Assembly: GCA_018658105.1 (NCBI GenBank) | Contig: JABHVW010000006.1 | Coordinates: 1-54,243 of the forward strand | DNA from: Candidatus Peregrinibacteria bacterium | GTDB taxonomy: Bacteria > Patescibacteriota > Gracilibacteria > UBA1369 > 2-02-FULL-48-14 | DNA length: 54,243 nt | Direction of reading: 5' to 3' | Part shown: piece after piece, positions 1 to 54,243 of the stretch | Layout of the letters: every line of letters starts with the position of its first letter | Numbering within the stretch: position 1 is the first letter of the stretch | Made by a program: the position numbers and the translations under genes | Notes under the pieces: model-generated | The model's input: only the letters and a program-made list of their open reading frames with translations | What the model was told of the DNA's origin: nothing | Databases searched by the model: none

Positions 1-7
1 AACTCCT

Positions 8-33
8 TTCATTCTGAATTTATTCAGAATGAA
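8..33. repeat. Perfect 11-bp inverted repeat (hairpin dyad) before a recombinase gene
   Basis: The arms TTCATTCTGAA and TTCAGAATGAA are perfect reverse complements separated by a 4-nt loop (TTTA). Skipping a short bulge, CCTT at 5-8 could also pair with AAGG at 36-39. It lies about 60 bases before the recombinase start. It could terminate a gene to the left of the window, be an operator, or be a recombinase binding site. No T-run follows on the plus strand, so a plus-strand intrinsic terminator is not well supported. Confidence 0.6.
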
Positions 34-90
34 TTAAGGTCTTTGTCAGTATATGCGATGTATTATGAATTGCAATTTAACTTTTATATT

Positions 91-897
91 ATGGAATGTT
101 TGGAGAAGATGGAGAGGGAGCTTAAGGTTAGGAACTATAGTCCGAGGACTGTTAGGGCTTATTTGAGGTGTTTTCGTGAATTTGCGAGGTTTGATCCTGA
201 TTATTATGATTTTGATGAGGAAAAGGTGAAATCATTCTTGTTGGCTAAGCAGGAGGCTGGTCTAGCATCGCAAACGATTAATCTGCATTTGAATGCGATT
301 AAATTTTATTATAAAAATGTACGGCAGCTTAGGTGCAATTGGACTTTGAAATTTGCAAAGAGAAGTAAGAAATTGCCGCTTGTTTTGTCGCATGAGGAGA
401 TAATGGAGCTTTTGAATGTGATTCAAAATAAAAAGCATCGCTTGATTATTGCTTTGGCATATGGTGCGGGTTTGAGAGTGAGTGAAATCTTGTCTGTTCG
501 GGTTAGGGATCTTGATTTTGAGAGAGGTTTATTGAAAGTTGTGAATGGCAAGGGGGCGAAAGATCGGTTTACTTTGTTGCCAGAAAAACTGAATATGGAT
601 TTGATTGATTATATTTATGCGAAAAATTCGAGTGATTATCTTTTTGAGAGTGAGAGGGGTGGCAAATTGACATCGAGGACGGCGCAGAAGATTTTTGAAG
701 TGGCCTTGGGGAAATCTGGCATTAAAAAGGCTGCGACTTTTCATTCTTTAAGGCATAGTTTTGCGACTCATTTGATAGAGAATGGGACGAATTTGCGTTA
801 TGTGCAGGATTTGTTGGGGCATGCGAGTATAAAAACGACTCAGCGCTATACTCAGGTTTCGTCGCCGGCTTTGCGGAAAATACAAAGTCCTTTTTAA
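91..897 (+). CDS. Tyrosine recombinase, XerC/XerD-like
   Basis: This is a site-specific tyrosine recombinase of 268 residues, which breaks and rejoins DNA through a phosphotyrosine link. The N-terminal half is a SAM-like core-binding domain (residues 1-90). The C-terminal half is the catalytic domain, with R129 in GAGLRVSEIL, the strand Lys in NGKGAKDR, H218-SLR-H222 containing R221, H244 in LLGHAS, and the nucleophile Y253 in QRYTQV. All catalytic residues are present. The frame stays open upstream to a TTG at 43, but the ATG at 91 begins just before the conserved N-terminal helix and is the better start. The length is slightly below classical XerC/D (about 295 residues). It may be the chromosome-dimer resolvase or an integrase; single-recombinase Xer systems are known. 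The gene converges on cysS with 8 bp between stops. Confidence 0.85.
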   Translation: MECLEKMERELKVRNYSPRTVRAYLRCFREFARFDPDYYDFDEEKVKSFLLAKQEAGLASQTINLHLNAIKFYYKNVRQLRCNWTLKFAKRSKKLPLVLSHEEIMELLNVIQNKKHRLIIALAYGAGLRVSEILSVRVRDLDFERGLLKVVNGKGAKDRFTLLPEKLNMDLIDYIYAKNSSDYLFESERGGKLTSRTAQKIFEVALGKSGIKKAATFHSLRHSFATHLIENGTNLRYVQDLLGHASIKTTQRYTQVSSPALRKIQSPF

Positions 898-905
898 AGT
901 CTGAT

Positions 906-2222
906 TTAGATTTTTGGTCTGATGAAGCTTCCGTTTGAGCTGTCTTCTACTTCTACGCCTTGCTTTGCGAGTTCATCGCGAAGTTTGTCTGAGAGTTCCC
1001 AATTTTTTTCGGAGCGGGCCGTTTCGCGTTCGTCGATAAGTTTTTGTGCTTCGGGTGATACGACGAAGTCGATAGGGAAGATGTTTAGTACTTCATTGAT
1101 TTTGTTCAGTGTTGCTTGAACGTTTTTTGGCTCGTTTTTTGCCCAGAAAAATACTTTGGCAAGTGCGCCGGCAACGTCGAAGTCGTTGCTCATCTTTTTG
1201 CTGAATGCATCGAGTAATTCTTGGTCTGGTGTTTCTGAATCGTCTTTATTATTCAGGTAAAGTTCGTCTAGGCCGCGAAGTGTGCTGCGGGCTTGTTCGA
1301 GAAGTTCTGAGTTGAATTCGATAGGTGAGCGGTAGTGAGTTCCAAGGAGGAAAAATCGGACTACGCGTGGGTGGTATTTTTCGAAAATGTCTTTGAGTGT
1401 TGAAAAATTGCCGAGAGATTTGCTCATTTTTTCTTTGTCGACTGTGATGTATCCGTTGTGCATCCAGTAGCGGGCGAATGTTTCGCCATTTGCGCCTTCG
1501 CTTTGGGCAATTTCGCATTCGTGGTGTGGGAACTTGAGGTCGAGTCCGCCACCATGTATGTCGAAAGTTGGGCCATAAAGTGCGCCGCTCATTGCGCTAC
1601 ACTCAATATGCCAGCCTGGTCGGCCTTCACCCCATGGGCTTGGCCAAAATGGTTCGCCTTCTTTTTTAAATTTCCAAAGTACGAAATCTTGGTGATTACG
1701 TTTGTCTGTTCTTTCTTCGACACGGGCACCTGCTTCGAGTTCAGAAATGTTTTGATGCGAAAGTTTTCCGTATCCTTCAAATGTTGTTATGTCGTAATAA
1801 ACGCCATCTACCAAATTGTAAGTGTGGCCTTTTTCTTCGAGTATTTTGATCATCTCGACCATTTGTTCTACGTAGTCTGTAGCGCGTGGGTTGTGAGTTG
1901 GATCCTTTATGCCGAGTGCTGCGTAATCTTTTTTATATTCTGGAATGATTCGTTCTGCGAGTTCTGCAACTGTTATTTTTTCTTCGGCTGCTCGTTTAAT
2001 CATTTTGTCGTCTATGTCTGTGGTGTTGAATGCGAAATCAACCTCGTATCCTGAAAATTCAAGATATCTGCGAATAATATCGAATGCTACTGCACTGCGG
2101 CCGTGGCCAAGGTGAGCGTGATCGTATACAGTTGGGCCACAAACGTACATTGTGACTTTCTCACTTTTATCTTTTTCAAAAGTAACTTTTGAGCCTTTGA
2201 GGCTATCGTAAATCTGAATCAT
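906..2222 (-). CDS. cysS: Cysteinyl-tRNA synthetase
   Basis: This cytoplasmic class I synthetase charges tRNA-Cys. The 438-residue protein has the HIGH-type motif HLGH at residues 37-40, the zinc ligand C28 in [12 protein letters not shown], the further zinc-site residues in HIECSAMS and HHECEIAQ, and KMSKS near residue 265 ([10 protein letters not shown]). Its length is close to the family norm (about 460), with a slightly short C-terminal anticodon-binding part. The ATG overlaps the TGA of the upstream yggT-like gene (ATGA), so the two are probably translationally coupled. No Shine-Dalgarno motif is visible. No T-box leader is seen. Confidence 0.97.
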
Positions 2223-2470
2223 AGTAGTGAATTAACTAGGTCGCGTATGAGCTCGATTAGTAAAAATACTATGATAGGGGATAGATCTATCATTCCGAGG
2301 CGTGGGAGTGCTCTGCGGACTGGGGCTAAAATTGGTTCGGTTGCGTCGTGTAATAGACGCATGAATGTATTTGAGTTGTCGCGAATGAACCACGACAAAA
2401 CTATACGTAACAAAATCATCACAACCAGAAGGTCGGCGAGAATGTTAAATGTTTGTTGAATAAATTCCAT
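2219..2470 (-). CDS. YggT family membrane protein
   Basis: This 83-residue integral membrane protein has two hydrophobic segments (about residues 8-28 and 62-80). Between them is the family signature: an SWFIRDN stretch, then EPILAPVRRALPRLG and IDLSPI. YggT proteins are found across bacteria and plastids and have been linked to membrane and cell-division processes and osmotic tolerance, but the biochemical role is unclear. The start overlaps the end of the surface-protein gene by 26 bp, and its stop overlaps the cysS start, so the three genes form one minus-strand unit. Confidence 0.9.
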   Translation of the reverse strand: MEFIQQTFNILADLLVVMILLRIVLSWFIRDNSNTFMRLLHDATEPILAPVRRALPRLGMIDLSPIIVFLLIELIRDLVNSLL

Positions 2471-4625
2471 GTTTGGATCTTACACTTAGGTAAGCTCCGC
2501 TGGCAAGAAGGCTTATCAGCATAAGAGCAACTGAGCTTGCGCCAGTGTCTGGTGTGCTTGATGGTAGCCCCGCATCTACAATTGCAGGTGCGTCAGGAGT
2601 TGGTACTTCGCTTATAACACCGGCTTTTTTAAGTGGAATTCCAATTACTGCTTCACTTTTAGGGCCTTCGTTATCTTCAACATCAATTGCTGTAACTGAG
2701 AAATAGTGTAGTTGTTCCTCTTGCAGGTCTTTAATTACCCAAGAAGTAGATGCGTCGAATGTCTCAGAATATGCGAACATTGAGTCTGCACTAGGGCCAT
2801 AATATACTTTGTAATGGTCGATTGCTTTTTCACTTTCTGCAGCTTCCCAGCTTACAATTATATTATTTTCGTTTGCACTTGTTGTTACACCAGTGATTTT
2901 TTTAACTTCACCATCAATTAGTTCTGGTTCTTCATCTAGCTCTTCGTCAGGTGTTTCAGTGCCAATACTAGTTATATTTATACTTGTTTGGTCTCTGAAT
3001 TGAACTTCGTTTCCAAGTGTATCAATCAAAACTATATCTATAGTGTATTCTCCGATTTCATCTGGAACTGTGAATTCAGCTTCATATTTTCCAGAAGTTC
3101 TGCTTTCAGTTAACTCTATAATTTGATCTTCTAAAATCATGTTTACTTCTTCAAGGTTGGCTTCACTTAGCACTGTAATTTCTACAGTAGCTGAAGTTTC
3201 TAATTCGCCACTTGGTGAAAGCTCAACAGAAATTAATTCTGGGGCTTCGGTATCAATTACAAGGCTCTCATGATCTGAAGTTTCAATTACTTCGTCGATC
3301 TCTGCAGTTTCGTAATCACCCTCTTCTAGGTTCGCAATATCTACATATAGGTCATATTCACCGTCTTCAACTTCCTCAATAGTAATTCCGAATGTGTCGT
3401 CGAAATCTACTTCAGCTCTTGCTGCTTCCTCATCATTTAAGTAAGCAATTGCAACGTATCCGTAACTCGCTTCACCTTGAATATCTATAGATTCGCTTGA
3501 ATAACTACCAGATGCAGGTGAGATCAGTGTGAAATCGCCTGTTCTTTCATAATCTGGATCTACGAAATCATCGCTTACGTCAGCGCCACCAGTTCCAACT
3601 ACTAGGTCAAGTTGACCGCTAATGCTGAATTGATCGATGTCGTTCACCATTAGAATTTGATCTTCAGGAGTGCTGAATGTTACAGCCAAGCTGAATTCAT
3701 GTTCACCGATGTCGTCGGCAAGGAAGGTGTAATCATTAGGTAAAAGTGCCTCTGCATCTGTTGATGAGAAACGTACATCTCCTGTGTAATCAGTTACCGT
3801 AATTCCGGCTGCATCTATCGCTCTAAGCGTTATTGACATAGCTTCGCCAATTTCTGGGCTATCTTCAGTAGTAATTTCAAAAGCGTCTATAGGGCCAGCT
3901 TCTTCGGTTAGAATTACTGTGTGGCCGCCTAGGTTTTTATGAGTACTTTTACCATCTGTTAGGACGGCAATTTTCGTTTCAGTATTTAATATTTGATTTG
4001 AACTAGTATCTGTAACTGTTAGTTCAGAAATCCCAGCATCAAGACCTTCTAGGTAAAATTTAATTTCACCCTTTGCATTTGTAGCAATTTCAGGTGAATA
4101 GATATCTAGATTTTTCTTACTTGAGTTCACTTTGATTACGTGGCCACTGATTGGATTTTTTCTATCGTCGCTTAGGCTCACAAGCATTTCAACTGTTTCG
4201 CCAATTTTCATGCTATTTCTGCTTAATTGAACTTCAGATTGATCTGCAGAAGTGTTTCCTGCAAAAACTTCAAAGTTTTGGCTTTCACTATAATTTTCAT
4301 TTTTATCGATTTGCCTTGCTGAAACTAAATAATGTCCTGCATCTTGCAGGTGATATTCAGAAAGAACTACAGTTGCACTCCCTAGAGTGTCTGCGATTGC
4401 ATCAATTATCAGGTCGTTTCCGTCTGGCCTTTCAATTAATAGCTCTAAATAGGCACTTTCTTCAGATGCACTTAAATGCACTTCTGTAGACATTCCTACT
4501 ACTGTTGAGTTTATTTCTTGAACTTCTACGCTGCTTGTTTTCTTTACACCTGCTTCTGTTAGAAGGGGGCTTGAGAGCACAACTAGTGCCAAAGCTGTAA
4601 CGAGAATAAATCTTATTTTTGCCAT
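2445..4625 (-). CDS. Large secreted Ig/FN3-type surface protein with TPDTG sorting-like tail
   Basis: This 726-residue protein starts with a signal peptide (about residues 1-25, ending LLTEAG). A chain of beta-sandwich-type segments follows: invasin/Big_1-like text around residues 140-340, further acidic Ig-like segments to about 600, then an FN3-type domain near 615-690 (VSWEAAES, HYKVYYG, YFSVTAID). The C-terminus has TPDTG at 691-695, a hydrophobic stretch (about 697-715) and basic residues (RSKH), the layout of a sortase signal. The body is strongly acidic. It is probably exported and surface-attached, for adhesion or envelope structure. No sortase is in the window. An extended -10 promoter lies about 26 bp before the ATG. 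The exact domain count is inferred by eye. Confidence 0.8.
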   Translation of the reverse strand: MAKIRFILVTALALVVLSSPLLTEAGVKKTSSVEVQEINSTVVGMSTEVHLSASEESAYLELLIERPDGNDLIIDAIADTLGSATVVLSEYHLQDAGHYLVSARQIDKNENYSESQNFEVFAGNTSADQSEVQLSRNSMKIGETVEMLVSLSDDRKNPISGHVIKVNSSKKNLDIYSPEIATNAKGEIKFYLEGLDAGISELTVTDTSSNQILNTETKIAVLTDGKSTHKNLGGHTVILTEEAGPIDAFEITTEDSPEIGEAMSITLRAIDAAGITVTDYTGDVRFSSTDAEALLPNDYTFLADDIGEHEFSLAVTFSTPEDQILMVNDIDQFSISGQLDLVVGTGGADVSDDFVDPDYERTGDFTLISPASGSYSSESIDIQGEASYGYVAIAYLNDEEAARAEVDFDDTFGITIEEVEDGEYDLYVDIANLEEGDYETAEIDEVIETSDHESLVIDTEAPELISVELSPSGELETSATVEITVLSEANLEEVNMILEDQIIELTESRTSGKYEAEFTVPDEIGEYTIDIVLIDTLGNEVQFRDQTSINITSIGTETPDEELDEEPELIDGEVKKITGVTTSANENNIIVSWEAAESEKAIDHYKVYYGPSADSMFAYSETFDASTSWVIKDLQEEQLHYFSVTAIDVEDNEGPKSEAVIGIPLKKAGVISEVPTPDAPAIVDAGLPSSTPDTGASSVALMLISLLASGAYLSVRSKHGIYSTNI

Positions 4626-4651
4626 ACGTTTTATTTTTGTTTTATCTAATA

Positions 4652-4680
4652 ATTATAGCAGATTTGTGCTCAAAGGTAAA
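4652..4680 (-). promoter_or_regulatory. Sigma70-type promoter for the surface-protein/yggT/cysS unit
   Basis: On the minus strand there is a TTTACC -35 box (4675-4680), a 17-bp spacer and a TATAAT -10 box (4652-4657) preceded by TGC, an extended -10. The predicted start is near 4645, giving a leader of about 20 nt. It is back-to-back with the plus-strand promoter at 4699-4727. Confidence 0.65.
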
Positions 4681-4698
4681 GGGGAGGATTAGGATTTC

Positions 4699-4727
4699 TT
4701 GACAAAGCTGGTGCTAACTAATAAAAT
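4699..4727 (+). promoter_or_regulatory. Consensus sigma70-type promoter, leaderless
   Basis: A perfect TTGACA -35 box (4699-4704), a 17-bp spacer and a TAAAAT -10 box (4722-4727). Only 7 nt separate the -10 box from the ATG at 4735, so transcription should start at or next to the A of the start codon. This is one of the best-matching promoters in the window. Confidence 0.75.
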
Positions 4728-4734
4728 TTGTATT

Positions 4735-4830
4735 ATGAATACTGCAGTTAAAACTTATGTCAATTCTGCGCAAAGTGCTGAAAAAGCGCTTGTATTCGCT
4801 ATTATTATTTCTTTAATCATTCTATTTTAA
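4735..4830 (+). CDS. Small single-pass membrane peptide, 31 residues
   Basis: The ORF encodes 31 residues: a polar N-terminal half starting MNTAVKTYVNSAQSAEKA and a hydrophobic C-terminal half (LVFAIIISLIILF) that ends the protein. This is the pattern of a small tail-anchored or single-TM membrane peptide. The start is strongly supported because a consensus promoter sits exactly one leaderless distance upstream. It is the first gene before the ATP-grasp ligase cluster. I do not recognise a family. It could be an accessory membrane subunit, a peptide substrate of the ligases, or a leader peptide. Whether it is translated is unproven. Confidence 0.5.
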   Translation: MNTAVKTYVNSAQSAEKALVFAIIISLIILF

Positions 4831-4834
4831 GCTA

Positions 4835-4862
4835 GCTTTTGCACTTTAACTAAGGTAAAAGC
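4835..4862 (+). other. Hairpin between the small ORF and the ATP-grasp gene
   Basis: GCTTTTGC at 4835-4842 pairs with GTAAAAGC at 4855-4862 (one G-U pair), and CTT at 4844-4846 pairs with AAG at 4852-4854, with a single bulged A and a 5-nt loop. A run of seven T starts only at 4874, so it is not a classical terminator. It may be a partial terminator or an mRNA processing or stabilising element separating expression of the small ORF from the downstream genes. Confidence 0.4.
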
Positions 4863-4883
4863 GGTGAGAATAGTTTTTTTATT

Positions 4884-6581
4884 ATGATATCTGAAAATCT
4901 TCCATCAGCTGATTCTTTTGATCCAAGTGAGCCTATTGATTTTTCACTGGAGACTTCTGAAGTTGTTGAACTTGGGCCGAAAAATCCAAAATCACTGAGT
5001 GAGCTTGCGGAAAGCCTTGGGGCTGAGTGGGTGGTTGTAGCAACTGCTGTTGATGATGAAAATATTACGGGTATAAAAGGGCAAGCGGGAGCGGTTAATG
5101 GGATCGATGCATATGCTGTGAGGTTTCTACTCGCATGCGATGCAAAATCTGTTTTTTTGGTGCCAGATAGGTATTACGCTAAGGCGTTAGAGCTTGCGAA
5201 TCATTATGCTGAGACTGGTAGATCCACTTTTGACCCTGCAAATTTAGTTTCGGTAAATATCCTTGAGAATGAAGGTTTTACAGATGCTGTTGAAAGACAG
5301 CAAGCTACTTTGCTTAAAGAAATCAAAACTCGTACCGTTGGTGATGATGGTGATATGTCTGAAGTTATGTATCTGCCCTTTATTCAAACTGAACAAACTA
5401 AGAGAATTGAGGTGGCATGGGGTAGTGCGGATTATCAAAATCCTGAAGTTGTAGAAATGATGAATAATAAGCGTGATTTCGCGGCATTTTTAGTCAGGCA
5501 TAATATTCCTACTCCAGATACTATTGGTCATTACAACTTGTTTGCTCGAATTGTTGCTGGGGATGTGAAAAATAACAAAGGAGAGCCTTGGCATGAAGTG
5601 ATGATGAAGATTAATCGAGGTGCTTCGGGGTGTGGAGTTCTTCCTGCCTATATCACTCCTGAAACAGTTGATTTGTATTATAGGGTGTTTAATAAAGAAG
5701 TTTCTTCTTTTGAAGAGGCAATGTATGCATTGGCGGAAATTGATATTGTAGAAGGTCATGAATATTTTAAAATATTGCATTCTTCCTTTAAAGATTTATT
5801 CCAAGTGGAGGATGTTAATACAGGTGCAAAGGTTGTAGATAGAATGAAGTATGTATCTGAAAGGGGTGATGGTATTTGCTTACAGGCAATGGTTGAGAAT
5901 TTAGTTGAGTCTCCGGGCGTAGTGTTTTGGATTGGAAATACACTTGATGAATCTTACATATTAGGTTCTTCCGGGCAAATTCTTGCTAACGGAAAAGTTC
6001 ATATGGGGAATGAAGGACCTTTGGCAGCTTGGGCTGAATCTGAGCAAATGCGTACAATTATTCAAAATGTGATTAAGGCAATGTTTGATGAGGGGGTTCG
6101 TGGGCCAGCCGGTGTTGATCTGTTGATTTCATTGCGTGAAGCTGATTTTGAAGGCTTGGACATACCTTATGATGAAAAACATCTGATTCAGGTTGGCGAG
6201 GCAAATCTTAGAATTACGGGTCAGACTCATGCGGTGCTTTTTGCTGCAATGTCTAAGCTAGAAAGATGGTATTCAACAAATACTGAATATATGCATGAGA
6301 ATTATGAGGAGTTATCTGAAATATTAGCTTTATTTGAGAAGCTAGGGATAGAAGACGATACTTTGTCTGTTACTATTGTTAATCATGCTCTTGTTGGGAT
6401 TGAGAATAAATTGATGATGATTCTTGGCTTGACTAAGGCTCCTGATGAAGATGGTATGATTGAGATGTTTGATGACCGCTTTACACCAGATGAGATTTTT
6501 GATGGGGTTCGCGAGTGTATTTCTAGCTGTTTAAGAGTTCATCGTTTGAATAAGGAAATGCCTAAACTTATGGCTGCATAA
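4884..6581 (+). CDS. Pre-ATP-grasp/ATP-grasp ligase, PGM1 (peptide ligase)-like
   Basis: This 565-residue protein has an N-terminal pre-ATP-grasp alpha/beta part (about residues 35-190), then an ATP-grasp core. The core shows NKRDFAAFLVRHNIPTPDT (lid entry), the nucleotide-binding lysine K242 in MMKINRGASGCG, and a metal-binding end GEANLRITGQTHA with E439 and N441. The pattern 'E-x-NLR-x-x-G-x-THA' resembles PGM1-type amidoligases of peptide-natural-product pathways, which join an acyl-phosphate to an amine. A helical C-terminal tail of about 110 residues follows. It lies directly before the PKD-7TM and ATP-grasp/peptidase genes, suggesting joint peptide tagging or cell-wall modification. 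The substrate is unknown. PGM1 assignment is by motif resemblance only. Confidence 0.7.
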   Translation: MISENLPSADSFDPSEPIDFSLETSEVVELGPKNPKSLSELAESLGAEWVVVATAVDDENITGIKGQAGAVNGIDAYAVRFLLACDAKSVFLVPDRYYAKALELANHYAETGRSTFDPANLVSVNILENEGFTDAVERQQATLLKEIKTRTVGDDGDMSEVMYLPFIQTEQTKRIEVAWGSADYQNPEVVEMMNNKRDFAAFLVRHNIPTPDTIGHYNLFARIVAGDVKNNKGEPWHEVMMKINRGASGCGVLPAYITPETVDLYYRVFNKEVSSFEEAMYALAEIDIVEGHEYFKILHSSFKDLFQVEDVNTGAKVVDRMKYVSERGDGICLQAMVENLVESPGVVFWIGNTLDESYILGSSGQILANGKVHMGNEGPLAAWAESEQMRTIIQNVIKAMFDEGVRGPAGVDLLISLREADFEGLDIPYDEKHLIQVGEANLRITGQTHAVLFAAMSKLERWYSTNTEYMHENYEELSEILALFEKLGIEDDTLSVTIVNHALVGIENKLMMILGLTKAPDEDGMIEMFDDRFTPDEIFDGVRECISSCLRVHRLNKEMPKLMAA

Positions 6582-6609
6582 GTGTTGAAAAATATGATAT
6601 GATTTCGGC

Positions 6610-8133
6610 ATGCTGAAACGTATTATTTCCGCGCTGATTCTCTCCTTGTTTATCTCGGCTCAAACACTGGCTTTTTCTTTGCCTTTGCCAACTGCAGACG
6701 AAGAAGTGGTTTTAGCAGCGCAGGAGCCGATTAGGGTTTCGATTGATGCAAAATCTAGTTCAGAGCTTGGTAAGAGTTTAATTTTTGACGCCTCAGATTC
6801 TGTTTCTGTTGCAGCAGATGCTGAGTTAAGTTATGAATGGTTTTTTGGGGATGGAAATAGGCAGCAAGGAGTTGAGGTGGTGCATTCTTATGCGGAATCT
6901 GGTGAATATGAGGTGACATTGGTGGTGAGGGATAATTTTGAAAATCAAGTTACGAAAATTCATGATCTTTTCATTTACGAGAGCTCATTTGTTTTGATTA
7001 GTGATGTTGAGTCTAAAAAGAATCGAATCACCTCTTTTACTGAGTCGGCTCGTGAAGAAAATGTTTTTGTGAGTTTGATTACAAGTTATACTTCGCAGTC
7101 TGAATTTTTGGCTGAGGAGGACTTGAAGCAAGTTATTGCGGAAAATATTTCAGATATAAATTCTAGTAATTTAGTTGTTATTTGGACGAAGGGTAGTAGC
7201 GGTTTAACTGTTCTTTCTCAAATACAACAACTTTTAACTAATAAGAATTTCTTTGCCGATAAATCTATAGTTTTCATTTCAGATGAGCATTTTGGCTCGC
7301 TAAGTAATATTGCACGTGGTGTATATAAAAGTATTTCTCCATATCAAATTATTCTAACGAGGCCCGAGGCTGTTTCTGCACTTTTGGAGGTCTCTACACC
7401 ATTTGAGTTTTTAGATTTGCTGGATGCTAGAGGTGTTCAATCTGAGCTTATAGATTCAAATTTAAGTATAGCTCCGTGGAATTTAATGTCTCATTTTGTG
7501 AATTTAATGATTGAAAGGGGTGTGCCAACAAATACTTTGCGACTGATTTTGATGCTTCCAATAATTGTGACTATTGTTGCATTTATGAAGCAGGTTGTTG
7601 GTTTGGCCACTCTTGGGGTTTATACACCATCAATTCTGGCACTTTCATTTATAGCCCTAGATCTCTCATACGGTTTATTATTTCTGTTCGCGATTTTATT
7701 TATGGGTACGATTTCAAGGCTTTTCTTGAGGAGGTACAGGCTTTTGTACATTCCGCGTATGGCAATTGTGCTTACTTTTGTAAGTTTAACAATTCTCTTT
7801 TTGATGTTTTTGGGCGCCATTTTCAATATCTCAAATATTGTAAGCATTTCGGTTTTCCCAATGTTGATTATGAGCACCATGGTTGAAAAATTTGTTAGCA
7901 TTCAAAGTGGTAAAGGTTTACGTAAAGCTCTAACGCTTGTTGGTGAAGCCGTTTTGGTTGCAATTATTTGTTTCTTTGTGGCTGAGTGGGGCTTCTTGAA
8001 AGTTTTCGTTCTGGGGCATCCAGAAGTTATTTTCTTATTCCTTTTGGCGAATATTGCACTTGCAAGGTTTAGTGGTTTAAGACTTTTGGAGTATGTAAGA
8101 TTTAGAGAAATTATTCGTCACGCAGAAGAATGA
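6610..8133 (+). CDS. PKD-domain 7TM membrane protein of the ATP-grasp-associated (7TM_transglut) family
   Basis: This 507-residue protein has a signal peptide or first TM (residues 1-24), a PKD domain (about 38-125, with WFFGDG and HSYAESGEYEVTL), an extracytoplasmic alpha/beta stretch (130-300), then about seven membrane segments from residue 308 to 495. The membrane part matches my memory of the 7TM domain found next to alpha-L-glutamate-ligase-like ATP-grasp genes in Proteobacteria (LMLPIIVTIVAFM, PRMAIVLTF, GLRLLEYVRFREI). In those systems the outer domain is an inactive transglutaminase; here a PKD domain stands in that place. Its stop overlaps the next ATG by 4 bp, implying coupled translation. 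It probably anchors or senses at the membrane for the ligase-peptidase. Confidence 0.75.
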   Translation: MLKRIISALILSLFISAQTLAFSLPLPTADEEVVLAAQEPIRVSIDAKSSSELGKSLIFDASDSVSVAADAELSYEWFFGDGNRQQGVEVVHSYAESGEYEVTLVVRDNFENQVTKIHDLFIYESSFVLISDVESKKNRITSFTESAREENVFVSLITSYTSQSEFLAEEDLKQVIAENISDINSSNLVVIWTKGSSGLTVLSQIQQLLTNKNFFADKSIVFISDEHFGSLSNIARGVYKSISPYQIILTRPEAVSALLEVSTPFEFLDLLDARGVQSELIDSNLSIAPWNLMSHFVNLMIERGVPTNTLRLILMLPIIVTIVAFMKQVVGLATLGVYTPSILALSFIALDLSYGLLFLFAILFMGTISRLFLRRYRLLYIPRMAIVLTFVSLTILFLMFLGAIFNISNIVSISVFPMLIMSTMVEKFVSIQSGKGLRKALTLVGEAVLVAIICFFVAEWGFLKVFVLGHPEVIFLFLLANIALARFSGLRLLEYVRFREIIRHAEE

Positions 8134-10514
8134 TTCCATTTTTAAAACACCACGGAATTTTAGGTATCAATGCGAGGAATCTCCTCTATATTCGCCCCTA
8201 TAATAAAAAGAAAGAAATTCGTTTTGCTGATGATAAGTTGAAGTCTAAGCAGTTTTTGTCTGCACGTGGAATTCCTGTGCCAAAATTATTTGCTGTAATT
8301 AGGAATCAAGCAGATTTAGAAAAATTTGATTTTAATTCTTTGCCTTCAAATTTTGTATTGAAGCCAAATCTTGGTTATGGAGGTGAAGGTATTTTGCCAA
8401 TTGTTGGTAGAAAAGATGGAATGTATGAACATGCAAATGGTAGTTTTTTGACTCAAGATGAATTATCGGAACATATTAGTGATATTTTGGAGGGTAGATT
8501 TAGTTTGTCTGGTGTGATGGATACTGCATTTTTTGAGCAAAGAATAATTTGTGATGACTCGATTGCTAAGTTTTCTTATAAGGGGCTGCCAGATATTAGG
8601 ATTGTTGTTCATAATTTAATCCCTGTTATGGCGATGCTTAGGCTGCCAACTAAGGAGTCTGATGGTAAGGCAAATCTTCATCAGGGGGCTTTGGGTGTTG
8701 GAATAGATATTGCGAATGGCACGACGACTCATATGGTTTATAAGGGGAAAATTATTGATGAGATTCCTGGTTTAGGTAGTATTAAAGGACTGAAAATTCC
8801 ACATTGGGATGAAATGCTTCTTACGGCGGCTAAGCTGCAGTTTATAACCAACTTGGGTTATTTGGCTGCTGACTTGGTTTTAGATAGGAATATTGGTCCT
8901 GTACTTTTAGAAATTAATGCTAGGGCAGGTTTGGCTGTTCAAATTGCTAACTTGGCGCCTTTGAGAAAGAGGCTAGAGAGGATTGAGGGTGTGCAGGTTA
9001 AAACGCCTGAGAAAGGTGTTAGAATCGCTCAGGATATGTTTGGGAATCGTATTGAGAAAGATGTGAAAAAGGTAAGTGGTAAGGAGGTGATTGGTAGTCA
9101 TGAAAAAGTTAGGATTTTGGGTGGCGATGAAGTGCGAATGGTTTGGGCGTCAATTAATCCTTTGTTGGAGTCGACTCTGATTGATTCGACTTTGGCTGAA
9201 TCTTTAAATTTGAAGTCTGAAGATGAAGAAAGTGAATCGGTTAAATTAAAATTTTCACTTTTAGATTCGCGTATCCAAACTCTAGCTCAAACTGAAGATC
9301 TTTCGGGTAAGTCATATGATTTGGTGATTGGCCGTAGAGATTTAAATGATTTTTTGATTGATCCAAGTAAAGGAAAGCCTACTCCTTCAAAGCTTCCACA
9401 TCTAAAAAAGACTGGCGAGGTTATGGCACCTACTGGGCCGAATTTTACTCAATTTGATAAATCAATTATTTCTATTGATAGACAGTTGAAACTTCTTTAT
9501 CACTTGAAGCCTGTTAATTTAGTGGCTGAAAAGGAGACTTTCTTAGCTGACCCGAGTTATAATCCTCAATTCATTTATCCTGACTTGCAATTTGATGCAT
9601 TTCATTTAAAAGAAAAGCTTCGCAAAATGAAACATGAGTTGGATGACTCATCACTCTCAAAATTGTTTCTTGCTAAATTAGCTGAGCTCGAAAAAAAGAT
9701 TCTTGTATTAGAGGGTATTGGTGCAGATGATTTCACTGACAGAAGTGCAGCTTTATATTCTAAGCCAGATGACTATCTTAAAACACAGGCACAATTGATG
9801 TTGGACAGTAGACCTAAAAATCTACCAGAGACTGTTCATGAAAAAGTTTTTTCTACTGAAGAGGCGATCTTGGAGTTTGAACAGGCTTTGAAATCTTACG
9901 GTTTGGATTCATGGCATATCAAAATTAAAGAGAGCATGGTGACTGATTGTTTAGCAGGGAAGAGTAATGTTTTGTTTTTGCGTAAGGGTGCTACATTTAC
10001 TGAGTCTCGCTTAAGAATGCTAGTTGCTCATGAGATTGAAACTCATATTCTTACTGCTGAAAATGGCAAACATCAACCGTATCAGCTTTTCAATCGTGGT
10101 TTTGCTGACTATCTTGAGATTCAAGAGGGTTTGGCTGTTTGGAATCAAGAGCAGGTTATGATGAATGAAGCTTATAAAAGTTATAGGAGTTCAATGTTGG
10201 TTTTTGTTGTGGACTTTGGAATTAAACATGGCTTTGCAGAAACTTTTGATTATTGTTTGAAGCTTGGTATGGATACAGAAGCGGCATTTAGAACGACTGT
10301 TAAAGTTAAGCGTGGCCTTGAAGACACTTCTAAGCCTGGCGCATTCACTAAAGATTTAATTTACTTTTCAGGGTACTTGCAGGTCAGGGATTACATCTCA
10401 AAAGGTGGCAGCCTGAAAGACCTCTATTATGGAAAATATCATTTGAGAGATTTAGAAATGATTAAGAGCTTACCGCACTTGCGGGAGCCGGCAATTTTGC
10501 CTCACTTTGTTTGA
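8130..10514 (+). CDS. Three-part fusion: ATP-grasp ligase, degenerate retropepsin-like domain, DUF1704 (QEGLA) metallopeptidase
   Basis: This 794-residue cytoplasmic protein has three parts. Residues 1-295 are an alpha-L-glutamate-ligase-like ATP-grasp domain (GILGINARNLLYIRPYN, ADDKLKSK, MAMLRLPTKESDGKANLHQG, metal-binding LEINARAG around E261). Residues 300-450 resemble the retropepsin-like protease found beside such ligases (DLVIGRRDLNDFLIDPSKG), but the catalytic DTG position reads N343-P-L, so this part is probably dead. Residues 465-794 are a DUF1704/tyrosine-carboxypeptidase-type metallopeptidase with zinc motif H634-EIET-H639 and QEGLA at 665-669. One polypeptide can thus both add and remove amino-acid tags. 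It overlaps the 7TM gene by 4 bp, and its 3' end overlaps the convergent phosphatase gene by 53 bp. Confidence 0.8.
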   Translation: MIPFLKHHGILGINARNLLYIRPYNKKKEIRFADDKLKSKQFLSARGIPVPKLFAVIRNQADLEKFDFNSLPSNFVLKPNLGYGGEGILPIVGRKDGMYEHANGSFLTQDELSEHISDILEGRFSLSGVMDTAFFEQRIICDDSIAKFSYKGLPDIRIVVHNLIPVMAMLRLPTKESDGKANLHQGALGVGIDIANGTTTHMVYKGKIIDEIPGLGSIKGLKIPHWDEMLLTAAKLQFITNLGYLAADLVLDRNIGPVLLEINARAGLAVQIANLAPLRKRLERIEGVQVKTPEKGVRIAQDMFGNRIEKDVKKVSGKEVIGSHEKVRILGGDEVRMVWASINPLLESTLIDSTLAESLNLKSEDEESESVKLKFSLLDSRIQTLAQTEDLSGKSYDLVIGRRDLNDFLIDPSKGKPTPSKLPHLKKTGEVMAPTGPNFTQFDKSIISIDRQLKLLYHLKPVNLVAEKETFLADPSYNPQFIYPDLQFDAFHLKEKLRKMKHELDDSSLSKLFLAKLAELEKKILVLEGIGADDFTDRSAALYSKPDDYLKTQAQLMLDSRPKNLPETVHEKVFSTEEAILEFEQALKSYGLDSWHIKIKESMVTDCLAGKSNVLFLRKGATFTESRLRMLVAHEIETHILTAENGKHQPYQLFNRGFADYLEIQEGLAVWNQEQVMMNEAYKSYRSSMLVFVVDFGIKHGFAETFDYCLKLGMDTEAAFRTTVKVKRGLEDTSKPGAFTKDLIYFSGYLQVRDYISKGGSLKDLYYGKYHLRDLEMIKSLPHLREPAILPHFV

Positions 10515-11589
10515 TCACCATTAGAGTCATATCGTCTTCTTGAGGGTGGCCTGCCATAAAGCGACTAACGTCGTTTGCAATTGCCTCAAAGACATCATTT
10601 GAGCTTACTTCCGGGCTCACATGGCTTTTAATTAGATTCAATAGCCTCTCGAGTGTATAAATCTCACCGTTTACATTCTTGGCTTCATTAATTCCGTCTG
10701 AATATAGAACTATAAAGTCATTCTCGACTAATTGAAAAGTTTGCTTTTTAACTAATGCAGTATTGTCTGCTAGCATTCCCACGGCAATTCCGCCAGCAGC
10801 AATTGCAGAGATTTTATTCTCACTTGTTTTGACATGAATTAGGTATTCATGGCCTGCGCCAACCCAATTTATTGTTTTGGTCTCAGGGATCCATTCAAGT
10901 AAAATCATTGTCATAAACATTGTAGTCTGCAGGTGAGGTTTGAGATATTTGTTCAGTGAAATAATTATATCTACGATGTCATCCTTCATGTCTATGAAGG
11001 TTTCGATCAGTGTGTCAACCATCACCATGACTATGCCGGCAGGCACACCGTGACCAGTTGAATCGCCAATGTACATAAGTGCTTTTTTATCATCTACAAA
11101 GAAATCAAAAGTGTCGCCCCCAATTTCTGATGCGGGTCTTGTTTTAGCTGTAATTTCTAAGCCGGGGATTTCAGGTGGTTTTTCTGGCAGTAGATCCATC
11201 TGAATTTGTTGTGCAACATTTAACTCTTTTTTTATTCTTGAATGAGATCTGAAGTCGCTACTGATTGTTTCTAAATTTCTTGTTACCTCGTTGAAAAAAT
11301 GCGCCATTATTCCAATTTCATCCTGTTTGCTTGTCATTATTTTTCTATAAACTTTTCCAGTTAATAGGGCTTTCATTTCTCGAATTATAATTTGTATTGG
11401 CCGATGGATTTTGAGGAAGAATGTTAAAAGGCTTAATACGAAAAAACATACTAGGGAAGCGGGTAAAGTCCATTTACCTTCTATTAATTGACTCTGTTCG
11501 AGGCCAAAACTAAGCCCGTAACTGATTAAGCCAGATATAACTAGCCAAAAAAATATGGGTGCGAAGATGTGTCGACGGTGGAGTGCCAT
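10462..11589 (-). CDS. Membrane SpoIIE/RsbU-type PP2C serine phosphatase with HAMP-like linker
   Basis: This 375-residue protein has two N-terminal membrane segments (about 11-30 and 40-58), a HAMP-like and coiled-coil linker (60-130), and a SpoIIE-type PP2C domain (about 145-365). Metal-binding motifs are visible: EIGGDTFDFF, YIGDSTGHGVPAG and LYSDGINEAKN. Such enzymes dephosphorylate STAS-domain anti-anti-sigma proteins. A STAS protein and an RsbW-like kinase are encoded at 20070-20987, so this is the likely phosphatase of that pathway. The short periplasmic loop leaves little room for a ligand sensor. It is the last gene of the minus-strand run and overlaps the convergent ligase-peptidase gene by 53 bp. 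Confidence 0.85.
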   Translation of the reverse strand: MALHRRHIFAPIFFWLVISGLISYGLSFGLEQSQLIEGKWTLPASLVCFFVLSLLTFFLKIHRPIQIIIREMKALLTGKVYRKIMTSKQDEIGIMAHFFNEVTRNLETISSDFRSHSRIKKELNVAQQIQMDLLPEKPPEIPGLEITAKTRPASEIGGDTFDFFVDDKKALMYIGDSTGHGVPAGIVMVMVDTLIETFIDMKDDIVDIIISLNKYLKPHLQTTMFMTMILLEWIPETKTINWVGAGHEYLIHVKTSENKISAIAAGGIAVGMLADNTALVKKQTFQLVENDFIVLYSDGINEAKNVNGEIYTLERLLNLIKSHVSPEVSSNDVFEAIANDVSRFMAGHPQEDDMTLMVIKQSEAKLPAPASAVSS

Positions 11590-11599
11590 TGAACATATT

Positions 11600-12286
11600 C
11601 TAACCTTTATTCATGAATTTCTCCAGCAAAGTGTTCTGGTAAACTTTATGATTTAAAACGAACTCATTATCTTTTTTTATTACACTTTTTGACTTAAAAA
11701 TTAACTTAAATTTACCTTTAATAAAATCATTTGCACGCAAGACCTTTGGGATTATATGTTCAGGTTTTCCAAGATTTTGAAAGCCTGTTTTGATTCCACC
11801 AAATTTATAGGCATTGTTTATAAGTTCTGTGCAGAAAAATCTATCTTCCTTTTCTTTAAAGGCAAAATCATATGGCTTTCCTAATTGATTTTTTAGGTAT
11901 TTAATTGTTTTTTTAATTTTCTTCTTGTCTATTGTTCTTGGCCTCATAATGACCATTGTGTCATATTCCTTAAATAATTTTTTGAGTTTAATTTCTTCAA
12001 CTCCATCGGCCATTACATGAATTAATTTCATCTTTCCCGTGTAAATCAATGCGTGAGTGACTATTCCTTTTATAAAAATGCTACTCATTTTCTTGTGTGT
12101 ACCAACTAAAACTAAATCACCTTTTTTTATTTTTAATGCAGCTTTAATAAAATCTCTATGTCTTAGGTAATTCTTTCTTCTAGTGAATTTTGTCACACAG
12201 AATGTGAACAAAAAGTTATCGAATATCCTCTCGAATATTCCAGTTTCTTTTGTGAAGTTTGTAATTAAGTGATAACCGAATTTCAT
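11600..12286 (-). CDS. YiiX/C92-like permuted papain-fold hydrolase
   Basis: This 228-residue protein resembles the YiiX/YebB (peptidase C92, NlpC/P60-related) fold. KKGDLVLVGT is the usual domain start, the catalytic His lies in VTHALIYTG, and the catalytic Cys in FFCTELINNAY, with GKPYDFAF before it. This circularly permuted order (His before Cys) is typical. Family members are proposed thiol hydrolases or lipid/peptide amidases. The start overlaps the transporter gene stop by 4 bp (ATGA), so they are co-translated. It lacks a signal peptide. The exact substrate is unknown. The ends are very Lys-rich and hydrophilic. Confidence 0.7.
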   Translation of the reverse strand: MKFGYHLITNFTKETGIFERIFDNFLFTFCVTKFTRRKNYLRHRDFIKAALKIKKGDLVLVGTHKKMSSIFIKGIVTHALIYTGKMKLIHVMADGVEEIKLKKLFKEYDTMVIMRPRTIDKKKIKKTIKYLKNQLGKPYDFAFKEKEDRFFCTELINNAYKFGGIKTGFQNLGKPEHIIPKVLRANDFIKGKFKLIFKSKSVIKKDNEFVLNHKVYQNTLLEKFMNKG

Positions 12287-14634
12287 TTTTTACTTAGTTC
12301 AATTATTTGCACTTCCTGATGTGCATTGATAATCCTATACAGGTCTTGAAGAGAATTTTTTACTTTTATATCCATAGTATCTAAACTATCATTTTTCTTC
12401 AAAATTTTTGCAATTTCCACTTGCACTCTAATATTCAATTCTTGTTTTAATTTTTGCTTAAAACTCTTTGTGAACCTATTCATTATTGCTATGCTATGGC
12501 CGTACCATTCATGTTTTGCATCTATAAATCTATTAATTATATGTTTAATGATGTGTGGCTCTTCCATATGGCCAAGTGCTAAAACTGCAGTATTCGAAAT
12601 GTCATCATCCTTATGATCGAGCAGTTCAATTAGCCGTTTCCGCTCATCTTTATAATTTACTATTCCACAGGCTTCCGCCCCGGCAATCAATTGTTTTTTG
12701 CTGGTACTGTGCAACATTTGTTTAAGATAGTGTGCAAGTTTTTTTCTCTGATCACTAAACTGCCACAATACAATTATACAAGCTGCCTTTATGTCTGCAT
12801 TATTATTTTCTAGATCTTTCTCTAAATAGTGAATTAAATTTGGATCATTGAAAAGTCTAAGCATTCGAATAAAGCTCGCTCGCTTTTTCTTTTTAATAGA
12901 CTCAAGTAGATATTTCGTAAGTTCATCCGGAGCAATTACATGAAAATATTTCACTAATACATCGGTTATATTTTCATCATCTTCCTTTTTAAGCCTTTGT
13001 TTAATTACGTTAATTATTCTTTCTTTAGTGAAAGCGTAATCTTCTAGATCTGTATATTTTGACAATGTTCTTGCCGCACTCATTCTGATGTGAGAATTCT
13101 CATCTGCTGTTGCTTCTAAAATTGCTTCAATGAACTCAATATCTTTTTGTTCAGCAAATGTATTTAATATACTTCTCTTAATTATTTCTGGCTCATTATC
13201 TCTTTTAAGAATTTTCTCTAGAGAGCTAGGAATTTTGTCGTGTCCTTTTTGCCCTAATATTTCAATTGCATTTAGACGAGTAGCTAAGTCATTTTTCTTG
13301 CTTAGATTTTGCTCTGACATTGATGTGTATTTCTTACTTAATTTATATGTCACAAATGCCATAAATATACTCATTATCACTAGCAATATATTCAAAAAGA
13401 ATGTTTCTGTCTTCCCGTTTGTAATATTTGCAAAGAAGAAAATACTCATAGTTCCTAATATTGCACCTAATGGTTTCATGATCCCTTGCATGAGCTCTTT
13501 TGCATCTTCACGTTTCTCGTGAGGAATGGCGTAATATGAGGAGTCATATGAATTTTTGAACAGTAAGCCGGTTAATTCATAACTACCTTTGGTCACTGCT
13601 GCAGTTATAAATCCATATCTCAAAGTTAATCCCACTAAATTCAATAGTGTGACAATTGGGTGTATCAATAAGGTAGATACAATCCCGAGTGAACTTATAA
13701 TCCTACTTGCTAAAATTAGTTGAATTACAAGGGCGGCCGCATTGAAAATTACATGTAGCACCCCAAGTTTTTTGGTAATTTCCATTTCATATTCATGAAT
13801 TTGAACTTCGCTGAATTCTTCACTAGCGAGTACTAGTGTTTCTTCTTGAATTTCATATACGTCTTGTTGGATGGCCTTTGTATATTGATATTCAACGATA
13901 TACATCATTCCCCAATGAAGTAGCACAATCAGCATTATCCCTTTAAGGAAAGGGATTCTTCTTAGTTCACCAAAGCTCTCGCTAATTTTTTTGATTTTCT
14001 TTTTCTTCGTTTTTTGTTTTGGTACTTCTAAACTTCGTGTATTGAACTTTAGAATTATAGGCAGGATTAACAGTAATGAAACTGCCCATCCCAAAATGAA
14101 TTTATATGCTGGTATTTCTGTGGCTAAAAAGCTTAGTGCAAGACCTCCACATATCCCTCCAATTGTTTCTGCAGATTCAATAATGGGGAAGCTTCTTTGG
14201 CTTTCGAGTGGAGTGAAAAGTTCTTCGTAAAATAAGGAAAGCATTATCATTAGTTGACCTAGCAATACTGCTTCAGATACCAGAAGTAAGCCGAAAAATA
14301 GGAAATTGTTTGTTTCTACGAAAAATATCGAACTGAGCATAAATGCTACGGCACCCAATATTGTAAAGACTATTAATTGCTCTCTATTTATTTTGTGTAG
14401 GAATCTTCTGAAAAATACTGTTCCAAGCATAACAAGTATTGCATTTGCTAAAAATAGTATCGGTAATTTCTCAATTCCTACCTTTGTTAAGAAGGTGGCG
14501 AGCATTGCGCTCCATCCAATAATAAAACCAAATCTAGTTAAAAATGTCATGCTAAATGCAAGCGCGACTCGAGGCCACTCTCTTTCTGTAAGATTAAATA
14601 TCTTATTTGCTTTTTTTATTAATCCTTTAATCAT
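12283..14634 (-). CDS. NTT/MFS-like multi-pass transporter with C-terminal HEAT repeats
   Basis: This 783-residue protein has about 12 membrane segments in residues 20-425, then a soluble helical region (about 445-770) of HEAT-like repeats (IEAILEATADENSHIRMSAA and several similar units). The membrane half resembles ATP/ADP-exchange (NTT/Tlc) and related MFS carriers, for example ESAETIGGICGGLAL. Known bacterial relatives carry HEAT or cyclic-nucleotide domains. For a reduced, possibly dependent organism, nucleotide import would make sense, but the substrate cannot be read from the sequence. A strong extended -10 promoter ends 6 nt before the ATG, so the mRNA should be leaderless. Its stop overlaps the YiiX-like gene. 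Confidence 0.65.
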   Translation of the reverse strand: MIKGLIKKANKIFNLTEREWPRVALAFSMTFLTRFGFIIGWSAMLATFLTKVGIEKLPILFLANAILVMLGTVFFRRFLHKINREQLIVFTILGAVAFMLSSIFFVETNNFLFFGLLLVSEAVLLGQLMIMLSLFYEELFTPLESQRSFPIIESAETIGGICGGLALSFLATEIPAYKFILGWAVSLLLILPIILKFNTRSLEVPKQKTKKKKIKKISESFGELRRIPFLKGIMLIVLLHWGMMYIVEYQYTKAIQQDVYEIQEETLVLASEEFSEVQIHEYEMEITKKLGVLHVIFNAAALVIQLILASRIISSLGIVSTLLIHPIVTLLNLVGLTLRYGFITAAVTKGSYELTGLLFKNSYDSSYYAIPHEKREDAKELMQGIMKPLGAILGTMSIFFFANITNGKTETFFLNILLVIMSIFMAFVTYKLSKKYTSMSEQNLSKKNDLATRLNAIEILGQKGHDKIPSSLEKILKRDNEPEIIKRSILNTFAEQKDIEFIEAILEATADENSHIRMSAARTLSKYTDLEDYAFTKERIINVIKQRLKKEDDENITDVLVKYFHVIAPDELTKYLLESIKKKKRASFIRMLRLFNDPNLIHYLEKDLENNNADIKAACIIVLWQFSDQRKKLAHYLKQMLHSTSKKQLIAGAEACGIVNYKDERKRLIELLDHKDDDISNTAVLALGHMEEPHIIKHIINRFIDAKHEWYGHSIAIMNRFTKSFKQKLKQELNIRVQVEIAKILKKNDSLDTMDIKVKNSLQDLYRIINAHQEVQIIELSKK

Positions 14635-14640
14635 CCCTGT

Positions 14641-14669
14641 ATTATAACATATTTACAGGTTTGGATCAA
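14641..14669 (-). promoter_or_regulatory. Extended -10 promoter, leaderless, for the transporter gene
   Basis: On the minus strand: TTGATC (14664-14669), 17-bp spacer, TATAAT (14641-14646) preceded by TGT (TGnTATAAT). Only 6 nt separate the -10 box from the ATG at 14634, so the predicted start coincides with the start codon. Confidence 0.75.
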
Positions 14670-14680
14670 GCTTCTTGAGC

Positions 14681-15415
14681 TTAGAAAAGTCCTCTTTTCA
14701 CTTTAATATGAATTTCATTGGATAAATACAGCTCTTCACGCCCTTTTTTACCTGTAAATATTTGAATTTTGTACTTTCCTGCGGAATTAAAATCTATATT
14801 TATTCTAGTTTCATCTTTGATAGGGAAGCCTTTCTCTTTTATTACACCTGTTTGGTCTAATACTCTGTAAATTCCTAAGTTTACTCTGCCAACTGGTTTG
14901 CATTTTAATCGCAAGCCTCTGCGCAATTTAACTGAATCGGGTGGGTTTTTACTGAAAATCAAAGTTTTCTTTGCGAAATTTTGTGTAAAATAATGGACAC
15001 GTTTTTTTGAGATATGAAGGCCAACGCCAACACAATTGTAAGATTCATTTAAAATGTTTGCTCTATGGCCTGGGCTGTTCATTAATCCGGTTTCTGCTCT
15101 ATGAACTGGGTGAGCGTAACCACCAATTTTTGCTAGGTTTTCTCCTGATACCGTTTCGCTAACATTCGCTTCTTGTAATCTATCTGCGTGATTTTGGCCA
15201 ATTAGATTTTCATGCTCAAAGTAGTCTTTTCTTGCCATGTCTTTACTGTGAGCCCTCGCAACTTTTCTAAGATCATTCTGCATGAAAAGCGGTTTGAGCC
15301 CGTAAGCTCTTCTGTCTTTATTTAACAGTCTTAACATTTTCCATTCCATTGTTTTTAAACTTCTTGGAAGAAAAATGCTTCTAAATATGTAAATTAACCA
15401 TTGTTTGAATCCCAT
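14681..15415 (-). CDS. CAP (SCP/PR-1-like) domain protein
   Basis: This 244-residue protein has a CAP domain at about residues 25-155: LLNKDRRAYGLKPL, AHSKDMARKDYFEHE, SGENLAKIGG, GLMNSPGHRANIL. The His and Glu residues that line the CAP cavity are present. A beta-rich tail (about 165-244) follows. The N-terminus has a hydrophobic patch ([11 protein letters not shown]) that may act as a membrane anchor or uncleaved signal. CAP proteins are usually extracellular, with roles from lipid binding to peptidase activity. The start lies inside the end of ribD (22-bp overlap), although no functional link to riboflavin is evident. Confidence 0.85.
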   Translation of the reverse strand: MGFKQWLIYIFRSIFLPRSLKTMEWKMLRLLNKDRRAYGLKPLFMQNDLRKVARAHSKDMARKDYFEHENLIGQNHADRLQEANVSETVSGENLAKIGGYAHPVHRAETGLMNSPGHRANILNESYNCVGVGLHISKKRVHYFTQNFAKKTLIFSKNPPDSVKLRRGLRLKCKPVGRVNLGIYRVLDQTGVIKEKGFPIKDETRINIDFNSAGKYKIQIFTGKKGREELYLSNEIHIKVKRGLF

Positions 15416-16377
15416 TTTGCTTTGGCGTGAACTTTCATGTCCTGTCCTAATTTTTGCATAGAAAGTATCTCCAAGGGAAGCTCATCCTCAAATTCGCTGA
15501 AATTTAATGAATTTTTACCTAAAACTTTTGGAGCGATTAGAAATATATATTCATCAACAAGTTTTTCTTTTATGAATGAATTGTAAATTCTCGCACCTCC
15601 TTCCACTAAAATTGAATGGATATTTTGTTCGTATAATTCCTGCATTAATTCATTTAGATTTTTCCCTTTTGAAATTAAGTAATTTTCATCTCTAAATATT
15701 TTTGAATCCTTTGGTATAGCATTTTCACCTGCCAGAATTATTCTTAGTGGATCATTGCCATTATTGTGGCGAACTCCAAGGTGTGGATTGTCGCTATTTA
15801 CTGTTCCTGAGCCAAGCAAAATTCCTTGGTGTTCCGCTCTCAATTGGTGTGCATATTTGCTTGATTCTTCTCCTGTTAGCCAAGTTTGCTCAGTTCTTTT
15901 TTTCGCGATTTTCCCATCTATGCTTATAGCTGCTTTTAGAGTTATGAATGGTCTTTTCTTTTCACATGTTAAAAAGAATTTTTTATTTAATTCAGCAGCT
16001 TCTTCCTCAAGAATTCCAGTTGTAACTTTTATGCCAGCACTTTCTAACTTTTCAATGCCATTTCTTTTCGGATCTTTCTTGGCAATGACCACTTCTTTTA
16101 TGCCAGATTTTATTATTAAATCTGTGCATGGTGGGGTTTTTCCTTGATGATCGCAAGGCTCCAAGTTTACATAAAGGGTAGCGCCTGCTGGATCGCTGCA
16201 TTGATTTATCGCATCAACTTCGGCATGACTGCCGCCAAATTCCTTGTGATAACCTTTAGCAATTATCTTCTTATTTTTTACCAAAACAGCTCCCACCATT
16301 GGGTTTGGAGCAACGAAAAAAGCTGCTTTTTGAGCAAGCCTCAAGGCTTCTTTCATGAATTCAATATGCTCAGACAT
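15394..16377 (-). CDS. ribD: Bifunctional riboflavin deaminase/reductase
   Basis: This enzyme performs two steps of riboflavin synthesis: deamination of the GTP-derived diaminopyrimidine, then reduction of its ribosyl side chain. The 327-residue protein has an N-terminal cytidine-deaminase-fold domain (about 1-145) with the zinc site HAEVDAI and [11 protein letters not shown], and a C-terminal RibD_C reductase domain (about 148-325; [28 protein letters not shown]). Both halves look complete, but the protein is somewhat shorter than E. coli RibD (367). The start overlaps the end of ribBA by 8 bp, and the CAP gene begins before its stop. Confidence 0.95.
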
Positions 16378-17569
16378 TTTTTAGCAGATGGCCAAGCTTG
16401 TCTTTCTTAGTTTTGAGGTATTTTCTGCTGTGTTTATGAGCCTTAAGTTCAATCGGTACTCTTTGTGCAACCTTTAGCCCGTAGCCCTCAAGACCTACGA
16501 TTTTCTTTGGATTATTTGTGAGCAAACGAATATCTGTGAGCCCAATATCTCTTAGGATTTGCGCCCCTAAACCATACTCTCTTAAGTCTGCTTTGAAGCC
16601 CAACATTTTATTCGCTTCTACTGTGTCATAGCCTTCTCTTTGCAATTTATAAGCTTTTAATTTGTTAATTAAGCCGATGCCTCTTCCTTCTTGGCGCATG
16701 TATAAAATTGCACCTTCGCCTTCTTCAGCAATTATTTTCATGGCTGCATCTAATTGCGAGCGACAGTCACAATGAACTGATTTAAATACGTCACCAGTCA
16801 TACATTCTGAATGTGCGCGAACTAGAATATTTTTCTTTCCTTCGATTTCGCCTTTAATTAATAGTATGTGTTCGAGATTATTTATTTCATTTTTATAAAT
16901 GATGATTCGAAATTTTCCGTATTCAGTTTCAATACTTGTTTCAACAGCGCGATGCACTAAATTTTCTGTATGTCTTCTGTAAGCAATTAGATCTTTTATT
17001 GTGATGAGTCGAATCTTGTGTTTTTTTCCGAATTTAACTAAATCGTCGTATCTGGCCATTTCACCATCGTCATTAATGATCTCGCAGATTACGGCTGCAG
17101 GGCTTAGGCCTGCTAATGTAGATAAATCTACTGATGCCTCGGTGTGGCCAGCGCGAACTAGTATTCCGCCCTTTTTTGCTTTGATAGGGAAGATGTGGCC
17201 AGGCCTTGCAAAATCGTCGGTGTGGCTTGAAATTGAGGCCAATGCCTTCACAGTTTTTGAGCGATCACTCGCAGATATTCCTGTTGTTGTTCCACTTCTT
17301 AAATCAACAGACTCTGTGAAATTACAATTATGAGCTTCAGTATTTTTTGTTTCAACAACATTTAATTCTAGAGCTTCAGCTTTTTCTGCAGAAAGAGGTA
17401 CGCAGATTAATCCGCGACCTTCTTTCATCATGAAATTTATACTTTTGGGGTCTGCATGTTCAGCAGCCATTACAAGATCGCCCTCGTTTTCACGATCTTC
17501 GTCATCCATGACGATTAACATTTTGCCGGCGCGAATGTCTGCAATTGCAGCTTGAATATTACTAAACAT
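16370..17569 (-). CDS. ribBA: Bifunctional DHBP synthase / GTP cyclohydrolase II
   Basis: This 399-residue protein provides both precursors of riboflavin. The N-terminal RibB part (about 1-200) makes 3,4-dihydroxy-2-butanone 4-phosphate and shows [24 protein letters not shown] and [15 protein letters not shown]. The C-terminal RibA part (about 205-395) opens GTP and shows the zinc site [16 protein letters not shown] and [13 protein letters not shown]. Both active sites look intact. It starts 6 nt after tsf and overlaps ribD by 8 bp, so the rib genes appear to be read from the translation-factor operon. No FMN riboswitch fits in the tiny gap. Confidence 0.97.
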
Positions 17570-17575
17570 GTGTAT

Positions 17576-18337
17576 TTATACTTCGAATCTCCAGAATTCA
17601 GCAATTGTTATGTCGCCGAGAAGATCTTGAATAAGTTGTTCAGGGTTTTTTACGAATGGCTGGCTAAGAAGTGCAGATTCTTTTCGGAATTTGTCTTCTT
17701 TACCCATCATAATTTTATCGATGATTGCCTCAGGTTTTCCTTCTTCAATTAATTGCTCTTTCCATATTCCTTTTTCTTTTTCTACATCTTCATCACTAAT
17801 ATCTGTTGGTGATAGATTTTTTGGGCTCATTGCTGCGATATGCATTGCAATGTCTTGCCCCAATTGAGCATCACCACCTGACATAGATACGAGCACTCCA
17901 ATTCTATTATTTAGATGTTTGTATACTCCAACGTTTCCAGCTTCTAGAACTTTCTTTTCGTGGATTTCAATTTTTTCACCCATTTGAAGTCCAAGTTCCG
18001 TTACTTCAGCGCTAATATCTGTATCTTCTCCACCTTCAAGTAATTTCTTAGTTAACTCTTCAGCTTTACTCATGAAGTCATCGTTTTTTGCAACGAAGTC
18101 AGTTTCACATGCAAGCGATAACATTGCAGCTTTACCCCCTTCGTGAACAATTGCAACGGTACCGTGAGCTGTTGTTCTGTCAGATCGTTTTGCAGCTTTT
18201 GCAGCGCCTTTCTTTCTTAGGATTTCGATTGCTTTTTCTTCGTCTCCTCCTGCTTCTACTAGGGCTTCTTTGCATGCCATTGTTGATACAGATGTTCTAT
18301 CACGAAGTGATTTTATTTGTTCTAATGTAATATTCAT
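17576..18337 (-). CDS. tsf: Elongation factor Ts
   Basis: This protein exchanges GDP for GTP on EF-Tu. It has 253 residues, with the N-terminal UBA-like domain (LEQIKSLRDRTSVSTMACKEAL) and the EF-Tu contact motif TDFVAKN. The C-terminal dimer-type region is shorter than in E. coli (283). It is in the rpsB operon, as usual, but is separated from rpsB by one extra membrane-protein gene. Confidence 0.96.
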   Translation of the reverse strand: MNITLEQIKSLRDRTSVSTMACKEALVEAGGDEEKAIEILRKKGAAKAAKRSDRTTAHGTVAIVHEGGKAAMLSLACETDFVAKNDDFMSKAEELTKKLLEGGEDTDISAEVTELGLQMGEKIEIHEKKVLEAGNVGVYKHLNNRIGVLVSMSGGDAQLGQDIAMHIAAMSPKNLSPTDISDEDVEKEKGIWKEQLIEEGKPEAIIDKIMMGKEDKFRKESALLSQPFVKNPEQLIQDLLGDITIAEFWRFEV

Positions 18338-18347
18338 TTTGAATTAT

Positions 18348-19151
18348 TTATTGGTTATTAATTGGTGTTTCAGGGCTTGGTACAGATGGACCAGTTGATT
18401 CTGGTGCTTCTGGACTTGCCGGAGTTTCAGGTGCACTTGGTGTTACAGGTTCAGCTTCTGGCTCAGGAGTTGTGATTGTAATTGCAGGAGTTACTTCAGG
18501 TTTTACCTCTGGGCTTGGCTCAGGAGTACTCACTTCAGGTGTAACAATAGGTTCTGGCTTAACTTCAGGGCTTGCTTCAACTGGTGCTGGTTCCGGAGTA
18601 GGAACTGGCTCAGGTGTAGGTGTCGGAGCTGGTGCTGGAGTTGGTTCAGGTGTTGGAGTTGGTTCAGGGGTTGGTTCTGTGTTTTGACCTACGCCTTGAA
18701 TATCAATTCCTTCTGCAACCTCAGGTGCTTCAGCTGGAGTTGGTGCTGTAATTGTAGTTTCAGAGCTTGATTCTGGAAGTTCTTCTGCTGCACTTAATTC
18801 ATTACCTTTGAACCACTTTTCTAATGGGATTGCTTTTGCCCAGCCAATTCCAGGAATTGACCATCTTTCATGTTTCCATGCTCTAAATGCTGAAACAAAT
18901 GCTGCGAGCCCCCATACTCCAAATAAAATGTAACCAACCATAACATTTACTGTTGCAGTTACAACTAATGGTACGAGGAATAGGAAAGTATGTGCGATTC
19001 CCATTTTGGCATGCCATAAGTGGAATTCGTCTTTGCCTTTTTGCAAGGCAGTAATCATAAATAGACCAGGTACATAAGCCATAGCAGCTAGTGGTGCTTT
19101 TTCTTCAGAAGCGCCTGTAGTTTCTGCTTGGGTGTCTTGAATTTCTTCCAT
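18348..19151 (-). CDS. Small membrane protein with Pro/Thr/Glu-rich tail (between rpsB and tsf)
   Basis: This 267-residue protein has an N-terminal part (about residues 20-110) with two to three hydrophobic segments, including AHTFLFLVPLVVTATVNVMVG, resembling DUF4870/Tic20-type small membrane proteins. From about 130 it becomes a low-complexity Pro/Thr/Glu/Ala tail with repeated TPEPTP units. The tail is likely extended and may cross or interact with the cell wall. I do not recognise a specific family. Its position splits the usually adjacent rpsB-tsf pair. Gaps are 25 bp to rpsB and 10 bp to tsf, so it is co-transcribed. Confidence 0.75.
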   Translation of the reverse strand: MEEIQDTQAETTGASEEKAPLAAMAYVPGLFMITALQKGKDEFHLWHAKMGIAHTFLFLVPLVVTATVNVMVGYILFGVWGLAAFVSAFRAWKHERWSIPGIGWAKAIPLEKWFKGNELSAAEELPESSSETTITAPTPAEAPEVAEGIDIQGVGQNTEPTPEPTPTPEPTPAPAPTPTPEPVPTPEPAPVEASPEVKPEPIVTPEVSTPEPSPEVKPEVTPAITITTPEPEAEPVTPSAPETPASPEAPESTGPSVPSPETPINNQ

Positions 19152-19176
19152 AATGCGTGGGTTTAGGAATTAATAT

Positions 19177-19869
19177 TTAGTTCTTTTTCTTAGCTTTTTG
19201 AATTGATTCAGCAATGATATCCAAAAAGAATCTGATTGATTTAATTGCATCGTCGTTTCCTGGGATAGGGAAGTCTACATCTCTTGGATCCGCGTTTGAA
19301 TCAACAATTGCGATTACAGTTGCACCAATTTTCTTAGCTTCTTTAACTGCAATTCTGTCTCGAACTGCATCTACGATAAATACAACATTTGGTGTCTTTT
19401 CTAGATTAACCACACCACCTAGAGCTGTTTCTAGCTTGTCGATTTGTTTTTTGAATTTACCAGCTTCTTTTTTAGTGTATTTTTCGAATTCACCTGATTC
19501 CTGCTCATCTTTAAGCTTTTTTAGGTGATTTACACGTGAACGGATTGTTTTGAAGTTTGTAAGTAAACCAGGAATCCATTTGTTGATTACATATGGCATA
19601 TCTGTTTTTTCAGCTACTTCTTTAATAATTGGAGCAGCTTGCTGTTTTGTACTTACCAAAAGTATGTTTTTGTTCTGGCCAACTGCAGTTGTAATGAAAT
19701 CTGTAGCTGCTTGAAGACCTTTATACGTTTTGTTTAAGTCAAAAATGTGTACTCCATTTCGTGATGAATGTAAGTACGGGGACATTTTAGGGTTCCATTT
19801 AGAGGTTTTGTGACCAAAATGGACTGCGTTTGCAAGCATATCTTGCATAACTTTTTTTGAATCTGACAT
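19177..19869 (-). CDS. rpsB: 30S ribosomal protein S2
   Basis: This 230-residue protein shows the S2 signatures AVHFGHKTSKWNPKM near the N-terminus and NVVFIVDAVRDRIAVKEAKK plus IAIVDSNADPRDVDFPIPGNDDA in the second half. It is an essential small-subunit protein. It is the first gene of the long minus-strand array. The ATG at 19869 is preceded by AAGGA only 2 nt away, too close for normal Shine-Dalgarno spacing. Confidence 0.98.
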   Translation of the reverse strand: MSDSKKVMQDMLANAVHFGHKTSKWNPKMSPYLHSSRNGVHIFDLNKTYKGLQAATDFITTAVGQNKNILLVSTKQQAAPIIKEVAEKTDMPYVINKWIPGLLTNFKTIRSRVNHLKKLKDEQESGEFEKYTKKEAGKFKKQIDKLETALGGVVNLEKTPNVVFIVDAVRDRIAVKEAKKIGATVIAIVDSNADPRDVDFPIPGNDDAIKSIRFFLDIIAESIQKAKKKN

Positions 19870-19908
19870 ATTCCTTGGGGGTTATTGCCATTAATTTCTC
19901 TTTTTCTA

Positions 19909-19927
19909 CCTGGACCCATAGGGCAGG
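19909..19927 (-). promoter_or_regulatory. Hairpin in the rpsB leader
   Basis: CCTG/CAGG and CCC/GGG arms around an ATA loop, with a 2-nt bulge, form a short GC-rich stem in the roughly 90-nt leader between the predicted transcription start near 19961 and the rpsB ATG. S2 autoregulates its leader in other bacteria, so a similar role is possible but not shown. Confidence 0.35.
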
Positions 19928-19967
19928 ACGGCAGAATCGAAATTATGACTGAGTTAAAATCGGCCTG

Positions 19968-19995
19968 ATTATACCTGGAATCCCTCAATAGGCAA
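19968..19995 (-). promoter_or_regulatory. Sigma70-type promoter of the rpsB operon
   Basis: On the minus strand: TTGCCT (19990-19995), 16-bp spacer, TATAAT (19968-19973). It faces away from the plus-strand promoter at 20020-20048, and the two share this 200-bp intergenic region. The leader of about 90 nt is long for this window. Confidence 0.65.
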
Positions 19996-20019
19996 GCTTA
20001 TATGCTATATATATAGTCT

Positions 20020-20048
20020 TTGCATTTTCCGGGTAAATATGCTATAAT
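20020..20048 (+). promoter_or_regulatory. Extended -10 promoter of the kinase-STAS unit
   Basis: TTGCAT (20020-20025), 17-bp spacer, TATAAT (20043-20048) preceded by TGC. Predicted start near 20055, giving a leader of about 15 nt without a Shine-Dalgarno motif before the ATG at 20070. Confidence 0.7.
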
Positions 20049-20069
20049 TTACAGATGTAAAAGTTAATT

Positions 20070-20600
20070 ATGGAAGAGGAGAAAATACAAAATACTGAAA
20101 AGCCCTTGGAGATCACTGTAACGATTCCAACTCAGGCATATTTTTTATCTGGTATTCGCGATTTCATTCTTAATTTTACCAAGAATGTTACTGGTTTTTC
20201 AGATCAGTGGGCATTTAGATTTCAAGCGGTTGTAGATGAGCTTTGTAATAATGCAATAGAGCATGGAAGTGCTGCAGGTCAAACTATAGAAATTGTTGTG
20301 GCATATACTCCATCTAAATATTTGGAAGTATTTGTTAAGGATAATGGATCTGGTACAAGCAAAATGACTGCGAAACAGATGACCGACCTATTTAAAGAAA
20401 GAGTTCATATGACTTCTGGCGAATATCTTGGCTTTAGGGGTAGAGGTTTGCCAAAAATTGTTGGTGAATGGACTGACGAAGTTGTTTTTGAAGATAAGGA
20501 AGGCGGAGGTTTGGTCGTTAGAGCAAAAAAATATTTACGAAAAGAGGATGAAGAGGTATCCTCTTTGGTGAATGACCCAACACACCTCATTCTTAAATAA
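20070..20600 (+). CDS. RsbW/SpoIIAB-like serine kinase (anti-sigma type)
   Basis: This 176-residue protein has one GHKL ATPase domain: N-box ELCNNAIEHG, G1 box VKDNGSG, and glycine-rich lid GRGLPKIVG. Members of this family phosphorylate a STAS-domain partner on serine and in many species also bind a sigma factor. The STAS partner is encoded 15 bp downstream, and a SpoIIE-type phosphatase lies at 10462-11589. No sigma-factor gene is in the window, so the final target could be a sigma factor or another regulator. The final 25 residues are charged and non-conserved. Confidence 0.85.
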   Translation: MEEEKIQNTEKPLEITVTIPTQAYFLSGIRDFILNFTKNVTGFSDQWAFRFQAVVDELCNNAIEHGSAAGQTIEIVVAYTPSKYLEVFVKDNGSGTSKMTAKQMTDLFKERVHMTSGEYLGFRGRGLPKIVGEWTDEVVFEDKEGGGLVVRAKKYLRKEDEEVSSLVNDPTHLILK

Positions 20601-20615
20601 ATTACCTCCTTATAT

Positions 20616-20987
20616 ATGGCACAAGTACAAATTACAATTGAAGATTTAGCTGGAGCAGCAGAAGGGAAAACTATTAAGTTAGTTCACTTGGTTGGTCAGC
20701 TAGATGAATCTAATGTTGATGAAGAAGCTAAAAAGATCTATCAACTTATTGAGTCAGTACCTCAAGGTTTGAATTTAATTTTCAATCTTGAAGGGCTTGA
20801 ATACATGAATAGTAAATCAATCGGATACATGACTGATTGGTATAGCAAGGTTTCTGGAAGTGGCGGTAAAATTGTTATTGCAGCTGCTAGAGAGAATATT
20901 CTTGATATTTTGCAGGTTGTTGGTTTGACTCAACTTGTAACTGCTTACGCTACTTTAGAAGAAGCTAAGCTTGCTGTGAATCAATAG
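20616..20987 (+). CDS. STAS-domain anti-anti-sigma-like protein
   Basis: This 123-residue single-domain protein has the STAS fold pattern: beta-rich start, LVGQLDESNVDE, then LEGLEYMNSKSIGYM. The phosphoacceptor Ser of RsbV/SpoIIAA (DSTG/DSSG) aligns with S66 in NSKS, with N replacing D and S replacing G. The Ser is kept, so phosphorylation by the upstream kinase remains plausible. It is co-transcribed with that kinase. Confidence 0.85.
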   Translation: MAQVQITIEDLAGAAEGKTIKLVHLVGQLDESNVDEEAKKIYQLIESVPQGLNLIFNLEGLEYMNSKSIGYMTDWYSKVSGSGGKIVIAAARENILDILQVVGLTQLVTAYATLEEAKLAVNQ

Positions 20988-21005
20988 TATCTGTAGTTTA
21001 TATGC

Positions 21006-22121
21006 ATGCTAGATAATCTTAAGATTGCTCTTGTTTGTGATTGGTTGACTGTACATGCTGGTGCAGAAAGAGTGCTTTATGAAATGCATATGCTTTTCCC
21101 GAATGCGCCAATCTATACGAGCATCTATAATAAAAATGCTTGTAGTGAATTTAAAAATGCAAAGGTTAAAGATTCTGCACTTAGGTATGTTCCGGGTGCA
21201 AAAAAAATGCATAAATTATTTCTACCTTTCATGCCTGGGATTTTTGAGCGACTTGATTTAAGCGAATATGATTTGGTTATTTCCTCAAATCATTCTGCAT
21301 CGAAAGGGATTATTACAAAGCCAGAAACTCTGCATGTTTCTTACTGTCACTCGCCAATGAGGTATGTATGGGACAGGTCGCACTCATATTTGAAGGGGCA
21401 AAAGAATTTTGCTTTGTTGCGGCCGCTTTATAAGCCTATGCTTCATAAATTACGTTTGTGGGATAGAATTGCTGCAGATCGAGTTGATCATTGCATTGCG
21501 AATTCTGAGCATGTCTCAGCTAGGATAAAAAAATATTATGGTAGAGAAAGTGAAGTAATTTTGCCGCCTGTTGATTTAACTAAATTTTCAAAAGCGTCGA
21601 AGAAAGAAGATTATTACTTGGCCGTTGGACGACTGATACCTTATAAGAGGTTTGATTTAGTTGTTCAGGCCTGTGAGAGTTTAGGGAGGCCGCTTAAAAT
21701 TATTGGTTCTGGAAGCGAACTTTCTAGGCTTAAAAAGATGGCAGGCCCTTATACTGAATTTTTAGAAAATGTGACAGATGAAGAACTTTCAGAGTTTTAT
21801 CAAGGTGCGAAAGCTTTAATTTTCCCGCAGCTTGAGGATTTTGGGATTGTGCCTTTGGAGGCAATGGCATCTGGAACTCCTGTGATTGCATATGGTGCTG
21901 GTGGCGCTCTTGAGACGGTTGTTGAAGGTAAATCAGGTTTGTTTTTCAAGGAGCAGACTGTTAAATCACTTTCAAAAGCTATAAAAGAATTTGAAAAGAA
22001 AAAATGGCCAATCAAGAAGGTTGCAGATACAGTTAGCACCTTTTCTAATGCTCGTTTTCGTTCCGAATTGAATCATAGTTTAGAGAACGCTTGGAAAGAA
22101 CACGTCAAAATGCTAGCTTAA
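21006..22121 (+). CDS. Glycosyltransferase family 4
   Basis: This 371-residue GT-B enzyme transfers a sugar from a nucleotide-sugar. The N-terminal domain begins IALVCDWLTVHAGAERVL. The C-terminal domain has the GT4 donor-site pattern YYLAVGRLIPYKRFDLVV and LIFPQLEDFGIVPLEAMASG, where the E-x7-E acidic pair is present. HVSYCHSPMRYVWD is typical of bacterial polysaccharide GT4 enzymes. A second GT4 gene follows 4 bp later, suggesting a small surface-glycan unit. The sugar and acceptor are unknown. Confidence 0.9.
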   Translation: MLDNLKIALVCDWLTVHAGAERVLYEMHMLFPNAPIYTSIYNKNACSEFKNAKVKDSALRYVPGAKKMHKLFLPFMPGIFERLDLSEYDLVISSNHSASKGIITKPETLHVSYCHSPMRYVWDRSHSYLKGQKNFALLRPLYKPMLHKLRLWDRIAADRVDHCIANSEHVSARIKKYYGRESEVILPPVDLTKFSKASKKEDYYLAVGRLIPYKRFDLVVQACESLGRPLKIIGSGSELSRLKKMAGPYTEFLENVTDEELSEFYQGAKALIFPQLEDFGIVPLEAMASGTPVIAYGAGGALETVVEGKSGLFFKEQTVKSLSKAIKEFEKKKWPIKKVADTVSTFSNARFRSELNHSLENAWKEHVKMLA

Positions 22122-22125
22122 GCTT

Positions 22126-23181
22126 ATGAGAGTAGCAGTTGATTTAAGGCCCTTGCTAGAGCCCTTTGAGAGCGGGGTTAGCGTTTACACGAAAGCGATT
22201 CTTTCTGAACTTTTTAAGGACGCCAATTTGGACTTGGATTTATTTTACCAATCACGCAATAGATGTGAGCATATTCATGAGCTTTTCCCTAAGGCTAGAC
22301 ATATACAATATTCGAACACTCTTTTTCATTTGAGGAGTTTATTTTCTTTCCCGTCATTGCCGGATACTTATTTTAAACAGGATCCTGACTTGATTTGGAT
22401 GCCTGACAGGAGGCCATTCTATAAGTCAAAGTTTCCATTATTAATGACTGTGCATGATTCTGTTCCAGAGAAATTTAAAAGAAGTATTTCTTTGAAGGGG
22501 AGGCTTTGGCATAAAATTTTCTCCTTAAAACGATTGTTGAAATTAGTTGATGGTGTTTTGGCACCTAGTTTTACTACTGCAAGCATTCTGCCAAGAAATA
22601 TGCTTTCTGAAGTTACATATGAAGGGGCGACTCTTTCGAAAATTGCGAAGAAGCCCAGTAATGCAGATTTAATTACTAAGAAACCTTTTTTCTTTATGAT
22701 TGCGCCGCGTGATCCAAGAAAGAGATTTGCTTGGTTTTTAAATGCAGCCAAGAAGAATCCTAAAGTTAATTTTGTTTGGGTTGGGATTAAAAAATCTGAT
22801 AGGCGTTTTGCTAGGACTAAAATGGATAATCTCGCTAATTTATTTTTGTTCAATGAAATCACTGAATCTGAAAAGCTTTGGTTCTATAGGAATGCAGAAG
22901 CGCTACTAGCTTTGAGCAAATATGAAGGTTTTGATCTACCTGTTTTAGAGGCTATTGAAGCTAAATGCTCTGTTATTATGAGTGATATTTCCGTTCATAA
23001 TGAGCTATATAGATCAAATTTTCCACTAGTTTCTAATGAAGATGATTTGCACTTGGCAATCTATAAAATTTTGAATGGCGAATCATCAGTTCCAAAACTG
23101 AGAGGAAACTACACTTGGGAGAATGCGTCTAAAAGAACATTACTTTTTTTTCGCCGCGTAATCCTTCACAAAAATAGATAG
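22126..23181 (+). CDS. Glycosyltransferase family 4, second of pair
   Basis: This 351-residue protein opens MRVAVDLRPLLEPFESGVSVY, the normal GT4 start with a Gly-rich acceptor loop. The C-terminal donor domain shows FFMIAPRDPRKRFAWFLNAA and LLALSKYEGFDLPVLEAIEA (E-x7-E). It is 4 bp from the first GT4 gene and almost certainly in one operon with it. The last 42 bp overlap the 3' end of the convergent permease gene. Confidence 0.88.
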   Translation: MRVAVDLRPLLEPFESGVSVYTKAILSELFKDANLDLDLFYQSRNRCEHIHELFPKARHIQYSNTLFHLRSLFSFPSLPDTYFKQDPDLIWMPDRRPFYKSKFPLLMTVHDSVPEKFKRSISLKGRLWHKIFSLKRLLKLVDGVLAPSFTTASILPRNMLSEVTYEGATLSKIAKKPSNADLITKKPFFFMIAPRDPRKRFAWFLNAAKKNPKVNFVWVGIKKSDRRFARTKMDNLANLFLFNEITESEKLWFYRNAEALLALSKYEGFDLPVLEAIEAKCSVIMSDISVHNELYRSNFPLVSNEDDLHLAIYKILNGESSVPKLRGNYTWENASKRTLLFFRRVILHKNR

Positions 23182-24348
23182 AGTAGTTGCAACTGGAATT
23201 GCGATTATTGCTCCTAAGACGCCGATTGATTTGAATCCAATCATCATTGATAGAATGATTATAATTGGGCTTAAGCCAACTGCTTTTTTCATTACTAGTG
23301 GCACAATCACGTTGGCTTCTATTTGTTGCACAACTAAAATGAAACCTATTACCCAGAGAACTAGCCAATAAGATTCGTTGAATGCAACGAGGCCGGCTGG
23401 AACACCTGCAATGATTGGCCCAACGATAGGAATAATTTCTGCGATACCTGCAAGCATTGCAAGTGTTAATGCGTAGTCTACGCCAATAATCATAAAGCCG
23501 ATCCATGTGATTACGAACATCACTATCATTAATATTACTTGCCCACGTAGCCAGAACCCTACTTTGTGCTTTACAGCCTCCATTTTTTCAACAATGTATT
23601 TGCCGTGTTTTGAAGGGAATAAAGATATAAAGAAGTCATCAACGCCTCTTTCATCTACTACGATGAAGAAAGTCAAAACTAATACTAGTAAGAAGTTGAT
23701 AATTCCATTGAATAGATTTTTGATCGTTCCTAGCGTGTTTCCTGCGATCCCTTCTAGTTGAGACCCTAATGTTTCTAAGCTGTTTTTCAACTGATCTACA
23801 ATTTGCTCTTGATCGACTTCGGTTAAGAAGTTTTGCATTAGTGGCTCTAGTTTGTCTGCAAATGGCAGTGCGCTTTCACCATTACTTAAGTCGACAACAA
23901 TTGTATTTAGATTTTTTGCGAGTTCGATAATTTGGCTTGCAACAAGCGGCACTAATTGTGAGATGAAGAAAACAATTAAGCCGATTATTATAATAAAAAT
24001 TCCTATTACACTTAGAGCTCTTGGGATTTTATATTTTTCAAGTGAGTCTACTGTTGGATCAAGCGCAGCTGCGAATAGAATTGATACGAAGAAAACTAGA
24101 ATGATATCTGTGATGTCGCCTAGGAAATTTGCGAGAATAACTAATGCTAGCACGACTATTGTTGCTTTTGCGGCGCTTAAAGCTGAAATATGCACTACAA
24201 CTTCATCTTTTTTTTCGACTTTTGGTTTTTTAATTGTTTGAAGTTTTTGTTCCTCTTTGTCTTGTTCCTCTTTTAACTTTCTGATTTTCTCACGAAGTTT
24301 TTTCATTTTCTTACGTGAACTTTTAAAAAATTTATCAAATTGCTTCAT
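23140..24348 (-). CDS. AI-2E family (PerM-like) membrane transporter
   Basis: This 402-residue protein starts with a charged coiled-coil-like segment (about 1-45, rich in Lys and Glu), then seven to eight membrane segments in the AI-2E/PerM pattern (ILVFFVSILFAAALDPTVD early; LAGIAEIIPIVGPIIAGVPA late). Family members have been described as autoinducer-2 exporters or Na+/H+ antiporters. The actual substrate here is unknown. It is 2 bp downstream of the pilin-like gene. Confidence 0.88.
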   Translation of the reverse strand: MKQFDKFFKSSRKKMKKLREKIRKLKEEQDKEEQKLQTIKKPKVEKKDEVVVHISALSAAKATIVVLALVILANFLGDITDIILVFFVSILFAAALDPTVDSLEKYKIPRALSVIGIFIIIIGLIVFFISQLVPLVASQIIELAKNLNTIVVDLSNGESALPFADKLEPLMQNFLTEVDQEQIVDQLKNSLETLGSQLEGIAGNTLGTIKNLFNGIINFLLVLVLTFFIVVDERGVDDFFISLFPSKHGKYIVEKMEAVKHKVGFWLRGQVILMIVMFVITWIGFMIIGVDYALTLAMLAGIAEIIPIVGPIIAGVPAGLVAFNESYWLVLWVIGFILVVQQIEANVIVPLVMKKAVGLSPIIIILSMMIGFKSIGVLGAIIAIPVATTLSIFVKDYAAKKK

Positions 24349-24350
24349 AT

Positions 24351-24851
24351 TTATGATGTTAGAATTAATAGAACTACATTTACAATGAACCAGGAGAGTA
24401 CAGTTAGAACTAAGCCTCCAAGGGCATAGGTGATGATATTTTTTCCTTTTTCTTTGTCGTCAGTTGCGCCACCGGCAATCAAGAAAAATGCTCCAACTAA
24501 AATCATTAGTACTGAGAGGATGCCGGCAATATTAATTAAGAATTGCAAAATATTTCGAATGAAATAAGGAATCATCCAGAATCTAATTTTGCCAGTCTTT
24601 ACTGCGCAAGATAAAAACCAATCCATTTCACCTTCTTTAGAATCTTCAACCGCCACCTTGAATGCTTCAAAATCTTCGAACATTGGTGACCAGAAAGAGT
24701 TCCAATATTCTGTGCCAATTTCACATGGGAATAACTCTTCTAGCTCGGCATCGCCTGCAGGTAAAATTGTGTTGTTAGCAGCTGCTGGAATAGCACCAAG
24801 CGGTAAGCTTAAGCAAACCAATAGAAAGCCGACAAATATTTTTTTAAGCAT
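24351..24851 (-). CDS. Secreted two-TM protein resembling T4SS-pilin-type proteins
   Basis: This 166-residue protein has a signal peptide (about 1-25, ending PAAANN), an acidic loop with two Cys (FPCEIG, LSCAVK), and two membrane segments near the end (about 101-125 and 137-163) joined by GGATDDKEKGKNI. This two-helix end resembles VirB2/TrbC-like 'T4SS_pilin' proteins that are common in Patescibacteria. No other secretion or conjugation gene is nearby. The start ATG has no Shine-Dalgarno motif. Confidence 0.6.
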   Translation of the reverse strand: MLKKIFVGFLLVCLSLPLGAIPAAANNTILPAGDAELEELFPCEIGTEYWNSFWSPMFEDFEAFKVAVEDSKEGEMDWFLSCAVKTGKIRFWMIPYFIRNILQFLINIAGILSVLMILVGAFFLIAGGATDDKEKGKNIITYALGGLVLTVLSWFIVNVVLLILTS

Positions 24852-24937
24852 GTATTTATAATTTACTCAATTTTACTTGTTCTTAGCAAGAGTTTTAGGT
24901 AGCCTCTACAGAGTAAACAGTATTTAATTCTTGTATT

Positions 24938-26290
24938 TTGTCTGCGGTAATTGCATTAGTTGGAAGACCAAACACTGGTAAATCGACATTATTTAATAGA
25001 TTGATTGGGAAAAGAAAGGCTATTGAGTCAAATATTCCTGGCACAACTAGAGATAGACTTTACGAATCTTTCTTTTATGCTGGCCATAAAACTTTGCTCG
25101 TTGATACAGGTGGAATTGAGCTTGATAACACTGGTGATATTGAGGCAGATGTTCAAGAGCAGTCTAAACTTGCGATTGAAGGTGCTGATTTAATTTTCTT
25201 TTTAGTTGATGTAAAAGAGGAGCTTACTTCTGAGGATTTTCATGCTGCAGATTTATTGAGACGTTCAAAGAAGCCGGTGATTTTAATTGCAAATAAATGT
25301 GATAACCCTAGTTTGGGAGATGATCGCTTTAATCTTTATGAATTAGGATTTGGCGAACCAATTGCTGTTAGTGCATTACATGCTGGCGGATTGGATCATT
25401 TGGAGAAATTGACTAATAAAGAACTGGAGACTTTGGGTCTTCCTGCTGATGACAGCGAAAATGATGAATTTAAAGATCATATTAAAATTGCATTTTTAGG
25501 GCGGCCAAATGTTGGTAAATCTACAATGGTTAATGCTCTTTTTGGGAAGAAACGTGTAGTTGTTTCAGATGTACCTGGCACCACGAGGGATGCTGCTGAA
25601 GTTCCATTTGTTTATGATGACAAAGACTATTTATTGATCGATACTGCGGGTGTTAGAAGGAGAGGGAAGATTGAAAAGGGAATTGAAAAGTATAGTATTT
25701 TAAGAACGATGCAGTCTATTTCACAGGCTGATGTTTGTGTATTGATGCTTGATTTTGAAACTGGAATTGCGAATCAAGATTGTCATGTGAGCCAATATAT
25801 TTTGGAGGAAAGGAAGGGTTTGATTATTGTGGTAAATAAAGTGGATTTAGAATCTGGTGATATCAGGGAGTCATTAACAAATAATTTTATTGGAAAATTG
25901 AAACACAGAATGGCATATGTACCTTGGGCACCTGTCGTTTTTAGTTCAGCAAAAGAGAGGAAAAATATTTTTCAGATATTGAATTTAGCTGCTGAAATCT
26001 CAAATGAACGTGTAAAAGAAGTTTCTCAAGAAGATTTAAATGTTTGGCTGGATATTGTATTAACAAAACATCCGCCACGAGGAAGGAAGGGTAAAAGGGA
26101 GTTTTCTGTTTTAAGTGTTAAGCAGATTGGTTCTGGGCCGCCAAGTTTTGAGTTTGAATGTGTATGGCCTGAAATTATGCACTTTTCATATGCAAGATTC
26201 CTTGAAAATGAGCTTAGATCTCAATTTGGTTTTACTGGTACGCCGGTTCATTTGAAATTCAAGAAAGCGAAATTTAAAGCAATTCGTTAA
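24938..26290 (+). CDS. der: Ribosome-assembly GTPase Der (EngA)
   Basis: This 450-residue GTPase for 50S subunit assembly has two consecutive G domains: GRPNTGKS near residue 9 with NKCD, and GRPNVGKS near 190 with NKVD, then a KH-like domain. Both P-loops and both DTxG motifs (DTGG, DTAG) are intact. The start is TTG at 24938; no in-frame ATG lies upstream before a stop, and the TTG directly precedes the conserved VIALVGRPNTGKS. The 3' end overlaps a convergent gene by 17 bp. Confidence 0.96.
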   Translation: MSAVIALVGRPNTGKSTLFNRLIGKRKAIESNIPGTTRDRLYESFFYAGHKTLLVDTGGIELDNTGDIEADVQEQSKLAIEGADLIFFLVDVKEELTSEDFHAADLLRRSKKPVILIANKCDNPSLGDDRFNLYELGFGEPIAVSALHAGGLDHLEKLTNKELETLGLPADDSENDEFKDHIKIAFLGRPNVGKSTMVNALFGKKRVVVSDVPGTTRDAAEVPFVYDDKDYLLIDTAGVRRRGKIEKGIEKYSILRTMQSISQADVCVLMLDFETGIANQDCHVSQYILEERKGLIIVVNKVDLESGDIRESLTNNFIGKLKHRMAYVPWAPVVFSSAKERKNIFQILNLAAEISNERVKEVSQEDLNVWLDIVLTKHPPRGRKGKREFSVLSVKQIGSGPPSFEFECVWPEIMHFSYARFLENELRSQFGFTGTPVHLKFKKAKFKAIR

Positions 26291-27197
26291 GTTTTTTCGC
26301 CCAATCTTTTCTTAAGTCTAATCGTCTATCTCGGTCGTGAAATTTTAATATTGTATCGCTAATAATTGTTCCACTTTGATCAGATAATAGTTTGTATTTT
26401 TCTTCTGCACGATTTTTTTGCCATTTTTTAAAAGTATTTTCCCAAGCATTGCTAGCGAATAACTTTTCGATTCTTTCTTTCCATTTCTCAGCTTTTTCTG
26501 ACCTTCTTCTGAAGAATCTGCGTTTTGAAGTTATAGTTGTGAAATATGATTCCAGCCAGTTTTCGTTTGCTAAAAGCAGTTCTTCATATGTTTCGTAATT
26601 TCCAGCCACTGGCTCAAGAGTTTTGAGCCAATATGCAAGGTAAATGTCATAAGGTTTGTGCGCCATATCTTCAAAGTTCATTGCATCTTCTGAAATGTAA
26701 AAGCTTAAGCAGAAGCGCTTTTTAGTCTTATTGCCGTGTCTTCTTACTCCAAGAATACTTGTGAACAATGTTAAGAAAAATCTTGCTGTAAACATTTTGT
26801 TTTTTTCTGTAATCACGAGGAGATCGATATCGCTTTTGAAATCTACATTTGAAATTGGCGTGCTATTGCAAACGGCGACTAACTTTATGAATGGGCAGAA
26901 TGAAAATAAGAAATTATATTTATTCACTTTCTTCCAATATTCTTTGGTTCTTTTTCTTTTTTGTTTGAATTCTTCATAGAGTTTTTCATCGCCTTTTATT
27001 GAATAATATCCGTCATAAAAACTAATTAATGGACTCTCTTTCAAATAAATGTCTATCTTTCTTTCATCTGCAGTTGCGAAAAATAAATGCTCGCTAATTT
27101 CGGCTCGAGTAAGCGGGATGCTAAATAAATCGAAGTATGCAAGCGTGGCAATTACAGCTTGTTTTACAGTTAAAGATTTAGGGAAAATATCATTCAT
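26274..27197 (-). CDS. Nucleotidyltransferase-fold protein with N-terminal winged-helix-like region
   Basis: This 307-residue protein has an N-terminal part (about 1-75) that looks like a winged helix (IPLTRAEISEHL, SFYDGYYSIKG), followed by a pol-beta-type nucleotidyltransferase core with FKSDIDLLVITE, a D-x-D metal pair. The glycine-serine of the GS motif is changed to NVD. The C-terminal half is helical and very basic. Function is unknown. Such stand-alone proteins occur in Patescibacteria. It is divergent from uvrC with 40 bp between the starts. Confidence 0.65.
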   Translation of the reverse strand: MNDIFPKSLTVKQAVIATLAYFDLFSIPLTRAEISEHLFFATADERKIDIYLKESPLISFYDGYYSIKGDEKLYEEFKQKRKRTKEYWKKVNKYNFLFSFCPFIKLVAVCNSTPISNVDFKSDIDLLVITEKNKMFTARFFLTLFTSILGVRRHGNKTKKRFCLSFYISEDAMNFEDMAHKPYDIYLAYWLKTLEPVAGNYETYEELLLANENWLESYFTTITSKRRFFRRRSEKAEKWKERIEKLFASNAWENTFKKWQKNRAEEKYKLLSDQSGTIISDTILKFHDRDRRLDLRKDWAKKLNELL

Positions 27198-27199
27198 AT

Positions 27200-27228
27200 T
27201 TGATCTGCTTGAGGAATGAGCTTACCAT
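27200..27228 (+). promoter_or_regulatory. Probable near-leaderless promoter for uvrC
   Basis: TTGATC (27200-27205), 17-bp spacer, TACCAT (27223-27228). The -10 match is moderate. The ATG of uvrC lies 9 nt after the -10 box, leaving at most a few bases of leader. Confidence 0.4.
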
Positions 27229-27237
27229 GAGAATGTT

Positions 27238-29547
27238 ATGGGAAAAAGCTCCATTCAATCATTGCTGAAAAATTTGCCAAGCACACCTGGCGTATATCGT
27301 TTTAAAAATGATGAAGGCACTGTGCTCTATGTTGGTAAGGCTAAGAATTTAAAAAACCGTGTTCGGTCATATTTTCAAAAACAAAATAATAGACCAATTC
27401 GTACGCAAAAGCTGATTGAAAAAACTATAGATTTGGAGTGGACTGAGGTTGGAAGTGACATTGAGGCGATTTTTTTAGAAACGAATTTAATTAAAGAATT
27501 AAGGCCGAAATATAATGTTTTAATGAAGGATGATAAGAACTGGGTTTACATTAAAATTACAAAAGATGAATTGTTTCCGCGCATTAAAATTGTTAGAAAA
27601 GTTGAGAATGATAAGGCAAGATATTTTGGGCCATCAACTGCTGCCGGAAAGTTAAAAAAGACTCTTCTTTTGTTGCAAAAATTATTTATGTATAGAACTT
27701 GTGATCTTGGCATTGATTGGAGGAATGATGAGGCGAAAATTACTAAAAAAACAATTGCCTTTCCTTGTCTTGATTACCATATTAAGAGATGTGCTGGCCC
27801 TTGTATTTCTAAAATTTCACCAGAAGAATATGGCGAATCGATACGTAAAATCGAATTATTTTTGGAGGGAAAAACTTCAGAAATTGAAGGTAAATTGAAG
27901 AAACAAATGGCCGACTGTGTTGCGAAGAAAGCATATGAAAAAGCAGGTATTCTTCGGGACAAACTTCAAGCGATTGATGGCTTGATCCAGAAGCAATTGG
28001 TCACCTCTGCTGACCATAGCACTATGGATGTTTTGGCCTTCACTCTGAATGAAGGAAAGGCTTATTTCACTTTATTTGCACTTAGAGACGGTAAGCTTTT
28101 AAAACAGGAGAATTTTGTATTAAGCGCCTCTGGTTTCGAAAGTGGTGATGAAGATATGGCTCCTGAAGTTCTTGAGACATTCTTATTCCAATATTACTCA
28201 AAAGCTGCAGATATTCCGCCACAAATTTTTGTTCCAGCTGGCCTACCTGAAATGGATTTATTTCATGATTGGATTAAGGATCGAGCGGGCAAAGTTGTAA
28301 AATTAAAAACACCTCAGAAGGGTAAAAAGCATAAACTCTTAGATCTTGCGAAGAAAAATGCTTTGAGCTTTCAGAAGCAGCAAATTGCAAGGTGGGCTGG
28401 TTTTGAAGAGGACGATATGGAGTCATTAGAGGAATTAGCGAGAGTTCTTGAGATGAAAAAGAAACCCAAAAGGATTGAGGCTTATGATATTTCACACTTA
28501 GGAGGTACCGATACTGTCGCCTCAATGGTTGTATTTGAAAATGGCAAATCCAAAAAATCTGATTATAGAAAATTTCGTTTAAGAACTCTTGAGGAAGGGG
28601 AGATTGATGATTTTAAATCGATGACTGAGATTCTAAAAAGAAGGCTTAGATATATTTCAGTTTTGCCAAAGGGTGTAACTGTTCGAAAAGCAACTAAGTC
28701 GCGCACCAAAGATATCGATGAATTAAGAGGTGAGTGGCATGATGTTGAGAGTGATGTGGGCGAAACTTTCAGTGAATATTTTGTGGCATTTTTCGAGAAA
28801 AAGGTTGTGGGAATTATGAGAATGACTCCAGGTAAAGATGGTAAATTTTTAATGAGATCTTTGTACGTTAAGCATGAGCATAGGGGCTCTGGTATTGCTT
28901 ATGGGTTGATGGCATACGCCAGTAAAAAGTTGAAAGCTAAGCGTGTTTACCTTTCTTGTTTTGATCACATGAAAGATTTTTATGAAAATTTTGGTTTTGA
29001 TTTGGTTAAATCTATTCCAAAAGAATTTACAGATTTATATCTTGATGTTTTGATCGCTGAAAATCCTGATGAAAATATGAATTTCTATGCCTTTGATCCA
29101 AAGAAGAATTATGACGCATCTTTTAAGACAAAACCTGATTTACTTTTAATTGATGGTGGCAAGGGTCAGCTGAGCTCAGCAAAAAAAGCTTTAGACTATT
29201 TTGGGCTTGAGATTCCTATGATTTCTCTTGCAAAGAGGGAAGAGGAAATTTTTCTTCCTGGAAAATCTTTACCTTTGTTAATTCCAGTTGACTCAAAGGC
29301 TTCTAAACTTTTGCAAAGGTTAAGGAATGAAGCGCATAGATTTGCAATTTCATTTCAAAAGAAATCCAGAAAAAAACATTTAACTTCTTCTGTTTTAGAT
29401 AAAATTGATGGCTTGGGTGAAAAGATGAAGCTTAAACTTCTAAAAGAGTTCACTTCTCCTAAGCAAGTTTTTTTAGCTTCTGAGGAATCTTTGGCTGCTA
29501 TTGTAGGGCCGAAATTAGCAAAAGCAATTAAGTCCTATGAAGCTTAG
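27238..29547 (+). CDS. uvrC: UvrC excinuclease with an inserted GNAT acetyltransferase domain
   Basis: This 769-residue protein is UvrC, the nuclease that makes both cuts in nucleotide excision repair. It has the GIY-YIG domain (about 12-95; GVYRF, VLYVGKAKNLKNRVRSYF), the UVR motif region (about 195-235), the RNase-H-like nuclease (D417 in AYDISH, D639 in LIDGGKGQL, RNEAHRFA) and C-terminal helix-hairpin-helix motifs. It is about 150 residues longer than usual because a GNAT fold (about 478-620; VRKATKSRTKD, MRSLYVKHEHRGSGIAYGL, FYENFGFDL) sits between RRLRY and PDLLLIDGG inside the nuclease domain. All nuclease residues remain, so both activities are plausible. No frameshift is seen at the joins. 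Confidence 0.92.
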   Translation: MGKSSIQSLLKNLPSTPGVYRFKNDEGTVLYVGKAKNLKNRVRSYFQKQNNRPIRTQKLIEKTIDLEWTEVGSDIEAIFLETNLIKELRPKYNVLMKDDKNWVYIKITKDELFPRIKIVRKVENDKARYFGPSTAAGKLKKTLLLLQKLFMYRTCDLGIDWRNDEAKITKKTIAFPCLDYHIKRCAGPCISKISPEEYGESIRKIELFLEGKTSEIEGKLKKQMADCVAKKAYEKAGILRDKLQAIDGLIQKQLVTSADHSTMDVLAFTLNEGKAYFTLFALRDGKLLKQENFVLSASGFESGDEDMAPEVLETFLFQYYSKAADIPPQIFVPAGLPEMDLFHDWIKDRAGKVVKLKTPQKGKKHKLLDLAKKNALSFQKQQIARWAGFEEDDMESLEELARVLEMKKKPKRIEAYDISHLGGTDTVASMVVFENGKSKKSDYRKFRLRTLEEGEIDDFKSMTEILKRRLRYISVLPKGVTVRKATKSRTKDIDELRGEWHDVESDVGETFSEYFVAFFEKKVVGIMRMTPGKDGKFLMRSLYVKHEHRGSGIAYGLMAYASKKLKAKRVYLSCFDHMKDFYENFGFDLVKSIPKEFTDLYLDVLIAENPDENMNFYAFDPKKNYDASFKTKPDLLLIDGGKGQLSSAKKALDYFGLEIPMISLAKREEEIFLPGKSLPLLIPVDSKASKLLQRLRNEAHRFAISFQKKSRKKHLTSSVLDKIDGLGEKMKLKLLKEFTSPKQVFLASEESLAAIVGPKLAKAIKSYEA

Positions 29548-30479
29548 TTAGAGTATGTTTCGGTTTCGTGATGAGCTGCAGCCCATGAGAACCAAAAGCT
29601 GTAAACAGGATAAATGTTTTCACCTGTGTCTTCTCTTTGGATATGAATTTCTTGAGTGTCTGCGTCGAAATCAATATTTAAACTTACATCTGCAAGTGTG
29701 TCAGTGAAATTTCCACCTTGAAGGTTTTCAATGAGGTAAGCTTTGAATTTCCCATCGACTTCTATTCCGTAAACTGGTGCTTTTGAGTGGTAAAGATTGT
29801 TTTGCAAGCTAACTGGGAAATATAGATTTTCTGTTAATTCGTATGAATCATAAGGTGTGCTTGTGTAGTTTCTATCAAAACCAGTTTCTCTTGAAAGAAC
29901 TTCTCCATTTGGGTGAGCTGCCTTCCAATCTTTCCAACGTAAGTTCTGATGTGGAAGTAATTCTAAGCTTGCACCTGTCATTTCGCCAACGATTGCTTCG
30001 CCTAATATTTGTGACCAATATGAATCTGTTTGTCTGTCGTACATTACTAGGTTTGACTCCCATAATTTTCCGCTAGTTCCAAATTCTGAAGTTTCGCCAT
30101 TAACTGTTGGGTCAAATACAATTCCGCTCCCGCAAAGAGGGCAATATGTGATTAATGCGTCTTGGCTGCCGATTGTGTCATTTACAATTTCGTGCCAAAC
30201 CAAAATTTGAAATGGGTAAAATCGATCAACTCCGTCGAATGAAACTGCTAAACCAATTCCGTCATCTTCTAAAAATACCTCTGCATCGGCAACTGATGTA
30301 AATTCTGGTTCATCTATTGATGGGATTCCGTCTTTTGGAGGCCCTCCGCTAAGTATGTCTTCTAAAGGGACGCTGTGTTTTTGGTCGTCAGTCGTCATTT
30401 GACCTGTAGTTTCAGCTACATTTTGTGAGCATGCGCTTAAGAGAATGCTCATCATTAATATTAGTGCGATTTTTTTCAT
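29544..30479 (-). CDS. DUF3179 domain lipoprotein
   Basis: This 311-residue protein has a lipoprotein signal (lipobox LLSAC, Cys about residue 17), then a DUF3179 domain: FYPFQILVWHEIVND, LITYCPLCGSGIVFD and YDRQTDSYWSQILGEAI. The CPLC motif in this domain could bind metal or form a disulfide. Family function is unknown. The gene converges on uvrC with a 4-bp overlap. The tRNA-Leu lies just upstream on the same strand. Confidence 0.85.
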   Translation of the reverse strand: MKKIALILMMSILLSACSQNVAETTGQMTTDDQKHSVPLEDILSGGPPKDGIPSIDEPEFTSVADAEVFLEDDGIGLAVSFDGVDRFYPFQILVWHEIVNDTIGSQDALITYCPLCGSGIVFDPTVNGETSEFGTSGKLWESNLVMYDRQTDSYWSQILGEAIVGEMTGASLELLPHQNLRWKDWKAAHPNGEVLSRETGFDRNYTSTPYDSYELTENLYFPVSLQNNLYHSKAPVYGIEVDGKFKAYLIENLQGGNFTDTLADVSLNIDFDADTQEIHIQREDTGENIYPVYSFWFSWAAAHHETETYSN

Positions 30480-30499
30480 AATATGTGTTGGCTATAAGA

Positions 30500-30586
30500 T
30501 GGTGCCGAAGGTGGGAATCGAACCCACACTCCCCTAGAGGAACGGGATTTTGAGTCCCGCGCGTCTACCAATTCCGCCACTTCGGC
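30500..30586 (-). tRNA. tRNA-Leu(CAA)
   Basis: The minus strand folds as a class II tRNA: acceptor GCCGAAG/CTTCGGC, anticodon loop CTCAAAA giving anticodon CAA (reads UUG), a long variable arm, T-loop GTTCGATTC, and an encoded CCA at the 3' end (30500-30502). It is the only tRNA I see in the window. Confidence 0.95.
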
Positions 30587-30595
30587 ATTGCCGTG

Positions 30596-30624
30596 AATTT
30601 ACACTATTTGGTAATCAGGCACAA
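30596..30624 (-). promoter_or_regulatory. Promoter of tRNA-Leu
   Basis: On the minus strand: TTGTGC (30619-30624), 17-bp spacer, TAAATT (30596-30601). The predicted start is 2-3 nt before the mature 5' end of the tRNA, so little 5' trimming by RNase P would be needed. Confidence 0.5.
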
Positions 30625-30666
30625 TGTGCTATTGTTGCCGCGATTTCAATTTAACTTATATATTAC

Positions 30667-31353
30667 ATGAAAAATAATCTCCAAAACCTGTGGGTTGGCC
30701 TCAGTTTTCTAGCAGTTGGACTTATTGTAGGATTAACTTTCAATAATGGTTCAGTTGGAAAAGCTGACTTACGTAATACGGTTAAAGATGATTCTCAAGC
30801 TGCTGAGCAGCAAGAACTAGAGTTTGTTTCTGTTTCTGTAGATGATGACGCGGTTTTAGGTGATGCAAATGCACCTGTAACAATTATTGAATTTAGTGAT
30901 TTCCAATGTCCATATTGTGCTAGATTTTTCACTGATACAATGGGATCTCTTAAGGCAGAATATATTGATAAAGGTTTAGTTAAATTGGTTTTTCGTGATT
31001 TCCCACTTCCAAGCCATACTCAAGCACAATTAGCGGCTGAGGCGGCAGAATGTGCTGGTGAAACTAGTGATGAAAAATATTATGAATACCATGACATGCT
31101 TTTTGAAAAAACAGCCTCATGGTCATACCAAGAAGATGCTGAAGAAAAGTTAATTGCTTATGGTGATGAGATCGGTGTAGATATTAGAACTTGTCTTGCA
31201 AATGGCGAGCAAACTGAAGAAGTACAAAAAGATTATGCAGCTGCACGTGGTTATGGAGTTTCTGGAACTCCAACATTCTTTATAAATGGCAAAAAATTGG
31301 TTGGGGCTTACCCTTGGGATGTAATTAAAGCTCTAATCGACGAAGAGCTTTAA
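30667..31353 (+). CDS. Membrane-anchored DsbA-like thiol oxidoreductase
   Basis: This 228-residue protein has an N-terminal membrane anchor (about residues 9-27), a linker, then a DsbA-type thioredoxin fold. The CPYC active site is C81-C84 in FSDFQCPYCARFF, and the cis-Pro loop is GVSGTPTFFING. It likely forms or isomerises disulfides outside the membrane. A lipoprotein with several Cys is encoded 2.4 kb downstream. An AT-rich TATATA box ends 4 nt before the ATG, with a possible TTGCCG at -35, so the mRNA could be leaderless. obgE follows 10 bp later. Confidence 0.9.
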   Translation: MKNNLQNLWVGLSFLAVGLIVGLTFNNGSVGKADLRNTVKDDSQAAEQQELEFVSVSVDDDAVLGDANAPVTIIEFSDFQCPYCARFFTDTMGSLKAEYIDKGLVKLVFRDFPLPSHTQAQLAAEAAECAGETSDEKYYEYHDMLFEKTASWSYQEDAEEKLIAYGDEIGVDIRTCLANGEQTEEVQKDYAAARGYGVSGTPTFFINGKKLVGAYPWDVIKALIDEEL

Positions 31354-31363
31354 ACAACTAATT

Positions 31364-32752
31364 ATGTTTTTTGATGAAGTCTCCCTCGATGTTGAGGGTG
31401 GAAAAGGTGGTAATGGAATGGTGAATTTTCATCGTGAGAAGTTTATTGCTTATGGCCCACCAGATGGTGGGGATGGTGGTAATGGTGGTTCGGTGATTTT
31501 AAGAGCAGATGAGAATATTAATACATTTAGGCATTTCTCTGGGAAAAAGCATTTTAAAGCTGAGCCTGGTGTGAATGGTCATAAAGACAATATGACAGGT
31601 AGAGCAGGTGAGGATTTAATTATCAAGGTGCCTGTTGGTACTATTATTTATGATGCGGCAACAGGTGATCAGCTTGTTGACCTTAAAAAGCATTTGTCTG
31701 AGTTTCACGGGGCTAAAGGTGGGCGAGGTGGTTATGGTAATGGTCACTTTGCATCTAGTGTGAGGCAGTCTCCTAAGTTTGCAGAGCTGGGTGATATTGG
31801 CCAAATTAAGAGTATTCGCCTCGAAATTCAATTAGTTGCTGATCTTGGATTGCTTGGGCTTCCATCAGCGGGTAAATCTACATTGATTTCTCATGTTACG
31901 GCGGCTAAACCTAAAGTTGGAGCTTATCCTTTCACAACTCTTGTTCCAAACTTGGGTGTTGTAAATTTATCTAAATTTGGAGGGGATAGTGAACAAAGTT
32001 TTGTGATTGCAGATATGCCTGGAATTATTGAAGGCGCATCTGAAGGGAAAGGCTTGGGAGATAAATTTTTGAGACATATATCTAGAAGTGCGATTCTTTT
32101 GTACTTATTGGATCCATTTGCTTATGAAAATCAAAGCATCTCTGATCAGTATAAAATGCTTCATGATGAGCTTGAAAAGTTTAATCCTGAGCTGATTAAG
32201 AAGGAATTTTTTGTTGTAATGAATAAAATTGATGCGATTCCTGATGAAGATCGTGAGGAATTGAGAGGGAAATTACTTACTGACTATCCTGAATTGAAAG
32301 ATAAATTCTTTATGGCTTCAGGAGTAAGTGGCGAAAATCTAGATAAATTGATATTTGCGGCTTGGAATATGATTCAAAAGGCTGATGAATTGCCTGAGGA
32401 TCTTGATGACTCTGATGATTTAGAAGAATATGTTCCTGTGGCGCTGATTGATGATCAAGGCTTTAAAGTTGAAAAAATTAGGGAAATTAAGTCGGGCGAG
32501 CTTGGTGAGCCTTTGTATGGCCAGCTAATTGCAGATGAATCTTTACCAACCCGCACCTTATATTATGTTACAGGGCAAAGAATCGAGCAGATCTCAAGAA
32601 TGACAAATACAGAATATGAAGGTGGAATTCATAGAGTTTATGACGTGATGAAAAAGATGAATATTAAAGAAGCTCTTCGAAAAGAAGGTGCTAAAACTGG
32701 TGATTACATAAAAATTGGGCCAAATACTTTTGAATTTCACGATCTAAAATGA
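31364..32752 (+). CDS. obgE: Ribosome-associated GTPase Obg
   Basis: This 462-residue GTPase for 50S assembly and stress control has the Gly-rich Obg fold (about 1-158; EGGKGGNGMVNFHREK, GGDGGNGGSV), a G domain (LGLPSAGKSTLISHV, DMPGIIEGA, NKID) and a C-terminal OCT domain ending GDYIKIGPNTFEFHD. It is the second gene of the DsbA-obgE-pth-rplU unit; its stop overlaps the pth ATG (ATGA). Confidence 0.96.
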   Translation: MFFDEVSLDVEGGKGGNGMVNFHREKFIAYGPPDGGDGGNGGSVILRADENINTFRHFSGKKHFKAEPGVNGHKDNMTGRAGEDLIIKVPVGTIIYDAATGDQLVDLKKHLSEFHGAKGGRGGYGNGHFASSVRQSPKFAELGDIGQIKSIRLEIQLVADLGLLGLPSAGKSTLISHVTAAKPKVGAYPFTTLVPNLGVVNLSKFGGDSEQSFVIADMPGIIEGASEGKGLGDKFLRHISRSAILLYLLDPFAYENQSISDQYKMLHDELEKFNPELIKKEFFVVMNKIDAIPDEDREELRGKLLTDYPELKDKFFMASGVSGENLDKLIFAAWNMIQKADELPEDLDDSDDLEEYVPVALIDDQGFKVEKIREIKSGELGEPLYGQLIADESLPTRTLYYVTGQRIEQISRMTNTEYEGGIHRVYDVMKKMNIKEALRKEGAKTGDYIKIGPNTFEFHDLK

Positions 32753-33288
32753 AAATAATATGCGGTTTAGGAAATCCCGGAGCTAAATATTCTGGCACCA
32801 GGCATAATGCTGGATTCGATTTTATAGATATTTATGCAGAGAAGCATGGTTACCCAGAGTTTTCTGAGAAATGGGGGGCTTTAGTTAGTGAAACTGGCAA
32901 TGCAGATGAGAAAATTCTCTTGCTTAAACCGCAAAGCTTTATGAATTTGTCGGGTGAATCACTGGCAAAATTTGTTAATTTTTATAAACTTGATCTGACA
33001 GACCTGTTTGTTGTTTATGATGATGTTGATTTAAAGCTTGGAGAAGTGAGATTTCGTACAGAGGGGAGTGCAGGCACACATAATGGAATGAAGTCCGTTA
33101 TTCAGTGCTTAGGTGCTCAGAATTTCAATAGATTACGCCTTGGAGTTGAATCGAGAGGGGAGACGAGCCCTGCAGAAATGGATATTTCAGACTTTGTTTT
33201 ATCTAAATTTTCAGACGAAGAGCTTACTATTTTCAAAGCTGAACTTAGTAATGCAATAACAATTCTCGAAAAATCTCTTGCTAGATAG
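32749..33288 (+). CDS. pth: Peptidyl-tRNA hydrolase
   Basis: This 179-residue protein releases peptides from stalled peptidyl-tRNA. It shows CGLGNPGAKYSGTRHNAGF with the catalytic His, FMNLSGESL, VYDDVDLKLGEVRFR and GSAGTHNGMKSVI. Length is normal (about 190). It starts inside the obgE stop. Confidence 0.96.
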   Translation: MKIICGLGNPGAKYSGTRHNAGFDFIDIYAEKHGYPEFSEKWGALVSETGNADEKILLLKPQSFMNLSGESLAKFVNFYKLDLTDLFVVYDDVDLKLGEVRFRTEGSAGTHNGMKSVIQCLGAQNFNRLRLGVESRGETSPAEMDISDFVLSKFSDEELTIFKAELSNAITILEKSLAR

Positions 33289-33329
33289 GGAATTATTCCT
33301 TAAAGTAGCGTGGCATTTAAGAAATAAGC

Positions 33330-33713
33330 ATGTTTGCAGTAGTACACATTGGCGGAAAACAATACAAAGTTCATGAAAAAGATGAATTACGTGTTGAAAA
33401 GATAGAACTTGAAGAGGGTAAAAACCTTAAGATTAAAGAAGTTTTCCTTATTTCTGACGAAGAAGGTAAAGATATGAAGCTTGGAATGCCTTATGTTTCT
33501 GGCGCTCATGTTGAATGTCAGGTTGTAGAGCACGGTAGAGGTGAAAAAATTAGAGTTTTCAAGATGAAACCTAAGAAACGTTACTCTAAAACACAAGGTC
33601 ACAGACAAAGTTACACTCTATTGAAAATATTAAAGATTTCTTCTGTTGCAAAAAAGACTGCAGCTAAGAAGGAAGCAGCTCCAGCAAAGAAAGAAGTGGC
33701 TAAGGCTGAATAA
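33330..33713 (+). CDS. rplU: 50S ribosomal protein L21
   Basis: This 127-residue protein shows MFAVVHIGGKQYKVHEKD at the N-terminus and KMKPKKRYSKTQGHRQSYT in the rRNA-binding part. A Lys/Ala-rich tail of about 20 residues extends beyond the usual length. rpmA (L27), the normal neighbour, is not adjacent. Confidence 0.95.
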   Translation: MFAVVHIGGKQYKVHEKDELRVEKIELEEGKNLKIKEVFLISDEEGKDMKLGMPYVSGAHVECQVVEHGRGEKIRVFKMKPKKRYSKTQGHRQSYTLLKILKISSVAKKTAAKKEAAPAKKEVAKAE

Positions 33714-33719
33714 TTCAGC
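33705..33719 (+). terminator. Candidate terminator hairpin spanning the rplU stop codon
   Basis: GCTGAA and TTCAGC form a perfect 6-bp stem with the stop codon TAA as loop. It is followed by an AT-rich stretch (ACTTTACTT) that is not a clean T-run. A new promoter starts only 8 bp later, so a boundary here makes sense. Confidence 0.4.
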
Positions 33720-33726
33720 ACTTTAC

Positions 33727-33755
33727 TTGACGAAATAGCAAAGATGTGATTTAAT
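33727..33755 (+). promoter_or_regulatory. Extended -10 promoter for the Cys-rich lipoprotein
   Basis: TTGACG (33727-33732), 17-bp spacer, TTTAAT (33750-33755) preceded by TGA. The predicted start near 33762 lies after the ATG at 33757, which favours the second ATG at 33781 as the true start. Confidence 0.6.
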
Positions 33756-33780
33756 CATGTCTTATTTTAATTTAAATATT

Positions 33781-34386
33781 ATGGGATTATCAAAGATTGG
33801 ACAATTAGGTGTTGCAGCAGCTGCTTTAGTTGCAAGTGGGTGTGATGTACAAGAGAAAATCGTTAAAGCTACAGATGGAATTGGAGCACCAGAATGTTTA
33901 GATAATACAATGCTCGCAGGGAATCAAAGTGTATCTGATTTACATTTTGAAACTTCTAATGAGCTTTCTGGCCCAACAGTTGATGGTGGTCAATTAATTG
34001 CTCATTTAGTACCAAAAACTGGAGGTGGAGGTGATGTAAGTCCTGATAGAATCCAAAGAATGGCTAATAACCTTATTAAGTTAATTGCATTTGATGGAGC
34101 TTCTCCTGAAGATGCCCTTCTTGGATGTTTTGATGGAGGGAGAGGAGGTGATAGTTGTGGCGTATGGACTCCAGACTCTTATATGGATGGAAATCACCTA
34201 GTTGTATCTACTCCTGCTGGTGAAGCCGGCTCTGTGACTTGTTTTGTTGCAGCTGAAGGTTTCCCACCTAAACCACTTGGAGGTAGAGATACATGTCAAA
34301 GAATTTACTCGATTGATGGATATGGTGAGGTTTGTTACTCAACAATCACCCTTCCTGATGGGACTTTGGGTGCTCAAGTATTTTAA
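33781..34386 (+). CDS. Cys-rich putative lipoprotein, unknown
   Basis: The 201-residue product starts at the second in-frame ATG, chosen because the promoter would start transcription after the first. The N-terminus is a lipoprotein-type signal ending LVASGC (C21). The mature part has six further Cys (ECLD, LGCF, DSCG, VTCF, DTCQ, EVCY), enough for three disulfides, and Gly-rich loops. I do not recognise a family. It is exported and probably disulfide-stabilised. The last 41 bp overlap rluD. Confidence 0.65.
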   Translation: MGLSKIGQLGVAAAALVASGCDVQEKIVKATDGIGAPECLDNTMLAGNQSVSDLHFETSNELSGPTVDGGQLIAHLVPKTGGGGDVSPDRIQRMANNLIKLIAFDGASPEDALLGCFDGGRGGDSCGVWTPDSYMDGNHLVVSTPAGEAGSVTCFVAAEGFPPKPLGGRDTCQRIYSIDGYGEVCYSTITLPDGTLGAQVF

Positions 34387-35290
34387 GAGCCCCCTCTAAA
34401 TCATCTGATAATTTAGCTTCATAGCACTGGCCTTCAAAAGCCAGTGTTTTTGCATGTAGAAACTGTCTATTTAGCTTGAAATGTTCTCTGAAGTATTTAT
34501 TAATTTTTTTATCTCCGTATGTTTTGTCGCCAATTACAGGGTGGCCTATGCTGCCGAGGTGCACACGTATTTGATGTGTTCGGCCAGTTTCAATATTTAC
34601 CTTTAGCATGCTTACAGAACCTTTGTTTTTCAGTCTGAATGTCTGCATTATCTCAAAGCTTGTAATTGCATTTCTACCTTGTGGGTTTATTGCGATTTCT
34701 TTTCTTGCCTTGCTGCTGCGCTTTAATGCTGCATCGATTCGGCCTTTTTTGGTTTTTGGCACTCCTTTTACAAGTGCAATGTATGTTTTTTCAATTTCTC
34801 TATCTTGAAACAGCTTCGCTAATTTTTGATGAGTTTTATTGCTTTTTGCTATCAGTAAAACCCCTGATGTTTCCTTATCTAGCCTGTGAACTATTCCTGG
34901 CCTTTCGCTGTCGCCCAAGCTACTTAGCTTGCAATGGGCGAGGGCTGCGTTAACTACAGTGCCTTCCATGTGGCCGCTCGCTGCAGGGTGAACCACCATT
35001 CCAGCCGCCTTATTTATTACTAGTAGGTTTTTATCTTCGTGGATTACTTCTAGCTCAATGTTTTGGGCTTTCACTTTAGTTTCTTTCGCAACACGGAGCC
35101 TATATGAAATCTTATCATTATCTTTTAGCTTTACACCTGCCTTTTTGATGCCCTTATCGTTTAGATGGATATTATCCTCCTTAATTAATATCTGCACCTG
35201 GCTACGAGATATATCTAACCTTTCTGAAAGGTATATATCTAGTCGCTGTCCAACTTCTTTTTCGGTGATTTTTATGCTTTGAAATTGCAT
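34346..35290 (-). CDS. rluD: RluD-type 23S rRNA pseudouridine synthase
   Basis: This 314-residue protein has an N-terminal S4 domain (about 12-75) and a RluA/RluD-family catalytic domain with the catalytic Asp in HRLDKETSGVLLIAK, then TGRTHQIRVHL and HPVIGDKTYG. It modifies uridines in 23S rRNA. RluD is the likeliest member given the S4 domain, but exact target sites cannot be read from sequence. It is divergent from tyrS. Confidence 0.88.
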   Translation of the reverse strand: MQFQSIKITEKEVGQRLDIYLSERLDISRSQVQILIKEDNIHLNDKGIKKAGVKLKDNDKISYRLRVAKETKVKAQNIELEVIHEDKNLLVINKAAGMVVHPAASGHMEGTVVNAALAHCKLSSLGDSERPGIVHRLDKETSGVLLIAKSNKTHQKLAKLFQDREIEKTYIALVKGVPKTKKGRIDAALKRSSKARKEIAINPQGRNAITSFEIMQTFRLKNKGSVSMLKVNIETGRTHQIRVHLGSIGHPVIGDKTYGDKKINKYFREHFKLNRQFLHAKTLAFEGQCYEAKLSDDLEGALKILEHPKSHQEG

Positions 35291-35336
35291 TTGGAAAGTG
35301 CCTTTGTTAATCTGATCAAGCTTTTTATACCATACT

Positions 35337-36539
35337 ATGACAGTAAAGACTGATGAAAAACTTGTTGATGAGGTTTTAAGTTTAGGCGTTTCAGATGTGA
35401 TTGTGGCCGAGGATCTTAAAAAGAAGTTGATGTCTGGCAGGCAATTGAGAATTAAATTGGGTATTGATCCAACTGGTTTTGATCTGCATTTGGGCCATAT
35501 GGTGGTAATTCATAAGCTTAAAGAATTTCAAGATATGGGGCATCAAATCGTTCTATTATTTGGGAATTTTACAGGTCAAATTGGTGATCCGTCTGGAAAA
35601 GATAAAACTAGACCGATGCGTAATCAAGAAGAGCTAGAAAATAATGCTAAAGATTATTTAGAGCAGGTTTCTAAAATTTTAGATGTAGATAAAGTTGAGG
35701 TGGTTTGGAATGCTGACTGGCTTGCAAAGATGAATTTTGCTGATGTTGCAAAGCTGGCGTCTAATTTTACTGTTTCACAAATGCTTGAGCGAGATATGTA
35801 CCAAGAGAGGATTAAAGCGGGCAAACCAATTGCTCTGCATGAATTTTTATACCCTTTGATGCAAGGTTACGATTCTGTTGCAATTAAGGCTGATTTAGAG
35901 CTTGGTGGTACAGATCAAACTTTCAATTTGCTTGCAGCAAGGCCTATCCAAAAGGCAAATGAGCAGGCTCCACAAAATGTTATGACTGTGCCGATTTTGG
36001 TTGGTACTGATGGAACTATGAAGATGGGGAAGAGTACTGGTAATTATATTGCGGTTGCAGATGAGCCAAATGAGATGTTTGGCAAAACAATGTCTATTCC
36101 AGATGATGTTCTTTTGAATTATTTTGAATTGGCTGCACGAGCAAACAGAGACGAGCTTGATGATTTTGAGAAGCGTTTAAGTGGCGATGCGAATCCTAGG
36201 GATATGAAGGTTGAACTCGCAAAACGTATTGTGTCTTTATATTATGATGAAGCTGCTGCAGATGCGGCTGAAGAGTACTTTGTAAATTTATTTAAGAAAA
36301 AGGCTATTCCTGATGAAATTGAAGAGACGAAATTATCTAAATCAGAATGGGGCCTTTTAGATCTTATTGTAGAGCTTGAAATGGCGAGCTCAAAAGGGGA
36401 GGCTAGGCGATTGGTTCAAGGTGGTGCTGTGAAAATCAATGAAGAGAAGATTGATGATGTTGAACTAATAATCAAAATTAGCGAAAATAAAACTTTAATT
36501 CAGGTTGGGAAAAGAAAGTTCAGAAGGATTTCTCTATAG
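35337..36539 (+). CDS. tyrS: Tyrosyl-tRNA synthetase
   Basis: This 400-residue class I synthetase has KLGIDPTGFDLHLGHMVV (HIGH-type motif), YPLMQGYDSVAIKADLELGGTDQ, and KMGKSTGN (KMSKS-type), with a C-terminal S4 RNA-binding domain (about 335-400). It matches the TyrZ-like branch more than E. coli TyrS by motif style. A weak promoter (TTGTTA, 16 bp, TATACC) ends 5 nt before the ATG. recG follows 7 bp later. Confidence 0.95.
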   Translation: MTVKTDEKLVDEVLSLGVSDVIVAEDLKKKLMSGRQLRIKLGIDPTGFDLHLGHMVVIHKLKEFQDMGHQIVLLFGNFTGQIGDPSGKDKTRPMRNQEELENNAKDYLEQVSKILDVDKVEVVWNADWLAKMNFADVAKLASNFTVSQMLERDMYQERIKAGKPIALHEFLYPLMQGYDSVAIKADLELGGTDQTFNLLAARPIQKANEQAPQNVMTVPILVGTDGTMKMGKSTGNYIAVADEPNEMFGKTMSIPDDVLLNYFELAARANRDELDDFEKRLSGDANPRDMKVELAKRIVSLYYDEAAADAAEEYFVNLFKKKAIPDEIEETKLSKSEWGLLDLIVELEMASSKGEARRLVQGGAVKINEEKIDDVELIIKISENKTLIQVGKRKFRRISL

Positions 36540-36546
36540 TTAGCTT

Positions 36547-38571
36547 ATGATTGATCAAAGATTAGATGCGCGTCTTTTAAAGACTCGTGAAAATTACATT
36601 GGAAAACTTAAAGATATGGGAATTAGCAGTATTCGTGATCTGCTTTTGTATTTTCCGCGGACATATAGAGATGAGCAGGATTTTACGAGAATTAATGAGA
36701 TGAAAACGGATGAAGTGAATGTTGTTCAAGGTAAGTTGAAATCTATAGTGAATATGCGTACTAGAGCTGGCAAAACCATGACAAGGGCAATGCTAGCGGA
36801 TGAAACTGGTGAACTACCTATAATGTGGTTTAATCAGCCGCATTTGAAGCAAATGTTCTTTAAGGGTAGTTCAATTATTTTAACGGGGAAGTTGAAGTAT
36901 GAAAGAGGGCGTTTGATGATGATGAGCCCAAAATATGAAAGGCCGGCGAAAACGCTGCTTCATACGGGAAGAATTGTGCCGGTTTACCCTGAAAGTGAAG
37001 AAATTACCTCTAAATGGTTGAGGACTAAAATTCATTCGATCTTAGCGCTTGCAAAAAAGTTTGATGACTATTTGCCTGAATGGCTTTTGCAGCAAGAAGC
37101 TTTAATGAGCCTTTCTGATGCAATTTATCATATTCATTTTGCGAAAGATGAAGAGCATCTAAATAAAGCTAGAGAACGTTTGGCTTTTGATGAGCTCTTT
37201 TTTATTCAGCTTTTAGCTTTGCAAAAAAAATATCTATGGCGTCTTGAAACTGAAAATGTCCCCCTTGAAATTGACTTTGATATTGAGCCCTTTGTCTCGT
37301 CTCTTCCTTTTGAATTAACAGGTGCGCAGACTCGAGTTATTGGGGAAATTCTAGATGATTTTATGAATCCTTACCCAATGTTAAGGTTGGTTCAAGGTGA
37401 TGTGGGTTCTGGTAAAACTGTACTAGCTGCTGCGGGGATTTATGCAAGTAAAGTTGCGGGCAGTCAGTCCGCACTAATGGCTCCTACTGAAATTTTGGCA
37501 AGACAGCATTATAAAAATCTAGTGAAATTGCTGAGCCCATTTGGCCTTAATATACAGCTTTTGGTCGGCTCATTAAGTCAGGGTGCTAAACATGATGTTT
37601 TAACTCAGTTGGCTTCTGGCACTTGTGACCTTGTAATTGGCACTCAAGCTTTGATTCAAGAAGGTGTTGAGTTTTCGAATTTAAAATTAGTAGTTGTGGA
37701 TGAGCAGCATCGGTTTGGCGTGAAGCAGAGGAATATCTTCAAAATGCATGGCAATCCTCATATGCTGAGCCTATCTGCGACCCCAATCCCTAGAACGATG
37801 GCTTTAACGGTTTATGGTGATCAAGATTTATCTATTTTGGATGAGCTTCCTCCTGGCAGGCAAGAAATCGTTACAAGAATTATTCCTGAATCAAAAAGGG
37901 GAGATGCTTATATTTGGATTTCTGATCAGGTCGGCAAGGGTAGACAGGTTTTTATTGTTTGCCCATTGGTTGAAGAGTCTGAAACATTGGAATTGAAAGC
38001 TGTCACCAAAGAATATTGCCGTTTGTGCGAAGATGTCTTTCCTGATCATAAACTGGCGCTGTTACATGGACGTATGAAGTCTGACGAAAAAGATGAGGTA
38101 ATGCGGCAATTTGCAGATGGGGAAGTGGACATTTTAGTGTCTACATCTGTTGTGGAAGTGGGTATAGATGTGCCAAATGCGTCTATAATGTTGATTGAAG
38201 GGGCGGACAGATTTGGCCTTGCACAATTGCATCAATTTCGGGGGAGAGTCGGTAGGGGTGAGCATCAGTCGTATTGTTTTCTATTTTCAGACAGTAATTC
38301 TGATGGTGCAAGAAAGCGTTTGAGTTGTATGCAGAAACATTCTAGTGGTTTTGATTTGGCAGAATTAGATTTAGAAATGCGTGGGCCAGGGGAGGTTTAT
38401 GGTGTGAAACAGAGTGGAGTGCCCGATTTAAAAATTGCGTCACTAAATGATTTGAAGTTTTTAGAGCGGGTTAGGGCTTGTGCAGACAAATTAATTGCTG
38501 ATGATGTTATGCTTGAGAATTACCCGAAAATCATGAATATAATTAAGGAAAAAGAGGATGCCTTGACATAA
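36547..38571 (+). CDS. recG: ATP-dependent DNA helicase RecG
   Basis: This 674-residue helicase remodels stalled replication forks. It has the N-terminal OB/wedge region (about 1-240), helicase motif I GDVGSGKT, motif II VDEQHRFG (DEQH box), LSATPIPRT, and later SVVEVGIDVPNA and HQFRGRVGRG. Length is normal (about 690). A promoter for the next gene is embedded in its last codons. Confidence 0.96.
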   Translation: MIDQRLDARLLKTRENYIGKLKDMGISSIRDLLLYFPRTYRDEQDFTRINEMKTDEVNVVQGKLKSIVNMRTRAGKTMTRAMLADETGELPIMWFNQPHLKQMFFKGSSIILTGKLKYERGRLMMMSPKYERPAKTLLHTGRIVPVYPESEEITSKWLRTKIHSILALAKKFDDYLPEWLLQQEALMSLSDAIYHIHFAKDEEHLNKARERLAFDELFFIQLLALQKKYLWRLETENVPLEIDFDIEPFVSSLPFELTGAQTRVIGEILDDFMNPYPMLRLVQGDVGSGKTVLAAAGIYASKVAGSQSALMAPTEILARQHYKNLVKLLSPFGLNIQLLVGSLSQGAKHDVLTQLASGTCDLVIGTQALIQEGVEFSNLKLVVVDEQHRFGVKQRNIFKMHGNPHMLSLSATPIPRTMALTVYGDQDLSILDELPPGRQEIVTRIIPESKRGDAYIWISDQVGKGRQVFIVCPLVEESETLELKAVTKEYCRLCEDVFPDHKLALLHGRMKSDEKDEVMRQFADGEVDILVSTSVVEVGIDVPNASIMLIEGADRFGLAQLHQFRGRVGRGEHQSYCFLFSDSNSDGARKRLSCMQKHSSGFDLAELDLEMRGPGEVYGVKQSGVPDLKIASLNDLKFLERVRACADKLIADDVMLENYPKIMNIIKEKEDALT

Positions 38572-38592
38572 GGAATGCAAATGTTTTAGAAT
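38563..38592 (+). promoter_or_regulatory. Promoter inside the 3' end of recG
   Basis: A perfect TTGACA (38563-38568) overlapping the recG stop region, 18-bp spacer, TAGAAT (38587-38592). Predicted start near 38600. It can serve the unknown gene at 38637. Confidence 0.55.
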
Positions 38593-38636
38593 TTGCTACT
38601 TCAACTGTAGATCAGACGCAAGCTGCAACATCAGTA

Positions 38637-39077
38637 GTGTTAACTGAAAATGCTGAGATTCATTATTTGGTAAACCCGCCAGATTCTGCTGAACAGTTAT
38701 ATGAAATTCTTAAGAGAAATCCGGACTATATTGATTATCTTTTAGATTATGTTCCTGAATGTATTATAGACCTCTTATTAACTTGCGCTGTGACGACTGA
38801 AAAATTATTAATCGAAGGTTATATCGATTTAAATCTTTTTTCAGATGATTTTACAGCTGATCTCTTTGCATTTTTAGGCATTGTTGAAGAAGATAGAGCT
38901 CTTCTTTTAGATGGGGTGTTAAATGTACATTCACTAGATCTTGCCTTATCTGAACCAAAAAATCCTCACTTAAATCCTTTAGAGGATCCTTTTGGTGACT
39001 TACATACAATGGTCAGTGGGCATTGTCTTGATAGTTGTGATCTTGATGACATGGATTGGCATTCTATACATGGCTAA
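38637..39077 (+). CDS. Unknown acidic protein
   Basis: This 146-residue, strongly acidic protein is rich in Asp, Glu and Leu (for example DFTADLFAFLGIVEED). The GTG at 38637 is the first acceptable start after the promoter at 38563-38592. The reading frame stays open upstream to 38547 but without ATG, GTG or TTG. No signal peptide or membrane segment. I recognise no family. The C-terminus has HCLDSCDLDDMDWHSIH, which might bind metal. Confidence 0.55.
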   Translation: MLTENAEIHYLVNPPDSAEQLYEILKRNPDYIDYLLDYVPECIIDLLLTCAVTTEKLLIEGYIDLNLFSDDFTADLFAFLGIVEEDRALLLDGVLNVHSLDLALSEPKNPHLNPLEDPFGDLHTMVSGHCLDSCDLDDMDWHSIHG

Positions 39078-39147
39078 CTACGCACAAGATATATTGTGCG
39101 GGACTAATCATGTTGCTCTTTATAGCCCTCTCCTGTTTAGAGAATAT

Positions 39148-40473
39148 TTATGCGGGGTCTCCTTCGTCTGGTGCGTCTTTAGCTGTAGTTGTGTCGTCTG
39201 TAGCAGGTGTCTCGCTTGGCTTTAATAGCTGCCCCTTCCCCTCAAGGTCTTTCAGGATCTCAGCAATGGTTATTTTGTCTGGATTTTCAATTACACCAGC
39301 CTCTACGTTACCTTTAATGAATTCATATAGCTTTTCGCCATCTAATGAGGCCTGAACGCCCCAAACTGTGTCATCCATGTAATCATCAACCCAATCTGGC
39401 GCTATGCTTATTGACTTGAAGAATCCAGCGGCTTTGCTCCAGCCTCTGCGCGCTGTGCTGCTCCAGCTAGATGAGTATTTTTTCCACTTAACATCTTGGG
39501 CTAGCTGAATGTTAGCTAGATCTAAGTCGAGTATTTCTGCTGTTTTCTTTTGGCTTGGATCAGCTTGGACTTTACCCATTGTTCTTGAAAGCCTAGTTAG
39601 TGCGCCGCCAAGGCCGAATTTCTCTTTATCTGCTTCGAATAAAGCTTGAGCTTCACCATATTTTTCTTGTGCATCGCCAATTGTATCCTGAACCTCTGTC
39701 ATTGCACCTGAGGCTTGGTCAACTACACCCTCTACGCTGTCTTTTAAGGAGTCTAATGAATCTTGAGCACCTGCAATTAAACCAACTATACCAATAGCCT
39801 TGCTAATGCCTTCAAGGCTGAATTTATCTTTGAACATATATGCTGCGCCTGCGCCGATTCCTAGAGCGACCAATGCTGCATGCCACCATTTGAAACGTCT
39901 TGGTTCTTCACCGGATTTAACTTCTTCAGCTTTAACCTCTCTTTCGTTTTTGGAAAAATATTTCCATAAGCCGAATGCTGCTGCACCTAAAAGCACTCCG
40001 CCAATTGCTATACCTTTACCAAGCCTAGGGCTTAGAATTTGGTATGCTTCAGGCTCTTTGCCTTCTGCGATTTGAGCGAGTGATTCTTGGGCTTCTTTAT
40101 GGATTTCTGCAGCAGGTTTGAAAAATTCCTGAAAAATATATGCAGCTGCTTCTGAGTCACCTAGACCGATAAATTTACGCAATGCAAGTTTTTGTTCAGG
40201 TGTTTCTGCATGGATTACTAAAGCAGTTGGATGTTCCCTTAGATGATCGATGCCATGTTCACCTGAGTCGATATTAAGAGCTTGTACGACTAATGGCTTT
40301 AAATTGTCTCCTACTTCATTTAGGGCGGGTTTTAAAACTTCGATATCCATTCCTTCAGCTTCTATTTTTGCTGAGTCAGGAAGCATATCCATCTTGGCCA
40401 TGTCTGTGTTGGATTCAATAAGATCTCTAGATACCTCTAAAGTGCTTTCGTCGTATATTTCTGGATTTACCAT
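39148..40473 (-). CDS. Unknown helical protein with central glycine-rich hydrophobic segments
   Basis: This 441-residue protein has an N-terminal soluble helical part (1-155), hydrophobic Gly/Ala-rich segments at about 159-178, 205-222 and 234-250 (IAIGGVLLGAAAFGLW; AALVALGIGAGAAYMF), a helical amphipathic region (255-330), and a C-terminal soluble part with a Thr/Asp/Glu-rich tail. It may be a membrane-inserted or pore-like protein. I do not recognise it. It is flanked by the unknown acidic protein (convergent, 70-bp gap) and elp3. Confidence 0.6.
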   Translation of the reverse strand: MVNPEIYDESTLEVSRDLIESNTDMAKMDMLPDSAKIEAEGMDIEVLKPALNEVGDNLKPLVVQALNIDSGEHGIDHLREHPTALVIHAETPEQKLALRKFIGLGDSEAAAYIFQEFFKPAAEIHKEAQESLAQIAEGKEPEAYQILSPRLGKGIAIGGVLLGAAAFGLWKYFSKNEREVKAEEVKSGEEPRRFKWWHAALVALGIGAGAAYMFKDKFSLEGISKAIGIVGLIAGAQDSLDSLKDSVEGVVDQASGAMTEVQDTIGDAQEKYGEAQALFEADKEKFGLGGALTRLSRTMGKVQADPSQKKTAEILDLDLANIQLAQDVKWKKYSSSWSSTARRGWSKAAGFFKSISIAPDWVDDYMDDTVWGVQASLDGEKLYEFIKGNVEAGVIENPDKITIAEILKDLEGKGQLLKPSETPATDDTTTAKDAPDEGDPA

Positions 40474-40522
40474 GGCTGTGGGTTAATTTTGTGTGAGAAT
40501 TATAACTCAATTTTTTGGCTAA

Positions 40523-42094
40523 TCAAAGCTCCTTAATCATGTATGTGCCTTCGAGTTTGTAAGCCCATTTTCTGTAATAATTCCTTGTTCCTACACCTGC
40601 AATCACTGCAATCTTATTTAAATTGTTTTCTTTTGTTATTCTTTCTGCTTCTTCAAGCATTCTTCTTCCAAGCCCTGCATGTTGTGATTCTTGAGTTTTA
40701 TTGCCACCTACTTTCAACTGCTGGCCGTAAGTATGTACTTCGCGGACAATACTTGCGCCTTCAAGTTCGTCGATGAATGTTCTTCCGGGAATTCTTAACC
40801 TTAGTAATGAGCAAATTTTATCTCTTGCTGTGTCATTAAAGCTGATGAAATATTCTTTTCCGTCTGAAGATTCATATTCTAAAATGTCTAATTTTGTTGA
40901 ATTTGCATCGTAAGATTCGCCTTTAATTTCTCTGCATCGAATGCAGTCGCACTTGATATTATTTTTCTTCATTTTGTCATGGAGCAATTGCCTCATGTTT
41001 GTTTTTTGTGAGCCTTCAAGGATTGTTTCACCTGGAATGTCTCTTAATAATCTTTCGAGGCGGACATAACGTGGAATTTCTTTTTTCATGGCCAAAAGTA
41101 GATCCATTAGAACTTCGTCTGAATAGGCCTTGTATTTACCTTCTTCCCACCACGTTTCGAGTTCTGAATATGGAGTTACGACGCAGGGGTATAATTTTAG
41201 GTGGTCTGGTTTGAAGTTTGGATTTTCGAAATAACCTTGAAGCATTTCTAAATCCTTCTCTGGAGTGCTCCCTGGTAAATTTGGCATTAAATGAGTTGCG
41301 ATTTTAAAGCCTGAGTCTTTGATTAATTTGAAGGCCTTAATGGTATCTTCAATTGTTTCGCCTCGTTTATTATATTTGAGGATTTCATTGTCGGTGTGCT
41401 GCACACCAATTTGCAATTTTGTACAGCCGTACCGTCTAAAACTTTTAAGTTCCTCTTCTGTGATGCTGTCTGGCCGTGTTTCAAGGCTGAGACCAATTAT
41501 TTTATTATTTGCACTTTCATTTAAGATTTGTGCTTCTTCAAGAGTTTCTGACTTTTCACCATTGCAAGTATCGTAAAGGGCTTTTATAAATTCCTCCTGA
41601 TAATCTTTTGGATATGATGCGAATGTGCCGCCAAGGACTATCATTTCGATTTTTGAGGTTTCGTGCCCCTGTCTTTTCAAACTTGCTAACCTTGTTTTAA
41701 CCTGAGCTGCAGGGTCGAAATCGTCTAAAACTGCGCGCATAGCGCCAGGCTCGTTCGACAGATAAGATTTTGGCATTCCTGGCTCACTTGGGCAAAAAAC
41801 GCATTTCCCTGGGCATGGATATGCTTTCATAAGCACGGTAATAACAGATACGCCTGAAAGTGTGCGCACTTTTCGTTTCCGCATTATTTTTTGCAGTTCT
41901 GTATCGCCTTCCCAACCTTCAGCTAACAATTCCTCGTAGGCTTTTTGCAGCTGGAAATTAGTAAATAATGACGTTTTGTATTCTTTTGCGAATTTCTTCT
42001 TAAGGGTGTGAAGCTTGTCTTCGCTAGAAATACCGCTTTTTGCGGCTTGTTTTACGAACAGTTTAAGGATATCTTCTTCAGAGAAAACTTTCAT
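40523..42094 (-). CDS. Elp3-family radical SAM / acetyltransferase (tRNA wobble uridine modification)
   Basis: This 523-residue protein has a radical SAM domain with the cluster motif KAYPCPGKCVFCPSEPG, then KIEMIVLGGTFASYP, LSLETRPDSITEEEL and MPNLPGSTPEKDLEM. The C-terminal GNAT domain is HAGLGRRMLEEAERI and YYRKWAYKLEGTYMIKEL. Elp3 uses acetyl-CoA and SAM to form cm5U34 on tRNA. A start at 42094 is chosen over an in-frame ATG at 42133 because it leaves the neighbour's start free and fits Elp3 N-termini. The methyltransferase next door (42098) resembles Trm9, the enzyme acting after Elp3. Confidence 0.88.
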   Translation of the reverse strand: MKVFSEEDILKLFVKQAAKSGISSEDKLHTLKKKFAKEYKTSLFTNFQLQKAYEELLAEGWEGDTELQKIMRKRKVRTLSGVSVITVLMKAYPCPGKCVFCPSEPGMPKSYLSNEPGAMRAVLDDFDPAAQVKTRLASLKRQGHETSKIEMIVLGGTFASYPKDYQEEFIKALYDTCNGEKSETLEEAQILNESANNKIIGLSLETRPDSITEEELKSFRRYGCTKLQIGVQHTDNEILKYNKRGETIEDTIKAFKLIKDSGFKIATHLMPNLPGSTPEKDLEMLQGYFENPNFKPDHLKLYPCVVTPYSELETWWEEGKYKAYSDEVLMDLLLAMKKEIPRYVRLERLLRDIPGETILEGSQKTNMRQLLHDKMKKNNIKCDCIRCREIKGESYDANSTKLDILEYESSDGKEYFISFNDTARDKICSLLRLRIPGRTFIDELEGASIVREVHTYGQQLKVGGNKTQESQHAGLGRRMLEEAERITKENNLNKIAVIAGVGTRNYYRKWAYKLEGTYMIKEL

Positions 42095-42097
42095 CCT

Positions 42098-42775
42098 ATG
42101 CACTCTAAAAGAATTCGAGAAAAGGTCAAGCATGATTACAATGAAATTGCAGATGAGTTTTCGAAAACAAGGCAGTTTGCCTGGAAAGATTTTGAGGTTT
42201 TTTTAGACTATTACGATAAGAATGCTAAGGTTTTGGATCTTGGCTGTGGGAATGGTAGGTTTTTGAAATTCTTAAATAAGCATGGCTTTAAGAGCTATTT
42301 GGGTGTGGATCAGTCTGATAAATTACTTGAGATTGCAAAACGTGAAAATCCTGGATTGAAATTTATGCTTGGCGATATGTCTGAACTGAAAGATCTAAAA
42401 GGCAAATATGATGCAATTTTTGCAATTGCTTCTTTTCATCACTTGCCACGATCTTTGCAACTGAAAACGCTAAAATTATGGAGGCGGCACTTAAATGATG
42501 ATGGAATTTTATTTATGACTAACTGGAATTTGCTTCAAAGACGATTTTGGCATAGATGGCTTTCTTGCCTTTTGAACCCACGATTTGGCTTTTCTGCGCT
42601 TTTAATCCCCTTTAATTCTAAGGTGGAGCGTTACTATTTTGCATTTACAAAATGGCGACTTAATAGGCTACTTAAGAGAGCGAGTTTTTCTGTAAAAAAA
42701 AATGCCTACTTTAATAATGGTGAAGCTGCTAACTTCCTTAGCGGCAAGAATATTGTATCAATTGCGCAAAAATGA
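42098..42775 (+). CDS. Trm9/ALKBH8-like tRNA methyltransferase
   Basis: This 225-residue class I SAM methyltransferase has VLDLGCGNGRFLKFL (SAM site), GVDQSDKLLEIA and IFAIASFHHLPRSLQ. The N-terminal signature VKHDYNEIADEFSKTRQFAW closely matches the 'YNEIAxxFSxTRxxxW' start of Trm9/ALKBH8 methyltransferases, which methylate cm5U to mcm5U at tRNA position 34. Its ATG is 3 bp from the divergent elp3 ATG. The start at 42098 is preferred over an upstream in-frame start at 42008 that would lie inside elp3. The 4-bp overlap with the next gene suggests coupling. Eukaryotic Trm9 needs Trm112; none is seen here. Confidence 0.75.
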   Translation: MHSKRIREKVKHDYNEIADEFSKTRQFAWKDFEVFLDYYDKNAKVLDLGCGNGRFLKFLNKHGFKSYLGVDQSDKLLEIAKRENPGLKFMLGDMSELKDLKGKYDAIFAIASFHHLPRSLQLKTLKLWRRHLNDDGILFMTNWNLLQRRFWHRWLSCLLNPRFGFSALLIPFNSKVERYYFAFTKWRLNRLLKRASFSVKKNAYFNNGEAANFLSGKNIVSIAQK

Positions 42776-43563
42776 AACTTTTCAACGTAAAAATCGACTC
42801 ACTTTCAAATAAGCAGGCTTTAAGCACTTTATTTGAGAGGCAAATTATTTTCACACCGAATCCAGAGATCTTGCTGGAAGCCAGAAGGAATAAAACATTC
42901 AGACGAGCGCTTAAAAAGGGTACCTTGATGCTTCCTGATGGCCATGGCCTTTTGTTTGTATCTACCTTGTTGCTCTTTAAATCTAAATTTATTCGTGCAC
43001 TTTTGTACCTCCCTGCATTAATTCTTTTTTTATTCTGGAAGAAGCCGTTTAAAAAGATTTTTCCAGAAGTTATTCATGGAAGTGATTTCATGGCTGATGC
43101 TATTGCACATGCTGTTCATGAGGGGAAATCTGTTTTTTTTCTGGGTGGAGCAAAGGGTGTTGCCAACTCTACAGCTGAATTTTTTAAGGAAAAACATTCT
43201 AGACTTGATGTAGCTGGCTATTCAGATCTTGACCCAGGTGAAGAGGCGTTTAAATTAATTAAAAAAAATAAGCCGGATTTTCTATTTGTAGCGTATGGCG
43301 CCCCTAAACAAGAGATTTGGATTGCAAAACATGAAAGAAAATTACAAGAGGTTCAAGTCATTATGGGAGTTGGTGGCTCTTTTGATTTCTACTCTGGGAA
43401 TGCAAAAAGAGCTCCTAAATTAATGAGAACTCTTGGGCTGGAGTGGGTTTGGCGTTTAATTTTAAATCCAAAAAGTCGGCTAAAAAGGATTTGGAATGCA
43501 TTTGTAGTCTTCCCTATTATTTCCGTTTTTTCTTCCCGATTTTCTCCTCAGCTGAGTGAATGA
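42772..43563 (+). CDS. WecG/TagA/CpsF-type glycosyltransferase (GT26)
   Basis: This 263-residue enzyme shows the GT26 pattern: IIFTPNPEILLEARRNKTFRR, MLPDGHGLLF, KSVFFLGGAKGVANSTAE, FLFVAYGAPKQEIWI and MGVGGSFDFYSGNAKRAP. GT26 enzymes add an N-acetyl-hexosaminuronic acid or ManNAc to a lipid-linked carrier. The membrane-associated C-terminal helix (WNAFVVFPIISVF) is present. It starts inside the methyltransferase stop and overlaps the next convergent gene by 47 bp. Confidence 0.92.
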   Translation: MKLFNVKIDSLSNKQALSTLFERQIIFTPNPEILLEARRNKTFRRALKKGTLMLPDGHGLLFVSTLLLFKSKFIRALLYLPALILFLFWKKPFKKIFPEVIHGSDFMADAIAHAVHEGKSVFFLGGAKGVANSTAEFFKEKHSRLDVAGYSDLDPGEEAFKLIKKNKPDFLFVAYGAPKQEIWIAKHERKLQEVQVIMGVGGSFDFYSGNAKRAPKLMRTLGLEWVWRLILNPKSRLKRIWNAFVVFPIISVFSSRFSPQLSE

Positions 43564-43774
43564 ATGGCGTAACGAATTCTATGATACTTCTTGTCATTAG
43601 AATTGGCTTTGTTACGTAAGTGTCAATTTTGTCAGCAATTGACTTCACTTTATCTGCAATTGAAACTACATCGCGTAAAACTGAGAGTAGATATACAAGT
43701 GTAACTGAAATGAAAATAGTTAAGATGGCTACTGAGCCAGCTAGCGTAAGGTAGAGAATGTCGAGTGTTTCCAT
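43517..43774 (-). CDS. Small single-TM protein with amphipathic helix
   Basis: This 85-residue protein has one N-terminal membrane segment (about 6-30) and a charged amphipathic helical part (SIADKVKSIADKIDTYV), ending in Lys-rich KKKRK. It resembles DUF948-type small membrane proteins by layout only. Function unknown. It sits between GT26 and gatB. Confidence 0.65.
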   Translation of the reverse strand: METLDILYLTLAGSVAILTIFISVTLVYLLSVLRDVVSIADKVKSIADKIDTYVTKPILMTRSIIEFVTPFIHSAEEKIGKKKRK

Positions 43775-43800
43775 GTTGTGGCGTTAGTGGATTGCCAACA

Positions 43801-45231
43801 TTATAACAGAAGTTTCTGCAAAATGTCATTCACCATTTTTGGGTTTGCCTGGCCTTTGCTTTCTTTCATTACGAATCCTACGAGTGAACCCATTGCTTTG
43901 CCCTTGCCCGCTGCAATATCAGCGACAGCTGAAGGGTTAGCTTCGATAGCTTTTTTGCAAAGATCTTCAATTGCGGATTCATCGCTTACTTGGGCCCATC
44001 CTTTCTCTTCTACGATGGCTTTTGGATCTTTGCTGCTATTCATCATTTCGTCGAATAGGTCTGATTTTGCGATATTATTTGAAATTGTTCCGGCTTCAAC
44101 TAACTTAATTAATTCGATAATCTGTTTGGCAGAAACTGGTGACTCAGTGATGGATTTACCTGCATCTCTAAGCCTTTTAATTAGTATTGTCCCGATAAAT
44201 GAGTTGGCAGATTTCGCATTCGTTTCTTTTACTACTTCTTCAAAAAAGTCTGCTAGCTTTATGTCTTCGCTATAAAAGCGAGCTTCCATTTCGTTTAAAG
44301 AAAAATCGGCGATGAATCTTTCATATTTCTGCATAGGCAATTCTGGAATTTCATCTTTCCATTTTTGAATCTGTTCATCTGTTAATACGATTGGTGGAAT
44401 ATCTGGCTCGGGAAAATACCTGTAATCTGCAGCACTTTCTTTAGCTCTGAGCCGTCTAGTAACTTGCTTTTCATCATCCCATCCAACTGTTTCCTCTGCG
44501 GTTAGTGGCTCGCCTGCTTCCCACAACTTTTTCTGCCTCTTGATTTCATATTCAATTGCAGATTCTAAAGCGCGAAATGAGTTTAGATTTTTAATTTCTG
44601 CTCTAGGGTTGAGATTTTCCTCCCCTCTTGGCCTGATGGATACACTTGCGTCAAAACGCATCATTCCTTTTTCCATGTCGCAGTCGCTACTGCCAACGTA
44701 TCTCAAAATTTTCTGCACCGTCTCAGCGTATTCTCGAGCCTCTTTAGAGCTTCTTAAGTCTGGGTCTGAAACTATCTCCATAAGTGGAGTTCCTGCCCTG
44801 TTATAATCTAAAAGAGTGTCGTTGCCGGTATGAGTTAATTTACCTGCGTCGTTTTCTAGGTGTAACCGGGTAATTCCTATTCTTTTTCTCTCACCATCAA
44901 TCAAAATATCCACGTAACCTTCTAAAGAAATAGGCTCATCAAATTGTGTGATCTGGTAGCCGAAAGGGAGATCTGGGTAGAAATAATTTTTTCTGTCGAA
45001 TTTTGAATAATTTGCCACTGTACAATTTAGCGCCAGTGCAGCCTTTGCACCTTTTTCAATTGCTAAAATATTTGGCACGGGCAACACTCCTGGCAGCCCC
45101 ATGCAAATTTCTGAAACATTTGTATTTGCTTCTTTCCCAAAAGAGTCATTATTTACAGGTGCAAATAATTTCACTTTCGTAGACATTTGAGCGTGAATCT
45201 CTAGGCCGATAATTACTTCAAAATCCGTCAT
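43801..45231 (-). CDS. gatB: Glu-tRNA(Gln)/Asp-tRNA(Asn) amidotransferase subunit B
   Basis: This 476-residue protein shows FEVIIGLEIHAQM at the start, CMGLPGVLPVPN, NYFYPDLPFGYQI, RAGTPLMEIVSDPD and DCDMEKGMMRFDASVS, and a C-terminal YqeY-like helical tail (GatB/Yqey). Together with GatA and GatC, which are not in the window, it amidates misacylated tRNA. This implies indirect Gln and/or Asn charging. Confidence 0.97.
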   Translation of the reverse strand: MTDFEVIIGLEIHAQMSTKVKLFAPVNNDSFGKEANTNVSEICMGLPGVLPVPNILAIEKGAKAALALNCTVANYSKFDRKNYFYPDLPFGYQITQFDEPISLEGYVDILIDGERKRIGITRLHLENDAGKLTHTGNDTLLDYNRAGTPLMEIVSDPDLRSSKEAREYAETVQKILRYVGSSDCDMEKGMMRFDASVSIRPRGEENLNPRAEIKNLNSFRALESAIEYEIKRQKKLWEAGEPLTAEETVGWDDEKQVTRRLRAKESAADYRYFPEPDIPPIVLTDEQIQKWKDEIPELPMQKYERFIADFSLNEMEARFYSEDIKLADFFEEVVKETNAKSANSFIGTILIKRLRDAGKSITESPVSAKQIIELIKLVEAGTISNNIAKSDLFDEMMNSSKDPKAIVEEKGWAQVSDESAIEDLCKKAIEANPSAVADIAAGKGKAMGSLVGFVMKESKGQANPKMVNDILQKLLL

Positions 45232-45240
45232 GGACAGATA

Positions 45241-45807
45241 TTAACCTTTTTTCCCGCTTGTGCGCAATAAATCCACCAATAAATCTTGTAATTTACTTTG
45301 ATCTTCGAAGTTTTGACGCCTTACATATGCCTGCTGATGAATGAGAATTGTTCTTTCTAGTTTTCGAGGATTAGACACATTTTCTAGCGTTACGGCCTGC
45401 CCGCTCATATGTTCAATTTGTGTATTTCCATATCTTAAAACTGTCCCCCAAAAGCCCTTAACCTCATTTGTAATCCCCTCAATATTATCGAGCTCAATTC
45501 TTGTAGTACTTTTATCGAAAAAACTATTCCAATTTTGGTCAATCACTCCGATGTTTGTAACAATCCATGCGTCTAAATACCACTGAACAACTCGGTATTT
45601 GAATAATAGTGCACCAAATACGAACCACACAATCCACAAATAAATGAATGGAGGGAAGAGTAAATATGCAATTATTGGGGCCAAAAGCCCAAACAGTAAA
45701 ATCTTGAATAATTTAGGGTAAATAATGAAAACATGGCTATGTGCGACATATTTAATTTCTTCATTTTTCCCGAGCAAATGGCGGAAGGCGATTTGATTAA
45801 TTATCAT
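45241..45807 (-). CDS. PH-domain (bPH2/YdbS-like) membrane protein
   Basis: This 188-residue protein has two adjacent membrane segments (about 33-70), then a PH-like segment (YLDAWIVTNIGVIDQNWNSF; LDNIEGITNEVKGFWGTVLR). Family role is unknown; members are thought to act at the membrane in envelope stress. Its start is back-to-back with lepB, 50 bp apart. Confidence 0.8.
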   Translation of the reverse strand: MIINQIAFRHLLGKNEEIKYVAHSHVFIIYPKLFKILLFGLLAPIIAYLLFPPFIYLWIVWFVFGALLFKYRVVQWYLDAWIVTNIGVIDQNWNSFFDKSTTRIELDNIEGITNEVKGFWGTVLRYGNTQIEHMSGQAVTLENVSNPRKLERTILIHQQAYVRRQNFEDQSKLQDLLVDLLRTSGKKG

Positions 45808-45843
45808 TGTACGTGGACTGATTAGCTGATAAGCTTTCTTCGA

Positions 45844-45849
45844 TATAAT
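45844..45849 (+). promoter_or_regulatory. -10 box of the lepB promoter, near-leaderless
   Basis: A perfect TATAAT sits 8 nt before the lepB ATG. The -35 region is poor. Transcription should start 0-2 nt before the ATG. Confidence 0.5.
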
Positions 45850-45857
45850 AGCCTAAT

Positions 45858-46511
45858 ATGCCTGAAAAAACGAAGGAAACATTTGTTTTGTATAAATTTC
45901 TCTTCGATGTACTTCTAGACGTATTAATTGTAATTGTGCTGGTTATCACGATTAGAGCTTTTTTCTTTGCGCCGTTTCAGATTGATGGGCCTTCGATGTG
46001 CAACACTCTAAATATTTATGATGAAGAATGCTTTAATGGTCCGGGTGAAAGAATTTTGACTTCAAGACTTTCTAAATGGAATTTGTTTGGATGGAGGCCA
46101 GTTTCATTAGAGGCTGGCGATATAATTGTTTTTAAGGCACCATATGAGGATAAAAGTTATATTAAAAGGATTATCGGAGTTGCTGGCGATACTATTAAGA
46201 TTGAAAATGGTGAAGTTCTTCTTAAAAATGAGGAGGGTTCATTTGTGGAACTTTCTGAGCCATATTTGAATGACGAAAATCAAAATAATACTGACCTTTA
46301 CAGGAGTAATTCAGAAACATATTTAGTGCCAGAAGGTAAATATTTTGTTTTGGGTGACAACAGAATTCGCAGTAGTGATTCTCGTCGGTGTTTCAGACAA
46401 CTTGGTTGTGATGGTGATGCTTCCCCTTATTTAGACCATGACTTGATTCAAGGAAAAGCCAAAATGGTTATTTTCCCATTCTCACATATTCGACTTCTAG
46501 ATAAAAATTAA
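45858..46511 (+). CDS. lepB: Signal peptidase I
   Basis: This 217-residue protein has one N-terminal membrane anchor (about 15-35) and the S26 catalytic domain: S46 in DGPSMCNTL, K103 in YIKRIIGVAGD, and VLGDNRIRSSDSR. It cleaves signal peptides of exported proteins outside the membrane. Two Cys (RRCFRQLGC) near the end may form a disulfide. Confidence 0.95.
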   Translation: MPEKTKETFVLYKFLFDVLLDVLIVIVLVITIRAFFFAPFQIDGPSMCNTLNIYDEECFNGPGERILTSRLSKWNLFGWRPVSLEAGDIIVFKAPYEDKSYIKRIIGVAGDTIKIENGEVLLKNEEGSFVELSEPYLNDENQNNTDLYRSNSETYLVPEGKYFVLGDNRIRSSDSRRCFRQLGCDGDASPYLDHDLIQGKAKMVIFPFSHIRLLDKN

Positions 46512-46512
46512 T

Positions 46513-46932
46513 TTATCTTAACTCGTCTTTACCGCTAAAATAAAATTCTAATAAAGTCATTACAGTGACGATTATTAAGCCATTCCAAATTCTTAAAAGG
46601 CCTAGCATTAGTAGTACTAAACAAATGTTTGTACATGCGCTTAAAAGCACTCCCTGTCTTAAAGAAATAATTAAATGTTTTAGGTAAACATTATCTTCGG
46701 CACGCCATTTTTTAAGGAAAAATAAAATTATTGTGAATGTTCCGCTGAGGGCCAATACGCTCGTAATAAAAAATAAACTGAGCGCTAAATCTACAGATTC
46801 GTAAGGATCTAATTTCAAAATTACAAGTGCCCACGCAGCCCAGCTTACAATTGTTGCAAGGCTAATCATCCCAAGTATTCTGAAATGTGGGATATGAAGA
46901 AGATTTTTGTTCCGTTCTTTGCTACTATGCAT
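46513..46932 (-). CDS. Four-TM membrane protein, unknown
   Basis: This 139-residue protein has four hydrophobic segments (about 20-42, 52-72, 90-112 and 116-132), short loops and a basic N-terminus. I recognise no family. A perfect extended -10 box lies 9 nt before the ATG. It converges on lepB with one base between stops. Confidence 0.6.
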   Translation of the reverse strand: MHSSKERNKNLLHIPHFRILGMISLATIVSWAAWALVILKLDPYESVDLALSLFFITSVLALSGTFTIILFFLKKWRAEDNVYLKHLIISLRQGVLLSACTNICLVLLMLGLLRIWNGLIIVTVMTLLEFYFSGKDELR

Positions 46933-46941
46933 ATTGAATAA

Positions 46942-46950
46942 ATTATAGCA
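46942..46950 (-). promoter_or_regulatory. Extended -10 promoter, near-leaderless
   Basis: On the minus strand TGCTATAAT, with TATAAT at 46942-46947. The ATG at 46932 is 9 nt away. No good -35, as expected for an extended -10 promoter. Confidence 0.5.
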
Positions 46951-46959
46951 TGTACGACT

Positions 46960-47889
46960 ATGCCTATCACAATCCTTTTTCTTTCAAGCGCAGAAATTTC
47001 CTTGCCATTATTAGGCGCACTGCTTAAAGATAAATCATTTGAAGTGGTCGGCCTTGTGTGTCAGCCAGATAAACCTGCTGGGCGAGATAAAATCATGAAG
47101 GCACCTGCTCCTAAACTTTTTGCTGAGAGGCATGGCTTAGAGGTATTTCAACCTGTTAAATTGAGAGATGATACTGAGCTCTTGAATCGTTTCAGTGAAA
47201 ATCCACCAGATATTATTTTAACTTTTGCATATGGCCAAATTTTGCCGAAAAGCTTTTTGGATCTTGCATTGCCACTAAATGTGCACACTTCGTTGCTGCC
47301 GAAATACCGAGGTGCTAGCCCGATTCACTCTGCGATTTTAAATGGTGATAAAGTGTCAGGTTTTTCATTAATGAAGATGGTGCAAAAAATGGATGAAGGC
47401 CCTGTTTATCACATTGAGAAATTTGATTTAAATGAACATATTACTACTGGAATTTTACATGATGGGCTTGCCGATCTTGCTGCTAAATCTGTGCCGGAAC
47501 TATTAATTAAAATTCATAATTCTGAAGTTGAAGCTGTAGAGCAAAAACATGCTGAAGCAAGTTACTGTAGTAAAATATCAAAAGATGATGGCTTTTTAGA
47601 TTTTAGTGATTCAGCTGAGATGGTTTTTCGGAAATTTCATGCCTATAGCCCATGGCCTGGACTTTGGACAACATTTGATTCTAAACGCTTGAAATTGCTT
47701 GATATCGCCTTGTCTGACAAAAAACTTAAAGCTGGTGAAGTCCTTTTTGAAGCTGATAAATTATTTGTCGGCACTTCAAAGGGGTCAATTGAACTATTGC
47801 AAATGCAGCTTGAGGGCAAACAATGTATGCATCCGAAATCTTTTATCCTCGGCCAGAAAGAATTTTCTTCAGGCTTGCTCCCCTCTTAA
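46960..47889 (+). CDS. fmt: Methionyl-tRNA formyltransferase
   Basis: This 309-residue enzyme formylates initiator Met-tRNA. It shows ILFLSSAEISLPLLGALL, CQPDKPAGRDKIMKAP, LNVHTSLLPKYRGASPI with the catalytic Asn/His, and KMVQKMDEGPVYH, then a C-terminal OB-type domain. def is not adjacent. Its last 47 bp overlap the convergent O-antigen ligase gene. Confidence 0.93.
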   Translation: MPITILFLSSAEISLPLLGALLKDKSFEVVGLVCQPDKPAGRDKIMKAPAPKLFAERHGLEVFQPVKLRDDTELLNRFSENPPDIILTFAYGQILPKSFLDLALPLNVHTSLLPKYRGASPIHSAILNGDKVSGFSLMKMVQKMDEGPVYHIEKFDLNEHITTGILHDGLADLAAKSVPELLIKIHNSEVEAVEQKHAEASYCSKISKDDGFLDFSDSAEMVFRKFHAYSPWPGLWTTFDSKRLKLLDIALSDKKLKAGEVLFEADKLFVGTSKGSIELLQMQLEGKQCMHPKSFILGQKEFSSGLLPS

Positions 47890-49183
47890 TTGGTAAAACT
47901 TGCCTTGGGTTTGCGTTGAAACTGGATGCAATTGCAAAAACTAATACGACTAGAAATCTTCCTTGGTCGAGACTTGCTGTGTAATGGTCTAGCATGCTTA
48001 TTAAAAATAGGGACAGGAATGTTACGAAGAGTATCCTTTTTTTGAAATTTTGACTTCTGGTTAAGAATATTTTTCTGTTGTGGAAAATTCTGTAAAAAAT
48101 GTAGCTCATGCTGAGGACTATTCCTATCATGCCAATTACCCCTGCTTCGCTCAGTGCAAGCAAAAATAGATTATGCACGGGTTGATATTCCCAGGGCATA
48201 AGTGGGGTTTGACTTATTTGATCTAAAAATAGTGTGAAATGGCTGTAGCCGACACCCAGCTGATTTATTTCAAAAATTTCAATTGCCTGCTTGTAGCCAT
48301 TTATTCTTTCGATAAATGCGGGATCGTTTAAGAGGTCGAATCCTCTTGAAAATGCGAGATAAAACATTTCAATCAAGAGAATGCTACCCAAACTTATTGG
48401 GATGATTTTGTTATTTTTAATTTCTTTGAGATACCAGATGTAAATAAATACCAGGGCAACTGTTAGTGCGAAAATTGCTGAGCGTGAAAAAGTTGCAAGT
48501 ATGCCAAGAAATTGAATTAGGAGGAGGATACTTCTTTCGTTTTTATGTTTTGGGGAGAAAAGCAAAGTTGAAAGTAGGCTTGTTACTAAAAATCCGCCTA
48601 GAATATTTGGGTGTGAAAATGTTCCATATGATCGAATTATGCTTGAATCATTAAGTGTGAATCTTGCGAGATGCGCTACGTTATCTGCTAAATATGGCTC
48701 ACCGAGCATGCCTAAGCCAAGGCTTGATTGCGTGATCAGCTGAAATATTGCTAACGCTGCCTGAAAGCACATTGAAAAAATGAATATTTTTAGAATTTCA
48801 TTTGCCCTTAAAACTTTATTAACGATTAGTGTGTAGAAGAGAATTAAGTTGCTTATTTTTAAGAATAAAAATAAATGAAATGTGTAATCTTCGAAGGGGC
48901 TTAAATAAAGTGAAAGTGTGGTGAGAAAGGCTATTGAAAGCATTAATAGGAAGAAACCTGCGTCGCCAATCTTTATTCTTTTTCTTGTTTTAATTCTTGA
49001 TGCCAGAAATAAAAGCCCTGCGCCCAATAAGAAAAATTCTGTGATTGTGAAGTAAATTGAGCCGTATGGATTTGTGAAACCTCTGCCCCAAGTGGTTTGG
49101 TATGCTAAAACATGAACCTGAAATGGCAGCGTGAAAATTGCGATGCCAAATAAAATTTGCATCCATTTATTCAGTACTGACAT
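47843..49183 (-). CDS. O-antigen ligase / Wzy-like polymerase
   Basis: This 446-residue protein has about 11-12 membrane segments with one large loop (about 275-330). GTFSHPNILGGFL and ATFSRSAIFALTV fit the O-antigen ligase (PF04932) pattern. Members ligate or polymerise glycans outside the membrane; whether lipid A exists in this lineage is doubtful, so a surface-glycan or glycoprotein role is more likely. It overlaps the upstream lipoprotein gene by 17 bp. Confidence 0.82.
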   Translation of the reverse strand: MSVLNKWMQILFGIAIFTLPFQVHVLAYQTTWGRGFTNPYGSIYFTITEFFLLGAGLLFLASRIKTRKRIKIGDAGFFLLMLSIAFLTTLSLYLSPFEDYTFHLFLFLKISNLILFYTLIVNKVLRANEILKIFIFSMCFQAALAIFQLITQSSLGLGMLGEPYLADNVAHLARFTLNDSSIIRSYGTFSHPNILGGFLVTSLLSTLLFSPKHKNERSILLLIQFLGILATFSRSAIFALTVALVFIYIWYLKEIKNNKIIPISLGSILLIEMFYLAFSRGFDLLNDPAFIERINGYKQAIEIFEINQLGVGYSHFTLFLDQISQTPLMPWEYQPVHNLFLLALSEAGVIGMIGIVLSMSYIFYRIFHNRKIFLTRSQNFKKRILFVTFLSLFLISMLDHYTASLDQGRFLVVLVFAIASSFNANPRQVLPIKRGASLKKILSGRG

Positions 49184-50558
49184 ATGTTGGTTTTATTCCG
49201 TTTGTAGGTATTAACTGTTGAAGGCTTTCTGTGATTAGCTTTAATACATCCTCAATTCTTACTGTATCTAAAATATTCTCTACACCTGCTAAGAAAATTT
49301 CTTCATATGCTTTGGGGTCGGCCATGGGAATACTTTTCGCATAACCTACTTGAGCTGCGAATACACCATAAATTGGATCGCTCATTTGATCTGTTATTAG
49401 AGTTCGCAATGGGCTTGGTCTATGAGTTTTTTCGTTATAATAAGTCAAGTTTTCGTCGCTGACTAAACCTGCAAGAAAAGTCCAAGCTTCTGTTGAATGT
49501 TGGCTTGTTCTGCTAACTACTGGCACGAAATAACTTGCGTAAGCCTCTCTTGTTTCTGCTGAAGTTTCTGGATTAAATGCTTGAGGAGTTTCTTGAGTTT
49601 TTACGTCAGTTGCTTTGATTACCGTTTTGCCCTGAGCGGTGAGCCGAGTGATTTCATCAAGAACGTCTTGGTAAGTGTATGTATAGCCCATTATCATCGA
49701 GGTTTTTCCGCTAGCAAAAGTTGTAATTTCTTTTTCTTCGCTATTTGGATCAGAAAGAAACGGGTTCCAACTGTAATTCTTCTTGCTAGGGAGTGCAAAA
49801 CTTGTGAACATATTTAATGCGGCAATTGCATTTGGATCTGATTTGAAGATCACTTCAGTTAAATCTTCGTTGTAAATATCAACTTTGAATTGCAACATCA
49901 TGCTCATTAGAATGTCGAAACTTCTAAGAATATTATCGGTTCGGCCAAGTGCAATACCGGTTCTTTCAAAGCGTTCAAAACTTTGATCTGCCCTGTTTAA
50001 AAGAGTTACATCTTCTTGGATTCCTTCCCAAGTATTTGATGGTCTACCTTGAGTTGGAATAGCGTCTTCCAGGTGATCTTTATTGTATAAAAGTGCAAGA
50101 GTATCAACGTAAAGTGGTAAGCCCCAAACTTGTTCTTGGCCTGCTTCGTCAGGGATAATTAAATCTTCTTGAGTTACTTCGACAAAGAGCGATCTGAAAA
50201 CCTCGGGATTTACGATTGTTTGAGGTGCAGGCGTCAGCTTTTTATAATGTTTTGGCAGCCAACTATTGTGAACCATGAAAATGTCTGGCCCTTCCCCTTC
50301 TGCTAATTCATTTATGATTAGGTCAAGATATGACTCTGGATCTAGAAATTTCTTGTAAACTACATTTACATTTCTATTTGCTGATTCGAACTCTTGAATT
50401 AATGGGGTATAGATTTCTTCGCTATCAAAAAGACCATAAAATGTGAGGTTTATGTTTTCGTTTGGCGCTGCTACATTTGCGGCTTTCTGCCTAAGACAAC
50501 CCGGCAAAATAGTCAGGAGGACTAATAAGCAGATTAAAATACTTGATCGCAGTTTCAT
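49167..50558 (-). CDS. Extracellular solute-binding lipoprotein (ABC, family 1)
   Basis: This 463-residue protein has a lipoprotein signal (lipobox ILPGC) and a family 1 solute-binding fold: ENINLTFYGLFDSEEIYTPL, GEGPDIFMVHNSWL and, later, TTFASGKTSMIMGYTYTY. Such proteins usually bind sugars. No permease or ATPase is present in the window, so it is an orphan here and may work with distant genes or in another role. It lies between GT2 and O-antigen ligase genes. Confidence 0.85.
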   Translation of the reverse strand: MKLRSSILICLLVLLTILPGCLRQKAANVAAPNENINLTFYGLFDSEEIYTPLIQEFESANRNVNVVYKKFLDPESYLDLIINELAEGEGPDIFMVHNSWLPKHYKKLTPAPQTIVNPEVFRSLFVEVTQEDLIIPDEAGQEQVWGLPLYVDTLALLYNKDHLEDAIPTQGRPSNTWEGIQEDVTLLNRADQSFERFERTGIALGRTDNILRSFDILMSMMLQFKVDIYNEDLTEVIFKSDPNAIAALNMFTSFALPSKKNYSWNPFLSDPNSEEKEITTFASGKTSMIMGYTYTYQDVLDEITRLTAQGKTVIKATDVKTQETPQAFNPETSAETREAYASYFVPVVSRTSQHSTEAWTFLAGLVSDENLTYYNEKTHRPSPLRTLITDQMSDPIYGVFAAQVGYAKSIPMADPKAYEEIFLAGVENILDTVRIEDVLKLITESLQQLIPTNGIKPTYVSTE

Positions 50559-50591
50559 ATGTGGAGTAATTTCGGAGCTATTATAGCGTTT

Positions 50592-51476
50592 TTATAGGTA
50601 AACTGTATAGCTTTTCATCAAGGCGTACCAATAGAGCTTTTTGAGTGGTGGAAATATGCTTTTCAAGATGAATAAAATGGCAATTACTGGAAAGCTTCCG
50701 ATTGTTAAAAATATTAATTTCTTAAGGCCTCTGGGTCTAACTTTTAGTTCAGGATGTTTTGATTCGAATATTTTTGCATTTTTATTTATTGACCTCATGC
50801 GTTCTTTGAGTTGAGATTCTTCAATTGCATCGTCATGGTATGCGTGAGCATTTGGCCTATATATGATCTTTAAATCTTCTTCCTTTGTTAGCCTGTATGC
50901 TAATTCAGTATCTTCCCAACCATAACCCTTGAAATCAGGATCAAAATGATGCCGCTTTAAGAGCTCAGTTTTTAGCGAAATATTTGAAGTGTAAAAAAAC
51001 TTGTAGCTTGCTTCTTCATTTACTTTGAGCTTGTGGTAGGCAAATTGATGGCCACCTTTGTCATACCATTTCATGAATGGAGTGATTTCTTTTTCTGGAT
51101 ACCATTCCGTGTTGCCAAGACAAGCATAATTATTTTCTGGCATTTCTTGATGAAATTTTGAGTGCTCTTCAAGAAAATTCTCTTCTGCATAAATGTCATC
51201 ACCCATAATTAAAACTACTTGGCCGCGTGCATATTTCAAGCCATGTTCGCGTGCTTGCCCTTGGCCCGTGTTTTTTTGGTGGATCACAGTTAATTCAGGC
51301 CAGCTTATTGCCAATTCATCTAGGTATTCTTTTGTGGAGTCTTTGCTTCCATCGTTGATGACAATAAGCTCGTAGGCATCTTGGGTGAGAGACTGATTTT
51401 TCAATCTTTTCAGGCATTCTGCTAGCCTCTCCTCCCTGTTATAAGTCGTTACAATTACTGTTAGATATGGGTTCAT
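50592..51476 (-). CDS. Glycosyltransferase family 2
   Basis: This 294-residue GT-A enzyme starts YLTVIVTTYNREERLAECL and shows VINDGSKDST, the metal-binding MGDDIYAEENFL, and KGYGWEDTELAYRL. A hydrophobic C-terminal segment (LKKLIFLTIGSFPVIAILFI) anchors it to the membrane. It heads the GT2/solute-binding/O-antigen-ligase unit, so a glycan-assembly role is likely. Confidence 0.92.
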   Translation of the reverse strand: MNPYLTVIVTTYNREERLAECLKRLKNQSLTQDAYELIVINDGSKDSTKEYLDELAISWPELTVIHQKNTGQGQAREHGLKYARGQVVLIMGDDIYAEENFLEEHSKFHQEMPENNYACLGNTEWYPEKEITPFMKWYDKGGHQFAYHKLKVNEEASYKFFYTSNISLKTELLKRHHFDPDFKGYGWEDTELAYRLTKEEDLKIIYRPNAHAYHDDAIEESQLKERMRSINKNAKIFESKHPELKVRPRGLKKLIFLTIGSFPVIAILFILKSIFPPLKKLYWYALMKSYTVYL

Positions 51477-51496
51477 ATCTTTAGCTTAGCATTTCT

Positions 51497-51871
51497 TTAA
51501 GCAGATACAAGCTCCTTGGAGTGGAGTTGCTTTTTTTCTTTTCCCCATTCAAGAATATGCATATTTTTTGCGACCACTTCTGTGATGTAATGTCTCATTT
51601 CATCTTTACCGGTATATGACCTATTTGTTAGGCGGCCCTCAAGTAAAAGTGGGCTGCCCTTTTTGAGATATTGACCGCAAAGTTTTGCTAGGCCCTCCCA
51701 TGCGACAATTCGGTGATAGTCGGTGCTTTTCTGCACTACGCCGTCGTTGTCGTACCATTCATTATTTGTGGCGAGAGCAAAGGTGCTAACATGCTTGCCA
51801 TTTTTTGTTGTTCGCAACTCTGGGTTGGCAACAATGTGGCCAAGAATGGTTACACGATTTAAACTTTTCAT
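51497..51871 (-). CDS. ssb: Single-stranded DNA-binding protein without acidic tail
   Basis: This 124-residue protein has a normal OB fold (LNRVTILGHIVANPELR, STFALATNNEWYD, HRIVAWEGLAKLCGQYLKKG, LLLEGRLTNRSY). After about residue 108 it ends quickly (GKEKKQLHSKELVSA) without the Gly/Pro linker and the D-D-x-I-P-F tip that recruits partners. It may be a second paralog or a tail-less SSB. Confidence 0.9.
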   Translation of the reverse strand: MKSLNRVTILGHIVANPELRTTKNGKHVSTFALATNNEWYDNDGVVQKSTDYHRIVAWEGLAKLCGQYLKKGSPLLLEGRLTNRSYTGKDEMRHYITEVVAKNMHILEWGKEKKQLHSKELVSA

Positions 51872-51960
51872 ACTGTGTTTGGGTTAAAGTATTACCTTTT
51901 TAACAAAATGACCTTTATAAAATGCTGAAAAAAGGCTTAAATTTTGCTGAACGACAAATT

Positions 51961-52524
51961 ATGTTTACAGGAATAATTCAGGATCAGGGTGAAATAATTT
52001 CAATCGAGACTATCGAGGCTGGCTTTATGCTTAGAATTCAGAGCAATTTAGCGGAAAAGAATTTCTCAAAAGGCAATAGTATTGCTGTGAATGGAGTTTG
52101 CCTTACGGTTGAAACTTTTGATTCTGAAATCTTCAGCTGTACTGCTGTTCATGAAACTTTAGATAAGACGAATATCTCTAATTTAACTGTGGGCGACTTT
52201 GTTAATTTAGAAGCACCACTGACTATGGAAACTCCAATTGCTGGCCACTTTGTAAGTGGTCATGTTGATTTCACTTCTGAAGTATTAGAAGCTGGTTCAA
52301 ATTTTAAAATTAAAATTCCTGAAGAATTTCTGAGATTTTTCCCTGCAAAATCCTCAATCACAATTAATGGAGTGAGTTTGACTGTTGTTGAAGCAAATAA
52401 TGAGTTTTTGAGGGTTGCCTTAATTCCTGAAACTTTGTCTGTAACCAATCTTGGCAAATTGAAGCCTGGATCACTTGTGAATGTTGAAATTGATCTTTTA
52501 GCACGTTATATTGATTCTCTATGA
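51961..52524 (+). CDS. ribE: Riboflavin synthase alpha chain
   Basis: This 187-residue enzyme makes riboflavin from two lumazine molecules. Two repeated lumazine-binding halves are visible: MFTGIIQDQGEI and NSIAVNGVCLTVETF in the first, and GHFVSGHVDFTSEV and SSITINGVSLTVVEA in the second. The ATG at 51961 gives the canonical MFTGII start; an upstream in-frame ATG (51922) would add 13 unusual residues. A TATAAA box at 51916-51921 would start transcription between them. ribH begins 4 bp before its stop. Confidence 0.94.
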   Translation: MFTGIIQDQGEIISIETIEAGFMLRIQSNLAEKNFSKGNSIAVNGVCLTVETFDSEIFSCTAVHETLDKTNISNLTVGDFVNLEAPLTMETPIAGHFVSGHVDFTSEVLEAGSNFKIKIPEEFLRFFPAKSSITINGVSLTVVEANNEFLRVALIPETLSVTNLGKLKPGSLVNVEIDLLARYIDSL

Positions 52525-52910
52525 AATATTTAATTGCTGTTGCGGAATTCAACTCGATGATCACAGAAGCTATGCTTAAGGAATGCATGAGGGGTTTTGA
52601 AGAGCAAGGAATTACTCCTGAGGTTTTAAAAGTGCCGGGTGCTGTTGAATTGCCTTTGGCGATCAAGAGATATGCAAAAAATAATGATCTTGCTGCCGCT
52701 GTTGCTATAGGTTGTGTTGTTAAAGGTGATACAGATCACTACAAAGCTGTTTGTGAAATGTCTGCAAATGGAATTATGCAAGTAATGTTAGAAAATGATC
52801 TGCCAATTGTCTTTGAAGTTTTGATGGTTGACACATATCAAAAGGCTGAATCCCGTATTGATAAGGGCTATCATGCTGCTTTTGTGGCGACAAAAATGGC
52901 TAGTCTTTAG
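52521..52910 (+). CDS. ribH: Lumazine synthase
   Basis: This 129-residue enzyme condenses the dihydroxybutanone phosphate from RibBA with the pyrimidine from RibD. It shows AVAEFNSMITEAML, KVPGAVELPLAIKRYA, AIGCVVKGDTDHYKAVC with the catalytic His, and PIVFEVLMVDTYQKAESRI. It is slightly short (usual about 155), but all motifs are kept. It overlaps ribE by 4 bp and the convergent gene by 4 bp. Confidence 0.93.
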   Translation: MKYLIAVAEFNSMITEAMLKECMRGFEEQGITPEVLKVPGAVELPLAIKRYAKNNDLAAAVAIGCVVKGDTDHYKAVCEMSANGIMQVMLENDLPIVFEVLMVDTYQKAESRIDKGYHAAFVATKMASL

Positions 52911-53218
52911 ACTTCACCAAAGTGTTTTTTTGAAAATTTGCGCCATCTTTTGATTCCAACTCTACATGCCAACCAGTTAATACTGATTAATGCCCATGGC
53001 GCCGCAGCTCCAACTAGAGCTAATTGGTCTGTTAATAGAACAGATGTTGTTAAATGGTTTGTGAAAATACTTTCTTCAACCCCTAGCTGCCAAAATACGT
53101 AGGTCATGCTCATTCCAATAATGAGTATGAGTGAGCATCCTAGGCCGCTTGCTAGGTAGAATTTTGCTGAATGCCGTTTTATTTCAAACAAATTTAACAT
53201 TGGGTTCTGTAACATCAT
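52907..53218 (-). CDS. Small two-TM membrane protein, unknown
   Basis: This 103-residue protein has two hydrophobic segments (about 24-46 and 60-83) with a basic N-terminus and a basic C-terminus (GIKRWRKFSKKHFGEV). No family recognised. It is divergent from pgk. Confidence 0.6.
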   Translation of the reverse strand: MMLQNPMLNLFEIKRHSAKFYLASGLGCSLILIIGMSMTYVFWQLGVEESIFTNHLTTSVLLTDQLALVGAAAPWALISINWLACRVGIKRWRKFSKKHFGEV

Positions 53219-53243
53219 TATATTTTACCATTTTTTAACCCGT

Positions 53244-53273
53244 TTGTCACCTGTTTTTTTGATTTTTTATAAA
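53244..53273 (+). promoter_or_regulatory. Promoter of pgk
   Basis: TTGTCA (53244-53249), 18-bp spacer, TATAAA (53268-53273). Predicted start near 53280, giving a leader of about 18 nt before the ATG at 53298. Confidence 0.5.
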
Positions 53274-53297
53274 TTTCTAGCATGCTATGCTTCGCAC

Positions 53298-54243
53298 ATG
53301 TTGAAAACGATTTCATCACTTGATTTTGAGGGGCAGAAAGTTCTGCTGCGTTTGGATTTGAATGCGCCGATTAGTAATGGCCAAATTCAAGATGATACTC
53401 GCCTTCAAGCTGCTTTGCCGACAATTAAGTTTTTGTCTGAGAATGGAGCGAAAGTGCTTATTTTGACACATTTAGGTAGGCCTAAAGGTGAAATTGTGGA
53501 ATCGCTGAGAGTTGATATTATTGCTTCTGCTCTTTCGAAACTGCTCTCAAAAGATGTGAATAAATTAGATGATTGTGTTGATGAAGTAGTAAAAAAACAA
53601 ATTGATGAGATGGATTTTGGAGATATTGTTCTCCTTGAAAATACAAGATTCCATCCTGAAGAAAAGCTGAATGATCCTGAATTCTCCAAAGAACTTGCGT
53701 CTTTAGCTGATATTTTTGTAAATGATGCTTTTGGAGTAGTCCATAGGTCTCATGCGAGTACGCTTGGAGTGACTGAACATTTGCCATCATATGCTGGCTT
53801 TTTACTTGAGAAAGAAATTGAAGTTTTATCTGATATTTTGAAAGCCCCACAAACGCCTGTTTGTTTGATTATGGGTGGTGCGAAAATTGATACTAAAATT
53901 GGAGTGCTGGAAAAGTTTTTAGACAAAGCTGATTCATTTTTAATAGGTGGCGCCTTAGCTAACACTTTTATTGCAGCGAAAGGTTTTGAAGTTGGCACAT
54001 CTTTATTTCAAGAGGACAAAGTTGATGTTGCAAAAGATTTTATGAGTAAGTGTGAAGCTACTTTTATCCCTGTAGATTTTGTGGTCTCTGAAGAGATTTC
54101 TAAAGATGCTGTGGCTAGAAATTTACTTCAAAATGAGGCCACTTCGAATGATAAAATTTTAGATATTGGGCCTAAAACTATTGATGTTTTCTTAGAGAAA
54201 ATTGCTAGTGCTAAAACTATAATCTGGAATGGACCAATGGGTC
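53298..54243 (+). CDS. pgk: Phosphoglycerate kinase (5' part, cut by window end)
   Basis: The reading frame runs from ATG at 53298 off the window end, giving the first 315 residues of a glycolytic enzyme that transfers phosphate between 1,3-bisphosphoglycerate and ADP. It shows KVLLRLDLNAPI, LTHLGRPKG, LLENTRFHPEE, FVNDAFGVVHRSHAS, MGGAKIDTKIGVLEKF and IIWNGPMG. The hinge motif reads GAKIDTKI where most enzymes have GAKVSDKI, a mild change. Roughly 80 residues are missing beyond the window. Confidence 0.96.
   Translation, partial: MLKTISSLDFEGQKVLLRLDLNAPISNGQIQDDTRLQAALPTIKFLSENGAKVLILTHLGRPKGEIVESLRVDIIASALSKLLSKDVNKLDDCVDEVVKKQIDEMDFGDIVLLENTRFHPEEKLNDPEFSKELASLADIFVNDAFGVVHRSHASTLGVTEHLPSYAGFLLEKEIEVLSDILKAPQTPVCLIMGGAKIDTKIGVLEKFLDKADSFLIGGALANTFIAAKGFEVGTSLFQEDKVDVAKDFMSKCEATFIPVDFVVSEEISKDAVARNLLQNEATSNDKILDIGPKTIDVFLEKIASAKTIIWNGPMG

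Follow-up and report, generated by a model that had tools for sequence, protein, structure and literature searches.

Gene content of the locus

The window, a 54,243-nucleotide stretch of contig JABHVW010000006.1 from a Candidatus Peregrinibacteria bacterium, carries four confirmed ORFs on the same strand (the peptide ORF and genes 1 to 3 below). These and the features within them are as follows.

4735-4830, + strand: ORF for a 31-residue peptide with a single transmembrane (TM) segment, upstream of gene 1 and a possible partner of it; promoter at 4699-4727
4884-6581, + strand: gene 1, putative PGM1-like ATP-grasp protein of 565 aa; absent at this site in relatives, weak ATP-grasp matches
6610-8133, + strand: gene 2, RloB-type 7TM membrane protein of 507 aa with PKD and alpha/beta outer domains (Pfam, RloB model, conservation)
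6724-6951, + strand: PKD domain of gene 2, aa 39-114 (Pfam; Foldseek match to collagenase PKD domains)
6955-7509, + strand: alpha/beta outer domain of gene 2, approximately aa 116-300 (secondary structure of the model; conserved in long homologs)
7531-8112, + strand: 7TM domain of gene 2 (PF14402 match; profile-profile match to RloB)
8125-8130, + strand: GAA GAA codons for the C-terminal Glu-Glu of gene 2, predicted to be cytoplasmic, a candidate acceptor or substrate (read from sequence)
8130-10514, + strand: gene 3, ATP-grasp ligase, retropepsin-like and MATCAP fusion of 794 aa (TIGR02291, PF08014)
8175-8987, + strand: ATP-grasp domain of gene 3, aa 16-286, RloC/TIGR02291 type, active-site residues kept (Pfam PF14397, 1.2e-68)
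9060-9413, + strand: retropepsin-like domain of gene 3, aa 311-428, DTGA replaced by NPLL, predicted inactive (hhalign, motif table)
9450-10511, + strand: MATCAP metallocarboxypeptidase domain of gene 3, aa 441-794 (PF08014; structure match 7z5g)
10029-10046, + strand: HEIETH of the MATCAP domain
10122-10136, + strand: QEGLA of the MATCAP domain

The conserved unit consists of genes 2 and 3 only (6610-10514). A gene 3 homolog is present in 68 of 99 relatives and both genes were detected in about 60 of the 99, nearly always adjacent and on the same strand, the pair being conserved within a synteny block across the relatives. The initial annotation had proposed that all four ORFs form one membrane-linked system for ligation and removal of amino acids, akin to those combining a 7TM protein, a glutamate-ligase-like ATP-grasp enzyme and a protease. 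A system of this kind is supported for genes 2 and 3, and the neighbourhood comparison leaves gene 1 and the peptide outside it.

Domains of genes 2 and 3 and their known relatives

Gene 2 encodes a signal peptide, a PKD domain, an alpha/beta domain and the 7TM domain of Pseudomonas RloB. Matches to 7TM_transglut PF14402 (E 2.3e-32) and PKD_4 (E 4.4e-15) were the only ones above cut-off, confirming the annotated PKD-7TM protein; no transglutaminase outer domain was found in gene 2, and no Pfam family above cut-off in the alpha/beta domain. That PKD takes the place of the transglutaminase outer domain is correct, yet the arrangement is common in the phylum. The 7TM part matched the RloB model NF052267 with an E of 1.4e-21, and hhalign comparison with Legionella and Aeromonas RloB gave an E of 3e-23 over the 7TM part only. 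The AlphaFold model had a pLDDT of 83, and Foldseek of gene 2 returned a convincing match for the PKD domain only and none for the alpha/beta domain.

The N-terminal domain of gene 3 matched the RloC-type ATP-grasp model TIGR02291 with an E of 9.6e-93 and 310.6 bits, just below the curated 314.2. Residues D248, E261 and N263 are invariant in 20 sequences, and the modelled domain superposed on ArgX/RimK with a Z of ∼16 and equally well on Ddl. The C-terminal domain matched MATCAP PF08014 (E 6.4e-53) and the structure of human MATCAP 7z5g (Z 28, rmsd 2.4), with the HExxxH and EG metal site kept as in nearly all MATCAP-fused homologs, and is a candidate metallocarboxypeptidase for acidic C-terminal tails. 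Between them, aa 311-428 aligned with DTG-bearing homologous domains (hhalign E 1.1e-26), all of which match PF05618 and also the RloA structures 9g58/9g59. Judged by sequence, this middle domain is an RloA/RimB-type retropepsin without the catalytic motif and is predicted to be inactive, in agreement with the degenerate retropepsin domain and metallopeptidase originally proposed for the fusion protein. No retropepsin was among the matches of VIA-align for the whole gene 3 model; this was not counted against the domain, which the profiles decided. The profile searches upheld the PKD, 7TM_transglut, RloC-type ATP-grasp and MATCAP assignments, and that of gene 1 to PGM1-like ATP-grasp proteins produced sub-threshold matches only. 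To our knowledge, no RloC or bacterial MATCAP protein has had its activity measured.

The closest comparison is with Pseudomonas rloABC, comprised of the RloA retropepsin, the inactive-transglutaminase 7TM protein RloB and the RloC ATP-grasp protein; the genetics of RloB and RloC were described in 2025, RloB was reported to be 96% proteobacterial, and deletion of rloB or rloC rescues the loss of RloA (PMC12239564). Genes 2 and 3 have in common with it the 7TM family PF14402 and the ATP-grasp family TIGR02291, adjacent and in the same order, together with a retropepsin element. They differ in that gene 2 has PKD and alpha/beta domains rather than a transglutaminase domain and ends in -EE, which Legionella and Aeromonas RloB do not, and in that gene 3 carries an additional MATCAP domain and a fused, cytoplasmic and predicted inactive retropepsin, whereas RloA is secreted and active. 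RimK/RimB and the RimBK hybrid (PMC11957791) likewise tie an ATP-grasp-fold glutamate ligase to a retropepsin, with writer and eraser logic on a C-terminal Glu tail, although in RimBK an active RimB domain with DTG is at the N-terminus and in gene 3 the domain without DTG follows an ATP-grasp of another family. Here there is also a membrane partner, and bS6 is not a plausible substrate: its readable tails end mostly in ...DPDIxL and not in Glu.

The human proteins MATCAP/TMCP1-2 (KIAA0895L/KIAA0895) share with gene 3 the fold, the HExxxH and EG metal site and the KRG...DTS.PG.F.KD motif; gene 3 differs in its fusion to a ligase, the absence of tubulin and a bacterial membrane-protein partner. 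Relatives of human MATCAP deglutamylate tubulin, and the homologs TMCP1/2 cleave off C-terminal Glu and make polyglutamate chains shorter (PMC10499314). The TIGR02421 QEGLA proteins of Proteobacteria have the same peptidase domain and QEGLA motif, with gene 3 scoring 188.4 bits, below the curated cut-off of 338.65; TIGR02421-type proteins found on plasmids match gene 3 in the peptidase part only.

The Glu-Glu terminus and the MATCAP fusion in Patescibacteria

The last two residues of gene 2 are Glu-Glu in 19 of 19 aligned homologs, with entropies of 0.26 and 0.44 bits compared to 2.6-3.2 at the preceding six positions; the background frequency of this ending was 5 in 438 ORFs. The ending resembles the acceptor end of RpsF, the substrate of RimK, whose acceptors have a terminal Glu (E. 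coli RpsF ...GDSEE, SBW25 ...DNADE) (PMC11957791).

The RloB-type 7TM domain PF14402 was found in 110 of 380 patescibacterial genomes and co-occurred with PF08014 in 68 (Fisher p 3e-29, and 5e-14 outside the class of the window, both values ignoring phylogeny). In cassettes without MATCAP nearby, the retropepsin DTG is kept in all 25 and the 7TM protein ends in -EE in none of 24. In MATCAP-fused cassettes, DTG is lost in 102 of 113 and the 7TM protein ends in -EE in 98 of 104. Where MATCAP is a separate adjacent gene, DTG is kept with no EE (n = 4) or Asp is changed to Asn with -EE present (n = 2); -EE is absent, with few exceptions, from cassettes with an intact retropepsin. These results show a new association, in that across Patescibacteria the MATCAP fusion goes with loss of DTG and a Glu-Glu end of the 7TM protein. 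The association represents approximately three independent lineages, and in a test of independent pairs for site loss and -EE, which cannot reach significance, 3.4 of 4 pairs went in the same direction and none in the opposite one. Four loci forming one clade have a fused, intact MATCAP, a short 7TM protein without PKD and no EE end, and in two further loci the 7TM proteins end in NE and VE. The same parts occur as separate neighbouring genes at seven loci of other lineages, and the fusion of ligase, retropepsin and MATCAP was taken as a functional link.

Proposed tail glutamylation and alternative readings

With a probability that we place a little short of even, genes 2 and 3 comprise a membrane-tethered writer and eraser of glutamate tails, for which the tail of gene 2 is the most likely target. 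The ATP-grasp domain of gene 3 would add glutamate by RimK-like chemistry to an acceptor that is most likely the -Glu-Glu which gene 2 itself encodes at its C-terminus, predicted to lie in the cytoplasm below the seventh helix, and the MATCAP domain would remove these glutamates again. The retropepsin domain, a polyglutamate endopeptidase in RimB/RloA and with its catalytic motif kept in most patescibacterial relatives, has lost the catalytic aspartate, and its role is probably limited to tail binding or to stimulation of the ligase; the metallocarboxypeptidase presumably replaced the aspartic protease as eraser. On the outside, the PKD and alpha/beta domains of gene 2 presumably act as a sensor or binding module, and the tail may signal by its length, which would couple the envelope signal to the cytoplasm. 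The wider proposal is more tentative: that Patescibacteria reversibly glutamylate a receptor-like membrane protein at its C-terminal cytoplasmic tail, a single polypeptide serving as both ligase and metallo-deglutamylase. The cycle would be a bacterial equivalent of the modification of tubulin tails, its swap from aspartic to metallopeptidase would be traceable, and MATCAP would be the 'reset' eraser of the Rim model. A 'reset' protease that acts on short Glu tails is invoked in the Rim literature (PMC7343187), and MATCAP-type carboxypeptidases are a good candidate class for it. If the proposal is true, bacterial MATCAP domains acquire a function in removing polyglutamate, alongside human relatives that modify tubulin, and C-terminal polyglutamylation gains a target other than RpsF; the tail of the 7TM protein provides a concrete substrate candidate for the Rlo family.

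It is unlikely, although in agreement with several observations, that gene 3 instead attaches glutamate, as a polymer or a cap, to a small molecule or peptide, with MATCAP setting the length, the 7TM protein exporting or flipping the product and the -EE of gene 2 keeping the enzyme at the membrane as a motif for docking or for mimicry of the product. Free poly-alpha-glutamate is also made by RimK, in a reaction that RimB stimulates (PMC11957791), and RloA, the loss of which is suppressed by loss of rloB or rloC, carries a signal peptide and cuts chains of at least eight Glu (PMC12239564). RimK-like or other ATP-grasp ligases are encoded by one or more genes immediately downstream of 18 tested cassettes in other Patescibacteria, suggesting a multi-step product. 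In Halobacterium the 7TM domain is fused directly to the ATP-grasp domain with no free 7TM tail, and therefore the tail is not the target across the whole family. However, the protein that carries the retropepsin and MATCAP domains is cytoplasmic, and no separate, intact RloA/RimB-type protease gene (PF05618) was found in 59 relatives, which leaves an exported polymer without a known outside eraser. Nor does a free product alone account for the fixation of the final two residues rather than of a longer motif.

The original reading, that the peptide, PGM1-like ligase, PKD-7TM protein and fusion protein jointly tag the peptide or the wall, is improbable and was largely refuted by the neighbourhood comparison. 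The four ORFs are on the same strand with small gaps, and gene 1 could stand in for the second ATP-grasp ligase that is common beside cassettes in other Patescibacteria, where the 'two ligases' of the annotation are a real theme. Gene 1 itself lies outside the conserved unit, being found beside gene 2 in the genome of the window only and beside genes 2 and 3 in none of the 98 other related genomes; in the sister genus the flanking gene and gene 2 are just 121 bp apart. Its sole homolog (28% identity) is elsewhere in the sister genome, adjoining an AstE/AspA-type gene and preceded by a 29-residue single-TM ORF. A sample of 240 genomes of the phylum gave matches only in these two genomes, and no relatives were found in GTDB contigs, plasmids, phages or IMG/VR. 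The hallmark ATP-grasp motifs KINRGASGCG and E-A-N-L-R are present, and profile matches remained sub-threshold (STM4014 family, E 0.004; ATP-grasp_3 in the one homolog, E 0.05); the gene 1 profile matched nothing significant in the PDB or in gene 3. A below-cut-off Pfam match to coronavirus peptidase C30 (E 0.0015) was taken as chance. Gene 1 is like the PGM1 peptide ligase of pheganomycin in these motifs and in the neighbouring small peptide gene, and differs in having no above-threshold profile match and no pheganomycin-type genes beside it. The leaderless membrane peptide first annotated was borne out as an ORF with a single hydrophobic segment, its leaderless start plausible because the promoter TTGACA-17-TAAAAT (11/12 match to consensus) is at 4699-4727; no sequence homolog was found among the related loci examined, and a role as substrate could at most concern gene 1. 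Gene 1 and its peptide are probably a separate genome-specific insertion outside the conserved system.

A ligase acting on peptidoglycan or its precursors in the manner of D-Ala-D-Ala ligases, with the peptidase trimming the stem peptide, is very improbable. The equal superposition on Ddl and the cell-shape and beta-lactam phenotypes of Rlo mutants (PMC12239564) are consistent with it, but the sequence is TIGR02291/RimK-like and not Ddl, the substrates of MATCAP relatives are acidic protein tails (PMC10499314), and no wall-synthesis genes directly adjoin genes 2 and 3 in the conserved neighbourhood; the analysis of the pair gave no support to the cell-wall target initially suggested. That -EE is a by-product of a Shine-Dalgarno sequence or of start-codon overlap rather than a protein feature, as the overlap of GAAGAATGA with the gene 3 start in the window could suggest, was tested and rejected as extremely improbable, since EE is independent of the distance to gene 3, ending gene 2 in 24 of 24 loci where gene 3 starts more than 25 nt downstream, in three loci where no ATP-grasp gene follows and in just 2 of 29 overlapping cassettes lacking a fused MATCAP, and is encoded by all four GAA/GAG combinations.

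A conserved two-gene cassette

The initial annotation had joined four ORFs of the approximately 1.12 Mb patescibacterial genome in a candidate membrane-linked peptide ligation/removal system. All four were found as described:

4735-4830, + strand: ORF for a 31-residue peptide, preceded by a near-consensus promoter
4884-6581, + strand: gene 1, putative PGM1-like protein, tentatively of the ATP-grasp type
6610-8133, + strand: gene 2, membrane protein with a hydrophobic N-terminus, then PKD, an alpha/beta domain (no Pfam family above cut-off) and an RloB 7TM domain
8130-10514, + strand: gene 3, three-part fusion of an RloC-type ATP-grasp domain, a retropepsin-like domain and a MATCAP metallocarboxypeptidase

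The relatives found for gene 3 are mostly named Candidatus Peregrinibacteria, Peribacteria or Gracilibacteria. Homologs of gene 3 were detected in 68 of 99 related genomes, and nearly all genomes with both genes have the gene 2 homolog directly upstream. Maps of relatives place the pair within a syntenic block, with CysS, YGGT and fn3 surface protein genes on the minus strand at one flank and SpoIIE phosphatase and MFS-HEAT genes at the other. Among the 99 genomes compared, gene 1 occupies this site in the window's genome only. In the window, 1,984 bp separate the fn3 gene from gene 2, compared with 121 bp for the sister genus and, for most other relatives, 87-175 bp; in two relatives this gap contains unrelated aminotransferase genes (class IV; L064:10980-12722 and L070:12028-12936). 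The sole gene 1 homolog found (28% identity) lies at a different place in the sister genome, adjoining an AstE/AspA-type gene. Since the pairing of genes 2 and 3 is conserved and gene 1 stands at this site only in the window's genome, the four-gene proposal fails and a two-gene cassette stands. A TTGACA promoter-like element and a single-TM ORF precede both gene 1 and its homolog (window 4735-6581; L082 upstream of 8594), the ORFs encoding 31 or 29 residues of unrelated sequence; peptide and gene 1-type ligase may form a small separate unit (n = 2).

The retropepsin-like domain of gene 3

The middle domain of gene 3 aligned with the domain following ATP-grasp in other Patescibacteria (hhalign E 1.1e-26), where it contains DTGA, matches the RloA/RimB-type retropepsin family PF05618 (7/7) and matches RloA crystal structures. 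The DTGA position in the window's gene 3 is NPLL. The D[TS]G motif is lost in 102 of 113 MATCAP-fused proteins, the remainder lacking the retropepsin-typical alanine after it. All 25 cassettes that have no MATCAP in the vicinity retain the motif. Where MATCAP is an adjacent gene of its own, the motif is NTG in two cassettes, NTS in one and DTGA in four. Gene 3 and its homologs retain the conserved catalytic residues of both the ATP-grasp and the MATCAP domain. In L137:3218-5779 an ATP-grasp-retropepsin protein of 854 aa has approximately 400 further residues with no Pfam match at E 0.001.

A C-terminal Glu-Glu in gene 2 and its possible role

In MATCAP-fused cassettes, 98 of 104 gene 2 homologs have -EE or -EEE at the C-terminus (85 of 90 with duplicates removed), as against an EE end in only 5 of 438 other ORFs of these loci. 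The entropy of the last two positions is 0.26 and 0.44 bits and that of the preceding six 2.6-3.2 bits. A clade whose 7TM proteins are short and have no PKD domain (L167-L169 and L256) departs from this pattern, as do L150 and L228. Terminal EE was found in none of 24 cassettes with no MATCAP nearby and in no Legionella or Aeromonas RloB protein. Where MATCAP is a separate gene, DTG is changed and the tail could be read (two cassettes), the endings are EEEE and EEE; L145 combines an intact DTG with a Glu-rich tail. On the ATP-grasp domain tree, MATCAP fusion is gained or lost twice, to which the separate-gene lineage adds a third case; an independent-pair test agreed in direction, the pairs being too few for significance. 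Both Glu codons are freely used for the ending. A translation signal was ruled out, since how far away gene 3 lies makes no difference to -EE (kept in 24/24 loci with gene 3 more than 25 nt away).

RpsF, itself ending in Glu, receives further Glu at its C-terminus from RimK, which is stimulated by RimB (PMC11957791). The retropepsins RimB and RloA cleave Glu chains from a length of roughly six to eight upwards (PMC11957791, PMC12239564); when RimB acts alone 4-5 Glu remain, and a further 'reset' protease has been postulated (PMC7343187). Human relatives of MATCAP cleave off C-terminal Tyr and Glu and also trim polyglutamate chains (PMC10499314). Read most simply, the ligase domain of gene 3 would extend the -EE tail of its 7TM partner and the MATCAP domain would trim it, the predicted inactive retropepsin domain perhaps being retained for tail binding or ligase stimulation. 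In the gene 2 model, the seven helices predicted and the positive charge of the loops at approximately 372-383, 430-440 and 488-504 suggest a cytoplasmic tail. As the chief alternative, the 7TM protein would move a free product that contains glutamate.

Relation to known systems and distribution

Rlo, Rim and MATCAP provide precedents for the parts and for the logic; the literature searched yielded no description of the combination, the peptidase swap or the Glu-Glu tail. Unlike RloABC, the cassette has neither a transglutaminase domain nor a secreted active RloA, and because both are defining features it is considered an RloABC variant, not a member, that probably works alike.

Among 380 patescibacterial genomes, 7TM_transglut (PF14402) was present in 110, MATCAP in 86 and both in 68. 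Outside the window's class the cassette is often followed by one or two further ATP-grasp ligases, RimK-like or of other kinds, as in all 18 loci tested, which were picked for a suitably sized gene after the cassette. Such downstream genes occur in L114-L116, L124, L130, L133-L135, L142, L145, L148, L151, L152, L154-L156 and L158; in L132 the extra ATP-grasp domain is within the same protein. The idea of a multi-ligase membrane system in the initial annotation therefore holds for the family, but not for the genes it named. In a single cassette, likewise outside the window's class, an N-formylglutamate amidohydrolase-like gene (L117:10104-11939) follows a separate MATCAP gene. A RimK-family ligase gene (L081:6483-7673) immediately follows a gene 3 homolog whose 7TM gene is elsewhere on the same contig. 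In Halobacterium sp. DL1 7TM and ligase are one protein, an unannotated plasmid ORF (L175:4164-5918) fusing 7TM_transglut directly to RloC-type ATP-grasp, with transposase genes upstream. In many of the genomes sampled for bS6 loci (L261-L290), bS6 carries a long extension with a conserved end of the LDxKLxxIlxDPDIxL type.

Follow-up and report, generated by a model that had tools for sequence, protein, structure and literature searches.

A GNAT domain nested in the 5'-incision nuclease of UvrC in Candidatus Peregrinibacteria and related bacteria

The DNA-repair nuclease UvrC is widely conserved. Known UvrC proteins (NCBIfam TIGR00194) have in common with the one described here all domains, their order and the invariant residues, and nearly all of those sampled from other bacteria carry a short loop ahead of the DGG strand of the RNase H-like nuclease domain; the best structural matches of our predicted model are UvrC of T. 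maritima (C-terminal half, 2NRT/2NRZ) and of D. radiodurans (8b0q). In the window (the whole 54,243-nucleotide stretch of Candidatus Peregrinibacteria DNA analysed here), UvrC instead holds a GNAT domain of about 150–165 residues at that very place, inside the RNase H-like domain. The insert shares motif A, the tyrosine and the predicted fold of GNAT acetyltransferases (PF13508, PF00583).

The uvrC reading frame is uninterrupted over its entire length and constitutes a single intact ORF, whose product scores far above the equivalog cut-off of TIGR00194 (285.45 bits; NCBIfam scan) and is thus a member of the UvrC family; GIY-YIG, UVR, RNase H-like (PF22920/PF08459) and helix-hairpin-helix (HhH) domains follow one another as expected of UvrC (Table 1). 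The RNase H parts comprise residues 263–378 and 402 onward, and the PF08459 match is split at profile position 70 into two pieces lying 453 nt apart, both over the cut-off and in one frame with no stops. An alignment of the window UvrC with 26 insert-free UvrC of other phyla and one insert-bearing relative shows P14, Y20, Y31, G33, R41, E81 and N93 of the GIY-YIG part to be invariant, as are D417, D458, D639 and H700 of the RNase H part, which bears out the earlier claim, made from the sequence alone, that the nuclease residues are kept in frame around the insert. We take the catalytic roles of Y31, R41, E81, N93, D417, D458, D639 and H700 from what is known of the family. The 1.12 Mb genome also encodes UvrA and UvrB, so that the repair pathway is present. 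The product of the window gene is a normal and probably active UvrC with both nucleases, the UVR motif and the HhH domain. Genes scanned in its neighbourhood include Der-type and Obg GTPases, a DsbA-like protein and peptidyl-tRNA hydrolase. A 307-aa ORF adjoining uvrC (26274–27197, minus strand) has no Pfam match at E 1e-4, and on the other side a DUF3179 protein (E 9.1e-83; 29544–30479, minus strand) is convergent, its stop and the uvrC end overlapping by 4 nt.

Table 1. Features of the uvrC gene and its nested domain, in positions of the window
Feature	Position	Strand	Residues, match or remark
uvrC with nested GNAT domain	27238..29547	+	769 aa + stop; TIGR00194 524.6 bits
GIY-YIG nuclease domain, 3' incision	27289..27516	+	residues 18-93; PF01541 E 1e-11
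UVR motif, UvrB-interaction element	27892..27978	+	residues 219-247; PF02151 E 1.1e-4
UvrC RNase H-like domain, preceding part	28024..28371	+	residues 263-378; PF22920 E 1.2e-27
5'-incision RNase H-like domain, first half, with D417 and D458	28441..28653	+	PF08459 profile 2-70
Inserted GNAT domain and conserved tail (D626, S628, P633)	28645..29136	+	about residues 470-633
GNAT motif A, R549-A554 (RGSGIA; Q/R-x-x-G-x-G/A), expected acetyl-CoA pyrophosphate loop	28882..28899	+	sequence
Y582, expected GNAT general-acid tyrosine	28981..28983	+	Tyr in 85/101 homologous inserts; role inferred from family
RNase H-like domain, second half, with D639 (IDGG) and H700	29107..29349	+	PF08459 profile 70-159
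Helix-hairpin-helix DNA-binding domain	29392..29532	+	residues 719-765; PF14520 E 2.4e-6

Taken by itself (28654–29106, 151 residues), the insert matches three GNAT families over their cut-offs: PF13508 Acetyltransf_7 (46.9 bits against 27, E 3.7e-12), PF00583 Acetyltransf_1 (40.7 against 20.7, E 3.2e-10) and PF13673 (33.4 against 23.6). Run against the PDB, a profile built from 17 inserts retrieves 56 sequences, every one of them an acetyltransferase (3d8p ranking first, E 4.9e-9). Computed from the insert and one relative, the insert-alone AlphaFold2 model is of modest confidence overall (mean pLDDT 57.7), with a moderately confident core, and its strand/helix order, E-H-E-E-E-H-E-H, is that of GNAT proteins; with this confidence in mind, every match listed by Foldseek has the GNAT fold (3e0k ahead of the others, E 2.8e-5), and VIA-align likewise gives GNAT-fold matches with Z up to 12.2 over 104 residues at an rmsd of 3.1. 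In the full-length model, for which only two alignment rows carry the insert, its pLDDT is about 30–55 and its placement is not usable. The sequence-only reading, which had proposed a GNAT acetyltransferase nested within the nuclease domain on the strength of the motifs VKHEHRGSGIAYGL and FYENFGF, both found in the window UvrC, is thus upheld by the split PF08459 match, the Pfam scores and the predicted fold alike; it had the location right, but the span it gave (28672–29100) is slightly short, since relatives place the boundaries at about 28645–29136. The RNase H helix that ends at R469 is followed by a surface loop, which leads into the D639 strand and holds a complete GNAT domain. As we presume from the fold of RNase H, this loop lies at the start of the D639 strand and clear of the catalytic metals, and would tolerate insertions for that reason. 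Codon usage deviates somewhat more in the insert than in the body (0.558 versus 0.445 +- 0.047), which could be explained by its different amino-acid make-up and is not evidence of recent transfer.

The same insert is widespread among relatives and is not limited to this assembly. In a survey of 353 genomes of the class, each of the 82 UvrC-positive genomes from the order to which the window belongs has an enlarged loop, 75 of them with split PF08459 hits and seven with bridged hits (single matches of 756–849 nt for a 477-nt domain). A homologous insert of at least 84 aa is present in 101 of the 118 UvrC read, from 26 families, although this is not an unbiased frequency, the 118 having mostly been chosen with a profile of insert-bearing proteins. 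The GNAT E-values and this recurrence in many relatives together exclude chance. By comparison, the 61 loops measured in UvrC of other bacteria have a median length of 19 aa, and all but one, of 91 aa, are at most 41 aa long. Families f18, f20 and f21 mostly give an unbroken domain hit; their UvrC frames contain many in-frame TGA codons, and TGA is thus probably read as sense. When TGA is read as glycine, the UvrC at L349 and L350 (genomes G122 and G121) have a short loop at the GNAT site and a long low-complexity stretch after the GQLSSA helix. A scan of genome contigs for close relatives with the window protein found nothing, while a degenerate contig scan returned UvrC from many phyla and one insert-bearing relative, Ca. 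Peregrinibacteria bacterium RIFCSPLOWO2_01_FULL_48_20 (record MFXB01000044.1, locus L041), which is of the family of the window organism; viral contigs and phage records held no relatives of the insert at the limits used. Two Patescibacteria genomes with GNAT hits in long ORFs (G571 and G638) were rejected as further cases, the UvrC signature being absent.

On a UvrC-body tree built without the insert, the presence of the main insert type requires seven changes, five of them within the class, and early gain with later losses is the simplest reading of this history. Two of the 101 homologous inserts come from a small other class of the phylum (family f52); since these UvrC bodies fall outside the class and their inserts among the main type, transfer of the insert or of the gene between classes is possible. 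The loop also has other occupants. Family f33 forms a clade of 12 on the body tree (support 100), placed among insert-bearing families, some deeper forks being weak; seven of its 12 loops are short and three hold another type of GNAT, while a further GNAT occupies the loop of G333, and that of G330 (L177) has, in the position of the GNAT insert, a nuclease-like DUF559 domain (PF04480, E 9.5e-35). In this last protein, SPHPDPLPEGEG after DUF559 resembles a translated repeat, and the GNAT of G333 (L215), with the motif QRGKGLG, does not group clearly with either the f33 or the main type. Elsewhere, a 320-aa UvrC loop (L183, G010) apparently consists of two tandem GNAT-like units, only the first of which is over the Pfam cut-offs. 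In a tree of 65 GNAT domains, whose deep forks are weak, the f33 type stands apart from the main type, and the GNAT of one f33 UvrC (G319) is joined, with support 84, to that from an isoleucyl-tRNA synthetase (IleRS). Three genomes of the class have IleRS ORFs with a GNAT after the CWFESG region (L339, 551–5965, plus strand; L340, 1106–5575, minus; L341, 1083–5300, minus); those of L339 and L341 additionally hold a histidine phosphatase domain (His_Phos_1), and that of L339 also a MuF_C match. We tentatively put forward, as an idea that has rather less than even chances, that small accessory domains (several GNAT lineages, DUF559 nuclease-like, histidine phosphatase and MuF-type) repeatedly enter surface loops of housekeeping enzymes in frame in these genome-reduced bacteria, that they land time and again in the UvrC loop, that UvrC and IleRS share one GNAT lineage, and that some landed domains, as in the window, may stay very long and be co-opted.

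Conservation within the 101 homologous inserts is strongest in the C-terminal half of the domain and in the tail that rejoins UvrC: P633 is present in all, G586 in 98, Y571, F587 and P594 in 95 each and D626 and S628 in 94, against 69 for R549 of the CoA loop. The window copy has an intact-looking loop. A loose form of this motif, [RQ]xxxx[GAS], is found in 70 inserts, 67 of which have the tyrosine as well; a strict glycine at motif position 4 is kept in only 12, the usual form being RGxKLG, and the loop is lost in 31, these calls resting on one multiple alignment. On the body tree, the distribution of intact and lost loops requires about 18 changes. Some homologous inserts are reduced to 84–93 aa and some loops to stubs of 28–30 aa, such as those of two f31 genomes, which have similar tails with DVSL or DRSF ahead of the PDL of the next strand. 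In close pairs, dN/dS of the insert ranges from 0.04 to 0.30, mostly above that of the body and far below 1, no ratio being given for pairs with saturated synonymous sites; the insert is thus translated and under purifying selection. Pairs lacking the CoA loop give 0.077 (L018/L023), 0.25 (L009/L020) and 0.18 (L165/L171). That two thirds of the inserts have both loop and tyrosine suggests that CoA binding matters where it is kept, and it probably persists in most lineages, including that of the window.

What keeps the domain in place is open to several readings. An artefact or spliced element (mis-assembly, intron or intein) has nothing in its favour: junctions are identical across many independent assemblies, GC content is 0.353 in the insert and 0.357 in the body, no Rfam match lies in 27000–29800 and no intein family appears in the Pfam and NCBIfam scans of UvrC. 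Because the insert recurs across genera, families and one other class, we reject this origin, which is extremely improbable. The domain might also be a mobile accessory that landed in a permissive loop, is nearly neutral there and slowly erodes; the eroded inserts and stubs, the other domains in the same loop in f33 and the f33-type GNAT inside IleRS would fit, but a dN/dS far below 1, even in pairs without the CoA loop, and a loop enlarged in every UvrC-positive genome of the order speak against it and make it quite improbable.

The sequence-only reading had suggested that the domain acetylates repair partners or senses acetyl-CoA, which is supported only in part; the window copy does have the loop and the tyrosine. 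An active acetyltransferase that tunes incision by modifying UvrA, UvrB or UvrC itself would be in keeping with these residues, with their retention in two thirds of the homologues, with the predicted GNAT fold and with purifying selection; yet the loop was lost many times, in several cases with the remaining domain still constrained, about a third of the homologues are unlikely to act in this manner, and the substrate is purely hypothetical. We consider this account unlikely. A sensor, in which CoA binding without catalysis would shift UvrC activity with the energy state of the cell, could draw on the loop arginine of most inserts together with the loose conservation of motif position 4; repeated loss of the loop and a purely hypothetical coupling between GNAT and nuclease leave it improbable. 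Loss in 31 of 101 inserts, about 18 changes on the tree and shrunken or stub inserts mean that acetyl transfer cannot be the general reason for retention, and we conclude that the common denominator would rather be structure or contacts. The explanation we favour, and hold to be reasonably likely, is that an ancient GNAT domain occupies a permissive surface loop of UvrC, has been retained mainly for a structural or interaction role, and is probably still acetyl-CoA-competent in the window organism. It would have been gained early in the lineage and mostly inherited, and would now persist chiefly in a structural or protein-contact capacity, because conservation is highest in its C-terminal half and tail. 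The insert of the window organism still binds acetyl-CoA with fair likelihood; that it acts as an acetyltransferase is doubtful, and a repair-specific substrate (UvrA, UvrB or UvrC itself) is a guess with rather little chance of being right.

Natural variants of this enzyme domain, nested lineage-wide in the 5'-incision nuclease of UvrC, range from intact through eroded and stub forms to loops that hold another domain instead. They offer ready comparisons for asking whether the binding of acetyl-CoA, or acetylation, is relevant to nucleotide excision repair in bacteria, and also inform how core enzymes acquire nested domains. In the open-access literature (subscription papers and preprints lay outside the search), we found no publication that brings UvrC and GNAT together in this way; the one presenting the group's first complete genomes mentions genes of DNA repair and does not name Uvr proteins (PMC4736985). 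In comparison with usual GNAT acetyltransferases, the insert is nested in a nuclease domain and not free-standing, its motif is often RGxKLG, a long extra C-terminal tail rejoins UvrC, and about a third of the family have lost the CoA loop. A GNAT on a housekeeping enzyme has a curated precedent in NCBIfam NF040702 (isoleucine--tRNA ligase with an N-acetyltransferase domain), so attachment to IleRS is not unprecedented, although the host enzyme differs from UvrC and the IleRS seen here, at about 245 bits, fall far below its cut-off of 1999 bits. A parallel in kind is found in the lineage-specific insertion domains BEAN and HABAS of RNA polymerase, which are polyphyletic and lie in frame in a core enzyme (PMC11515920); like the UvrC insert they are lineage-specific in-frame insertions, but they are not GNAT domains and reside in another host protein.
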